The position numbers and the translations under genes are program-made. The notes beneath the pieces were generated by a model. The model searched no databases. It saw only the letters and a list, made by a program, of their open reading frames with translations, and was not told where the DNA came from. A DNA stretch of 47,343 nucleotides from Prolixibacteraceae bacterium (GTDB taxonomy: Bacteria > Bacteroidota > Bacteroidia > Bacteroidales > Prolixibacteraceae): the NCBI GenBank assembly GCA_029975525.1, contig JARKOX010000117.1:1-47343 (forward strand). The letters run 5' to 3'. Of the stretch, positions 1 through 47,343 are shown piece by piece. Positions within the stretch are counted from its first letter, which is position 1. Each line of letters begins with the position of its first letter.

Positions 1-91
1 TTATTGTCCGGCGGGCAGTAAACACGGCATCAGCAACGCCGGCTCCACCGAACTGAAATACCTGGTCATCCGGAAATACCCGGTCAATTAA
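1..91 (+). CDS. Cupin-like protein, C-terminal end (partial)
   Basis: Only the last 29 codons are inside the window, read in the frame starting at base 2 and ending with TAA at 89-91. The peptide contains PAGSKHGISNAG followed by LKYLVIRKY, the pattern of the last strands of a small cupin barrel, where the His after PAG is usually a metal ligand. It ends 11 bases before the pectate lyase start, so the two are probably co-transcribed. A cupin beside a pectate lyase could be a KdgF-like uronate-handling protein or a carbohydrate sensor, but that is inference because most of the gene is missing. Confidence 0.55.
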   Translation, partial: YCPAGSKHGISNAGSTELKYLVIRKYPVN

Positions 92-102
92 TCTTTCTGA
101 CG

Positions 103-1197
103 ATGAAAACTTTCTGTATTCTCTCCCTGATCCTTTTTTTCGCCCCTGTTCTGACTACCGAGGCACAAAAACCGCTGACCGACCGGAGCTGGGCGTCGGT
201 GGCTAACGATATGCCCGAAGCGTGGTACGGTTCGGAAGCCTCTCTCCGCATCGCCGACAATGTGCTCCTCTACCAGCGCAACGCAGGAGGATGGCCTAAA
301 AACACGGCATTTCACCTGCCGCTGTCCGAGGCGGAGAAGGATAAAATCAGGAAAGAAAAAGAGAAGGAAGATGCCATTTTCGACAACGGGGCAACCACCA
401 CCGAAATCAATTTCCTGGCCAAAATGTATGGCAAAACTGCCAATCCGGCCTATCGGGCCGCGGTGGAAAAGGGGCTGCGTTATATCCTCGACGCCCAGTA
501 TGAAAGTGGCGGCTGGCCCATGTTTTACCCCCTCCGGAAAGGCTATTACACCCACATCACCTTTAACGACAACGCCCACTACCGGCTGCTGAAACTCCTG
601 AAGGAGGTCAACGACCGCAAGCCGCTTTTTGCATTTATCACCGACCCGGATTTACTGGCCCGGTCGCAAAAAGCATGGGAAAAGGGGATTGAAATTATCC
701 TGAAAACCCAGATTGTGGTGGATGGCCGTCCCACTGTCTGGTGCGCCCAGCACGATGCAAAAACATTTCTGCCGGCCAAGGCCCGCTCGTACGAACTGCC
801 CTCTTTCAGCGGCGCCGAATCGGCCGGGCTGCTCACCCTGCTGATGGGGATCAAAAATCCGTCGCCCGAGATTATCCGGGCGGTTGAAGGAGCCGTTGAA
901 TGGCTGGAGACCCACAAGCTGAAAAATACCCGCTGGGAGAGCTTCACCAATGCCGACGGCCAAAAAGACCGCCGGATTGTGAACGATCCCGCTGCCGGCG
1001 ATCTCTGGGCGCGTTTTTACGACCTGGAGACCGGGCAGCCCTTCGTGTGCGACCGCGACGGCATCCAAAAGAGTTCGCTCGAGGAGATTGGCTACGAGCG
1101 GCGAAACGGCTACTCGTGGTACACCGACGCGCCGGAAAAAGTGCTGAAAGCCTACCCGGCCTGGAAAGCAAAGATCAGCCGGACAACGTCAAAATAA
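103..1197 (+). CDS. pelA: Secreted pectate lyase, PL10 family
   Basis: This 364-residue protein should cleave polygalacturonate by beta-elimination in the periplasm or outside the cell. It starts with a clear signal peptide of about 21 residues ending before AQK. Family marks in order are QRNAGGWPKN near residue 58, NGATTTEI near 95, ESGGWPMFYP near 134, RSYELPSFSG near 228 and LWARFYDLETGQP near 300. In PL10 enzymes the Arg of the RSYELPS segment and Asp/Asn residues of the central motifs build the calcium-dependent active site. Length is typical for a single-domain PL10 enzyme with no carbohydrate-binding module. The ATG lies 11 bases after the cupin stop, which suggests one transcript. Together with the cupin and the following amidohydrolase it marks the end of a pectin-use cluster that continues upstream of the window. 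Confidence 0.93.
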   Translation: MKTFCILSLILFFAPVLTTEAQKPLTDRSWASVANDMPEAWYGSEASLRIADNVLLYQRNAGGWPKNTAFHLPLSEAEKDKIRKEKEKEDAIFDNGATTTEINFLAKMYGKTANPAYRAAVEKGLRYILDAQYESGGWPMFYPLRKGYYTHITFNDNAHYRLLKLLKEVNDRKPLFAFITDPDLLARSQKAWEKGIEIILKTQIVVDGRPTVWCAQHDAKTFLPAKARSYELPSFSGAESAGLLTLLMGIKNPSPEIIRAVEGAVEWLETHKLKNTRWESFTNADGQKDRRIVNDPAAGDLWARFYDLETGQPFVCDRDGIQKSSLEEIGYERRNGYSWYTDAPEKVLKAYPAWKAKISRTTSK

Positions 1198-1448
1198 ACC
1201 GCTCACCAACAGCTGGTTTCATCGAACAGCCGGCACCAAAACCCCATTGCCAAAAAAATGAAAACCGTCCGGTTGCCGACGGCTGAAAAAAAATTACAGC
1301 GCCCCGCTTTTTGAATAAACTTTTCTGCCCGCCGAAAGTCCAATCGCCTGAACAACAACTAAAACATCCGTCCCCGGAACAAAGTGTCAAAACGCCATTG
1401 CCCGGGCCGGAGTGAAAACCAGCAAAAAACAACATTTTTTCGGGCACA

Positions 1449-2819
1449 ATGAAACTGATTCTGCTGATCATACTTCTTTCCGTTACGGCATTTTTGGCAA
1501 CCGGACAAGTAGAGATAAAACCCTCTCCCCTGCCGGGTTTCGAACAGCGTATCCGTGCCTACACCGACAGCCTGCCGGTTGTTGATACCCATGAACACCT
1601 GATGGACCCCAAAAAAATCAGAAGAAGTACCCTGCTCGATTTTATGCTGCTTTTTCACCATTTTGCCGACGACGATTTGATCTCTGCGGGCATGCCTCCC
1701 AATACTTTTCAGGCTCTTCTGGGCGATTCGCTTTCCGTCAAAGAGAAATGGTTGCTTTTCAAACCTTACTGGGAAAAAACCTTCAATACCTCTTTCAACC
1801 GCGTGTCGATGCTGGCCGCCAGGAAACTTTTCGGCATCAGCGAATTAAACGGTTACACCGTCGAACTTTTATCGAAAAGAATAAGAGAAGCTTATCAAGC
1901 CGACTGGTTTAACACTGTTTTAAAAGAAAAATGCAACATCAGCTTCCTGATCCAGGATTTCGACGACAACAGCTTTGGAAATGAAGGGTTCCGGCATGTA
2001 AAACGTCTTGACCATTTTATCAATATCGCTTCCGGGGAGGATATTGCCACGCTGACAGGCGCTTCCGGAAAAAAGCCCACTACGTTCGATGAATTGTTGA
2101 ACTTACTACGGGCCGACTTTCAGCAAGCGGTTTCAGAAGGAGTTGTAGCCATAAAAATCGGAGTAGCTTACACCCGCCCGTTAAATTTTGAAAATCCTGG
2201 CCGCGACAAGGCCAAAAAGCTCTTCCTGGAGACACTCAGCACTCCACCGGGACAGCCTCTTTCATTTCAGGAAGTTAAACCCCTGCAGGATTTTATGCTC
2301 CACCGGATCATCGGCCTGGCCCGTGAATTTAACCTTCCGGTGCAGATCCACACCGGGTTGCAGGCTGGAAACGGCAACAAAGCCGAAAACGCAAATCCAA
2401 CACTCCTTACCAACCTTTTTCAGAGTTATCCGCAGGTAAAATTTGTGCTTTTCCACGGCGGCTATCCTTTTGGCGGCGAAATCGCCACGCTGGCCAAAAA
2501 CTTTCCCAATGTTTACATCGACCTTTGTTGGGTTTATGCCATTTCGCCTTCCTACAGCCAGCGCTATCTTCACGAATGGCTGGAGACAGTGCCGGCCTGC
2601 AAGATCATGGGATTTGGCGGCGATTACCATAATGTGGAAAATGTATACGCCGAGCTCCTGATGGCCAGGCAGATCATTTCGACCGTGCTGACCGAAAAGA
2701 TCAGCACCGGTTATTTCAACGAAGCCGAGGCCAAACTAATTGCCCGGATGCTGCTCTACGAAAATGCCCTGAACTTTTACAACCTCGTTTCCGAAAATCC
2801 AAAACCGGATGGCAGTTAA
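1449..2819 (+). CDS. Secreted amidohydrolase-superfamily protein
   Basis: A 456-residue protein with an N-terminal hydrophobic signal peptide ending near ATGQ. It has the metal-site pattern of the amidohydrolase superfamily: VVDTHEHL near residue 46 (the H-x-H pair), VQIHTGLQAGNGN near 299, VLFHGGYPFGGE near 335, and FGGDYHNVEN near 393 with the last Asp. The layout (long insertion after the HxH strand, Asp near the C-terminus) is closest to Amidohydro_2 and glucuronate-isomerase-like members. The substrate cannot be told; a sugar acid or lactone fits the pectate lyase next door, but that is inference. A 251-base gap with no clear gene separates it from pelA. A bidirectional terminator follows it. 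Confident on fold, not on reaction. Confidence 0.8.
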   Translation: MKLILLIILLSVTAFLATGQVEIKPSPLPGFEQRIRAYTDSLPVVDTHEHLMDPKKIRRSTLLDFMLLFHHFADDDLISAGMPPNTFQALLGDSLSVKEKWLLFKPYWEKTFNTSFNRVSMLAARKLFGISELNGYTVELLSKRIREAYQADWFNTVLKEKCNISFLIQDFDDNSFGNEGFRHVKRLDHFINIASGEDIATLTGASGKKPTTFDELLNLLRADFQQAVSEGVVAIKIGVAYTRPLNFENPGRDKAKKLFLETLSTPPGQPLSFQEVKPLQDFMLHRIIGLAREFNLPVQIHTGLQAGNGNKAENANPTLLTNLFQSYPQVKFVLFHGGYPFGGEIATLAKNFPNVYIDLCWVYAISPSYSQRYLHEWLETVPACKIMGFGGDYHNVENVYAELLMARQIISTVLTEKISTGYFNEAEAKLIARMLLYENALNFYNLVSENPKPDGS

Positions 2820-2880
2820 AGTCAAAAAAGCCAAATGTGATTTTTTTATTGAGCCGTCTGTCCGGTCTGCTGAAAAAGAA

Positions 2881-2922
2881 ACAGCCTCCCGGAGGCTCCC
2901 GGAAGGCTGTCAATTCTCTTTT
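2881..2922. terminator. Bidirectional intrinsic terminator
   Basis: An 11-bp stem with one mismatch (2881-2892 with 2899-2910, loop AGGCTC) sits between two convergent genes. A T-rich run follows on the plus strand, and on the minus strand the run TTTCTTTTT follows it. It can serve both the amidohydrolase and the sugar isomerase-like lipoprotein. Confidence 0.75.
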
Positions 2923-2932
2923 ATTGAGAAAT

Positions 2933-3811
2933 TTATTTCGGCATCACCACATAATCGGCGGCATTCAGAAAATCGAGGCTCTTTTTGCAGCTTTCAAACG
3001 GCTCGAAGTTGTACTCTTCCACTTCCACAATACCATATTGCAGTCCGGCTTTGGCCGATTCGGCAAAAATCGATGCAAAATCCATCATTCCGCTGGCGCC
3101 CACTTCGGCTTTGTCTTTAATGTGCCACAGCTCAAAACGTCCGGGATATTTGTTGAAATAATCAACCGGATTTTTCCCGCCTACCACGATCCAGTAAAGG
3201 TCGAGCTGGAACATCACTTTGGCCGGGTCGGTGTTTTCAAGCATAAAGTCGTAGATGGTGGTTACGCTGTCAATTTGGGTAAACTCTTTATCGTGGTTGT
3301 GATACCCAAAACGGATCCCTTTGGCGTTACATTTTTCGCCAACCGCATTAAAATAGTCGCAGTAACGTTTCAGTCCTTCCACGCTTTCGTAGCCAACTCG
3401 GCCCATCCACGGCTGCACGATCCATTTGACGCCGGCGGCAGCGTGTGCATCCACACACTGGTCCCACCAGGCCATGGTTTCTTCCCAGTTGGTTGAATCG
3501 GGGACGTCGCGTCCGGTGTGCGATCCCATAAACGCCAGGCCGTTAGCTTCGCAAAGCGCTTTGAAATCGGCCGGCGACATTCCGTAGAACATGCCATCGC
3601 GGTAACCGGCAGCTTCCACAAATTTGTATCCCATTTCGCCCACTTTGGCAACTGTTCCGGGGACATCGTTTTTAATGGAATCGCGCAGGGAATAGAGCTG
3701 CAAACCAATGTTTTTCTGCGGGGCAGGTTTCTGGCACGCGTAAAAAGCCATTGAGGCAATGCCCACCACGGCTACGAACAAAAAAATCCTGAACAAATTT
3801 CTTTTTTTCAT
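2933..3811 (-). CDS. Sugar phosphate isomerase/epimerase-like lipoprotein
   Basis: A 292-residue protein with a lipoprotein signal: basic start, hydrophobic run, and the lipobox-like FYAC with Cys at residue 26. The rest is a xylose isomerase-like TIM barrel (AP_endonuc_2 family): IGLQLYSLRD near 36, FVEAAGYRDGMFYGMSP, MGSHTGRD near 96, FGYHNHDKEF near 169, MFQLDLYWIVVGG near 199, LWHIKDKAE near 229 and the Glu-rich YGIVEVEEYN near 260. The His, Asp and Glu residues in these segments normally hold the divalent metal. Such lipid-anchored barrels are common in Bacteroidota sugar-use clusters and act on periplasmic sugars or keto-sugars. The substrate is unknown. It is transcribed toward the pectin genes and ends at their shared terminator. 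Confidence 0.85.
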   Translation of the reverse strand: MKKRNLFRIFLFVAVVGIASMAFYACQKPAPQKNIGLQLYSLRDSIKNDVPGTVAKVGEMGYKFVEAAGYRDGMFYGMSPADFKALCEANGLAFMGSHTGRDVPDSTNWEETMAWWDQCVDAHAAAGVKWIVQPWMGRVGYESVEGLKRYCDYFNAVGEKCNAKGIRFGYHNHDKEFTQIDSVTTIYDFMLENTDPAKVMFQLDLYWIVVGGKNPVDYFNKYPGRFELWHIKDKAEVGASGMMDFASIFAESAKAGLQYGIVEVEEYNFEPFESCKKSLDFLNAADYVVMPK

Positions 3812-3870
3812 TTCGAACTGGTTTTTGGTAAATAATTTATTTGATTTGAACTGAGCTTCCTTTTATTTTT

Positions 3871-3878
3871 CAAAAGTA
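3871..3878 (-). promoter_or_regulatory. Bacteroidota -7 element for the lipoprotein gene
   Basis: On the minus strand this reads TACTTTTG, a full match to TAnnTTTG, about 60 bases upstream of the ATG at 3811. No strong -33 TTTG was found at the usual spacing, so only the -7 half is supported. Confidence 0.5.
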
Positions 3879-3983
3879 GGGAATCATTTGCGAAAGAAGC
3901 AGCCCGGCTGCGAAAACTTTTCACCAAAAGGGCCGGAAAAGCGGGCCGGGATAACTATTTTTACCGCGCCAAAATCAGAATGG

Positions 3984-4877
3984 ATGCAACATAAACATAA
4001 ATGGCTGCCGATAGCCGCAGCGCTGGGTGCCATGATCTTCTGGAGTTTCTCATTTGTGTGGGTGAAAGTGGCTTACCTGGCCTACCAGCCCATTACGGTG
4101 GTTTTGCTCCGGCTGGTGATTTCGGTCGCCATCCTGTTTCTCTTCACCAAACTGACGGGCCGGTTGCAGCGGCCTGCGCGGAAAGACCTGCCGGTATTTG
4201 TCCTGCTGGCCTTTTTTGAACCCTTCCTCTATTTTATGGGCGAAAGTTACGGACTGAAATATGTTTCGTCGACAGTGGCATCGGTGATTGTGGCCACCAT
4301 TCCGCTCTTTACCCCGGTGGTAGCCTGGTATTTCTACCAGGAACGGCTGAGCCGCATGAACCTTCTGGGACTGGTGATTTCATTCGCCGGGGTGAGCCTG
4401 GTTGTGCTCAACCGCGACTTCTCCTTTTCAGCTTCGCCGCTGGGGATTGCGCTCGAGTTTATTGCCGTGTTGTCCACCATCGGTTATGCCACCGTACTAA
4501 AAAAGCTGGCCCACCGCTACAACACTTTTTCGGTAATTGCCTGGCAAAATCTCATTGGCGCCTTTATGTTCCTGCCGTTCTGGCTGGCGGTCGATCTGCG
4601 GCAGTTTCTCTCCACGCCGTTTCATCCCGAAGCGTTCCGGGCGATTGTATTACTGGCCGTCTTTGCCTCCACCTTTGCGTTCATTTTTTTCACCTATTCC
4701 ATCCGCACGCAGGGCATCAACCGCTCCAACACGTTTATCAACATCATCCCGGTGTTTGTCGCCATTTTTGCGTACCTGATCCTGGGTGACCAGCTCACGC
4801 TCCAAAAAATGGCCGGCATTGTGGTGGTCATTGCCGGATTGTTCCTGGCACAACTACAACGATTACGAACCCGCTAA
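3984..4877 (+). CDS. EamA/DMT-family transporter
   Basis: This is a ten-helix inner-membrane drug/metabolite transporter of about 297 residues with two EamA repeats. The first repeat runs from AALGAMIFWSFSFVWVKVAY through LGLVISFAGVSLVVLN, and the second from LEFIAVLSTIGYATVLKK through AGIVVVIAGLFLAQLQ. The pairs of Trp/Phe and the GE (FMGESYGLKY) segment of helix 4 are typical. I start at ATG 3984 (MQHKHKWLP), because the longer frame opens at a TTG with a charged, non-family extension. Members move amino acids or other small metabolites, often outward; the substrate is not deducible. It lies 21 bases upstream of the YkgJ-type gene and probably forms an operon with it. Confidence 0.9.
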   Translation: MQHKHKWLPIAAALGAMIFWSFSFVWVKVAYLAYQPITVVLLRLVISVAILFLFTKLTGRLQRPARKDLPVFVLLAFFEPFLYFMGESYGLKYVSSTVASVIVATIPLFTPVVAWYFYQERLSRMNLLGLVISFAGVSLVVLNRDFSFSASPLGIALEFIAVLSTIGYATVLKKLAHRYNTFSVIAWQNLIGAFMFLPFWLAVDLRQFLSTPFHPEAFRAIVLLAVFASTFAFIFFTYSIRTQGINRSNTFINIIPVFVAIFAYLILGDQLTLQKMAGIVVVIAGLFLAQLQRLRTR

Positions 4878-4898
4878 CCGGAAACATTTCGTCTGTCC

Positions 4899-5399
4899 AT
4901 GCAAATCAAATACTTCTCTCCGGAAGAGCTCCGTAAAAAATGTGAAAACGGACGCCGGGAAACCGACCAGCTGATAAAACGCCTGAAAAAGAGAGACCCG
5001 GACAACCTCGACGATGTGGTGCACACGCTCCACGACGAGGCGTTCAGCCGGTTCGACTGCCTCAGCTGCGCCAACTGCTGCAAAACCATTGGCCCGCGCC
5101 TCATTCCGGCCGATATCGACCGGCTGGCCCGCGCCCTGAAGATGAAACCTTCGGCCTTCACCGAAAAATATGTGGAACAGGATGAAGACGGCGACCTGGT
5201 CTTCCGCGCGCATCCCTGTCCGTTCCTGCTGCCCGACAACTTCTGCATGGTGTATGAACAGCGGCCGAAAGCGTGTCGGGAATATCCGCACACCGATCGC
5301 AAACGTTTCTACCAGCTGCTCAGCCTGACCCGCAAAAACTGCGAAACCTGCCCGGTGATTTTCTCGATTGTGGAAGAATTGAAGTATCTTGACTGGTAG
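4899..5399 (+). CDS. YkgJ-family cysteine cluster protein
   Basis: A 166-residue cytoplasmic protein with the CxxCxxCC cluster (CLSCANCC, near residues 54-61), a second cluster CPFLLPDNFCMVYEQRPKACREYP near 106-128 and a third, CETCPV, near 148. This arrangement is that of the YkgJ/CxxCxxCC family thought to bind zinc or an iron-sulfur centre. The biochemical role of the family is not established. The ATG start at 4899 follows the transporter stop by 21 bases. It precedes porQ, which has its own promoter. Confidence 0.88.
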   Translation: MQIKYFSPEELRKKCENGRRETDQLIKRLKKRDPDNLDDVVHTLHDEAFSRFDCLSCANCCKTIGPRLIPADIDRLARALKMKPSAFTEKYVEQDEDGDLVFRAHPCPFLLPDNFCMVYEQRPKACREYPHTDRKRFYQLLSLTRKNCETCPVIFSIVEELKYLDW

Positions 5400-5427
5400 G
5401 ATATTCAGGATGGCCAAAATAAAAAAG

Positions 5428-5435
5428 TATCTTTG
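5428..5435 (+). promoter_or_regulatory. -7 promoter element of porQ
   Basis: TATCTTTG matches TAnnTTTG and lies 28 bases upstream of the chosen porQ ATG. The TTG at 5433-5435, which looks like a start codon in the same frame, is the end of this box, which is the main reason to place the porQ start at 5463. Confidence 0.6.
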
Positions 5436-5462
5436 GCGTTAGTTGAAAAATTACCGTTCCGA

Positions 5463-6491
5463 ATGGGTTTCAGAAAATATACACTCCTGCTTTTCACCGT
5501 TTGCACATTACAAGTTTCGGCACAAATCGGCGGCGAGAGCACCTTCCGTTTTCTCGATCTGACCAACTCAGCCCGCATGGCGGCATTGGGCGGCTTCCAG
5601 GTAGCCCTGGGCGATTCGACCGACCTGAACCTGCCCTTTAACAACCCGGCCCTTCTGCACCGCGAAATGTCGAAGTGGATGCTGGTCAACTATGTGAACT
5701 ACCTCGCTGACATCAACTACGGATATGCTTCCTACGCCCACACGCTGGGACGCTTCGGCAATGTGGCCGCCGGGATGCACTACATCAACTATGGCGACTT
5801 TACCGAAGCCGGCGAAGAGGGTGAAATCACCGGAAAAACTTTCAAAGCGGCCGAATACGCCCTGAACCTGATCTGGGCCAACCATTACCGGCAGTGGCGT
5901 TACGGTGTCAACCTGAAACCGGTGTTGACGGTTTTCGAAACCTACCAGTCATTGGGGCTGGTTGCCGATGCCGGGATCGCCTGGCAAAGTAAAAACCGGC
6001 TCACCACCGTTGGTGTTGCCGCCCGCAACTTCGGATCGCAACTGACCACCTACTACCCAACCGGCGAAAAAGAGCCGGTGCCGTTTGATTTGCAGGCCGG
6101 CATTTCGCAAAAACTGGCCCACGCGCCGATTGCTCTCTCACTGACCACCCACCATCTGAACCACTGGGACCTGGCCAACGCCGATCCGGAGAAAAACGGA
6201 GAGGACATCTTCGACCTGGAATATAATGAAAGTATCGGAAAACAGCTCCTCCGCCACCTGGTGTGGGGCATTGAAGTTCTCCCCTCGCCCAGCTTTACCC
6301 TGCGGGCTGGCTACAACTACCAGCTCCGACAGGAACTGAAACTGGAAGAACGGGCATCTACCGTAGGATTTTCGCTCGGCTTCGGCGTGAAAGTGAAACG
6401 ATTCAAACTCGATTATGCCATTACACGTTTCCACCTGGCTGGCTCTTCCAACCTCTTTTCCCTGTCAATCAACCTCAATAAAAACTTCTAA
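5463..6491 (+). CDS. porQ: Type IX secretion system protein PorQ
   Basis: A 342-residue outer-membrane beta-barrel protein with a signal peptide ending in VSAQ. The mature start has the PorQ/PorV-family signature: GGESTFRFLDLTNSARMAALGGFQVALGDSTDL..FNNPALL, followed by alternating aromatic strands and a C-terminal Phe (NLNKNF), as expected for barrel insertion. PorQ works with PorU, PorV and PorZ in the attachment complex that finishes type IX secretion and anchors cargo to A-LPS at the cell surface. Its presence means the organism should have a T9SS. Start chosen at ATG 5463 (MGFRKYTLLL) rather than the in-frame TTG, which lies in the -7 promoter box. No other T9SS gene is in the window; in this phylum porQ often stands alone beside cmk and ispH, as here. 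Confidence 0.9.
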   Translation: MGFRKYTLLLFTVCTLQVSAQIGGESTFRFLDLTNSARMAALGGFQVALGDSTDLNLPFNNPALLHREMSKWMLVNYVNYLADINYGYASYAHTLGRFGNVAAGMHYINYGDFTEAGEEGEITGKTFKAAEYALNLIWANHYRQWRYGVNLKPVLTVFETYQSLGLVADAGIAWQSKNRLTTVGVAARNFGSQLTTYYPTGEKEPVPFDLQAGISQKLAHAPIALSLTTHHLNHWDLANADPEKNGEDIFDLEYNESIGKQLLRHLVWGIEVLPSPSFTLRAGYNYQLRQELKLEERASTVGFSLGFGVKVKRFKLDYAITRFHLAGSSNLFSLSINLNKNF

Positions 6492-6502
6492 TAGCGGACT
6501 TT

Positions 6503-6529
6503 TTTGTCTGCTATAAAAATCTATCTTTG
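6503..6529 (+). promoter_or_regulatory. Promoter of cmk-ispH
   Basis: A TTTG at 6503-6506 and TATCTTTG at 6522-6529 resemble the -33 and -7 elements, with a 15-base spacer that is a little short. The transcript would start just upstream of the cmk ATG at 6554. An in-frame TTG at 6527 is part of this box. Confidence 0.55.
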
Positions 6530-6553
6530 TACTCGCAAAAGCAATCCAGAATC

Positions 6554-7258
6554 ATGGCGAACAAAAAAATTGTAATTGCGATCGACGGCTTCTCGTCGTG
6601 CGGAAAAAGTACTGTAGCCAAATCGCTGGCCCGCAGGCTGGGGTATGCCTACATCGACAGCGGCGCCATGTACCGCGCAGTAACGTTGTTTGCCCTGCGC
6701 AACAACCTTATCCACAACGGAAAACCGGACAAAGAAGGGATCATCCGCGCGCTCGGCCGCATGCAGATCTCTTTTTCGTTCGATCCTGAAACAGAAAAAA
6801 ACATCACCTTTCTGAATGGTGAAAACATCGAAAACGAAATCCGCCGGCTGGAGGTTTCTGAAAATGTCAGTCCGGTGAGCGCCATTGCCGACGTGCGGCG
6901 GGCGATGGTCGACTTTCAGCGTGAGATGGGCCGCAGCAAAGGAATTGTGATGGATGGACGCGACATCGGAACGGTGGTTTTCCCGGATGCCGAGCTAAAA
7001 ATCTTCATGACAGCCGACCCCGAAATCCGCGCGCAGCGCCGCTACCTGGAACTGGTCGCCAAAGGAGAATCCATTTCGATGGAAGAGATCCGAAAAAATA
7101 TCGGACAGCGCGATTTTATCGATCAAAACCGGAAAGAGAGTCCGCTGCGGAAAGCCGACGACGCCCTGGTGCTGGACAACAGCTACCTCACTCCCGACCA
7201 GCAGCTGCAATGGGCCATCGACAGAGTCAAAGAAATTACAGAAAACCATGAGAGTTGA
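6554..7258 (+). CDS. cmk: Cytidylate kinase
   Basis: This 234-residue enzyme phosphorylates CMP and dCMP with ATP in pyrimidine nucleotide recycling. The P-loop GFSSCGKST is near residue 12, followed by the family segments YIDSGAMYRAVTLFAL near 35, VSENVSPVSAIADVRRAMVDFQRE near 104, and GIVMDGRDIGTVVFPDAELKIFMTA near 133, then the lid region RAQRRYLELVAKG and RDFIDQNRKESPLRKADDALVLDNSYLT. Length is normal. The ATG at 6554 (MANKKIVIAIDG) is preferred over the TTG inside the promoter. It overlaps the ispH start by 11 bases, so the two are translationally coupled. Confidence 0.96.
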   Translation: MANKKIVIAIDGFSSCGKSTVAKSLARRLGYAYIDSGAMYRAVTLFALRNNLIHNGKPDKEGIIRALGRMQISFSFDPETEKNITFLNGENIENEIRRLEVSENVSPVSAIADVRRAMVDFQREMGRSKGIVMDGRDIGTVVFPDAELKIFMTADPEIRAQRRYLELVAKGESISMEEIRKNIGQRDFIDQNRKESPLRKADDALVLDNSYLTPDQQLQWAIDRVKEITENHES

Positions 7259-8108
7259 GATAGACAAACGATCGGGATTTTGCTTCGGCGTGATCAATGC
7301 CATCAAAACTGCTGAAACCGAATTAAAAGAAGCGGAGCAGCTCTTTTGCCTGGGCGATATTGTGCACAATAGCGCCGAAGTGGAGCGCCTGGAAGCGCTG
7401 GGCATGAAAACCATCTCGAAAGAAGAATATTTCCACCTCAGCAACTGCAAAGTGCTGATCCGCGCCCATGGCGAACCTCCCGAAACCTACGAATATGCCC
7501 GGAAAAACAACATCCAGCTCATCGACGCCACCTGTCCGGTAGTGCTTCACCTGCAGGAACGCATCAAAAGCACCTACCAGCAGTACGAAAGCCAGCATGG
7601 CCAAATGGTAATCTTCGGAAAACCGGGTCATGCCGAAGTGGAAGGGTTGAGCGGACAGATCGGCAACCAGGCCATTGTGGTTCAAAACAAAGCGGATATC
7701 GAAAAGATTGACTTTACCCGCCCCATTGCTTTTTACTCGCAAACCACCAAGCCGGTGGCGGCTTTTAACGAGCTGGCCGCGCTGATCCGCGCCCGGGCCG
7801 GGGAAAATGTCCCGATAAAAATCAAGGATACCATTTGCAGACAGGTGGCCAACCGCGGGCCGCACCTGAAAGAATTTGTCAAAAACTTTGATGTGGTGAT
7901 TTTTGTAGCCGGCTGGAAAAGCTCCAACGGGCTTTCGCTCTTTAACCTCTGCCAGGAAGAGAACCCCAGGACCTATCGGGTGGCATCGGCCGAAGACCTC
8001 GACCCGTCGTGGTTCTCCGGCGCCGAATCGGTCGGCATCTGCGGCGCCACTTCAACCCCCAACTGGCTCATGGAAAAAGTTGCCGCCACCATCAAAGAAC
8101 GATTCTGA
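7248..8108 (+). CDS. ispH: 4-hydroxy-3-methylbut-2-enyl diphosphate reductase
   Basis: IspH (LytB) makes IPP and DMAPP in the last step of the MEP isoprenoid pathway, using a [4Fe-4S] centre. The three cluster cysteines are in GFCFGV near residue 12, DATCPVV near 95 and DTICRQVANRG near 192. Substrate residues are visible in DIVHN, RAHGEPP, GHAEVEG (His and catalytic Glu), YSQTTKP and the SSN of GWKSSNGLSLF. The 286-residue length is typical. The start overlaps the end of cmk by 11 bases. The presence of ispH shows the organism uses the MEP route. Confidence 0.97.
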   Translation: MRVEIDKRSGFCFGVINAIKTAETELKEAEQLFCLGDIVHNSAEVERLEALGMKTISKEEYFHLSNCKVLIRAHGEPPETYEYARKNNIQLIDATCPVVLHLQERIKSTYQQYESQHGQMVIFGKPGHAEVEGLSGQIGNQAIVVQNKADIEKIDFTRPIAFYSQTTKPVAAFNELAALIRARAGENVPIKIKDTICRQVANRGPHLKEFVKNFDVVIFVAGWKSSNGLSLFNLCQEENPRTYRVASAEDLDPSWFSGAESVGICGATSTPNWLMEKVAATIKERF

Positions 8109-8111
8109 CCT

Positions 8112-8143
8112 TTGCCCGGACGGAACGTTTGTTCTACCTTTAC
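8112..8143 (+). promoter_or_regulatory. Candidate promoter of priA
   Basis: TTTG at 8112-8115 and TACCTTTA at 8136-8143 are separated by 20 bases, the usual Bacteroidota spacing; the -7 box differs from TAnnTTTG only in its last base. The priA ATG is 20 bases downstream at 8163. Confidence 0.5.
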
Positions 8144-8162
8144 CAGCAAATGTTCCTGAATT

Positions 8163-10625
8163 ATGAGCGACCTTTTTGCCGAAATTATCCTCCCGCTTCC
8201 GCTACACGACACCTTTACCTACCGGGTGCCGGAGCAGCTTCGCCGGCAGGCCACGCCGGGGAAACGGGCAATTGTACAGTTCGGCCGCAAAAAGTTCTAC
8301 TCCGGGCTGATCTTTTCGGTCCACGACGCCGCTCCACAAGGTTTCGAAATAAAAGATATCCAGTCGGTCCTCGACGACGAGCCGGTAATCCACCCGGTCA
8401 ACATCCGGCTGTGGCAGTGGATGGCCGAATATTACCTCTGTCCGCTGGGCGACGTGATGAAAGCCGCCCTGCCCTCGGCGCTGAAACTGGAAAGCAGCTC
8501 GATGGTTGCCGCGCTTCCCGGCTCCGGCAACACCCCGTCAGAAACGGAACTGGTCAAACTGGTTACCGCCAAAAGCCTCTCGCTGGCCGAAATTCAGAAG
8601 AAAATGGGCAGCCGCTTTTCCTTCCGCGAACTGCAGCAACTCATCAACCAAAAAATCATCTGCCTCGAAGAGACGGTTTTTGAAAAATACAAACCCAAAA
8701 CTCGCCCCCTCCTGCAGCTCCACCCATCGATGGATTCACCCGAAAAATGGCAGCAAATGCTCGACTCGCTGACCCGGGCGCCCAAACAACAGGAGTTGAT
8801 GCGGCACATCGCCGAAAAAACCGCCCTTTTTTCAGCAAGAAAAAATTTTGAGCTGCCCAAAAAGGAGCTGCTGGCCGACACCACCTTCAGCGAAGCCATA
8901 CTGAACCAGCTGATTGCAAAAGAAATCCTGACGGTCAGACAGGAGACGGTTTCCCGGCTCGATGAAAGCCTGCCGCTGCAAACCGACCTCAACCTGCTGA
9001 ACAACGACCAGCAGCAGGCGCTTGAGAAGATCGGGGAGCTGTTCAAGCAAAAACAGGTGGTGCTGATGCACGGGGTTACCGCCAGCGGAAAAACCGAAAT
9101 TTACATCCACCTCATCGACCAGGTTTGCCGCCAGGGAAAACAGGCGCTCTACCTGGTTCCCGAAATTTCGCTGACCCCGCAAATCGTAAACCGCCTCAAA
9201 AGGGTTTTCGGCAACAAGGTTGGCGTTTACCATTCGCGGATGAACGATGCCGAACGGGCCGAAGTGTGGAACCATGTGCTTTCCTTCGGAAAATCGGATG
9301 ATCCGGCCTGCCAGATCATCCTGGGCGCACGTTCCTCGGTTTTTCTGCCGTTTGCCAATCTCGGACTAATTATTGCCGACGAAGAGCACGAAAACTCCTA
9401 CAAGCAGTTTGACCCGGCTCCCCGCTACAACGCCCGCGACATGGCCGTGATGCTCGGCTACCAGCACCATGCCGCCGTTTTGCTGGGGTCGGCAACCCCT
9501 TCGTTTGAATCGTACATGAATGCCAAAACCGGTAAATACGGACTGGTGGAGTTGCTGAAAAGATACAGCCAGGTTGCCCTGCCCAATATCCGGGTGGCCG
9601 ACCTGCAGCGGGCCTACAAACGAAAAGAGATGCGATCGGTGCTTACCCCCGAGCTGTTTGAAGAGATTGAAAAAGCCCTGCAAAACCAGGAGCAGGTTAT
9701 TCTCTTTCAAAACCGGCGCGGCTACTCCCCTTTTGTGGAATGTATGAACTGCGGCTGGATCCCCAGGTGTGTCAACTGCGATGTGAGCCTCACCTACCAC
9801 AAACAGCAGCGGCGTCTCAACTGCCACTATTGCGGATTCAGCTTCAGAATGCCCGAAACCTGCGGGCAGTGCGGTTCGCCCGATATTAAAACCCGCGGCT
9901 TCGGCACCGAAAAAATCGAAGATGAGATTGCCCCGCTCTTCCCCGAGGCGCGCATCGCCCGGATGGACCTCGACTCCACCCGCTCGCGCAACGCCTTCGA
10001 CAAAATTATTCACCAGCTGGAGGCCCGGAAAATCGACATCCTCGTGGGCACCCAGATGGTTACCAAAGGGCTCGACTTCGAACATGTCAGCGTGGTGGGG
10101 ATCCTCAATGCCGACAACCTGCTCAACTTCCCCGACTTCAGGGCCCACGAACGGGCTTTTCAGCTGATGTTGCAGGTGAGCGGGCGTGCCGGCAGGCTCA
10201 ACAAACAGGGGACAGTGGTCATCCAAACCTCACAACCCGAGCACCCCGTCCTCCGGCAGGTCATCAACCACGACTACGAAAGCCTTTTCCGCCAGTTGAT
10301 GGAAGAGCGCAAAACCTTTCACTATCCTCCCTGGTACCGGCTGATTAAAATAGCCGTAAAACACCGGAACCCGTCGCAGCTGGAGATTGCCGCCACCGAA
10401 CTGGGAAACGCCTTGAAAAAAACGGGGCTTTTTCTGGTGCTGGGCCCCGAATATCCGCTGGTAGCCCGCATCCAGCTCTGGCACATCAAGGAGATCTGGC
10501 TCAAAACCAGTCGTGACAAAAACCTGGCACAGGTTCGCCAGGAGATTGAAACCGCGGTTAAAAACACCCGGCAGCTGCCCTACCTCAGCGGCGCCGTATT
10601 CAACATCGATGTCGACCCGATGTAA
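8163..10625 (+). CDS. priA: Primosomal replication helicase PriA (N')
   Basis: An 820-residue superfamily 2 helicase that reloads DnaB at stalled or repaired replication forks. The N-terminal 3'-DNA-binding domain starts at FAEIILPLPLHDTFTYRVP. The helicase core has Walker A GVTASGKTEIY near residue 305, the Walker B DEEH near 407, and GSATPSFES near 443. The zinc-binding insertion is clear: CMNCGWIPRCVNCDVSLTYH, then CHYCGF and CGQCGS, between about residues 528 and 575. Motifs V and VI follow in ILVGTQMVTKGLDFEHVSVV and QVSGRAGR. Full length, no disruption. It is followed by a 150-base gap and then the PfkB kinase gene. Confidence 0.97.
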   Translation: MSDLFAEIILPLPLHDTFTYRVPEQLRRQATPGKRAIVQFGRKKFYSGLIFSVHDAAPQGFEIKDIQSVLDDEPVIHPVNIRLWQWMAEYYLCPLGDVMKAALPSALKLESSSMVAALPGSGNTPSETELVKLVTAKSLSLAEIQKKMGSRFSFRELQQLINQKIICLEETVFEKYKPKTRPLLQLHPSMDSPEKWQQMLDSLTRAPKQQELMRHIAEKTALFSARKNFELPKKELLADTTFSEAILNQLIAKEILTVRQETVSRLDESLPLQTDLNLLNNDQQQALEKIGELFKQKQVVLMHGVTASGKTEIYIHLIDQVCRQGKQALYLVPEISLTPQIVNRLKRVFGNKVGVYHSRMNDAERAEVWNHVLSFGKSDDPACQIILGARSSVFLPFANLGLIIADEEHENSYKQFDPAPRYNARDMAVMLGYQHHAAVLLGSATPSFESYMNAKTGKYGLVELLKRYSQVALPNIRVADLQRAYKRKEMRSVLTPELFEEIEKALQNQEQVILFQNRRGYSPFVECMNCGWIPRCVNCDVSLTYHKQQRRLNCHYCGFSFRMPETCGQCGSPDIKTRGFGTEKIEDEIAPLFPEARIARMDLDSTRSRNAFDKIIHQLEARKIDILVGTQMVTKGLDFEHVSVVGILNADNLLNFPDFRAHERAFQLMLQVSGRAGRLNKQGTVVIQTSQPEHPVLRQVINHDYESLFRQLMEERKTFHYPPWYRLIKIAVKHRNPSQLEIAATELGNALKKTGLFLVLGPEYPLVARIQLWHIKEIWLKTSRDKNLAQVRQEIETAVKNTRQLPYLSGAVFNIDVDPM

Positions 10626-10749
10626 CGCCCCGGCCAATGCGGCTCCCCCGACAATATACAGACCAACATTTCAGACGGTTTCCGGATTATTCGGGCCGTT
10701 TGTTGAAACTTTGCCGATTTCCATCTATTCCCGCGCTATGGAAAATTAC

Positions 10750-10757
10750 TACCTTTA
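10750..10757 (+). promoter_or_regulatory. Candidate -7 element of the PfkB kinase gene
   Basis: TACCTTTA differs from TAnnTTTG in the last base, the same variant as upstream of priA, and lies 18 bases before the GTG start. No TTTG was found at the right distance upstream, so support is weak. Confidence 0.35.
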
Positions 10758-10775
10758 CCGCTTTAAAAATCCGGC

Positions 10776-11801
10776 GTGGAAAAAAACGAAATAAGAGATC
10801 TTTTCAGACAGTTTGAGAAAATCACGGCATTGGTTATTGGCGATGCCATGGTGGACAGTTACCTGTGGGGAAAGGTTGAGCGGATTTCGCCCGAAGCTCC
10901 CATCCCGATTGTTTCGGTGACCCAAAAAGAGAGCCGGCTGGGGGGCGCTGCCAATGTATCGCTCAACCTGCAGGCGCTGGGAGCCACGCCAATCCTTTTT
11001 TCCATTGTCGGGGAGGATGAAAAGGGGAATCTGTTTCGCCGGCTTATGCAAAAGCGGGGGCTCTCTTCCGAAGGAATCTTGGTTGATCCCCGCCGGATCA
11101 CCACGGTGAAAAGCCGCATCATCAGCAATGGCCAGCACATTGCCCGGGTTGACGAGGAGCTGACCGACTTTATCACTCCCGATCTGGAAGCGGCAATGTT
11201 GAAAGCGGTCCGGCAAACGGTTGAAAACCGGCCCGTCGATGTGATCATTTTTGTTGATTACGACAAGGGGGTGATCACTCCGTCGCTTTTCCGCAAAATA
11301 AATGCGCTGGCCATCGAAAAAGGAATTCCTACGGCGGTGGATCCCAAAAAACGAAATTTCGGCCTTTATGAAAACGTTGACCTGTTCAAACCCAATTTCA
11401 AGGAGTTTGTGGAAGGGACCAAACGGCCGGTTGCCAAAGGCGACCTCGAAGCGCTGAAGAACGCCGCCGATCGTTACCGGCAGGAGAAGTTGTTCAAACT
11501 GATTTTTATAACACTTTCCGAGCTGGGGGTTTTTATCAGCAATGGCACCAGCCAGTCGCACTTTCCGGCCAACATCCGCTACATTGCCGATGTTTCGGGG
11601 GCCGGCGACACGGTGATGAGTGTGGCCAGCCTCTGTCTGGCGGCCGGCATTCGCCCCGAGGTGATGGCACAGCTCTCCAACCTGGCCGGAGGATTGGTGT
11701 GCGAACAGGCGGGTGTGGTTCCCGTCGACCGGGAACAGTTCAGCAAAGAGCTGGAAAAAACAATTTTACCAGAACTATTCCTCTGTAAATCAGCAACCTG
11801 A
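10776..11801 (+). CDS. rfaE1: PfkB-family kinase, heptose 7-phosphate kinase-like
   Basis: This 341-residue sugar kinase resembles the N-terminal kinase half of HldE/RfaE, which phosphorylates D-glycero-beta-D-manno-heptose 7-phosphate for LPS core synthesis. Signs are VIGDAMVDSYLWGKVERISPEAP near residue 18, the PfkB signature RLGGAANVSLNLQALGA near 51, VDYDKGVITP near 157, and the ATP/catalytic DVSGAGDTVMSVAS near 272. The DVSGAGD segment has Ser where DTxGAGD is usual. The adenylyltransferase half (RfaE2) is absent, as in Bacteroidota where the two functions are separate genes. The only available start is GTG at 10776, because an in-frame TAA lies 12 bases upstream. Another PfkB sugar substrate cannot be excluded. 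Confidence 0.82.
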   Translation: MEKNEIRDLFRQFEKITALVIGDAMVDSYLWGKVERISPEAPIPIVSVTQKESRLGGAANVSLNLQALGATPILFSIVGEDEKGNLFRRLMQKRGLSSEGILVDPRRITTVKSRIISNGQHIARVDEELTDFITPDLEAAMLKAVRQTVENRPVDVIIFVDYDKGVITPSLFRKINALAIEKGIPTAVDPKKRNFGLYENVDLFKPNFKEFVEGTKRPVAKGDLEALKNAADRYRQEKLFKLIFITLSELGVFISNGTSQSHFPANIRYIADVSGAGDTVMSVASLCLAAGIRPEVMAQLSNLAGGLVCEQAGVVPVDREQFSKELEKTILPELFLCKSAT

Positions 11802-11829
11802 TTCAGCCTCTGCTGGCCAACACTCAAAA

Positions 11830-11864
11830 TTGTTCCAAGCAGTTTCTGAAAAATATTAACTTTG
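11830..11864 (+). promoter_or_regulatory. Promoter of parAB
   Basis: TAACTTTG at 11857-11864 is a full match to TAnnTTTG, with TTG at 11830-11832 (24-base spacer, slightly long) as the possible -33 element. The frame-opening TTG at 11862 is part of the -7 box; the parA ATG at 11889 lies 25 bases downstream. Confidence 0.55.
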
Positions 11865-11888
11865 AAACCTGTCAAAACAAATCATTTT

Positions 11889-12692
11889 ATGGGGAAAATC
11901 ATTGCCTTGGCCAACCAAAAAGGAGGAGTTGGCAAAACAACCACAACCATTAACCTGGCTGCGAGCTTGGCTGTTCTCGAACAAAAAGTACTGGTTATCG
12001 ATGCTGATCCCCAGGCCAATGCAACTTCTGGCCTCGGGTTCGACCTGAAAACCATCAAAACCAGTATCTACGAATGTATTGTTGACGAAATCGATATCCG
12101 GAAGATTATCCTGAATACGGAGATCAGCAACCTCGACCTGATTCCCTCACACATCGACCTGGTGGGGGCCGAAATTGAGATGCTGAACCTGCCCAACCGC
12201 GAAAAAGTGCTGAAGCACACCATTGAGGAACTGAAAAAAGAGTACGACTTTATCCTGATTGACTGCTCGCCGTCGTTGGGGCTGATCACGGTCAATGCCC
12301 TCACTGCGGCCGACTCGGTCATCATCCCGGTACAGTGCGAATATTTTGCCCTCGAAGGGTTGGGAAAACTGCTCAACACCATCAAAATCATCCAGAACCG
12401 CCTCAACCCGGAGCTGGAGATCGAAGGCTTTTTGCTCACCATGTACGATTCGCGCCTCAACCTGTCGAACCAGGTTTACGAAGAGGTGAAGCGCCATTTC
12501 CAGGATATGGTTTTCGAAACGGTCATCCAGCGGAATATCAAACTCAGCGAAGCGCCCAGTTACGGCAAGCCGGTTGTTCTTTACGACGCCAGTTCGCGGG
12601 GCGCCATCAACCACATGAACCTGGCCCGCGAAATCCTTCAGCGCAACGACATGACCCGGTTGCGCAAGGAAGAAAAATTAATCAATCAGTAA
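11889..12692 (+). CDS. parA: Chromosome partitioning ATPase ParA (Soj)
   Basis: A 267-residue ParA/MinD-type ATPase that moves ParB-bound chromosome origins. The deviant Walker A motif ANQKGGVGKTTTTINLAASL is at residues 7-26, with both signature lysines. Walker A' is in VLVIDADPQANATSG near 39-53 and Walker B in YDFILIDCSPSLGLITVNAL near 115. The late segment YDASSRGAINHMNLAREIL is typical. No N-terminal helix-turn-helix is present, so it is the short chromosomal type. The ATG at 11889 is chosen because the longer frame opens inside the -7 box. parB follows after 13 bases, forming the usual parAB operon. Confidence 0.95.
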   Translation: MGKIIALANQKGGVGKTTTTINLAASLAVLEQKVLVIDADPQANATSGLGFDLKTIKTSIYECIVDEIDIRKIILNTEISNLDLIPSHIDLVGAEIEMLNLPNREKVLKHTIEELKKEYDFILIDCSPSLGLITVNALTAADSVIIPVQCEYFALEGLGKLLNTIKIIQNRLNPELEIEGFLLTMYDSRLNLSNQVYEEVKRHFQDMVFETVIQRNIKLSEAPSYGKPVVLYDASSRGAINHMNLAREILQRNDMTRLRKEEKLINQ

Positions 12693-12705
12693 AAAAACTG
12701 CCTGC

Positions 12706-13578
12706 ATGGTAAAAAGGAATGCTTTGGGACGGGGCCTCGGCGCCCTGATCGACGATGCCGACAAAATAAAAGAGCAGGTTTCGGGAATTGCCGAAATCGA
12801 AGTATCCAAAATTGAAGCCAACCCTTTTCAGCCCCGCACCCGCTTCGACCAGGAAGCGCTGGAGGAGCTGTCGGCTTCTATTCGCGAAATCGGGCTGATC
12901 CAGCCCATCACCCTGCGAAAATTTGACGGGGAGAAGTTTCAGATCATTGCCGGGGAGCGCCGTTTCAGGGCTGCGCAGATGGCCGGCCTCACCAAAATCC
13001 CCGCCTTCATCCGCGAAGCCGACGACGACGGCATGCTGGAGATGGCCCTGGTGGAAAATATCCAGCGCGAAGACCTCGACTCCATCGAAATTGCGCTCAG
13101 CTACCAGCGGCTGATCGACGAATGTAACCTCACCCAGGAGACACTCAGCACCCGCGTGGGCAAAAAACGGTCGACCGTTTCAAACTACCTACGCCTGCTG
13201 CGCCTGCCGGCGGTGATCCAAAAAGGGCTGCGCGAAAAGGAGATCAGCATGGGGCATGCCCGCGCCCTGATCAACATCCCGGAATCGGAAACCCAGGTGA
13301 TGATTTTCGAACAGATCCTGAAATATGACTTCTCGGTGCGCCGGGTGGAAGAGATCGTCCGGAACCTGAATGCCGAAAAATCGGGACAGGAAGAGAGCGC
13401 AACCGAAAAAGGCAAACTGCCACAGCAGTACCACAACTTCCGGGAATCGCTGGCCAAATTTTTTCCGACCCCGGTAAAACTGTCGGTCAACAACGAAGGC
13501 AAGGGGAAAATCATTATCTCCTTCAAATCAGCGGATGACCTCCAGAAGATTGTTAAAATTATTGAAAATCAGAAATAA
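12706..13578 (+). CDS. parB: Chromosome partitioning protein ParB (Spo0J)
   Basis: This 290-residue CTP-dependent clamp binds parS and spreads on DNA for chromosome segregation. The N-terminus carries RNALGRGLGALIDD, the ParA-stimulating type. The CTP-binding N domain has PFQPRTRF near residue 42, IAGERRFRAAQMAGL near 83 (GERRFR box) and LVENIQREDL near 115. A helix-turn-helix follows (LTQETLSTRVGKKRSTVSNYLRLLRLP, about 145-170), then a C-terminal dimerisation domain ending in IISFKSADDLQKIVKIIENQ. Full length. I saw no perfect parS site (TGTTTCACGTGAAACA-like) in the window. A hairpin terminator follows. Confidence 0.96.
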   Translation: MVKRNALGRGLGALIDDADKIKEQVSGIAEIEVSKIEANPFQPRTRFDQEALEELSASIREIGLIQPITLRKFDGEKFQIIAGERRFRAAQMAGLTKIPAFIREADDDGMLEMALVENIQREDLDSIEIALSYQRLIDECNLTQETLSTRVGKKRSTVSNYLRLLRLPAVIQKGLREKEISMGHARALINIPESETQVMIFEQILKYDFSVRRVEEIVRNLNAEKSGQEESATEKGKLPQQYHNFRESLAKFFPTPVKLSVNNEGKGKIIISFKSADDLQKIVKIIENQK

Positions 13579-13592
13579 AGGATTTTATACAC

Positions 13593-13622
13593 TGCCGGAA
13601 ATACCGGCAATCTTTTATTTTT
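13593..13622 (+). terminator. Terminator of parAB
   Basis: TGCCGG (13593-13598) pairs with CCGGCA (13604-13609) around the loop AAATA, followed by ATCTTTTATTTTT. The T-tract overlaps the -7 box of the next gene, so terminator and promoter are packed together. Confidence 0.7.
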
Positions 13623-13623
13623 G
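13616..13623 (+). promoter_or_regulatory. -7 element of the DUF5683-type gene
   Basis: TATTTTTG is a full match to TAnnTTTG inside the T-tract of the parAB terminator. The TTG at 13621 that opens the longest frame is the end of this box. Confidence 0.5.
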
Positions 13624-13641
13624 CCACAAAATTTGGAGGTA

Positions 13642-14244
13642 GTGACGGGAATTTCCGGAAAAAAAAATATCATTCTACTGATCCTGTTGAGTTTATGGTG
13701 CGGGACAGTATGGGCACAGGAACAGCCTGCTGACACGGTTTCCGTGAAGCAGGCCGTTCATTCCCCCCGAAAAGCGGCAATCTATTCGGCCGTTCTTCCC
13801 GGATTAGGCCAGGCCTACAACAAAAAGTACTGGAAAGTCCCGCTGGTTTATGTCGGGTTTGGTACGTTGGGTTATTTTATCGACTGGAACAACGACCGTT
13901 ACGACCTGAGCAAAAGGGCCTACCGCGACCTGACCGACAACGATCCCAACACCACGGCTTACCTCCAGCTGAAAAATATCCAATATTACGATCTGGATAA
14001 CCCGACCAGTGTAGCCAACCTCAAACAGGCGCTGGTCAGGAGCCAGGACTACTTCCGCCGCAACCGCGACCTGCTGATCATTACCACCGCCGCCTTCTGG
14101 GGGCTGAATGTTATCGACGCCAGCGTGGATGCCCACTTCTTTGGCTGGGACATCAGCGACGATCTCACCCTGAACTGGCAACCCAGCTTGCAGCAGTTTC
14201 AGAATCAAAACATTTTTTGCTTAAATTGCAGGATCACTTTTTAA
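13642..14244 (+). CDS. DUF5683-type membrane/envelope protein
   Basis: A protein of about 200 residues with a signal peptide ending in VWAQ, then the segment SPRKAAIYSAVLPGLGQAYNKKYWKVPLVYVGFGTLGYF, which is the mark of the DUF5683 family found next to parAB and mltD in Bacteroidota. Hydrophobic segments follow near residues 55-75 and 145-165 (LLIITTAAFWGLNVIDASVDAHFFGWDISDDL). Its function is unknown; the PGLGQ-Y motif suggests a membrane protein of the envelope. There is no ATG at the 5' end, so I chose GTG 13642, which has GGAGG just before it; TTG 13633 is the alternative. It ends 42 bases before the transglycosylase start. Confidence 0.75.
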   Translation: MTGISGKKNIILLILLSLWCGTVWAQEQPADTVSVKQAVHSPRKAAIYSAVLPGLGQAYNKKYWKVPLVYVGFGTLGYFIDWNNDRYDLSKRAYRDLTDNDPNTTAYLQLKNIQYYDLDNPTSVANLKQALVRSQDYFRRNRDLLIITTAAFWGLNVIDASVDAHFFGWDISDDLTLNWQPSLQQFQNQNIFCLNCRITF

Positions 14245-14286
14245 ACCGGATTGAAACCAAAACAACAAATTATTATTCCAATTATC

Positions 14287-15900
14287 ATGAGGAGACTGTT
14301 TAACGTACTTCTCGTCGTATCGCTGCTGATGCTGGTTATTACGCCAACGGGCAGGGCCGACGAGAAGACGAAAAAATTCCAGATTCCAGCAGCCGTTGCC
14401 TCCCTCGACACCCTTGACTGCGACACCATTTTTCCCGAATCCGAAGAGGAGATGAACGCCCTTTTCTCCGAAACGCTTGACAGCATGGCCCACAGTTGGT
14501 ATGTCACCAACTTTTTCCTGACCGACAGTATTGAAGTTGACCTGGCCGGCCCTCATCCGTCCGCCATTCCCGACTCGGTGCTGATCGCACGGTTACAAAA
14601 TATCCCGTCGGAAGTCAGCCTCCCTTTTAACAATGTGGTCCGTAACTACATCGAAATGTACACGGCCCGCAAACGCAGCCAGGTGGAGATCATGCTGGGC
14701 CTGTCGGAGTTTTACTTCCCGGTTTTCGAGGAGATATTCGACCGCTACGACCTGCCGCTCGAACTGAAATACCTCTCCATCATCGAATCGGCGCTGAACC
14801 CGCGGGCAACCTCCCGCGCCGGCGCCATCGGCCTGTGGCAGATTATGTACGGAACCGCCAAACTGCTGAAGCTGGAGGTCTCTACCTTTGTTGACGAACG
14901 GCGCGACATGCTGCGCTCGACCGACGCTGCCGCCCGCTACCTCAAGGAACTCTACGGAATTTACCAGGACTGGCACCTGGTGATCGCCGCCTACAACTGC
15001 GGCCCCGGCAATGTAAACAAAGCCATCAAACGGGCCGGCGGAAAAACCGACTACTGGAAAATCTACAACGCCCTGCCGCGCGAAACCCGCAACTATGTCC
15101 CGGCGTTCATTGCGGCAACCTATGTGATGAACTATTTCAACGAACACCAGCTGACCCCGCGGCTTCCCTCGCATTCCATCGTCACCGACACCATTCAGGT
15201 GAACCAGTACCTCAACCTGAAACAGGTGGCGGCCAATCTGGAGATCGAGCTGGAAGAGCTGCGCGACCTGAACCCGGTGTACCGGCGCGATGTGATCCCG
15301 GCCAAACCCGATAAAAAATATCCGCTCCGCCTGCCGCAGCAATTTATTGCCAGCTATCTTGAACGGGAGGACACCATTGCCGCACACGAACGCGAAAAAT
15401 TCTTCCCCAGCAATACCCTGGCCATCCCCGAATCGCAGACAGCCAGCCACTTTGAGCCTGTCGACATTAAAGGAAAGGCCAAAGTCCAATATACGGTCAA
15501 AACGGGCGACAATCCGGGATTTATCGCCGGATGGTTCAACGTACGCCTTGCCGACCTGCGCTACTGGAACAACATCAACCGAAACCTGATCCGGGCCGGA
15601 CAAAAACTGGTTATCTATGTTCCGGAAGAGAAAAAAGAGCACTACGCCAAAGTAAACGAAATGAGTTTCGAAGCCAAACAGGCGATGATCGGGAAAACAG
15701 CGACACCCGCCGCACCACCGGCGCCAGTGGCCGACGATGCCAACTTTGTTTATTACACCGTTAAAAATGGCGACAACCTTTGGACCATTGCCCAAAAGTT
15801 TCCGGGGACTTCAAATACCGAGATCATGAAGCTCAACAACATCACCGATGTCAGGAGCCTTTATCCCGGCCAGAAACTGAAGATCAAACCCAAAGCATAA
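14287..15900 (+). CDS. mltD: MltD-like lytic transglycosylase with LysM repeats
   Basis: A 537-residue secreted enzyme that cuts peptidoglycan glycan strands, forming 1,6-anhydromuropeptides. It has a signal peptide (MRRLFNVLLVVSLLMLVITP). The SLT domain contains ELKYLSIIESALNPRATSRAGAIGLWQIM with the catalytic Glu of IIESALN near residue 162, then HLVIAAYNCGPGNVNKAI near 237 and TRNYVPAFIAATYV near 273. After it come a degenerate LysM (NQYLNLKQVAANLEIELEELRDLNP, about 306-340) and two recognisable LysM modules (VQYTVKTGDNPGFIAGWFNV near 402 and VYYTVKNGDNLWTIAQKF near 489), the latter ending at PGQKLKIKPKA. ATG 14287 is preferred over an upstream TTG. It is the last gene of the GC-richer block. 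Confidence 0.92.
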   Translation: MRRLFNVLLVVSLLMLVITPTGRADEKTKKFQIPAAVASLDTLDCDTIFPESEEEMNALFSETLDSMAHSWYVTNFFLTDSIEVDLAGPHPSAIPDSVLIARLQNIPSEVSLPFNNVVRNYIEMYTARKRSQVEIMLGLSEFYFPVFEEIFDRYDLPLELKYLSIIESALNPRATSRAGAIGLWQIMYGTAKLLKLEVSTFVDERRDMLRSTDAAARYLKELYGIYQDWHLVIAAYNCGPGNVNKAIKRAGGKTDYWKIYNALPRETRNYVPAFIAATYVMNYFNEHQLTPRLPSHSIVTDTIQVNQYLNLKQVAANLEIELEELRDLNPVYRRDVIPAKPDKKYPLRLPQQFIASYLEREDTIAAHEREKFFPSNTLAIPESQTASHFEPVDIKGKAKVQYTVKTGDNPGFIAGWFNVRLADLRYWNNINRNLIRAGQKLVIYVPEEKKEHYAKVNEMSFEAKQAMIGKTATPAAPPAPVADDANFVYYTVKNGDNLWTIAQKFPGTSNTEIMKLNNITDVRSLYPGQKLKIKPKA

Positions 15901-15953
15901 TCCCGTCCCGACATCCCAAACCGCCCGGAGAAAAACGATGCCGTGAAAAAATA

Positions 15954-15989
15954 ATTTCGTGCGCACCAGTTTCTCATTTCGTGCGCACC
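15954..15989. repeat. Two 14-bp direct repeats, 22-bp period, with palindromic core
   Basis: ATTTCGTGCGCACC occurs at 15954-15967 and again at 15976-15989. Each copy contains the perfect 8-bp palindrome GTGCGCAC (15959-15966 and 15981-15988). The 22-bp period puts the palindromes on the same DNA face, which suits paired operator sites. Confidence 0.6.
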
Positions 15990-16188
15990 GTTTTTCCCTC
16001 TTCTGCGGCATCGAAAAAGCCGGTCTCCCCGGCCGCTGCCGGAGATAAACTTTTGCCGCGTAACGACCGGCTGTCTGGTCCTTTTTTCCAGCCCCACGCA
16101 ACCTTTTTGCAACTTTGCACATCTTAGTAAATACAGAACCAATAAACTAAGCAGCATGGAACATGAACAGTAGCCAAACCCAACAAAC

Positions 16189-16276
16189 TACCGGGCAACA
16201 ACCAGATTGCAAAGCCCGATACCCCAAACACAACCTGCTCTGATTGCTCTCCTGCCCGGTAACTCCGGTTATCGGG
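16189..16276 (+). repeat. Interleaved inverted repeats (possible pseudoknot leader)
   Basis: TACCGGGCA (16189-16197) is complementary to TGCCCGGTA (16253-16261), and CCCGATA (16215-16221) to TATCGGG (16270-16276). The order A-B-A'-B' is that of a pseudoknot. It lies 38 bases before the ATG of the small lipoprotein. The shorter pair could be chance. Confidence 0.3.
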
Positions 16277-16313
16277 AATATGAAAAAAAATAATTTAAAA
16301 ATCACAAATTAAA

Positions 16314-16688
16314 ATGAAAAAGATTAAATTCCTGAACATCATTACTGTTGGGATATTTCTCATTTATAGTGGTTGCCGTGATAGCCAAATAGTTGAATTG
16401 GGGGATTGTAAACTTGAAAAAATTATTAAATCAGTAAGCGATAAAAAGGCAATTATTTGGTTTGACACCCAAGCACAAAAACATGTTGTTTATAGTGGTA
16501 TTGAAGGCACTTATGACTGTGTAGATATAGGTATTCCCTGTAATCTCCCCGAAAGCTATAATACAAAAGGGCTTATGGTGCTGTTTAGCGGCAATTATTA
16601 TACATGTAATGAGTTTTCCCCAAGTATTCCAGGGGAGACCTACTATTATCTCGAGATAACTAAGATTAAACGCCTTTCAGAAGAATAA
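16314..16688 (+). CDS. Small predicted lipoprotein, function unknown
   Basis: A 124-residue protein with a lipoprotein signal: MKKIK, hydrophobic run, and YSGC with the lipidation Cys at residue 21. The mature part has further Cys residues in GDCKLEK, YDCVDIGIPCNLP and YYTCNEF, and the segment GLMVLFSGNYYTC..IPGETYYYLEITKI, a pattern seen in small Bacteroidota hypothetical lipoproteins. The odd number of cysteines after the lipidated one leaves room for two disulfides plus one. Codon use is AT-rich compared with the upstream block. No function is proposed. It converges on the TPR protein gene, with 48 bases between them. Confidence 0.7.
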   Translation: MKKIKFLNIITVGIFLIYSGCRDSQIVELGDCKLEKIIKSVSDKKAIIWFDTQAQKHVVYSGIEGTYDCVDIGIPCNLPESYNTKGLMVLFSGNYYTCNEFSPSIPGETYYYLEITKIKRLSEE

Positions 16689-16736
16689 CTAACTAATAAA
16701 AAGATACAAAAGAGACACTTTTTAAAAAACTCCTAA

Positions 16737-18296
16737 TTATTCAAATTCCTGTAACACTTTTTTAGCATTTTCATTGTCCGGGTTGAGCTCCAGCGATTTT
16801 TTATATGCTTCTACAGCTTCTTTCTTCCGGTCTGTTTTAAGGAGCGCCTCTCCGTAACTGTCATGCGTGTTCCAAGAATTGGGATGAAGTTCCACATTAA
16901 GTTTTAATACAGTTGTTGCTGCATCCAGTTTACCCTGATTCAACAACGTATACCCGAATGTATTGATACCCGTTTCACTCACATCGTAATCAGAATTACT
17001 GCCTTTGGCAATTTCCTGACGAATAAAACTGATGGTTTCATCCAACGATTTTGCTGTTCGATAAAAGGAATAAATCTGTTTTCCGCCACCAATCCAATAC
17101 ATCACCCGTTGCCAGTAGGTTGTGAGTCCTTCAGGATTCTTTTTGACTATGAAATTGGCATTTTCTAATTCTTTATCCAAGAGAAATGAACCGGTGATTG
17201 CCCCCCATAACTGGAACCTTCTTTTCAACTCCGGTTTGAAGGCAGCATCTACAATATCCGGCACTCCATTTACGTGTTCGTGTTTTGGAAATGACTTATA
17301 AAATACAAACCCGGTAAATACCTGTTCATTGGTAAGTGTGCTATCCTCCATTGCCATATTTTCAAAACGTTTACCTTCTAAAGGAGAACCGATGATATCA
17401 AATCCCCTGTCGTCTGTTCCCAATAATTCAAATGCCGCATCCAACTTCCCATTCAGAATTGGCAGGACTTCGGGTAATCCAATGACCGTATTGTACATTC
17501 CTGCAGTATTCTCAAAATTCACTAAAACATTGGCTACCCTCTCCCCGAATCTTTCAAAAACATAGGAAGCAGCAGATTTCGCCCGGAATCTCCCGAAGGA
17601 CCAGACTCCTTTAGTGGCATGAGCGCTATTCAATATCAGAAAATATTTCTTCCGGCCAGCAGACGATGCATCGTTCCGGGCGATATAGGAAACGATAGTA
17701 TTTCCCATGACCGAATCTCTTCCACTCTGCACATCGTAGTTATAAATTTTTGTCTGAATATCCGCTGCCGTCACAATCTCCTCCCAGTCAACAGCGATAT
17801 CCGTGGGGTGCAACTTTATCTTTTTATCAATAGACAAACTCCTGTTGATGTCATATAGGGAAGTCAGCAAGTAATGGTAATTATACCTCTCCCATAGCGG
17901 ATACCACATGGCATTGCGCTGGATTTCCAACGCTTTCTGAATGCTTTGTTCTTGCGAAAGATTTTCGGCCAGCAGGTGATCATTGATTTGCTTATCGTAA
18001 TGGCTTCCACCCATTTCCATAAAAATATCGCCGACTTGTTCCTGAAACCTGTTATCAGAAAAAAGATCAACCAAAAGCTCATATTGGGTCAGTTCATCGT
18101 GTGTTCTTTCGCAAAAGATAACGATGTCGTACTTATTGAACAGGTTTAGAATATATTCTTTTGCAGACAGCTTCTGGTTTTGAATGAACTCAACATGAAC
18201 GGCTATGGAGTCGGGAATAATACGTGGCTGCGCTGAAACATTATAAAGTCCAAAGAAAAAAACAGCCCAAAGAAGATAATATTTTCTCATCATCAT
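16737..18296 (-). CDS. Secreted EreA/TIKI-like protein with C-terminal TPRs
   Basis: A 519-residue exported protein with a signal peptide ending in VSAQ. The main domain begins with YDIVIFCERTHDELTQYELLVDLF near residue 52, then VGDIFMEMGGSHYDKQINDHLL, and FLILNSAHATKGVWSFG near 220. The Glu-x-x-His after the first strand and the later Ala-His are the pattern of the erythromycin-esterase/TIKI (ChaN-like) superfamily. The last 80 residues hold tetratricopeptide repeats: GYTLLNQGKLDAATTVLKLNVELHPNS and DSYGEALLKTDRKKEAVEAYKKSLELNPDN. Such proteins are often called erythromycin esterase homologues, but their substrates in Bacteroidota are unknown. Three ATG codons open the frame; any may be the start. 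It lies in the AT-richer patch and is on the same strand as a prolyl oligopeptidase. Confidence 0.72.
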   Translation of the reverse strand: MMMRKYYLLWAVFFFGLYNVSAQPRIIPDSIAVHVEFIQNQKLSAKEYILNLFNKYDIVIFCERTHDELTQYELLVDLFSDNRFQEQVGDIFMEMGGSHYDKQINDHLLAENLSQEQSIQKALEIQRNAMWYPLWERYNYHYLLTSLYDINRSLSIDKKIKLHPTDIAVDWEEIVTAADIQTKIYNYDVQSGRDSVMGNTIVSYIARNDASSAGRKKYFLILNSAHATKGVWSFGRFRAKSAASYVFERFGERVANVLVNFENTAGMYNTVIGLPEVLPILNGKLDAAFELLGTDDRGFDIIGSPLEGKRFENMAMEDSTLTNEQVFTGFVFYKSFPKHEHVNGVPDIVDAAFKPELKRRFQLWGAITGSFLLDKELENANFIVKKNPEGLTTYWQRVMYWIGGGKQIYSFYRTAKSLDETISFIRQEIAKGSNSDYDVSETGINTFGYTLLNQGKLDAATTVLKLNVELHPNSWNTHDSYGEALLKTDRKKEAVEAYKKSLELNPDNENAKKVLQEFE

Positions 18297-18353
18297 TTTT
18301 TCAGGTTAATGGTTTTAAAAATCTAACGTACAACTGATGCAATGACTGCACCA

Positions 18354-18557
18354 CTAAAAAGCATTGAGCCATGCTGAATATCCGGGATCGATAAATATTC
18401 CTGCGTGCACCAATTTGTAAAGCCAAACAAGTGCATAAATCAGAAGAAATGTACACATCATGATGACAAACAGCAAAAGATAAGAGAGGATCATCATCAA
18501 GTCATTACCTCTATCTTTTGAAGATCGTTGCGACCGTAAAACATTTTGAGGTATCAT
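18354..18557 (-). CDS. Small single-span membrane protein, hypothetical
   Basis: From ATG 18557 the frame gives 67 residues: a polar start (MIPQNVLRSQRSSKDRGND), one strong hydrophobic segment (MMILSYLLLFVIMMCTFLLIYALVWLY region) and a short tail ending DPGYSAWLNAF. It sits between two larger genes of the same strand. A longer GTG-started form from 18626 is possible. No family recognised; it is supported only by the clean membrane segment and its placement. Confidence 0.35.
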   Translation of the reverse strand: MIPQNVLRSQRSSKDRGNDLMMILSYLLLFVIMMCTFLLIYALVWLYKLVHAGIFIDPGYSAWLNAF

Positions 18558-18655
18558 ATACAATTCATTTTTTTGTAAAAAATCTCGAAGTAACCCGAAG
18601 AATTTCAGAATCAGGGAATTCTCCACTCATCATCCACGGGCGGTTAGCGACTTCG

Positions 18656-20821
18656 TTATTCCTGAAACTCTGGATGTCCGCACTGCCAAAGGAGAAAAGA
18701 CTGAACATTTACCTCCTCATTCAATGCTTCATCTAAAGTACTGCCGCCAAAATGACCGCTTTGAAAATCAACTTTCAACAATACCGGATTCCGGCTACTG
18801 CTGGCCGACTGCATCATGGCTGCAAATTTTGCAGGCATCCATGCGATTACCCTCGGATCGTTGAAACCGGTAGTAATTAATTGTGCCGGATAACGAACGC
18901 CCTGTTTCACATGGTACATGGCATCCATTTCAAGCAGTCCATGAAATTCAAGTGAGTCTGTTACCGTTCCAAACTCTGGTATGTTTGACGGTCCGTTTGG
19001 AGTAAATTCCATGCGTAGCATATTCAGAACCCCAACCTTGGGTATTGCAACCCTGTACAGATCGGGTCTTTCCGTTATAGCTCTTCCTATCAATATTCCG
19101 CCGGCACTGGCACTTTCACAACCTAACTTGTTTGCAGATGTATATTTATTTTTAATCAGATATTCCGCACAGGCATTGAAATCTTTCCAGGTGTTGGGTT
19201 TATTGAGTTTTTTTCCTGCCAAATACCAGTTTATTCCTTTTTCGCTGCCTCCACGCACATGAGCAACAGCTATAATAACCCCACGCTTCAACAAGGATAA
19301 ATTTGCTGACTGAAAATTGGGCGGAATACTCATCCCGTATGCCCCATATCCTGACAATAAGCAAATATTGCTGCCGTCGCCTTTCATCAGTTTGGAGTCA
19401 TACACTAACGTGAGCGGAACCATTGCTCCGTCATGCGAAGGGATTTCAAAAGTTTTGGATACCAAATCTTCCATCCCGTCCAACCGTGAAGCATCATAAA
19501 ATATACCCTCGGTGAGTTTATCACTAGCCAGGTCATATTGATAAACTTTAAAGTTTTGTAACCAACCCATATTCAAAACTGCAATCTCATTGGAAAAAGC
19601 AGAAGCAGGATACAGCTTGACGGCTCCATCAAGAGGAATTTTTAATTCTGACAGTCGGTTAGAAGCATAGTCGTATTTTAAACACTTGAATTCAAGGTTG
19701 TTTTTACTTAAGGTGACAGTTAAATAATCTTTCGTTTCCAGGATGTCTTCTATTTTCCATCCTTCCTTTGTATCAAAAATCAGTTCACTGTTTTGAAAGT
19801 CGGGTTTTTCAATATTTACGGCAATTATTCTGCCCATATCGTTCCCTTTTGTCGTAATGCAATAAGCAACCTCGTTTCTACAGATTACTTCTTGAATTTC
19901 ATCTTCATTTGCACAAAATCGCTTCCAAAATACATTGCCGGCGCTTTCGAGCGAAGAAACCGGCGCAAAAAACATTTTTCTTGCTGTTGGAACTAACGAC
20001 ATCACCAAAAAGGCGTATTTACTGTAAGGGAAGGTTCGGATCTCCACCTCGTCCTCCGGTATCAAATTCAATTCGGGGTTAGTTTCCTTGCTCACGACTA
20101 CCTTATCGGCAGACGGATCGGTACCGACAAAATGTCTCTTGATCTTCCAATCCATGCGGTTTTCCATGCTGTACACATCGCCGCTATTATATTGTGTGTA
20201 ATAAAGGACATGAGGATTGGAACGTGAAAAAGAACCGGTGGAAAAAGGAATGTGCTGCGGCAACATCTGTTTTGATTTTAAATCCATGATATGAATATCT
20301 GAAAATTCCGTTCCTTGTTCGCTCAGGTTCAACAATAAAAAATCTCCGTCAACATCCAGGCTCGGCCGCACCTGAAAGATTTTATCTTTCTCAAAGCTTA
20401 CCGGATCAAACAGCAGTTCGTCATCGCCATCATCGCCTGTTCGCCGGTATAGCTTGGGCGTCTGGTCTCCCGACATCAATTTATAGAAATACCAGGTATT
20501 ACTGTGTTTCCCAAAAGGATATGAAATCTTGTTTTCAAGTTCCTTTTGGAGAATTGCCTTTTGTTCTTCCAAAAGAAGATGTCTCCCGGGTATCCTATTC
20601 AAAATAGAGGATGTCAGCTTTTCCTGCGCTTTCAACCAATTCAACACTTCCTCATCTTTGAGGTTTTCCATCCAACGGTAAGGATCTTTGTAAGTAACGC
20701 CAAAATAGGTGTCGGATACATCTACTGTTCTGGTTTTGGGATACTGATATTGGGCATAAACCATGTTTACCACAAAAATCAACATACCACAAATGATTGC
20801 TCTAAGAATTTTTTTGCTCAT
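18656..20821 (-). CDS. Secreted prolyl oligopeptidase (S9A family)
   Basis: A 721-residue serine peptidase with a signal peptide ending in VYAQ. The N-terminal part has YPKTRTVDVSDTYFGVTYKDPYRWMENLKDEEVLNWLKAQ, the usual start of prolyl endopeptidases, followed by the seven-blade propeller. The alpha/beta hydrolase part has VIIAVAHVRGGSEKGINWYLAGK near residue 521, the nucleophile segment CESASAGGILIGRAI near 567 (Ser in the S-A-G-G elbow, where GGSNGG is usual), the Asp in TTGFNDPRVIAWMPAKF near 648, and the His in SGHFGGST near 692. It should cut proline-containing peptides in the periplasm. The altered nucleophile elbow is worth noting, but the triad is present. AT-rich codon use compared with flanking blocks. 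Confidence 0.9.
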   Translation of the reverse strand: MSKKILRAIICGMLIFVVNMVYAQYQYPKTRTVDVSDTYFGVTYKDPYRWMENLKDEEVLNWLKAQEKLTSSILNRIPGRHLLLEEQKAILQKELENKISYPFGKHSNTWYFYKLMSGDQTPKLYRRTGDDGDDELLFDPVSFEKDKIFQVRPSLDVDGDFLLLNLSEQGTEFSDIHIMDLKSKQMLPQHIPFSTGSFSRSNPHVLYYTQYNSGDVYSMENRMDWKIKRHFVGTDPSADKVVVSKETNPELNLIPEDEVEIRTFPYSKYAFLVMSLVPTARKMFFAPVSSLESAGNVFWKRFCANEDEIQEVICRNEVAYCITTKGNDMGRIIAVNIEKPDFQNSELIFDTKEGWKIEDILETKDYLTVTLSKNNLEFKCLKYDYASNRLSELKIPLDGAVKLYPASAFSNEIAVLNMGWLQNFKVYQYDLASDKLTEGIFYDASRLDGMEDLVSKTFEIPSHDGAMVPLTLVYDSKLMKGDGSNICLLSGYGAYGMSIPPNFQSANLSLLKRGVIIAVAHVRGGSEKGINWYLAGKKLNKPNTWKDFNACAEYLIKNKYTSANKLGCESASAGGILIGRAITERPDLYRVAIPKVGVLNMLRMEFTPNGPSNIPEFGTVTDSLEFHGLLEMDAMYHVKQGVRYPAQLITTGFNDPRVIAWMPAKFAAMMQSASSSRNPVLLKVDFQSGHFGGSTLDEALNEEVNVQSFLLWQCGHPEFQE

Positions 20822-21288
20822 GATTAACTTGGTATTATTTGTTAGTAATTCATTATTTAAGAATGCCGTGCAGATTTATCTATTGAAGCTATATTCCTAT
20901 TTATCAATTCAGTACCGGGGTGTTTGTCATCTGCAACTATCTTCGATTGCGCTATAAGTTAATCAGGCATAAAACCTTTATCTAAGATACAAAACATTAT
21001 AATACAAAAAGACACTCATGTCTTTTATTTCATCCTGCATTGTTTTCAATAATTCTGATGTAATCTGCTTAGGTTTGGGATTGGCAGTTGCAACTTTTCC
21101 CAACAAGCCCTCACGGCCATTCTACAGAGTTTTTGCCAACTATGACTTTATACTAACAAACAACAAAAGAGCGCCATTACATTGGCACGCTTCCGATCCA
21201 TTTTGCCCATAAAGTTTTCACCAATGCTCCTGTTTTTAAAGCCGGTCTAAACTTTGTTGCTAATTTTGTCTTTTCAAAAACTGCAAAC
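20822..21288. other. 467-base divergent intergenic region
   Basis: This lies between the divergent peptidase and exporter genes. I see one good promoter element for the exporter near its right end and nothing else convincing: no conserved coding frame, no hairpin with a T-tract, and no clear guanidine riboswitch upstream of the exporter. Confidence 0.4.
21261..21268 (+). promoter_or_regulatory. -7 element of the SMR exporter gene
   Basis: TAATTTTG matches TAnnTTTG exactly and lies 20 bases before the ATG at 21289, giving a leader of roughly 14 bases. The TTTTT run near 21233 may act as a weak -33 element. Confidence 0.5.
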
Positions 21289-21618
21289 ATGAATTGGTTG
21301 ATCCTGATTGTTGCCGGATTGTTTGAAGTGGGATTTGCCCTTTGTCTGGGGAAGGCCCGTGAAACCACCGGAGTGGCCTCCTGGTTCTGGCTGGCCGGTT
21401 TCCTGCTCTCGCTCACCATCAGCATGGTGCTGCTTTTTAAGGCGATACAAACCCTGCCCATCGGTACCGCCTATGCGGTGTGGACCGGCGTGGGCGCAGC
21501 CGGCACTGTACTGGTTGGCATCCTGCTCTTCCACGAACCGGTAAATTTCTGGCGGATCTTTTTTCTCTCCACTCTCATTTTTTCCATTATCGGACTGAAA
21601 TTTTTCGGATCCCATTAA
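21289..21618 (+). CDS. sugE: SMR-family exporter, Gdx/SugE type
   Basis: A 109-residue four-helix inner-membrane protein of the small multidrug resistance family. MNWLILIVAGLFEVGFAL carries the essential membrane Glu at residue 13 in FEV, and LPIGTAYAVWTGVGAAGTVLVGILLFHEP in helices 3-4 is the Gdx/SugE signature. Proteins of this subtype export guanidinium with proton exchange; others export quaternary ammonium compounds. They act as dual-topology dimers. A single gene fits a homodimer. It is followed after one base by the lipoprotein gene, so the two are probably co-transcribed. Confidence 0.88.
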   Translation: MNWLILIVAGLFEVGFALCLGKARETTGVASWFWLAGFLLSLTISMVLLFKAIQTLPIGTAYAVWTGVGAAGTVLVGILLFHEPVNFWRIFFLSTLIFSIIGLKFFGSH

Positions 21619-21619
21619 T

Positions 21620-22384
21620 ATGAATACCAAAAACAGCACCATGAAAACCACGCTTGTTGCAGGCACTCTGCTCTTTTTCGCAGTCTCCTGCTCGTCGGTG
21701 AAATCCCACCGCACCCCCCAGCCAGCCCCGGCTGAACTGGTCGGCCAGGTAACCGGCCACTGGCAGGGAGTTCTGCCCTGCGCCAGTTGCCCCGGCATTC
21801 AGTACCAGCTCACCCTGAACGCCGACAGCTCCTGGCAGGAACAGTCGGTGTACCTGTCAGAAAATGAGAAACCCTTTACCGAATCGGGCCGCTGGAAAAT
21901 GACCGCCGATTCGGTAGTTGCCCTCCAGAAAGATCAGCCCGGCGCCGACCTTTTCTATTTCGACGGAAAGCAGCTGAGCATGCTCGACATCAACGGCAAC
22001 CGCATCGTTTCGGAGCTTGCCGCTCATTACCTTCTCTCGCGCCAGACTGATATCAGCGGAAAATGGCAAATTATCTCCCTCAACGGGGAAAAGAGCCTCC
22101 GGGGAGATTTTGATGAAACCTTCCCTTATCTCGAATTTAACATGGAAGAGAAACGGCTGTCGGGTTTTGGCGGCTGTAACCGGCTGATGGGAAATTTTGA
22201 AATAAAGGGCGATTCGCTCCTCCTGGGCCCGCTGATGAGCACCAAAATGGCTTGTCCGCAGATCGACCGGGAGCAGAAGCTTCTGAACAGCCTTTCTGAA
22301 AAAACATTTCGCCTGCTGGTTGCCGGCAACCAACTGGAGTTGCAATCATCCGGGGCGACACTGGTTTTGGCCCGCCCCGAATAA
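21620..22384 (+). CDS. Lipoprotein with NlpE-like and META domains
   Basis: A 254-residue outer-membrane-type lipoprotein: signal peptide with lipobox AVSC (Cys near residue 24). The first domain is NlpE-like: GHWQGVLPCASCPGIQYQLTLNADSSW with its CxxC pair near residues 54-57, then SGRWKMTADSVVALQ. The second is a META/HslJ-type domain: ISGKWQIISLNGE near 149, FGGCNRLMGNFEIKGDSLLLGPLMSTKMACP near 192. Such fusions are thought to act in envelope stress or heat and oxidant resistance, but the role is not proven. An internal ATG at 21641 (MKTTLVAG) gives a more standard signal peptide and may be the true start. It directly follows the SMR exporter. Confidence 0.85.
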   Translation: MNTKNSTMKTTLVAGTLLFFAVSCSSVKSHRTPQPAPAELVGQVTGHWQGVLPCASCPGIQYQLTLNADSSWQEQSVYLSENEKPFTESGRWKMTADSVVALQKDQPGADLFYFDGKQLSMLDINGNRIVSELAAHYLLSRQTDISGKWQIISLNGEKSLRGDFDETFPYLEFNMEEKRLSGFGGCNRLMGNFEIKGDSLLLGPLMSTKMACPQIDREQKLLNSLSEKTFRLLVAGNQLELQSSGATLVLARPE

Positions 22385-22397
22385 CTCCGCCCGCCGG

Positions 22398-22694
22398 TTA
22401 TCTCGACGCCCGGCTGCCGCCGCCAAACAGAATGCCGGCGCCCAGCACAAAGCCGAAGTCATACCAGCCACCGTTGTTATTGACGGCATACATGGCAACA
22501 TGGTCGCTAAACAGGCTGATGATAAACGATACGGGAGCAATAAGTCCGTGCCAGAGGCCTCCCAGAAATCCGTACGGTTCCGATTGACGGCAGGCGTCGA
22601 TATTGGTGACGTCGGCGCAACCTGCTGCAACCACAATGGCCAGCAATAACAAACCAGCCAGCCAGGCGGTGCGGTGGAGTTGAATTCTTTTCAT
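22398..22694 (-). CDS. Small lipoprotein, conserved hypothetical
   Basis: From ATG 22694 the 98-residue product has a lipoprotein signal with VAAGC (Cys near residue 26). The mature part, CRQSEPYGFLGGLWHGLIAPVSFIISLFSDHVAMYAVNNNGGWYDFGFVLGAGILFGGG, has two membrane-like segments and the repeated G-x-W-x-G / NNNGGWYDFGF pattern of a conserved bacterial hypothetical family. No function is known to me. An upstream frame extension exists but would run into the sucCD terminator, so the shorter start is preferred. It converges on the NlpE-META gene. Confidence 0.7.
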   Translation of the reverse strand: MKRIQLHRTAWLAGLLLLAIVVAAGCADVTNIDACRQSEPYGFLGGLWHGLIAPVSFIISLFSDHVAMYAVNNNGGWYDFGFVLGAGILFGGGSRASR

Positions 22695-22711
22695 TCCCAT
22701 CAATTTTAGAT

Positions 22712-22746
22712 TAAAAAACAAAAGAAACCCTGCCGGAAAGACAGGG
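22712..22746 (-). terminator. Terminator of sucCD
   Basis: On the minus strand CCCTGTC (22746-22740) pairs with GGCAGGG (22734-22728), with one G-T pair and loop TTTCC, followed by TTTCTTTTGTTTTTT. It lies 30 bases downstream of the sucD stop and just before the small lipoprotein gene. Confidence 0.75.
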
Positions 22747-22775
22747 CTCATTGCGTAACTATCCTGTTACGGGCT

Positions 22776-23648
22776 TTACCAGCCCAGTTTCTGTTTGATC
22801 AATCCCGGGATTTCGGAAGGTTCTTTGGCAACCGGCACACCGGCTTCGCCGAATGCCCTGATCTTTTCGGCCGCCGTCCCCGAGCCGCTGGAGATAATGG
22901 CGCCGGCGTGTCCCATCCGTTTTCCGGGAGGAGCCGTTTGCCCGGCAATAAAAGCAACAACCGGCTTGGTCATCTTTTCGCGGATAAAACGGGCGGCCTG
23001 CTCCTCCGCATCGCCGCCAATCTCGCCGATCAGCACCACCCCCTGAGTCTCCGGGTCGTTTTCAAACATTTCGAGCAGCTCCTGGTAGTACAATCCGGCA
23101 ACCGGGTCGCCGCCAATCCCCACGCAGGTTGTTTGTCCCAAACCGGCTTCGGTAAGCATGTTCACCACCTCGTAGGTGAGGGTCCCGCTTCGCGACATCA
23201 ACCCGACAGCCCCTTTTTTGAAAATATTCCCGGGAAGAATACCGATCAGGGACTCTTCGGGAGTGATCAGCCCGGGGCAGTTGGGACCGATCAGCCGGGT
23301 TCCGTTTTGCCGGATCACAGGCATAATGCGGATCATATCCTGCACCGGAACCCCTTCGGTGATGATCACGACCAGTTCAATTCCGGCAAAGCTGGCTTCG
23401 AGCACAGCATCGGCGGCAAACGGCGCCGGCACAAAAATCACCGAAGCGTTGGCGCCGGTAGCCTCGCGGGCTTCGGCCACAGAATCAAAAATCGGCACGT
23501 CATCGATAACCTGTCCGCCCTTCCCGGGAGAAACGCCGGCCACGATGTGAGTTCCGTAAGCTTTCATTTTGCGGGCGTGAAAAGCGCCGTCGCGTCCGGT
23601 AATGCCCTGCACCACCAGCCTGGTATCTTTATTGATTAAAATACTCAT
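22776..23648 (-). CDS. sucD: Succinyl-CoA ligase, alpha subunit
   Basis: This 290-residue subunit carries the CoA site and the phosphorylated histidine of succinyl-CoA synthetase in the TCA cycle. The start [32 protein letters not shown] is the CoA-binding Rossmann fold. [10 protein letters not shown] is near residue 123, and the active-site His is in [18 protein letters not shown] near 247. Length and motifs are standard. It follows sucC on the same strand by 26 bases. Confidence 0.97.
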
Positions 23649-23674
23649 CGTTATTTCGGATTAGGTAAACCTGG

Positions 23675-24808
23675 TTACATTTTGCTTAACGCGATGGCTT
23701 TTTGAGCCGCTTCGCTCATGGTGCTCACCGTAGGAAGCCCGGTAGCTTTCAGCAATTCGAGCCCCTCTTTGGCATTGGTGCCCGAAAGGCGCACCACGAT
23801 CGGAATGTCGGTTTTAATCTGATCGAGGGCAGTGAGCAGGCCGCGGGCCACATCGTCGCAACGGGTAATTCCTCCGAAAATATTAATCATCACTGCTTTT
23901 ACATTTTTATCGCTCAGCAGGATGTTCATGGCATCGATCACCTTCTGCGGGTTGGACGAGCCTCCGATGTCGAGGAAATTGGCCGGTTCGCCGCCATAGA
24001 GCTTAATCATATCCATGGTGGCCATGGCCAGTCCGGCGCCGTTCACCATACAGCCGATCGAGCCGTCGAGTTTAATGTAGGAAAGTCCCTTCTCGTGGGC
24101 ATCGATCTCTTTCTGTTCATCGTCGGTGACTTCGCGCATGGCCAGCACTTTGGGCTGACGGTACAGCGCATTGTCGTCGAAATTCATCTTTCCGTCGATG
24201 GCCCAGATTTCATCGCCGGGCGTAAGTACCAGCGGGTTAATTTCGGCCAGCGAAGAGTCGGTGTCGATATAAAGTTTGTACAGTTTCTGGAGGATGTCGG
24301 CAACGATACGGGCATGTTTGATATCGCCCAACAGCTTCAGCGCCACACTGCGCGCCTGCCAGTCCATCAGCCCGGTGACCGGGTTAATGGGCATTTTAAT
24401 AATCTTTTCGGGCGACACGCGGGCGACCTCTTCGATTTCCACCCCACCTTCGGCGCTGGCCATCAGGGTAATGGTTTTGCTGTTCCGGTCGTTGATCAAC
24501 CCCACGTAAAACTCCCTGGCAATGTCGACGGCATTGGCCACCAGCACTTTTCCCACGCGGTAACCTTTGATGTCCATTCCCAGGATTAGCCCGGCTTTTT
24601 CGATGGCTTCCGCTTTGCTGCTGGCCAGCTTCACGCCGCCGGCCTTCCCCCGTCCGCCGGCATGAACCTGGGCTTTGACTACACGCAGCTGGTTGTCGTC
24701 GGGGACCTTTTCCCGGACATCGGCCACAGAATAACACAAAAAACCATCCGGAACAGGGATCCCGTAAACTTTAAAAAGATCCCTGGCTTGATATTCGTGA
24801 ATCTTCAT
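23675..24808 (-). CDS. sucC: Succinyl-CoA ligase, beta subunit
   Basis: This 377-residue subunit has the ATP-grasp fold that binds nucleotide and succinate. MKIHEYQARDLFKVYGIPVP at the start, VKAQVHAGGRGKAGGVKLA near 44, SLAEINPLVLTP near 192, and GSIGCMVNGAGLAMATMDMIKLYGG with FLDIGGSSNPQKV near 253-287 are typical. It is the first gene of sucCD. In this window sucCD, lysC and sdhCA are oriented separately, so the TCA genes are not one operon. Confidence 0.97.
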   Translation of the reverse strand: MKIHEYQARDLFKVYGIPVPDGFLCYSVADVREKVPDDNQLRVVKAQVHAGGRGKAGGVKLASSKAEAIEKAGLILGMDIKGYRVGKVLVANAVDIAREFYVGLINDRNSKTITLMASAEGGVEIEEVARVSPEKIIKMPINPVTGLMDWQARSVALKLLGDIKHARIVADILQKLYKLYIDTDSSLAEINPLVLTPGDEIWAIDGKMNFDDNALYRQPKVLAMREVTDDEQKEIDAHEKGLSYIKLDGSIGCMVNGAGLAMATMDMIKLYGGEPANFLDIGGSSNPQKVIDAMNILLSDKNVKAVMINIFGGITRCDDVARGLLTALDQIKTDIPIVVRLSGTNAKEGLELLKATGLPTVSTMSEAAQKAIALSKM

Positions 24809-25041
24809 TTGTTAATGAATTAGTTTATATTGATTTACCCTGTTTGACAGGTATCCTCCACCGTAGCGGAGCCTTTTTTGATTACTGGTTTAAAGGCCGG
24901 TTTTTAAAAACGGGCTTGCTAAATTTACAAAACATTCAACAATCTAAAGGTCAACCGGTGCAGGTTTCCCAACCTGTTTTTTATCATACAAAAATGAATC
25001 GTTTAAAAGATGTTTTTCCTGACTAAACACCAAACCGCTGC

Positions 25042-25072
25042 TTTCGTTCACATCTTTTAAAACATATTTTTG
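25042..25072 (+). promoter_or_regulatory. Upstream promoter of the SIS operon
   Basis: TTTC at 25042-25045 and TATTTTTG at 25065-25072 are 19 bases apart. The box is a full TAnnTTTG match and includes the TTG that opens the longest frame. Confidence 0.45.
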
Positions 25073-25097
25073 AAATTTGGCCGGAGGGGTCAGCTGG

Positions 25098-25129
25098 TTT
25101 TCGGGGCACAAAAAAATAGCGTATTTTTG
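25098..25129 (+). promoter_or_regulatory. Proximal promoter of the SIS operon
   Basis: TTTT at 25098-25101 and TATTTTTG at 25122-25129, 20 bases apart, 24 bases before the ATG at 25154. Same -7 sequence as the upstream box, so transcription may start at two places. Confidence 0.5.
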
Positions 25130-25153
25130 GCCATTATTTTTGAAATCCCAACA

Positions 25154-25765
25154 ATGAAAGAAATTATTTATCAGGTCATTCAACAGGAAGCCGAGGCTGT
25201 CCGCAATATCCCGGTGACGGATGGTTTCCCCCGGGCTGCCGAGATCATCTACGAACGGGTCCATCTGAAAAAGGGGAAACTGGTAGCCAGCGGCATGGGA
25301 AAAGCCGGGCAGATTGCCCTGAATATTGCCACCACCTTCAGCAGTACCGGCACTCCTTCGGTCTTTCTGCATCCCAGCGATTCGCAACACGGCGATCTGG
25401 GGGTCATCCAGGAAAACGATGTACTGCTGCTCATCTCCAACTCGGGAAAAACCCGCGAAATCCTCGAACTGGTTGACCTGGCCGGTAAACTCTACCCCAA
25501 CCTGCTGCTGATCGTGATCACCGGCAACCAGGAGAGCGAGCTGGCCCGGATGGCCGAAGTTTGCCTGTTCACCGGAAACCCGTCCGAAGTTTGCCCGCTG
25601 GGCCTCACCCCCAGCACTTCAACCACTATCATGACCGTCATTGGCGACGTGCTGATGGTGTTGCTGATGCACAAAATCAGGTTCACCAGCGAAGAGTACG
25701 CCAAACGCCATCATGGCGGCTATCTCGGCGATAAATCACGGGAACTGGCCCGTAACAAAAAATAA
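25154..25765 (+). CDS. kdsD: SIS-domain sugar isomerase, KdsD-like
   Basis: A 203-residue single SIS domain close to arabinose-5-phosphate isomerase, which makes the precursor of Kdo for LPS. Signs are KLVASGMGKAGQIALNIATTFSSTGTPSVFLHPSDSQHGDLGVI near residues 42-85, the sugar-phosphate loop LLISNSGKTREILEL near 93, and GLTPSTSTTIMTVIGD near 154. The two CBS domains of E. coli KdsD are missing; short SIS-only isomerases of this kind are known, including in Bacteroides. ATG 25154 is chosen since the longer frame opens within a promoter box. It is followed by an isochorismatase-family gene and walJ at short spacings, so these form an operon. Confidence 0.82.
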   Translation: MKEIIYQVIQQEAEAVRNIPVTDGFPRAAEIIYERVHLKKGKLVASGMGKAGQIALNIATTFSSTGTPSVFLHPSDSQHGDLGVIQENDVLLLISNSGKTREILELVDLAGKLYPNLLLIVITGNQESELARMAEVCLFTGNPSEVCPLGLTPSTSTTIMTVIGDVLMVLLMHKIRFTSEEYAKRHHGGYLGDKSRELARNKK

Positions 25766-25784
25766 AACATTATCCTTTTCAGCT

Positions 25785-26327
25785 ATGAGAATTACAACAG
25801 AAAACACCACCGCCCTGGTGATCGACATCCAGGAGCGGCTTTTCCCGGCGATGTCGGACCAGGAAGAGTTACTGAAAAACTGCCGCATCCTGCTACAAGG
25901 GTTGGAGGCGCTCGAAATACCGGTTGTCGTTACCCAGCAATATACCAAAGGACTGGGTGAAACCATCCCCGAAATCCGCGAAGTGATCCCCCACTTTGAA
26001 CCGTTCGAAAAACGCGACTTCAGCTGCTGCGACGAGCCAACCGTCATCGAAAAGCTGAAATCGCTGAACAGCCGCAACGTAATCCTTTTCGGTATTGAAG
26101 CGCACGTGTGTGTCCTGCAAACGGCCATTGACCTGAAAGCTGCCGGCTTCAACCCGGTTGTGGTTACCGACTGCATTTCGTCGCGCTCGCCCAAAAGTGT
26201 GGAAGTGGCCAAAGAGCGGTTCCGTTACGAAGGAATCCTGATGACTTCCTGCGAATCGGTACTTTTTGAGCTGACCCGTACCTCGGCAGCCCCGCAGTTC
26301 CGCACAATCTCCAAACTGGTGAAATAA
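25785..26327 (+). CDS. Isochorismatase-family cysteine hydrolase
   Basis: A 180-residue cytoplasmic hydrolase. The catalytic Asp is in ALVIDIQERLFP near residue 14, the Lys in FEKRDFSCCDEP near 80, and the nucleophilic Cys in LFGIEAHVCVLQTAIDLKAAGF near 112, with the cis-peptide region before it. This triad is typical of the family that includes nicotinamidase and YcaC. The YcaC-like subgroup is the best fit from VTDCISSRSPKSVEVAKERF. The substrate is unknown. Start ATG 25785 (MRITTENTTALVID) lies 19 bases after the SIS gene; the longer frame overlaps that gene and lacks family similarity. Confidence 0.85.
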   Translation: MRITTENTTALVIDIQERLFPAMSDQEELLKNCRILLQGLEALEIPVVVTQQYTKGLGETIPEIREVIPHFEPFEKRDFSCCDEPTVIEKLKSLNSRNVILFGIEAHVCVLQTAIDLKAAGFNPVVVTDCISSRSPKSVEVAKERFRYEGILMTSCESVLFELTRTSAAPQFRTISKLVK

Positions 26328-26355
26328 TTTTCCGGAAGAAACTTAAATTCAGACC

Positions 26356-27117
26356 ATGATCGAAATTTGCGCGTTGGCTTCGGGCAGCAATGGAAACTGC
26401 TACTACATCGGCAACCAGCACGATGCCATCCTGATCGACGCCGGCATATCGGCCCGGCTTACGCTGACCCGGATGGCTTCACGCGGACTGGCTCCCGAAA
26501 AGCTGAAGGCGATTTTTATTACCCACGAACACTTCGACCACGCCCGCGGCGCCCGCGTGCTCAGCAAAAAACTGGGAATTGCCGTGTATTATACCCGCCC
26601 AACCTGGAATGCCATCCCGTCGTCGGACAGACCGCTGTTGTCGCAGTTTTTTGAACCCGGCGACGCCATTTCAAGCGGATCGTTTACGGTTCATGCAATC
26701 CTGAAAAACCACGATGCAGCCCAACCCTGCTCTTTCCGGGTGGAACACAACGGCAGGCAGGTCGGCGTTTTTACCGATATCGGCGAACCGTGTGACAAAA
26801 TCAAGACTTCGTTGCAACAGTGCCACGCCGTCTTCCTCGAAACCAATTACGATGAGAAGATGCTTTGGGAAGGCTCCTACCCTTTTCCGCTCAAAAAAAG
26901 AGTTGCCTCCGAAGTGGGCCACCTCTCCAATGTGCAGGCGCTCGAACTGGTGCAGCAGCATGCGGCCCCGCACCTGGAATGTATCTTCCTGAGCCATCTG
27001 TCGAAAGAGAACAACACGCCGGAGAAAGCGCTGGAAACTTTTACGCCGCTGCAGCAGCGCTGCCGGATAAAACTTACCTCGCGCTCAGAAGCCGGCGAAG
27101 TATACCTGCTGAAATAA
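26356..27117 (+). CDS. MBL-fold metallo-hydrolase, WalJ/YycJ-like
   Basis: A 253-residue metallo-beta-lactamase-fold protein. CALASGSNGNCYYIG at the start and ITHEHFDHARGARVLSKKLGI near residue 55 carry the HxHxDH metal motif. Later ligands are in NHDAAQPCSFRV, FTDIGEPCDKI, LETNYDEKMLWEGSYPFPLKKRVASEVGHLSN near 170 and CIFLSHLSKENN near 214. The YycJ/WalJ family is linked to DNA repair or cell-wall control (5'-exonuclease fold), but its role here is inferred. It is the last gene before the island: its TAA stop is the first codon of the left direct repeat, and the following hairpin terminates it. Confidence 0.9.
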   Translation: MIEICALASGSNGNCYYIGNQHDAILIDAGISARLTLTRMASRGLAPEKLKAIFITHEHFDHARGARVLSKKLGIAVYYTRPTWNAIPSSDRPLLSQFFEPGDAISSGSFTVHAILKNHDAAQPCSFRVEHNGRQVGVFTDIGEPCDKIKTSLQQCHAVFLETNYDEKMLWEGSYPFPLKKRVASEVGHLSNVQALELVQQHAAPHLECIFLSHLSKENNTPEKALETFTPLQQRCRIKLTSRSEAGEVYLLK

Positions 27118-27213
27118 GAAAAGCGCCTCCGGAAGTAAATCCGGGAGGCGCTTTTCTTTGATCCCCGCAACAGTGTCAGTGCGTTTCTGTTCCGTTCAGC
27201 AAATTGTCGCTGA
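27115..27213. repeat. Left direct repeat of the island (lysC tail copy)
   Basis: This 99-base stretch matches 44711-44809 at 91 of 99 positions with no gaps; the last 31 bases (27183-27213) are identical. It includes the walJ stop, the terminator hairpin and, on the minus strand, a stranded copy of the last codons of lysC ending with its TGA (complement of 27176-27178). The real lysC end lies in the right copy. Repeats of a gene's 3' end on both sides of foreign DNA are typical of site-specific integration. Confidence 0.85.
27118..27160. terminator. Strong bidirectional terminator after walJ
   Basis: A perfect 13-bp stem, GAAAAGCGCCTCC (27118-27130) with GGAGGCGCTTTTC (27144-27156), is flanked by A-run and T-run so it can act on both strands. 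A nearly identical hairpin is in the right repeat. Confidence 0.85.
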
Positions 27214-27295
27214 ATAAATTACCAAAAACAACCCAACACTCCCCTCTAAAAAAATATCAGCCAATTTAATTTCTTTTAAAGTTTTCTTTTTATTT

Positions 27296-27315
27296 GTTAG
27301 TTAATATTTACTAAC
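27296..27315. promoter_or_regulatory. Operator of the cyclase operon (copy 1)
   Basis: GTTAGTTAATATTTACTAAC is a near-palindrome, symmetric except at positions 7 and 14. Its exact reverse complement lies upstream of the RND operon at 37158-37177. Its right arm overlaps TAACTTCG (27312-27319), a one-mismatch -7 box. The cyclase ATG is 24 bases downstream. A TetR-type repressor bound here would block the promoter. Confidence 0.75.
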
Positions 27316-27339
27316 TTCGATTTGTAATTCAAATTTAAA

Positions 27340-28692
27340 ATGGCAACTGTAAAAAAAACATATCATCCAGCGGAGGATGAAAGCATTGAGTGGCTATTCA
27401 ACACCGAAATCATTCATAGTGAAAAACTGCGTGCCACAATCCTTACAGGCATTTTAGGATTAGAAGCAATGCTCCTTATGATTATCTACTTTTTCTATCG
27501 CGATCAGTACCTTTTGCTATTTACCACCCACATTGCCATTCACGCAATTCTCATTTTCACCTTAATCATTATTATTTATGAGTTGCTGGTTCTCTATCTC
27601 ATAGGTAGAAAAACCCAATTTTTTCTGGTTCACAGGGATATCCTAAATTTCTTCAACGGATTTGCTGAAATTACTCTCCTTTCCATTTTATTTGTTTTAA
27701 TAATTGAGTACTCCGGTCAGCCTGCAATCCTCCAAGCCCCGGCGACCCTAACTTATTTTGTCCTCATCGTACTTTCCACGTTGAGGCTCAATTTTAAACT
27801 TTCAATTTTTTCCGGAGCATTAGCAGCTACAGAATATGTAGCTATTTCACTTTATTATTCCACACATTTCAGGAATATTCCCGCAGACCATTTTTATCCA
27901 GACCTAACGGGTATGCAGTACCTTGGACAGGGAGTTATCTTGCTGATTTCGGGTATTTCTGCAGGATTTGTAGCCGACCTGATTAGAAAAAACATACGAG
28001 TTTCAAGACAAAATATTAAAGAAAAAAATGACATAATCGATTTATTTGGGCAACAAATCTCTCCTCAGATTGTGAATAGTATTCTTGAAAAAAGAGATGA
28101 ACTTTCGGGTGTCCGGAAAAAGGTTTGTGTCATGTTTCTCGACATCCGTAATTTCACGCCTTTTGTCGAAACACATACTCCGGAGGAAGTTGTTGCTTAC
28201 CTGAACAAACTTTTTCACTTTATGATTACTATCATTCAGATGTACGATGGTGTAATCAACCAGTTTTTGGGCGACGGATTCATGGCCACCTTTGGCGCTC
28301 CGGTTTCAAAAGGGAATATTTCACAAAAGGCCGTTCTGGCCTCGAAGGAGATCATCAAGATCGTCAAACAGCAAAACAGAGCAGGAAGTATTCCTAAAAC
28401 GCGCATTGGCATAGGCCTCCACTATGGGGAGGCGGTCATTGGGAATATCGGTTCTTCGTTACGAAAACAATATTCAATCACCGGCAACGTAGTTATAATG
28501 GCGTCACGCATTGAGCAACTCAACAAATTATTTGACTCACAACTCATCATTTCAGAAGAAGTTTTTAACGAACTTGAAGCGGGAGCAAAAGGAGGGTTTA
28601 TGCGTAAAGAGACATTGGAAGTTAAAGGAATTAACCGACCTTTTTCTCTTTACATTTTTCAAGAAAATAAAACTCAAAAAAAAGAACCATGA
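27340..28692 (+). CDS. Membrane-bound class III nucleotide cyclase
   Basis: A 450-residue inner-membrane protein. Residues about 30-215 hold six hydrophobic segments, followed by a short linker helix and a cytoplasmic class III cyclase domain (about 255-435). The domain has VCVMFLDIRNFTPFVETHTPEEVVAYLN with the metal Asp at 268, INQFLGDGFMATFG with the second metal Asp at 312, and IGIGLHYGEAVIGNIGS. Specificity residues are unusual: Gln308 where adenylyl cyclases have Lys, and Y-S-I-T-G-N-V-V-I-M-A-S-R (378-390) where they have GDTVN-x-A-A-R, so the usual Asp is Asn383 and the transition-state Asn is Ile386; Arg390 remains. The product nucleotide is therefore open. The stop overlaps the next ATG by four bases (ATGA), giving tight coupling to an HD-PycTM protein. 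Confidence 0.88.
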   Translation: MATVKKTYHPAEDESIEWLFNTEIIHSEKLRATILTGILGLEAMLLMIIYFFYRDQYLLLFTTHIAIHAILIFTLIIIIYELLVLYLIGRKTQFFLVHRDILNFFNGFAEITLLSILFVLIIEYSGQPAILQAPATLTYFVLIVLSTLRLNFKLSIFSGALAATEYVAISLYYSTHFRNIPADHFYPDLTGMQYLGQGVILLISGISAGFVADLIRKNIRVSRQNIKEKNDIIDLFGQQISPQIVNSILEKRDELSGVRKKVCVMFLDIRNFTPFVETHTPEEVVAYLNKLFHFMITIIQMYDGVINQFLGDGFMATFGAPVSKGNISQKAVLASKEIIKIVKQQNRAGSIPKTRIGIGLHYGEAVIGNIGSSLRKQYSITGNVVIMASRIEQLNKLFDSQLIISEEVFNELEAGAKGGFMRKETLEVKGINRPFSLYIFQENKTQKKEP

Positions 28693-29837
28693 AAATTGAT
28701 GAAACGATTATCAGGAAGACCGAAGAATTTGTGTCGGATATGTTAAAAAACGAAACTCCAAAGGGGTATACTTATCATACCCTGGCACACACCCTTGAAG
28801 TAGTTGAAAATTCCATTTTCATCGGAAAGAGAGAAAACCTGTCTGATGAAGAGATGGGGGTTTTATGCATTGCTGCATGGTTTCACGATATCGGCTATAC
28901 CAAAAAATACATTGGCCATGAAGTGGAAAGTGCATCAATGGCTGAGCAGTTTCTGAAAGACCTGGGGGTCGGCAATAATGTAAAGACCGAAGTGAAGGAA
29001 AGTATTCTTGCCACCACCTTCCCTCAGATGCCCAAAAGCAAGATTGCAAAGGTATTATGCGACGCAGATTTTATGCACCTGGGCCAGGAAAATTATTTCG
29101 ATCTGTCGGAACAACTCAGACAGGAATTAAAAAACACAGGCATTAAAAAACTAAAAAAAGCTGAGTTTGACAGATACTCTATCAAACTTTTCGAAGAACA
29201 CGTTTATTTTACTGCATACTGCAAGGAAGTTGTCTCCGAAGGGAAGGCTAAAAATCTGGATCTGCTGAAAAAAAGAGCGGCAATAAAAGAAATCGGCACA
29301 AAACAAAAAAAATCAACAAGATACTCCCGGGGTGTCGATTCCATGTTCAAACTTACAGCCCGAAACCAGATTAATCTGAGCCAGATTGCCGACAACAAAT
29401 CCAATATCCTCATTTCACTCAACAGTATTATCATTTCACTTGCCTTAGCCACATTGGTCAGCAAATTCAAACAAGAACCAGCCATAATAGCGCCCAGTGT
29501 AATTTTTATCTTTTTCAGTTTGCTAACTATTGTGCTGGCAATCCTTTCCACCCGCCCCAATATCTCTTCCGGGAAATTCAGTCTGAAGGAGGTAAAACAG
29601 CAAAAGATAAATCTTCTCTTTTTTGGCAATTTCTATAATATGCAGTCGGAAGAATATGAACAGGCTATTAAAGAAATGATCAACGACGATTTCTATTTGT
29701 ATTCTACCCTAACAAAAGACCAGTACTCACTGGGGAAAGTATTAGCAAAAAAATACCATTGGCTCCGCTGGGCTTATAATGTGTTTATGATCGGGTTAGT
29801 AGTTTCGGTAAGCACCTTTTTGTTTGTACTTATCTGA
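28689..29837 (+). CDS. HD phosphohydrolase fused to PycTM-like effector domain
   Basis: A 382-residue two-part protein. The N-terminal HD domain has YHTLAHTLEVV (His30, His34), AAWFHDIGYTKKYIGHEVES with the His66-Asp67 pair, and LCDADFMHLG with Asp125/127, a complete metal phosphohydrolase set able to cut cyclic nucleotides or related substrates. From about residue 215 comes a domain with RNQINLSQIADNKSNILISLNSIIISLALATLV, a second membrane segment near 264-285, and a third at 362-382. This matches the DUF5706/PycTM domain known as the membrane effector of Pycsar anti-phage systems. It overlaps the cyclase gene by four bases. A cyclase plus PycTM pair is the core of Pycsar; the added HD domain and the membrane cyclase differ from the described form. 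Family match is from memory. Confidence 0.82.
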   Translation: MKIDETIIRKTEEFVSDMLKNETPKGYTYHTLAHTLEVVENSIFIGKRENLSDEEMGVLCIAAWFHDIGYTKKYIGHEVESASMAEQFLKDLGVGNNVKTEVKESILATTFPQMPKSKIAKVLCDADFMHLGQENYFDLSEQLRQELKNTGIKKLKKAEFDRYSIKLFEEHVYFTAYCKEVVSEGKAKNLDLLKKRAAIKEIGTKQKKSTRYSRGVDSMFKLTARNQINLSQIADNKSNILISLNSIIISLALATLVSKFKQEPAIIAPSVIFIFFSLLTIVLAILSTRPNISSGKFSLKEVKQQKINLLFFGNFYNMQSEEYEQAIKEMINDDFYLYSTLTKDQYSLGKVLAKKYHWLRWAYNVFMIGLVVSVSTFLFVLI

Positions 29838-29910
29838 ATTTGCCCTATCTTGAATTTCAACTGCTGATTATTCATCCTTATCATTCTAACCGTAAAACAA
29901 AAAGAGAACA

Positions 29911-31791
29911 ATGAAGACAACAAAAAGTAGAGAACATGCTCTGTCTCATATTGACAACATTATCAGCAAGGCCAAACGTCTGGAAGATAAATATCATAAA
30001 CTCATTTCAGAAGTGGATCCCCTGTATCGTGAAAGTGCACTGAACCTTTTGCACTATCTCGCCCTCCGGAGCTTTGACACAGGTGGGGTACAGCAATGGC
30101 TCAGGTACAAAGGAATGCCTGACCTTGTCAATATCGAAGGTCATGTAATGAAAAACCTGCTCGTAACCAGGGCTATTATCTCTACTCCTGCCCAAAAAGA
30201 AGATTCCGCACTACAAAAAAAATATGTCAATAAAAAAAAGAGCGAGAAACTGTTGGGCAGGAATACCAGAAGCTTGTTAGGGAACAGACCGAATAACAGA
30301 AGTACCCGTATCATGGTTACTTTATCGTCGAAGGTAGCCCAGGATTACAAAATCGCCAGCCAACTGATGAGAAAAGGAATGAACAGCGTCCGTATCAACT
30401 GTGCCCACGACAATGAGCAGATATGGGAGCAGATGATCAGGAATGTGCAAAAGGCAAGTGAAGCTGCCAACAGGAAGTGTACAATTATAATGGATCTTGG
30501 AGGTCCAAAATTGCGAACAGGTCCTATGCAGCCAGGACCACAGGTAGTGTTTATTGAACCCCGCCGCAATCTGCTGGGAGCAGTAGAACGGCCAGCACGT
30601 GTTTGGATAGCGCCTCCGGGCATACCGCCACCCGGAAATATTGCCGATGCTGTTATTCCGGTGAGCGAATCGTTTATTCAAAAAATAAAAAGGAAAAACA
30701 TTTTGTGGTTTACCGATTCGCGCGGAAAAAAAAGACAGATTACCATCGAACGAAAACAGGGAAAAGGCAGGTGGGGATTGTGTAGTGATTCGGCTTACAT
30801 TACCACCGGCACCGAACTGGTACTGAACAAGATCAAAGAGAGCGGAAAAGAAAAAAACTACGTAGGCGAACTGATGCCTGCCGAGCAAGTTATTGTCCTG
30901 CGCATTGGCGACAGGTTATTACTTCAAAGCCAACAGCTGCCGGGCGAACCAGCCAAATACGACTCTCAGGGAAACCTTACCAGTCCGGCACATATTTCCT
31001 GCACCATGCCCGAAATATTTCAGGATATTAAAGCTGGCGAGCCTGTTTTCATCAACGACGGGAAAATAGAAGGAATTGTTGAAAGCGCAATAAAGGAAGA
31101 GATAGTAGTATTAATCACCAATGCAGGCAAATCAGGCAGTAAATTGAGGGCCGGCAAAGGCATTAACTTTCCGAAGTCTAAATTAAAAATCAGGGGATTA
31201 ACCGAAAAAGACCAGGAAGATCTTGCTTTTGTAGCTCAACATGCCCATGTGGTCAGCCTCTCGTTTGTAAATCAGGCCAGTGACGTAAAAGAGTTACAAA
31301 TTGAACTGGAAAAATATCCGGTCAAGCCGGGAATAATTCTGAAAATTGAAACCCAAAAAGGATTCGAGAACCTTCCGGAAATTCTGTTACAGGCCATGCA
31401 AACCTACCCGGTAGGTATAATGATTGCCCGCGGTGACCTGGCTATTGAAACCGGATGGGAAAATTTTGCCACTATCCAGGAAGAGATTCTTCGGATTGGT
31501 AAAGCAGCCCATGTTCCTGTTATTTGGGCAACCCAGGTATTGGAAGTCCTGGCGAAAGAAGGAACCCCCACCCGATCGGAAATTACCGATGCCTTTCTGT
31601 CTCAAAGGGCTGAATGTGTGATGCTGAATAAAGGTATTTACATTGAAAAAGCAGTAAGCACATTGAATAAAATCCTGATTAAAACAGAAAACCATCAGAA
31701 AAAAAAGCAAGAGATGCTGTCCAAACTGAAAAGTGACGAAGGACTGAGCCTCCAGCTTTCGGATTTTCAAGATCATCAACCCGTAACCTGA
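29911..31791 (+). CDS. Long pyruvate-kinase-like protein
   Basis: A 626-residue protein with a pyruvate kinase barrel but an unusual build. Residues 1-130 are an N-terminal domain with SALNLLHYLALRSFDTGGVQQWL, a mark of the long pyruvate-kinase-like family. The core has STRIMVTLSSKVAQDYKIASQLMRKGMNSVRINCAHD near 130, MDLGGPKLRTG near 194 (DTKGPEIRTG in true kinases), a large insertion in place of the B domain, ILKIETQKGFENLPEI with the catalytic Lys near 478, MIARGDLAIETGW near 504 and ATQVLEVLAKEGTPTRSEITDAF near 540. The C-terminal allosteric domain is missing; the protein ends soon after VMLNKGIYIEKAV. It may phosphorylate or dephosphorylate something other than ADP/pyruvate. It lies 73 bases after the HD-PycTM gene and 10 before the next, so it is in the operon. 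Confidence 0.85.
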   Translation: MKTTKSREHALSHIDNIISKAKRLEDKYHKLISEVDPLYRESALNLLHYLALRSFDTGGVQQWLRYKGMPDLVNIEGHVMKNLLVTRAIISTPAQKEDSALQKKYVNKKKSEKLLGRNTRSLLGNRPNNRSTRIMVTLSSKVAQDYKIASQLMRKGMNSVRINCAHDNEQIWEQMIRNVQKASEAANRKCTIIMDLGGPKLRTGPMQPGPQVVFIEPRRNLLGAVERPARVWIAPPGIPPPGNIADAVIPVSESFIQKIKRKNILWFTDSRGKKRQITIERKQGKGRWGLCSDSAYITTGTELVLNKIKESGKEKNYVGELMPAEQVIVLRIGDRLLLQSQQLPGEPAKYDSQGNLTSPAHISCTMPEIFQDIKAGEPVFINDGKIEGIVESAIKEEIVVLITNAGKSGSKLRAGKGINFPKSKLKIRGLTEKDQEDLAFVAQHAHVVSLSFVNQASDVKELQIELEKYPVKPGIILKIETQKGFENLPEILLQAMQTYPVGIMIARGDLAIETGWENFATIQEEILRIGKAAHVPVIWATQVLEVLAKEGTPTRSEITDAFLSQRAECVMLNKGIYIEKAVSTLNKILIKTENHQKKKQEMLSKLKSDEGLSLQLSDFQDHQPVT

Positions 31792-31801
31792 TTCCGGAAG
31801 T

Positions 31802-34800
31802 ATGCCAAAAAACCTAAAATACATTTGCATCCTCCTGGGGATAGCTATATCCGTATTTTCCCAGGGAAGCCTGGCGCATGCACAAGCGAAGGGGAGTTAC
31901 ACAGTTTTGATTACTGGAAATATTTATGGAAAAACGTCAAATTCTGCCTGGTCCCAAAAATGGCAGAATGAGACAACCGAACCAGAAAATTTTGCTTATT
32001 TGTTGGCCGGCAATGTGGTGGATGGCAAAACCGGCACCTTTCCTGAGAACCTGACAACCAATGAAAGCAAACCCGTTTTGATTGTTCCGGGGAAGGCTGA
32101 ATGGGCAAACGGGAGCCGAAAGGGGAAAGATTTCATTAAACAACTACCGTCAAATTTCTCTGAAAAGTTTAAAAACCCCGTTCATTTTATCGATGATGCT
32201 TGTCCGGGCCCAGAAGAAATTATTCTGACAGACTATCTGGTTGTGATCTTGATCGACACTTACTGGTGGGTTCACAAATTCGACAGGCGCTTCAGTAAAT
32301 GTGGCATTGAAACTCCTGCTGATATACTCATGCAGACAGAAGATATTATCCGAAGGCATTATAACGACAAACACATAATTGTAGCTGGTCACCATTCCTT
32401 GAGGAGCCAGGGGAATACAAGCGGACACTTCTCATCCAGGCAGTGGTTACTGAAGGCGCCCTATACCTTCTTCCGGAAACTGCCCGGCTCAAGACGTGAC
32501 AACCAGCATCCCGACTTTAAGGAGTTTCGCAAAGGGCTGCTATCCTTATTGAAAAAATACCCAGAACTGGTTTACGCCTCCGCCGGGGAAGCCAACCTCC
32601 AATATTTTCCTTATCATCAGACTCATTTTGTCATCTCCGGTTCCTGGCAAGACAGGGAGTATGTCCGTAAAAAACAACTTGCTTTCGGTTCAGATGAAAA
32701 CGGTTACGCCAGACTGGACTTCTCTTCCAGCGGAGAATGTTCCCTTTCCTTCGTCAGCAAAGAATCGGTCCTGTTCAAAAAAACAATTTATCACAAAAAG
32801 CTGGCTGCGGTAACTCCTGGAATTACGTTGTCCGGAGAACTACCGGACAGCATTATGGCAGTTGCAAGCTATCGCTACAGTATTACTGGACGTGGATATA
32901 AATGGTTGGGGAAAAACTATCGCAATATTTGGGAAACCCCGGTAAAAGTACCAGTGTTTAACCTAGGTGAGGAAAATGGAGGTTTGCATATTCTAAAACG
33001 TGGCGGCGGGCAACAAACCTATTCTTTAAGAATGGAAGACAACAAGGGAAAGCAATATGTTTTACGTTCCATTGACAAGCAGGTGGAAGGAGCCATGCCT
33101 AATGCCCTGCTAAACACCTTTGCTGTGGATCTGGTACAGGACCAGGTCTCGGCTTCCAATCCTTATGCAGCCCCGGTGGTAGCTGCACTTGCCGGATACT
33201 CCGGTATCGTTCATGTTAATCCCCGGGTGGTTTATGTTCACGATGATCCCCGTCTGGGGATTTACCAAAGAGATGTGGCCGGGCGCCTCTTCATTTTTGA
33301 AGAACGCCCCGATGGAGAGTGCAGTCACATGACCACTTTGGGAAGACCTCAAAATATCATCTCCACAGAAAAAGTGATAGAAAAAATTACTTACTCACCA
33401 TATCATTACGTAGATGTTGGCGCAGTACTGCGTGCCCGGTTATTCGATATTGTGATCAACGATTGGGACCGCCACGATGACCAGTGGCGCTGGGCCGGGT
33501 TCAGCCATAACCGAGAAACGGCCTATACTCCTATTCCACGCGACCGTGACCAGGCATTTTTTGTAAATAACGGTATCCTGCCCTGGATAGCTTCTCGTAA
33601 ATGGCTGTTACCAAAAATACAAGGCTTTACTGAGTTTACCCAAAACATGGAGGGACAATCATTCAATGCCCGCTTCTTCGACCGGACTTTTCTCTCCTCT
33701 GCCAACTGGGATGATTGGCTCCGCCAGACCGACTCATTAAAAACCCGGCTTACCCCCTCCAAAATCGATTCGGCCATGTATCTTTTCCCGAAAGAGATCT
33801 ATCCTTTATGTGGCCCGGAAACCAAACGCATAATGATGGAAAGAATTAAAAACCTGGAGCCAATGGCCCGAAAACTTTACCTTTCTCTTGCAAAGGAGGT
33901 AAGTGTTGCCGGTACCAGAGAACCCGATTTTTTCGAAATAAAAAGCTCTGACGATACAACAGTCACCATTTCAGTATACCACCTCAATAAAGACGGTGAA
34001 AAGGGACGGCTCTTTTTTCACCGTCAATTTTTTGCTTCAGAAACCCGAATGATTCTCCTTTATGGACTGGAGGGAGAAGATATTTTTGAACTGACCGGTA
34101 ACAGGATCGGCAAAATTGCAATAACTATTATCGGCGGAAAGGGAAGAGACAAAATAAAAGCAAAAGAAAAATTTTACATGGACAATATCGTAATTTACGA
34201 TGATATTGACACGGAGGTAGCTCCGGAAATTAGAAAAAAACTGAAAAGCCGTTACGATCAACATGCTTTAGAATATAACCGGGAAAACTTCAAATATGAT
34301 ATTATTTATCCAGGTATTTATTCCGGATACACCCCAGATGACGGAATATTCCTGGGAGGCGGTCCAATTTTCACCAAATATTCACGTTACCAGCAACAAC
34401 GCTACGAAATGATGGGAAATTATGCATCTGCCACCAACGCTTATAACCTTCGGTTCAAAGTACAAAAAAATTATCCGCTCAAACGCATGCTCCTTGACTT
34501 TAATGTTGATTACAGTTCTCCAGGGTATGTTGGCAATTTTGTGGGGATGGGAAACGTAACCCGCTGGGATCCTTCGAAACCGGAAGGATACTACAGGCTG
34601 CGAATGAGCCGTTCAGTACTGCGGACCGGCTTTGTCAGATGGCTGGATCCTAACCAGCTCCATCAAGCCGGAGTCAGTCTTTCTTTTAACCATACCGGTA
34701 CAGAGAAAACAAAAGGGCGATATGTTTCCCTTCCGGGGAACGGGTTGGATGAGAATGACCTGTCCTCTCATTTTTATACAGGTATTCACTTAAACTACAA

Positions 34801-35371
34801 ATTCGACACCTCGAATAGAACGGACAGGAAACCTGAAGAAAAATTTGCAGGGAGCAGCTCTTTTCCCACACGGGGCATGAAGCTGGAAACGGCTGCAAAT
34901 TATTTTACAGGGATAAATAAACATACCGGAAATTTTTTAAAAGTTTCTGCCGACTGGATGACCTATTTGAGTTTTTCGCAACGCCCCCGCGTCATTTATG
35001 TTCTTCGGCTGGGAGGAGAAAAAATTGTCGGTAATTATCCTTTTCATGAAGCAGCCAAATTAGGCGGTAAAGAAAATCTTAAAGGCTACCGTGAAACCCG
35101 GTATTACGGCGATGCCTCAATTTATCTGAATGCTCTGATGCGGATCAGGATGAAGCAGTTTCAAACCTATTTGGTGAATGGTACAGCCGGTGTCTTGTTT
35201 TTCAATGATACCGGCCGGGTTTGGCTGAAAGGTGAAGAATCCAAACGATGGCACAATGGTGCTGGCCTGGGTCTTTGGATTTCGCCTTTTGACACAGCAG
35301 TTTTAAGTGCATCATTATCCTCTGGAAACGATGGCAAGCTTTTCAACTTTTCTCTAAATTATCATTTTTAA
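31802..35371 (+). CDS. Degenerate phosphoesterase/kinase-like/OM barrel protein
   Basis: A 1189-residue exported protein with a signal peptide ending near LAHAQ. Residues about 33-330 align with calcineurin-type phosphoesterases, but metal motifs are eroded: LITGNIYG near 35, VPGKAEW near 95 instead of GNHDW, AGHHSL near 195, and SAGEANLQYF near 260 instead of GHDHNLQ. Residues about 385-740 look like an atypical kinase: YSLRMEDNKGKQYVLRSIDK near 405, IFEERPDGE near 499, IVINDWDRHDDQWRW near 550 and IPRDRDQAFF near 577, comparable with the DRH/DFG segments of Fam20C- or HipA-like folds (inference). From about 835 to the end is a BamA/TamA-type surface-antigen barrel: AAKLGGKENLKGYRETRYYGD near 1083, ending NFSLNYHF. 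It is probably an outer-membrane protein with a periplasmic part. The stop lies two bases before the histidine phosphatase gene. Confidence 0.75.
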   Translation: MPKNLKYICILLGIAISVFSQGSLAHAQAKGSYTVLITGNIYGKTSNSAWSQKWQNETTEPENFAYLLAGNVVDGKTGTFPENLTTNESKPVLIVPGKAEWANGSRKGKDFIKQLPSNFSEKFKNPVHFIDDACPGPEEIILTDYLVVILIDTYWWVHKFDRRFSKCGIETPADILMQTEDIIRRHYNDKHIIVAGHHSLRSQGNTSGHFSSRQWLLKAPYTFFRKLPGSRRDNQHPDFKEFRKGLLSLLKKYPELVYASAGEANLQYFPYHQTHFVISGSWQDREYVRKKQLAFGSDENGYARLDFSSSGECSLSFVSKESVLFKKTIYHKKLAAVTPGITLSGELPDSIMAVASYRYSITGRGYKWLGKNYRNIWETPVKVPVFNLGEENGGLHILKRGGGQQTYSLRMEDNKGKQYVLRSIDKQVEGAMPNALLNTFAVDLVQDQVSASNPYAAPVVAALAGYSGIVHVNPRVVYVHDDPRLGIYQRDVAGRLFIFEERPDGECSHMTTLGRPQNIISTEKVIEKITYSPYHYVDVGAVLRARLFDIVINDWDRHDDQWRWAGFSHNRETAYTPIPRDRDQAFFVNNGILPWIASRKWLLPKIQGFTEFTQNMEGQSFNARFFDRTFLSSANWDDWLRQTDSLKTRLTPSKIDSAMYLFPKEIYPLCGPETKRIMMERIKNLEPMARKLYLSLAKEVSVAGTREPDFFEIKSSDDTTVTISVYHLNKDGEKGRLFFHRQFFASETRMILLYGLEGEDIFELTGNRIGKIAITIIGGKGRDKIKAKEKFYMDNIVIYDDIDTEVAPEIRKKLKSRYDQHALEYNRENFKYDIIYPGIYSGYTPDDGIFLGGGPIFTKYSRYQQQRYEMMGNYASATNAYNLRFKVQKNYPLKRMLLDFNVDYSSPGYVGNFVGMGNVTRWDPSKPEGYYRLRMSRSVLRTGFVRWLDPNQLHQAGVSLSFNHTGTEKTKGRYVSLPGNGLDENDLSSHFYTGIHLNYKFDTSNRTDRKPEEKFAGSSSFPTRGMKLETAANYFTGINKHTGNFLKVSADWMTYLSFSQRPRVIYVLRLGGEKIVGNYPFHEAAKLGGKENLKGYRETRYYGDASIYLNALMRIRMKQFQTYLVNGTAGVLFFNDTGRVWLKGEESKRWHNGAGLGLWISPFDTAVLSASLSSGNDGKLFNFSLNYHF

Positions 35372-35373
35372 AA

Positions 35374-36021
35374 ATGCTGAAGTACTGTATTTCATTGCTA
35401 TTTATTGTTGGCCTGCCCGACTTGGTTTCGTCTGCTGTTCCGAAAATCTTCCTGATCAGGCATGCCGAAGTTAATCTGGGAAAACCCGGATGGGGTACTA
35501 CCCGAGATGCTGCACAATACAAAAAAGAATATAACTTTGCCCCGGTTAAACGGTTCGCCCCTGATAAAATATTGAAGAAAATTGATGATTTCGAACTAAT
35601 CGACACAATATTTTGCAGTCCGCAATCAAGGGCAACCGAAACAACAAAATCAATTTTCAGTGACCGGATCACGCTCCTGACAGATAGCGCACTCGCTGAA
35701 TTTGATTACCCGGTAATTAGATTTCCTGTTTTGCAACTTCCTGTAAAAACATGGCTTCTGCTTTCGCGTGCGAGTTGGTCACTCAACCTGAACAACAGGG
35801 AGGGAGCCTTTTATAAACAACGCAAAGAAGAGCTAGAGGTATTCTCACATAACCTGGTGCGTTTTGCAAACCATCATGGCATGGTAGTGGTGGTAGCCCA
35901 CGGAATGGTAAACCGGGAGCTGATTAAAATATTGAAAAAAAATGGATGGAGATTGTGTAGTCCCGGCTATGCCTGTTATGAAAACTTGTCGGTAAATTGC
36001 TTGAAAAAAGAATTAAATTAA
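35374..36021 (+). CDS. Exported histidine phosphatase-family protein
   Basis: A 215-residue member of the phosphoglycerate-mutase-like histidine phosphatase superfamily with a signal peptide (LFIVGLPDLVSSAVP). The phospho-accepting His is in IFLIRHAEVNLGKPGW near residue 26 (RHA instead of RHG). CSPQSRATETTKSIF near 87 and VVVVAHGMVNRELIK near 169 give the second Arg and His. It should act in the periplasm on a phosphate ester or phosphoprotein. It is the fifth gene of the cyclase operon, starting two bases after the barrel protein stop, which suggests that the two work on the same envelope substrate (inference). Confidence 0.82.
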   Translation: MLKYCISLLFIVGLPDLVSSAVPKIFLIRHAEVNLGKPGWGTTRDAAQYKKEYNFAPVKRFAPDKILKKIDDFELIDTIFCSPQSRATETTKSIFSDRITLLTDSALAEFDYPVIRFPVLQLPVKTWLLLSRASWSLNLNNREGAFYKQRKEELEVFSHNLVRFANHHGMVVVVAHGMVNRELIKILKKNGWRLCSPGYACYENLSVNCLKKELN

Positions 36022-36099
36022 TGGGCTATAAATCATCTCAGACTAAATTAGCAACATTTTAAACATTACAAATAATACCAATTATCAAACAAAAAGAAG

Positions 36100-36684
36100 A
36101 TGGATAAGCAAACAGAAAGACAACAGGAGATAATCGAAGCAGCCCTCAATTTAATAAATGAAAAAGGCATTCAAGGATTAACTATAAAAAACCTTTCAAA
36201 GAAACTGGGTATCACCGAACCTGCCATTTACAGACATTTTGACAATAAAATCCACATATTACTGACTGTCCTCGATCTGCTGAAATACAACAGCGAAAAA
36301 ATATTCGAATCAGAATGGAATACGGAAAAAAATGCTGTCAGAAAAATTGAACGGGTATTTGAAAAACATTTCAAGTCGTTTTCTGATATGCCTCCGCTGG
36401 CTGCTGTGATTTTTTCAGAAGAAATGTTTCGAAATGAAAAAAAACTTGTGGACAAAGTTTCAGAGATCATTGAACACAACAATTTGGTATTGCTAACCAT
36501 TCTTAAAGAAGGGCAACAGAACAATGAAATCAGAAACGATTTGGACACCAGCCACCTGGCTATTATAATTATGGGTTCTTTACGGTTATTTGTAAAAAAA
36601 TGGCTCTTCTCCGGCTTTTCTTTTGATTTACAGTCTGAAGGGGAAAAATTAATTACATCGGTTAAAATTTTAATCGCAAAATAA
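36100..36684 (+). CDS. TetR-family transcriptional regulator
   Basis: A 194-residue TetR/AcrR regulator. The N-terminal helix-turn-helix is complete: IIEAALNLINEKGIQGLTIKNLSKKLGITEPAIYRHFDNKIHILLTVLDLL, about residues 8-60. The rest is an alpha-helical ligand domain (about 70-190) of normal length with no recognisable effector. It follows the cyclase operon by 78 bases without a clear promoter, so it may be co-transcribed. Of the three TetR-type proteins in the island this is the only full-length one with a normal reading head, so it is the best candidate to bind the shared 20-bp operator (inference). Confidence 0.92.
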   Translation: MDKQTERQQEIIEAALNLINEKGIQGLTIKNLSKKLGITEPAIYRHFDNKIHILLTVLDLLKYNSEKIFESEWNTEKNAVRKIERVFEKHFKSFSDMPPLAAVIFSEEMFRNEKKLVDKVSEIIEHNNLVLLTILKEGQQNNEIRNDLDTSHLAIIIMGSLRLFVKKWLFSGFSFDLQSEGEKLITSVKILIAK

Positions 36685-36772
36685 CAGCAAAACTCATAGA
36701 TTTAAAGCGCATACTTATCTCAACCCCCAATATCAAATCTAAAAATCTGTGATATTTCAGTTATCTCTATGC

Positions 36773-36794
36773 ATTAAAGTCGTTATACTTTAAT
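36773..36794. repeat. Perfect 8-bp inverted repeat
   Basis: ATTAAAGT and ACTTTAAT flank CGTTAT. There is no T-tract, so it looks more like a protein-binding palindrome than a terminator. It is about 400 bases upstream of the nearest start codon. Confidence 0.45.
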
Positions 36795-37151
36795 TTGCTA
36801 TACTTCATGAATAGATAACAGATAAAATGGCATTTGCCACACAAGCCCATTTCCATACCTGGAACATCTTTCGTTAAAACATCCCAACTCTAAGGAATTA
36901 TGCTTGCATAAGTGCAACAACCTATTCCAAACGATATTTATAAAGGTATTCTGCCTTACAGCCAACGGACAGAAAGAATTCATACACTTTGCGGTAAACG
37001 ATTTTATAGAACCACACTCCTTCTTTCCTGCAAGCTAATCTTATCACTTTGAATATCAACAAATAACCTACACAAAACAAAAATCCTGATGAAAAAAGGA
37101 TGGCAGTTCACCCTGAAAAAACTGAAATATTGACAAAAAAATCAAGAAATA

Positions 37152-37181
37152 TTGCATGTTAGTAAATATTAACTAACTTTG
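37152..37181 (+). promoter_or_regulatory. Promoter and operator (copy 2) of the RND operon
   Basis: TTG at 37152-37154 and TAACTTTG at 37174-37181, 19 bases apart, form a textbook Bacteroidota promoter. The 20-bp GTTAGTAAATATTAACTAAC at 37158-37177 fills the spacer and overlaps the -7 box. It is the exact reverse complement of the operator before the cyclase gene. Confidence 0.8.
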
Positions 37182-37206
37182 TTTTGATTTAAAAACAATT
37201 AAAGAC

Positions 37207-37758
37207 ATGGATTCCATAACAGAAACAATTATTGAAGCAGCCGGGAAAGCAATATTTTCCTACGGGATAAGAAATTTCACCATCGAATCTCTTGCCGGCC
37301 GTCCTGAAATAAAAGGGACTGGCTTACCTCCCCACATACAGCAAAAGGAAGATGTTTTTGTTTTGCTACTAATCAAATTTGAATACGAATTACACAAAAT
37401 GGTCGACAGTATCAGAGGCCAAGCGTTGTCTCCTGCCCTTGAAATTGAATCTCTTTTCAGGAACCTGTCCGGCATGTTCAGGGAGAAGCCCTATTACCTG
37501 GCAATAATATTTGACAGTGAATTAAAAGAACAGAATAAAAAAACAAAAGAGATCATCGCCCGGATAAAAGGCAGAGCTGAAAACTATTTAACGGCCCTTA
37601 TCGACCGGGGGAAAAAAGAAAAAGCCTTTCTGACCGCAGAAAACACTAAAACCCTGACGAATCACATCCTGAACAGTTTTCGTTTTTTGATGAACGACTT
37701 ACTCCTGTATGCAGAGCTATCAAAAAACTTAAAAATGTTAAAGCCATACAAAAATTAA
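37207..37758 (+). CDS. TetR-like protein with degenerate reading head
   Basis: A 183-residue protein with the outline of a TetR regulator: IIEAAGKAIFSYGIRNFTIESLAG at the start, then a helical ligand-domain-like part with FRNLSGMFREKPYYLAIIFDSELKEQN. The second half of the helix-turn-helix is abnormal: RPEIKGTGLPPHIQQKEDVFVLLL stands where A-x-x-x-G-V-s-x-x-t-l-Y-x-y-F-x-x-K is expected, so the Tyr-x-x-Phe of the recognition helix is missing. It may not bind DNA in the usual way and could be a co-regulator or decoy. It is the first gene of the RND operon, 25 bases before the TolC-like gene, and directly follows the shared operator. Function uncertain. Confidence 0.75.
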   Translation: MDSITETIIEAAGKAIFSYGIRNFTIESLAGRPEIKGTGLPPHIQQKEDVFVLLLIKFEYELHKMVDSIRGQALSPALEIESLFRNLSGMFREKPYYLAIIFDSELKEQNKKTKEIIARIKGRAENYLTALIDRGKKEKAFLTAENTKTLTNHILNSFRFLMNDLLLYAELSKNLKMLKPYKN

Positions 37759-37783
37759 GAAACTGATAATCTGACAACAGAAT

Positions 37784-39127
37784 ATGAAAAGGCTTACAAA
37801 AAAAACAATTAAAGAAGAGTATCTCAAAATCTTTTTTATAGGAATATTATCCGTTGCGAGTAATATTTCACCGGCTCAGACCTGGTCGCTCCAGCAGTGC
37901 ATAGACACTGCCCTGGTACACAACAAGCAACTTACAATGAGCAAAAATAATATTTCACTGGCTCAGCAAAAACAGCAGGAGTCAAAGGCCAACCTGATAC
38001 CCAAAATCAACATAACGGCAGATTATAAATATTTTGTCGACCTGCCTTATCAACTGATGCCCCAGTCGGCCTTTGGAGGGCCCGAAGGAGTCTTTAAGGA
38101 AATGCAGTTTGGGGTTCCTCATAACATAGGGGCAAACATTCAAATTACCATGCCATTGTACAATCCGCAGGTTTATGGTGCGATTCAAAGCACCAAAATT
38201 ATCTCAGAGCTAAATCAACTTCAATATAAAAAAACAGAGGAACAACTCTTTTTTGAAATTTCCAACCTGTATTATAATGTTCAGATATTGCAACACCAGT
38301 TAAAATTTACAGAAGGCAACCTGGCAAACACAGGTAAGCTACTCAAAAATATGGAATTGCTCCATGAACAGTTAATGGTAAAACAAAGCGATGTGGATAA
38401 AGTGCAGTTACAAAAAGAACAGTTAACAACCAGTCACAAACTTATTGTAGCCAATTTGGAACAGGTTATGAATTCCCTGAAATTCACAATGGGAATCTCT
38501 ATCTATCAAAACATCGCAATTGACTCGATGATACAATATCAGGAAAACAGGGAGTACCATGTCCTACCGATAGTTGACTTACAAATAGCCAATACACAAA
38601 GCCGGCTTTTAACAAGCGAGTTATCTACACTGAAAAACTCCAAGTTTCCGACATTGTCTCTTTATGGAAGCTATGGGCAAAACGGATTCGGGTATGATGA
38701 AAAACCCAATGACTTTCTTAAATTTTTTCCTGTAAGTTTTGCAGGGCTCCAGATTTCATATCCTTTGTTTAACGGTACTATTACGAAAAGAAAAATCGGT
38801 CAGAAAAAGATAGAGATTGAAAACAGCAGGCTACAGACAGACCTGGTCACGGAGCAAAACCACATGATGACCGACAACGCCAAACACCGCAAAACAATCA
38901 CACAGGAAACTATCAAAAATACCTTGTCTCAAATTGACCTGGCAACAAAAGTATTTGAACAGACCTTGTTACAGCAGAAAGAAGGAACTGCCGGATTAAC
39001 TGAGGTATTGTTGGCCGACAGTGCACTCCGTGAAGCCCAGCAAAACTACTTGTCAGCAATAGTTGACTATCTCAGGGCCGATCTGGAACTTAAAAAACTA
39101 ACCGGAAATATTTCACTAACAAAATAG
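37784..39127 (+). CDS. TolC-like outer-membrane efflux protein
   Basis: A 447-residue outer-membrane channel of the OEP family for an RND pump. Signal peptide ends near SPAQTW. WSLQQCIDTALVHNKQLTMSKNNISLAQQKQQESKANLIPKI near residues 33-72 is the first helical hairpin, NIGANIQITMPLYNPQVYGAI near 109 belongs to the first barrel strand pair, and GLQISYPLFNGTITKRKIGQKKI near 319 is the second. The two-fold helical repeat is clear. Seven bases separate it from the adaptor gene. It should join the adaptor and pump into a three-part exporter across both membranes. Confidence 0.93.
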   Translation: MKRLTKKTIKEEYLKIFFIGILSVASNISPAQTWSLQQCIDTALVHNKQLTMSKNNISLAQQKQQESKANLIPKINITADYKYFVDLPYQLMPQSAFGGPEGVFKEMQFGVPHNIGANIQITMPLYNPQVYGAIQSTKIISELNQLQYKKTEEQLFFEISNLYYNVQILQHQLKFTEGNLANTGKLLKNMELLHEQLMVKQSDVDKVQLQKEQLTTSHKLIVANLEQVMNSLKFTMGISIYQNIAIDSMIQYQENREYHVLPIVDLQIANTQSRLLTSELSTLKNSKFPTLSLYGSYGQNGFGYDEKPNDFLKFFPVSFAGLQISYPLFNGTITKRKIGQKKIEIENSRLQTDLVTEQNHMMTDNAKHRKTITQETIKNTLSQIDLATKVFEQTLLQQKEGTAGLTEVLLADSALREAQQNYLSAIVDYLRADLELKKLTGNISLTK

Positions 39128-39134
39128 AAAGACC

Positions 39135-40190
39135 ATGTGGAAAAAAATCATTTATACAACTATCATACTGATACTGATAGTGTTTACGGCAATACGCCTT
39201 AAAAAAAACAAGGAAATCAGTCAGGAAAGGGTGTACCGCTATGAAAAAGAAAAACCGATTAGCGTTCAAACCATCATTTTAAAGAAAGAGCCTCTCGGAA
39301 ATGATTATTCCTATTCAGGCACATTCGAGCCCAACAAGGAAACAAAGATCAGTTCAGATATCCAGGGCAAAGTTAATGCAGTATTGGTGGAATCCGGAAG
39401 CGTAGTACACAAAGGACAAACATTAATCCGGCTCGACAATTCCCTTTTGAAACTTCAACTGCAAAACATTGAAGTACAGATTGAAGGATTGGAGGCTGAC
39501 GTAAAACGATATACTGTGCTGGCAAAAGCGGATGCCATCCAGGGAATTCAACTGGAAAAAGCAGAGTTGGGCTTAAAGTCAGCCCGGATCCAAAGGGCTA
39601 CTCTTATGGAACAGATTGATAAAACAGAAATCAGATCGCCTTTTAATGGCATTGTTACCGCAAAACTAACCGAAGAAGGCGCCTTTGCCGCCCCGGGAGT
39701 CCCCTTGATGCAAATTACAGATATTTCGACTCTGAAATTTACACTCAATGTTCCAGAGAACAAGGTGATTCAATTTAATGACAGCAAAGAAGGTCAGGTG
39801 ACTACCGATGTTTACCCCAACTTTACATTGCCGGCAAAAGTGAGCATGGTCGGAAGCAAGGCAAATACGGGAAATAGCTATCCGGTTCAGTTTGTTGTAA
39901 GCAATACACCCGATTTAAAAATCAAATCGGGAATGTTCGGAAAGGTGAGAATCAAAACCGATACAGAAGAAGGGGAACAGATTATTATCCCTGCTTCTGC
40001 AGTTGTTGGCACCAATATTCAGCCGCAGGTCTATATTGTAAAAAGCGGACAAGCTATTCTACAAGACGTTATCATTTCAAAAAGAACCGGCAATAAGCTC
40101 ATCATATCAAATGGATTAAACGAAGGAGACGAAATTGTCACCAACGGTTTTATCAACCTTTTTGACGGGGCAAGGGTAAACATCAAATAA
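39135..40190 (+). CDS. RND efflux periplasmic adaptor
   Basis: A 351-residue membrane fusion protein. One N-terminal membrane anchor (IIYTTIILILIVFTAIRL) is followed by the lipoyl/barrel-sandwich half SGTFEPNKETKISSDIQGKVNAVLVESGSVVHKGQTLIRLDN near 57-96, a short helical hairpin (LLKLQLQNIEVQIEGLEADVKRYTVLAKADAIQ), the second half IRSPFNGIVTAKLTEEGAFAAPGVPLMQI near 166, and a beta-barrel and membrane-proximal part ending with LNEGDEIVTNGFINLFDGARV. The order and length are typical of the HlyD/AcrA family. It links the TolC-like channel to the pump encoded nine bases downstream. Confidence 0.94.
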   Translation: MWKKIIYTTIILILIVFTAIRLKKNKEISQERVYRYEKEKPISVQTIILKKEPLGNDYSYSGTFEPNKETKISSDIQGKVNAVLVESGSVVHKGQTLIRLDNSLLKLQLQNIEVQIEGLEADVKRYTVLAKADAIQGIQLEKAELGLKSARIQRATLMEQIDKTEIRSPFNGIVTAKLTEEGAFAAPGVPLMQITDISTLKFTLNVPENKVIQFNDSKEGQVTTDVYPNFTLPAKVSMVGSKANTGNSYPVQFVVSNTPDLKIKSGMFGKVRIKTDTEEGEQIIIPASAVVGTNIQPQVYIVKSGQAILQDVIISKRTGNKLIISNGLNEGDEIVTNGFINLFDGARVNIK

Positions 40191-40199
40191 TTTGCAAAC

Positions 40200-43100
40200 A
40201 TGAATATTACAGAAATCTCCATCAAACGGCCATCGCTGATAATCGTACTCTTTGGTATTTTCGCACTAATGGGTACAATAGGCTATATCAACCTGAGCTA
40301 CGAGTTGTTACCCGATTTTAACCAGCCGGTAGTAGTGATCAAAACCATGTATCCGGGCGCCGAATCTCAGGAGGTTGAAACATCTGTTTCGAGAAAAATT
40401 GAAGATGCTTTGTCGAACCTCGAAGGAGTCGATTACCTGGAGACCAAATCAATGCCGAATGCTTCAGTAATCATTGCCAACCTGAAATACGGCATTAATG
40501 TCGACAAAGCCATGCAGGATGCTCAGCGATACATCGACAACATTATAAAAGACCTGCCCGACGATGTACAAAGCCCGGTAATGAGCAAAGTATCACCCAA
40601 CGATTTGCCCATTATATCCATCAGCGCAACCAGTAATCTACCGTCAACCAGCTTTTACCAGAAAATGAAAGATGATTTTCTGCCACAAATCCAGCAGCTG
40701 AAAGGTGTTGCCGAGATTACCGTGCTCGGGGGCGAAGAACGCGAAATCCAGGTACAGGTAGATCAGGAAAAACTGAAGTTATATAAAGTCTCCCTTCCCC
40801 AGGTTGTAGACGCAGTTAACCGCTCCGGAATCGATTTGCCGGCCGGTAAAGTCCAGTCTGAAAAAGAAAACAATGCCGTGCGCCTAACCGGGAAATTTGC
40901 CTCTGTGGAAGATATTATGAATGTGCAGGTGGCAATGCCTGTCCCCGGAAGCCCCGTTTATGTAAAAGACGTCGCCAGTATTGTCGATGGGGTAAAAGAA
41001 ATCTCCTCCATAAGTCGTTACAATGGGAAAAACGGAATTGGACTTTTGCTGAAAAAACAAGGCGATGCAAACGCAGTCGATGTTTCGGAGTTGGTACGTG
41101 AAAAGCTGAAATCCATCGAAGAAAAAAACAAAGCCGACGATATAAAATTTATTATTGCAGATGACTCCACCGACAATACTATTGCAGCAGTAAACTCGGT
41201 TGTCCACGATTTGATATTGGCAGTAATCCTGGTTTCGCTTGTCATGCTTTTATTTTTAAGAAGCTATCGGAATTCGGTTATTGTGCTGATTTCAATCCCT
41301 ACATCTCTGATCACTGCTTTTGCTGTAATGTGGCTTCTTGGCTATACCCTGAACCTGATGACCTTGCTCGCCATGTCTTTAATTATCGGGATACTGGTTG
41401 ACGACTCTATTGTAATACTGGAAAACATACAGCGCCACCTGGATATGGGAAAAGAAAAACGAACCGCATCATTGGAAGGCCGCATGGAAATTGGGTTCTC
41501 GGCGCTTTCCATCACCTTGGTCGATGTGGTGGTTTTCCTGCCCATTTTGTTTTTACAGGTTTTTGTGGCCGATATGCTTAAGCAGTTTTCCGTAGTCGTC
41601 GTGACTTCAACTCTCACCAGTTTGCTGGTGGGTTTTACACTGACTCCCTGGCTGACTTCACGCATCGGAAAAAAAGATGATCTGAAGCCCACCAACGCCT
41701 TTAACCGCTTCCTGCTTTGGTTTGAACAACAGCTTGAGACTTTTATTCAATGGTATGGACAACAGCTGGAATGGGTGCTAAGCCACAAGGCCGCTTTTAC
41801 TGCCATTATTCTGCTGCTTTTTTTAATCACCTTTGGAATTATGAAGCATGGTATCATCGGGAAAGAGATGATGTCAACCGGAGACCAGGGAAAGTTCAGA
41901 CTAAACCTGGAGTACGACAAAATCACGACCGTCCAGCAGAACAATATCGTTTCGCAACAGGTTGAAAATTTCATCCTCCAACACCCTGAAGTTTCTTCCC
42001 TTTTCAGCAATATTGCCGGTCCAAGCACGGGAATTGGAAGTTTGGGAGTAGGTTCTGCAAACAAATCTGAATTCACCATACAGTTGAAACCGGAATCGGA
42101 AAGGGGCATTAAAACCGAAGCTTTTATGAAAAACTTACGCAATGAGTTGGAAGCCGAGTTCCCGGGTATTAACTTTTCGATGGCTGTCCTTGGATTACTT
42201 CCCAAATCGGCGCCTATAAAAATCACGCTGAGCGGTGAAGATTTGGACCTTGTGTTGAAAACCTCAGAAAAACTGAAAGAGGCTGTCAAACAAATCCCTG
42301 GCGCCGATAACGTTCAACTATCGGTTGAAGAAGGAAATCCGGAATATAAGGTGGTACCTGATAAAGACAAGATGCAAAAGCTGGGATTGACCACTGCGTA
42401 TACCGGATTGAACCTGAGGACCGCTTTTACCGGAAATGACGAAGCCTCGCTAACTGAACAAGGCACCGAATATCCGGTAAGAATATGGCTGGATAATTTC
42501 AACCGGAGAAACTTTGAAGATGTACAGCGCCTGGCAGTTGTGAATCCGATGAATATACCGGTTGAAGTGTCCCAGTTTGCTGAAGTTTTTCCGGATAATT
42601 CGCCGTCGATGCTCGAACGCCTCGATCGGCAGGCATCGGTAACATTGACGGCCGAATCGTTTGGACGCCCTTCCGGTTCACTGGCTGGTGAGGTAATCAC
42701 CTATCTGGAAGCCCATCCGTTACCCGACAACATAAAATTAACCTGGGGTGCAGATATTAAAACACAAAATGAAAGTTTCGGGGCTTTAGGTTCTGTTTTA
42801 CTGATCTCTTTCATCCTGATCTATCTGATAATGGTTGCGCTTTACGATAGTTTTATCTATCCGTTTGTGGCCTTGTTCGGAATCCCGGTAGCCGCTATCG
42901 GTGCATTTCTGGCCCTTAACCTGACGGCAAACGACATAACCTTGTTTGCACTGCTCGGACTGATTATGCTCATGGGCCTGGTTACAAAAAACGCTATACT
43001 GATCGTCGACTTTACCAACCAGCTAAAAGCCAAGGGCAAACATTACAAAGAAGCATTGGTAATTGCCGGAAAAGAGCGTATGCGCCCCATTTTAATGACA

Positions 43101-43301
43101 ACTCTGGCAATGGCTATTGGCATGTTGCCCATTGCCCTTGCCAAGGGAACTGCCAGCGAATGGAAAAACGGGCTGGCCTGGGTAATCATTGGCGGTTTAC
43201 TTTCCTCGCTGATCCTTACAGTGTATCTGGTTCCTGTGGTTTATTATGTCGTTGACAGTATAAAGGAAAAGAGAGCAAAAAGAAAAAAAATTCTGGAGTA
43301 A
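40200..43301 (+). CDS. RND-family efflux pump, inner-membrane permease
   Basis: A 1033-residue proton-driven exporter of the AcrB/HAE-1 type. Start NITEISIKRPSLIIVLFGIFALMGTIGYINLSYELLPDFNQP is the first helix, followed by the porter-domain segment VEDALSNLEG-like SRKIEDALSNLEGVDYLE. Proton relay Asp401-Asp402 are in IGILVDDSIVILENIQRHL, and helices 10-12 contain TTLAMAIGMLPIALAKGTASEWKNGLAWVIIGG. Twelve membrane segments in two halves are evident. Length is normal. The substrate is unknown; three linked TetR-type genes suggest induction by a small molecule. It ends 44 bases before the OMPLA-like barrel gene. Confidence 0.96.
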   Translation: MNITEISIKRPSLIIVLFGIFALMGTIGYINLSYELLPDFNQPVVVIKTMYPGAESQEVETSVSRKIEDALSNLEGVDYLETKSMPNASVIIANLKYGINVDKAMQDAQRYIDNIIKDLPDDVQSPVMSKVSPNDLPIISISATSNLPSTSFYQKMKDDFLPQIQQLKGVAEITVLGGEEREIQVQVDQEKLKLYKVSLPQVVDAVNRSGIDLPAGKVQSEKENNAVRLTGKFASVEDIMNVQVAMPVPGSPVYVKDVASIVDGVKEISSISRYNGKNGIGLLLKKQGDANAVDVSELVREKLKSIEEKNKADDIKFIIADDSTDNTIAAVNSVVHDLILAVILVSLVMLLFLRSYRNSVIVLISIPTSLITAFAVMWLLGYTLNLMTLLAMSLIIGILVDDSIVILENIQRHLDMGKEKRTASLEGRMEIGFSALSITLVDVVVFLPILFLQVFVADMLKQFSVVVVTSTLTSLLVGFTLTPWLTSRIGKKDDLKPTNAFNRFLLWFEQQLETFIQWYGQQLEWVLSHKAAFTAIILLLFLITFGIMKHGIIGKEMMSTGDQGKFRLNLEYDKITTVQQNNIVSQQVENFILQHPEVSSLFSNIAGPSTGIGSLGVGSANKSEFTIQLKPESERGIKTEAFMKNLRNELEAEFPGINFSMAVLGLLPKSAPIKITLSGEDLDLVLKTSEKLKEAVKQIPGADNVQLSVEEGNPEYKVVPDKDKMQKLGLTTAYTGLNLRTAFTGNDEASLTEQGTEYPVRIWLDNFNRRNFEDVQRLAVVNPMNIPVEVSQFAEVFPDNSPSMLERLDRQASVTLTAESFGRPSGSLAGEVITYLEAHPLPDNIKLTWGADIKTQNESFGALGSVLLISFILIYLIMVALYDSFIYPFVALFGIPVAAIGAFLALNLTANDITLFALLGLIMLMGLVTKNAILIVDFTNQLKAKGKHYKEALVIAGKERMRPILMTTLAMAIGMLPIALAKGTASEWKNGLAWVIIGGLLSSLILTVYLVPVVYYVVDSIKEKRAKRKKILE

Positions 43302-43345
43302 ATCGTGATCTGAAAGTAATGTACAACACTTCACTTCAGCAATTG

Positions 43346-44242
43346 ATGAAAACGAAACTGATATTTGTCCTGGCAATACTACTACAGCATCTTTCAGGGC
43401 TGGCGCAAAAAACAACAGAATCTCCTAAAAATCAGCTGATAATTATTGCCCAGGCAAACCAAGGGAACAGTTATATCACCTTTCCCACCGATATCGGAAA
43501 CATCAGTCCGCTTTGGTTTGAAGGGAACCTGATCCCGAATTTTTACATCAGGCAAAGCCAAAATTCCCGGTTAATAGGAGTTTTGACTCCACAAATTATC
43601 ATCCGCATGTATCAGGAAGAATCTTTCCCAATCCGTACTCCCAGTTACATGCCGCAGATCACCCTACATTATTTTTTAAAAAAAGGAAAAAACCAGCACG
43701 CTTCCAGCATGTACGGGCGGTTAACCCACCATTCGAATGGACAGGATGGTCCTTTTTTTCAGGAAGATGGCAGCCTAAATTTAAAATCAGGTGATTTTGC
43801 AACCAATTTTTTTGAACTTGGTTTTATTTCAACCCTTTTCAACTCTCGCCTCAATGCTTATAAGTTTTTTAAAACATCTTTTGAAATTCATCCCAAAAAA
43901 ATGATCCAAAAAGAGCTTCATGGAATTTACAGCAGATACAGGTGGCACAACACTTTTTCTGTTTTCAAACTTCCGCCGGTTGAAAACCAGTCGGTCAAAA
44001 AGAAACCAACTTTTTCAATAAAAGGGGAAACAACCTGGATGTTTGGAAACTACAACAGTTTGAAAAACATCTCGTCCGACCGGTTGAACTTAAGATTCAC
44101 ATTTTATTATCACCCCTCTTTTTTTGAAGACATTGGCCTGTTCGCCCAATTCTACCACGGTTCAGATTATTACAACATGCAGTTCGATCAGATTTTAAAC
44201 GTCCTAAGGTTTGGGATTATGACCGAAAAGTTAAGATTCTGA
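43346..44242 (+). CDS. Outer-membrane barrel with OMPLA-like H-x-S-N-G motif
   Basis: A 298-residue exported beta-barrel protein; signal peptide ends in SGLAQ. Aromatic alternating strands run throughout and the chain ends with an aromatic residue (KLRF). The segment YGRLTHHSNGQDGPF at residues 124-137 has His128-x-Ser130-Asn-Gly, the spacing of the catalytic His-x-Ser of outer-membrane phospholipase A; the Asn expected about 12 residues later is not clearly placed (Asn145 is nearest), and the SRSWNR motif is absent. So a phospholipase or related barrel is possible, not proven. ATG 43346 is chosen for its signal peptide; a start at 43319 adds nine residues. It belongs to the RND operon by position. 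Confidence 0.6.
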   Translation: MKTKLIFVLAILLQHLSGLAQKTTESPKNQLIIIAQANQGNSYITFPTDIGNISPLWFEGNLIPNFYIRQSQNSRLIGVLTPQIIIRMYQEESFPIRTPSYMPQITLHYFLKKGKNQHASSMYGRLTHHSNGQDGPFFQEDGSLNLKSGDFATNFFELGFISTLFNSRLNAYKFFKTSFEIHPKKMIQKELHGIYSRYRWHNTFSVFKLPPVENQSVKKKPTFSIKGETTWMFGNYNSLKNISSDRLNLRFTFYYHPSFFEDIGLFAQFYHGSDYYNMQFDQILNVLRFGIMTEKLRF

Positions 44243-44268
44243 CGATTCTATAACAAAATTTTCGAATA

Positions 44269-44276
44269 TATATTTG
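44269..44276 (+). promoter_or_regulatory. -7 element of the third TetR gene
   Basis: TATATTTG matches TAnnTTTG and ends only seven bases before the ATG at 44284, so the transcript would be leaderless or nearly so. AATATATATT, a palindrome, overlaps the box. Confidence 0.55.
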
Positions 44277-44283
44277 AGCAAAA

Positions 44284-44688
44284 ATGATCAGCAACCACAC
44301 AAAAACTGAAATTAAAATCTTAGGTGCGGCAAATGATGTTTTTCTCCGATACGGCTTTCATGGCGCTACGCTCAAACAAATCGCCATTAATGCCGGCGTA
44401 AACAAGTCTGCAATACATTATTATTTTCGCTCAAAAGAGATTCTGTATTCTAAAATCATCAAAAACACCATTGACTTTATTGTTTCTTCAGATTTTACAG
44501 ATAATGAAGTTCAAAAAGAGTATAAAAGGATCAGATGGTTTTTGTCAACCGAACTGTACAACAACTTCAATTTGTTTTCAGACACAATCAAACGCCTCTA
44601 TCCCGTTGATTTTGAGTTCAAAAAACATTATATTGAAAAATGGCTGGAGTATACTTCAATTTACAATCCAATGCCATCTTTTGAATAA
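44284..44688 (+). CDS. TetR-family regulator, short C-terminus
   Basis: A 134-residue protein with a complete TetR reading head: EIKILGAANDVFLRYGFHGATLKQIAINAGVNKSAIHYYFRSKEILYSKII, about residues 8-58. Usual members have 180-210 residues; this one stops after a few helices (KWLEYTSIYNPMPSFE), so much of the ligand and dimer domain is missing. It ends 22 bases before the right direct repeat, so the island edge may have cut the gene. It might still bind DNA but probably lost normal ligand response. It has its own promoter. Confidence 0.85.
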   Translation: MISNHTKTEIKILGAANDVFLRYGFHGATLKQIAINAGVNKSAIHYYFRSKEILYSKIIKNTIDFIVSSDFTDNEVQKEYKRIRWFLSTELYNNFNLFSDTIKRLYPVDFEFKKHYIEKWLEYTSIYNPMPSFE

Positions 44689-44710
44689 ATGCTGATGATG
44701 AACAGGAAAT

Positions 44711-44809
44711 TAAGAAAAGCGCCTCCGGAAGTGAATCCTGGAGGCGCTTTTCTGTATTCCCCGTAACAGTATCAGTGTGTTTCTGTTCCGTTCAGCAAAT
44801 TGTCGCTGA
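44711..44809. repeat. Right direct repeat of the island (true lysC 3' end)
   Basis: It matches 27115-27213 at 91 of 99 positions without gaps. Bases 44772-44809 are the real end of lysC on the minus strand. The eight differences all lie within the first 68 bases; the 31 bases at 44779-44809 are identical and may be the recombination core. Confidence 0.85.
44714..44755. terminator. Bidirectional terminator between tetR and lysC
   Basis: The 13-bp stem 44714-44726 with 44740-44752 is identical to the hairpin after walJ; only the loop and one bulged base differ. It ends lysC on the minus strand and the short tetR on the plus strand. Confidence 0.85.
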
Positions 44810-46100
44810 GGGCCTGCAAGGTCATTTTCTTGTGAGCGGTCGGCACCAGGACCGAAATATTGTACCTGCTTCCGCCATACGAAATCATACGGATCGGAAT
44901 TCCGTCGAGGGCGTGGAAAACACGCGACGCAAAACCGCTCTCCTCCCGGATGATATCGCCCACAATACAGACAATACTCATATTTTCATCAACTTCCACA
45001 TCGCCAAAATGGTGTAGCTCCTCGCGGATCGCCGACAAATGTTTCGTGGTGTCGATCGTCAGCGAAACGGCCACTTCCGAGGTGGAAATCATATCGATAG
45101 GCGTTTTGTACCGCTCAAAAACTTCGAAAACTTTTTTCAGGAACCCGTAAGCCATCAGCATTCGTCCCGAGCGGATTTTAATGGCGGTGATCCCATCTTT
45201 GGCCGCTACGGCCTTGATGCCGGTACCGTCAGATTTGGCAGTAATCAGGGTCCCGCTGTCAGCAGGGTTCATCGTATTTTTCAGCCGCACCGGGATATTC
45301 TGCACCCGGGCCGGAAAAACGGTTTGCGGATGGAGAATCCGTGCTCCGAAATAGGCCAGCTCGGCAGCCTCGTTGAACGAAAGTTGTTCAATTTTCCGGG
45401 TGTTGCTCACATAGCGCGGATCGTTGTTGTGAAACCCGTCGATGTCGGTCCAGATCTGGATCTCTTCCGAATCGAGGGCCGCGCCGATCAGCGAAGCCGA
45501 GTAGTCGCTTCCGCCGCGCTGCAGATTGTCAATCTCCCCATCAGCATTCCGGCAGATAAATCCCTGGGTGATATAATAGTCGGCCGGCGGCACCGCGCCC
45601 ATCACAGCCGCAATTTTCTTGCGGGTGAGAGGCAGGTCGGCAGCTTTTTCAGCATCGATACGCATAAAATCGAGCGCCGGCAGCAATTCGGTTTTAAAAC
45701 CGTTCTCCTTCATCAGCAGGGTGAACAACTGGGTTGAGATCAACTCTCCCTGGGCCACAATCACCTTCTCCTCCTTTTCGGTAAAAGATTGGGGATCAAA
45801 CGAACGCAGGAGTGTAAAAACCTCCTCAATAACCGCCTGCCCCTTTTGTTTCAGCTCAGCAGTGGTTAAAAGTTCGTCCACTACTTTTTCGTATTTCTTT
45901 TCCAGCTGGTCAACCAGATCCAGGGCAGCTTTCTGATTGTTGTTGTAGAGCTGTCCGGCAATTTCAACCAGTGAATTGGTAGTTCCCGACATGGCCGACA
46001 AGACCACCGTCTTTTTCTTTCCGTCGGTAATGATCCGCATCACCGCGCGCATATTTTCCGGCGAACCAACCGAGGTACCGCCAAATTTCAAAACCTTCAT
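44772..46100 (-). CDS. lysC: Aspartate kinase
   Basis: A 442-residue monofunctional aspartokinase, the first step of lysine, threonine and methionine synthesis. The kinase signature KFGGTSVGSPENMRAV is at residues 5-20, followed by VVLSAMSGTTNSL, VAQGELISTQLF near 115, QGFICRNADGEIDNLQRGGSDYSASLIGAAL near 178 and TDIDGFHNNDPRYV near 217. Two ACT domains follow (AIKIRSGRMLMAYGFLKKVFEVFERY and IVCIVGDIIREESG..RVFHALDGIPIRMISYGGS), giving probable feedback inhibition by lysine. No homoserine dehydrogenase part is fused. The gene is intact. Its 3' end forms the right repeat of the island and is partly duplicated beside walJ. Confidence 0.96.
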   Translation of the reverse strand: MKVLKFGGTSVGSPENMRAVMRIITDGKKKTVVLSAMSGTTNSLVEIAGQLYNNNQKAALDLVDQLEKKYEKVVDELLTTAELKQKGQAVIEEVFTLLRSFDPQSFTEKEEKVIVAQGELISTQLFTLLMKENGFKTELLPALDFMRIDAEKAADLPLTRKKIAAVMGAVPPADYYITQGFICRNADGEIDNLQRGGSDYSASLIGAALDSEEIQIWTDIDGFHNNDPRYVSNTRKIEQLSFNEAAELAYFGARILHPQTVFPARVQNIPVRLKNTMNPADSGTLITAKSDGTGIKAVAAKDGITAIKIRSGRMLMAYGFLKKVFEVFERYKTPIDMISTSEVAVSLTIDTTKHLSAIREELHHFGDVEVDENMSIVCIVGDIIREESGFASRVFHALDGIPIRMISYGGSRYNISVLVPTAHKKMTLQALSDNLLNGTETH

Positions 46101-46432
46101 TTTAGATTTCCTCGCTGACTGTTAATATTCTGCAAATATGAAAAAAATCTTCTGATAGAAGTTTGACCGAATCGTTGACTCTTTTTCCGAAAACCGGCTG
46201 AAATTGAATCAAAAAGAGCCTCAGTAAACCTTTTGCAGGAACAGACCGTTATCTGACCGGGCTGCAAAAAAATACATTTTCTTCATATTTGCTTAATATA
46301 TAGAGTCGTTTTTTCCTTAGAAACATTTTAAATTACCTAATTTAGGCTGCCAGCTTGTTGAAGAATTGGGCTCGCGGGCTACCTTTGTGCCGGTAAAAGC
46401 CAAAATTGAAACAAATAAAAAATTACCATTTT
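46101..46432. other. 332-base divergent promoter region, lysC and sdhC
   Basis: Toward sdhC there is a strong promoter (listed separately). Toward lysC the minus strand at 46140-46133 reads CATATTTG, one base from TAnnTTTG. No gene and no clear lysine riboswitch were seen. Confidence 0.45.
46358..46387 (+). promoter_or_regulatory. Promoter of the sdh operon
   Basis: TTG at 46358-46360 and TACCTTTG at 46380-46387 are 19 bases apart, a clean match to the Bacteroidota promoter. The sdhC ATG is 45 bases downstream. Confidence 0.75.
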
Positions 46433-47113
46433 ATGAGCAAGTTTTTATCTGCGTCGATTGGCCGGAAATTTTTGATGAGCGTAACTGGTATTTTCCTGAT
46501 GCTCTTCATTGCCGTGCATTTGACCATTAATTTGTTGTTGATTTTTGACGACAGCGGCGAACTTTTTAACAAAGGCGCCCATTTTATGGCCACCAACCCG
46601 GCTGTAAAAATTATGGAACCCATCCTGGGCCTCGGTTTTCTGATCCATATCATCTGGTCGTTCATCATTTCGTACCAGAACTGGAGAGCCCGCCCGGTGA
46701 AGTACCAAAAACAGGACCTGTCAAATGCAAGTTCGTGGTCGTCGCGCAACATGCTGATTTTAGGAGCTTTGGTACTGGTTTTCTTAGTAGTGCATCTCAT
46801 TAACTTCTACTGGGTGATTAAGTTTGCCCCGGAGACCATGCAAACCGCAACGGTTGGAGGCATCCAAATGGAAGACACCTACACCCTGGTGGCCAGCCTG
46901 TTCAAATCCAGCATTTTGTACGACGCCATTTATGTATTGGGCGGTATTTTGCTGGGGCTGCACCTGACGCACGGCTTCTGGTCGGCGTTCCAAACCCTGG
47001 GCTTAAACAACAAAATCTGGCAGAGCCGCCTGCAGTGGGTTGCACGCGTGTATGCCATTGTGGTAGCCGTTGGTTTTTCCATTATTCCCCTCTATTTCCT
47101 CATTAAATTTTAA
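46433..47113 (+). CDS. sdhC: Succinate dehydrogenase/fumarate reductase cytochrome b
   Basis: A 226-residue membrane subunit of the Bacteroides-type succinate:quinone oxidoreductase (complex II, single-polypeptide anchor). FLSASIGRKFLMSVTGIFLMLFIAVHLTINLLLIF near residue 3, ILGLGFLIHIIWSFIISYQNWRARP near 62, LVLVFLVVHLINFYWVIKF near 108, LGGILLGLHLTHGFWSAFQTLGL near 161 and a last helix VYAIVVAVGFSIIPLYFLI give five membrane spans with His residues for two hemes. ATG 46433 (MSKFLSASIG) is preferred over the longer frame with a TTG start. sdhA follows after 18 bases. Confidence 0.93.
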   Translation: MSKFLSASIGRKFLMSVTGIFLMLFIAVHLTINLLLIFDDSGELFNKGAHFMATNPAVKIMEPILGLGFLIHIIWSFIISYQNWRARPVKYQKQDLSNASSWSSRNMLILGALVLVFLVVHLINFYWVIKFAPETMQTATVGGIQMEDTYTLVASLFKSSILYDAIYVLGGILLGLHLTHGFWSAFQTLGLNNKIWQSRLQWVARVYAIVVAVGFSIIPLYFLIKF

Positions 47114-47131
47114 CCGTAAAACGATTTGGTA

Positions 47132-47343
47132 ATGAGTATTCTTGATTCAAAAATCCCGGAAGGCCCGTTGGCCGAAAAATGGGAAAGACATAAAGCCGCT
47201 ATCCGGGTGGTAAGCCCGGCCAATAAGCGGAAACTGGAGATTATTGTGGTCGGAACCGGTTTGGGCGGCGCCTCAGCTGCTGCCTCGCTGGCCGAACTGG
47301 GCTACAAAGTAAAAGCATTCTGCTACCAGGACAGCCCCCGCCG
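47132..47343 (+). CDS. sdhA: Succinate dehydrogenase flavoprotein subunit, start (partial)
   Basis: The first 70 codons are present. After [20 protein letters not shown] comes [37 protein letters not shown], an FAD-binding Rossmann motif (GxGxxG) and the QDSPRR start of the flavoprotein. The gene runs off the window end. It is in the sdh operon with sdhC; sdhB should follow. Confidence 0.9.

Follow-up and report, generated by a model that had tools for sequence, protein, structure and literature searches.

The gene at 31802..35371 (forward strand, as are all features below) encodes an exported protein of 1189 aa in which a purple-acid-phosphatase (PAP)-like domain, a kinase-like domain, an all-beta linker and an Omp85 barrel follow one another, as assigned from sequence, Pfam/NCBIfam, homologues and a full-length model. 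We consider it probable that the barrel anchors a kinase-fold enzyme domain which is exported to the outer membrane and was ancestrally paired with a phosphatase. The window, the whole stretch of DNA analysed, comprises 47,343 nt of contig JARKOX010000117.1 (GCA_029975525.1, positions 1 to 47,343 of the forward strand) from a Prolixibacteraceae bacterium. The open reading frame is intact with an ATG start, and carries the motifs quoted in the original prediction: GKAEW (residues 97–101), GEAN (262–265), DWDRHDDQW (554–562) and PRDRDQAFF (579–587). It begins 10 bases downstream of a pyruvate-kinase-like gene (29911–31791), and a histidine-phosphatase gene (35374–36021) starts 2 bases past its end, hence it is probably part of an operon. 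Full-length homologues with 38–62% identity were found in 14 of the 61 genomes near that of the window, and the middle domain, used as query against genome contigs, found 581 confirmed relatives (80 kept, L020–L099), which argues against a chance observation.

Pfam and NCBIfam scans returned the barrel as their sole match, leaving residues 1–870 without annotation. The AF2 model of the full-length protein (pLDDT 88, pTM 0.80) and VIA comparison bore out the predicted barrel, which has 16 strands (residues ~834–1189, 34301..35368), matches Pfam Omp85 PF01103 (1.4e-7, residues 873–1172) and NCBIfam Omp85_fam (1.2e-20), and scores a VIA Z of ~24 against SAM50, BamA and TamA. Ahead of it lies an all-beta linker domain (residues ~699–799, 33896..34198, from DSSP of the full-length model) which is not POTRA-like: POTRA is absent before the barrel, and residues 699–799 of the model hold no beta-alpha-alpha-beta-beta unit. 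At the N-terminus, a signal peptide is predicted from the sequence (residues 1–28, ending in AHAQ, 31802..31885), and a hydrophobic stretch in this position, taken as an export signal, recurs in 102 of 105 members of the family. Such a signal makes a location of the kinase-like domain outside the cytoplasm very likely; by analogy with Omp85 topology it would most likely be on the periplasmic side.

The middle region had been proposed to be kinase-like from two of its motifs, and structure prediction and fold search gave it kinase topology, with matches including CotH, HipA and Fam20C. The AF2 model of this region (residues ~350–697, 32849..33892), for which an alignment of 70 homologues was the input, is confident (pLDDT 92.5, pTM 0.91), shows the two-lobed topology of the protein-kinase-like (PKL) superfamily and places both motifs in the predicted catalytic and metal-aspartate loops. 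In Foldseek searches of the PDB the best matches were CtkA (8.0e-6) and CotH (4.8e-5), followed by Rio2, HipT and HipA, and VIA gave Z scores of 15.1 for PI4K-II-beta, 15.0 for CotH (256 residues), 14.0 for CtkA, 11.4 for HipA and 10.8 for Fam20C. A sequence profile of the wider set also placed CtkA at the top of the PDB (E 0.014), with DRHDDQW aligned ungapped over CtkA DRHNGNW, and PRDRD shifted by one residue against CtkA IFDCG. The profile of 14 close relatives gave only chance matches in the PDB (HDAC6 and quinol oxidase), and no family was found for the middle region in Pfam/NCBIfam. PF08757 (CotH) had zero matches at E 10 across 14 members, and the curated PF07804 (HipA) model had none among 14 members. 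Hhalign comparisons with an alignment of 20 CotH proteins and with a HipA alignment scored no higher than unrelated controls, the query being shallow (Neff 3.2). Structural and sequence evidence agree on a kinase fold; sequence by itself is not convincing.

With CotH and Fam20C the domain shares the PKL fold, a similar catalytic-to-DFG spacing and a non-cytosolic setting, but it differs from them in having no Pfam match and no CotH profile-profile signal, in its arginine at the beta3 position and in its fusion to a barrel. CtkA and HipA-type kinases, of which CtkA is best by both Foldseek and sequence profile and has the DRHxxxW motif in common with the window protein, are barrel-less, and whole-family sequence similarity to them is marginal. 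Type II PI4-kinases, among the top VIA matches, have the motif DRGNDNW where DRHDDQW is found here; they are however eukaryotic lipid kinases whose sequence homology with this domain is not detectable.

The putative active site is built from four short segments. GGGQQT (residues 401–406, 33002..33019) is a conserved glycine-rich loop between putative beta1 and beta2, with GGG 401–403 in the beta1–beta2 turn of the model according to DSSP. RSIDK (422–426, 33065..33079), assigned from conservation, has R422 at the position of the beta3 lysine and the near-invariant K426 four residues on; arginine occupies the former position in nearly all members and aligns with lysine in a divergent Parabacteroides homologue. 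The putative catalytic loop DWDRHDDQW (33461..33487) has D556 as catalytic aspartate and Q561 at a metal position, with DRHDDQW coming after a helix (539–552) in the model, and PRDRDQAFF (33536..33562), whose PRDRD comes after a strand (572–579), is the putative DFG-equivalent with D581 (or D583) as metal-binding aspartate, both being assigned from conservation and the CtkA alignment. Topology, the distance between the residues and the profile alignment with CtkA, where D581 is off by one, put D556 and D581 in the expected loops. They are 25 residues apart; D228 and D251 of CotH, aspartates whose loss abolishes its activity, are 23 apart (PMC7821199).

These positions are well conserved. In the pattern-found set D556, R422, K426, D447 and GGG are invariant (81/81), although none of them was contained in the search patterns. 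In the profile-found set, 87 rows which include the most divergent homologues fetched, D556 is kept in 73/84 readable rows, D581 in 75/84, K426 in 78/81 and the glycine-loop GG in ~90%, the exceptions being mainly far homologues and Hymenobacter copies. The putative catalytic aspartates are retained in ~90% of profile-found members, while the loss of D556 or D581 in some divergent members indicates that part of the family is non-catalytic.

A rather unlikely alternative is that the whole domain is a pseudokinase, a ligand- or partner-binding or scaffold module which signals conformationally to the barrel without catalysis. It would explain the arginine in place of the beta3 lysine and the replacement of D556 by N, S or E in divergent members, and the neighbouring PAP domain on the same chain is itself now non-catalytic. 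The chief objection to an enzyme, and the reason why this alternative keeps an appreciable share of our judgement, is the lack of a known ATP source in the periplasm: this compartment is not known to contain ATP, so the domain would sit, oddly, where ATP is normally absent. This donor problem and the beta3 arginine both weaken the enzyme reading. A pseudokinase does not, however, readily account for the retention of D556, D581, Q561, K426 and the glycine-loop GG in ~90% of the profile-found homologues throughout the phylum, nor for the invariance of D556, R422, K426 and D447 throughout the pattern-found set.

The N-terminal domain tells a different part of the history. Residues ~29–334 (31886..32803) form a degenerate PAP-like domain, with a VIA Z of 25.9 to 7ov2 in the full-length model (256 aligned, rmsd 3.0); its intact relatives match PF00149, which falls below detection in the window protein although the fold is that of a PAP. 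The motifs of the intact relatives (GD.G, GDN.YP, GNHDW, HHP and GHEH) follow the purple-acid-phosphatase pattern, whereas the window protein departs from the PAP metal-ligand motifs GDxG, GDxxY, GNHD/E, VxxH and GHxH, reading GN, GN, GKAEW, HHS and GEAN. Comparison with relatives sets GKAEW (32090..32104) against their GNHDW and GEAN (32585..32596) against their GHEH. The original prediction of a dead phosphoesterase is well supported by the PAP fold and the loss of nearly all metal ligands, but its statement that every metal motif had degraded goes too far, as the fourth (GHHS, residues 196–199) is kept. GAP50 (3tgh) is a PAP fold serving as an anchor without catalysis and also resembles this domain (VIA Z 24.8), differing in being a eukaryotic membrane-complex anchor of unrelated architecture.

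On a tree built from the kinase-plus-barrel columns, 38 members have an intact PAP domain, 21 a degenerate one and 12 none, with at least seven changes of state; in the window's clade it is degenerate in every member that could be scored. Mean identity of the kinase-like domain exceeds that of the PAP domain in clades with a dead PAP (60% vs 40%, 71% vs 57% and 73% vs 49%), and the contrast is smaller in clades with an intact one (64 vs 58, 62 vs 51 and 59 vs 47%). The kinase-like domain is hence under the strongest constraint. Along the tree the phosphatase half has repeatedly disappeared or become inactive, whereas the kinase-like half persisted.

The PAP-plus-barrel plan itself has been known since 2014. 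The passages of Heinz and Lithgow (2014, PMC4104836) on the 'Metallo' subfamily of Omp85 proteins describe a calcineurin-like PF00149 domain, there taken for a metalloprotease, joined to an Omp85 barrel without POTRA, and make no mention of a kinase-like domain. Relatives of the window protein with an intact PAP domain follow this plan, and the full-length Ekhidna lutea relative L036 matches both the PF00149 and Omp85 models. The window protein differs in that its PF00149 domain is degenerate and that its conserved core lies between PF00149 and the barrel. Only the kinase-like module can therefore be new, and the original prediction that a kinase tied to a barrel would be novel holds for that module, which appears new, but not for the architecture. 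In the open-access, as distinct from subscription, literature searched, a kinase-like domain in Metallo-type proteins is undescribed; the main text of KINtaro mentions neither Bacteroidota nor the outer membrane, and its list of 72 families sits in the supplement, where the family may already be listed. Two named proteins were ruled out as identities: the metallophosphoesterase virulence protein of R. anatipestifer, which is a 68-kDa type IX effector, and OMP76, an unrelated TonB-receptor-like protein.

The kinase-like domain was present in 113 of 296 sampled Bacteroidota genomes, with a PAP half that is intact, degenerate as in the window protein, or missing. Three architectures recur: PAP–kinase–barrel proteins of ~1200 aa, kinase–barrel proteins of ~860 aa (Pontibacter, Mucilaginibacter), and kinase-like lipoproteins without a barrel (Hymenobacter and others). 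Four further proteins (L132–L135) are 423 aa long, with intact catalytic motifs and a single N-terminal, probably inner-membrane, anchor. In two genomes (L139 2841–6793 and L140 5129–9094) a kinase-like lipoprotein, a PAP lipoprotein with intact motifs (PF00149, 1.6e-6) and an Omp85 barrel (Omp85, 2e-11) are encoded by three adjacent genes, which supports a functional belonging-together of the three parts. In Parabacteroides distasonis the active site of a kinase–barrel homologue (L130 5872–8328) has degenerated (DWNKTNENW, VIDRN), and its beta3 position holds lysine. Adjoining barrel-less paralogues occur in Hymenobacter-like loci (L137 4436–7775 and L138 4129–9148), one with DWSRRE (D556 to Ser) next to copies with DWDRH; these are possibly pairs of pseudokinase and kinase, recalling Fam20A/Fam20C.

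The variety of anchors bears on a further alternative, a type Vd-like autotransporter in which the Omp85 barrel would put both soluble domains, PAP and kinase-like, on the cell surface, as has been proposed for PlpD and its patatin domain. This option has been put forward for the Metallo subfamily, in the passages of PMC4104836 devoted to it, and it suits enzyme-like domains placed N-terminal to an Omp85 barrel, as in PlpD (type Vd); PlpD, however, carries a patatin domain and POTRA, neither of which is found here. We regard it as improbable, as POTRA is missing, the same kinase-like domain is used on inner-membrane anchors (L132–L135) and in barrel-less lipoproteins, which makes barrel-mediated export unnecessary for its use, and no acidic run directly follows the lipobox cysteine in lipobox members. 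Least probable is an outer-membrane assembly factor like BamA or TamA, whose soluble domains merely regulate substrate access: the barrel does belong to the Omp85 insertase superfamily, but it has no POTRA, the kinase-like domain surpasses it in conservation, and a family found in 113 of 296 genomes is not a core assembly factor.

As a barrel-anchored enzyme, the protein would work as follows. The phosphate donor, a nucleotide or some other compound, would be bound in the N-lobe of the kinase-like domain through the GGG loop and R422/K426. With D556 as catalytic base and metal coordinated by Q561 and D581, the domain would then pass phosphoryl or nucleotidyl groups to a protein, lipid or glycan of the envelope close to the barrel. 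The ancestral protein would have carried both writer and eraser on one chain, its working PAP domain taking the modification off again; in the window's lineage the eraser may have taken on a structural or binding role, like GAP50, whose PAP fold is inactive. More tentatively, the family may represent phylum-wide outer-membrane-anchored extracytoplasmic kinases, ancestrally fused to an opposing phosphatase, which phosphorylate or nucleotidylate envelope components of Bacteroidota.

The kinase-like domain gives an identity to the middle region of 'Metallo' Omp85 proteins, which had no annotation; the half often taken as their defining enzyme, the phosphatase, is the one that was repeatedly lost or inactivated. 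Phosphorylation is known for exported Bacteroidota proteins, among them the gingipains of P. gingivalis, and the kinase behind it is still to be found (reviewed in PMC10202324); an exported kinase-fold family spread across the phylum offers a testable candidate class for phosphorylation of this type. It also poses the question of which phosphate donor would be used in the periplasm.

Genes around the family suggest, though no more than suggest, a theme of phosphate and nucleotide chemistry, and there is no universal partner. At 42 of 74 loci an HD-PycTM gene lies in the fetched flank, its arrangement having changed at least eight times; an adenylate-cyclase-like gene is found at 27 loci, polyphosphate kinase at 13, and at 12 the next gene downstream encodes a histidine phosphatase. 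A beta-propeller lipoprotein (SdiA-regulated, PF06977) is immediately upstream in 29 loci (among L030–L099); its frame runs up to, or into, the start of the family gene, and it was not seen in the window's clade. The pyruvate-kinase-like gene at 29911–31791 is of the PRK14725 type, and such a gene is near the family gene in 7 loci. A defence role for the protein at 31802–35371 was dropped, as it had no PADLOC match. Further upstream in the window, at 27340–29837, an adenylate/guanylate-cyclase-like gene (PADLOC PycC, 1e-25) overlaps an HD and PycTM gene (PycTM, 5.7e-19) by 4 bases, and from these matches the two are assigned as a Pycsar-like pair. The proximity of HD-PycTM to the kinase–barrel gene in so many loci implies that it may have a housekeeping, and not purely defensive, role.
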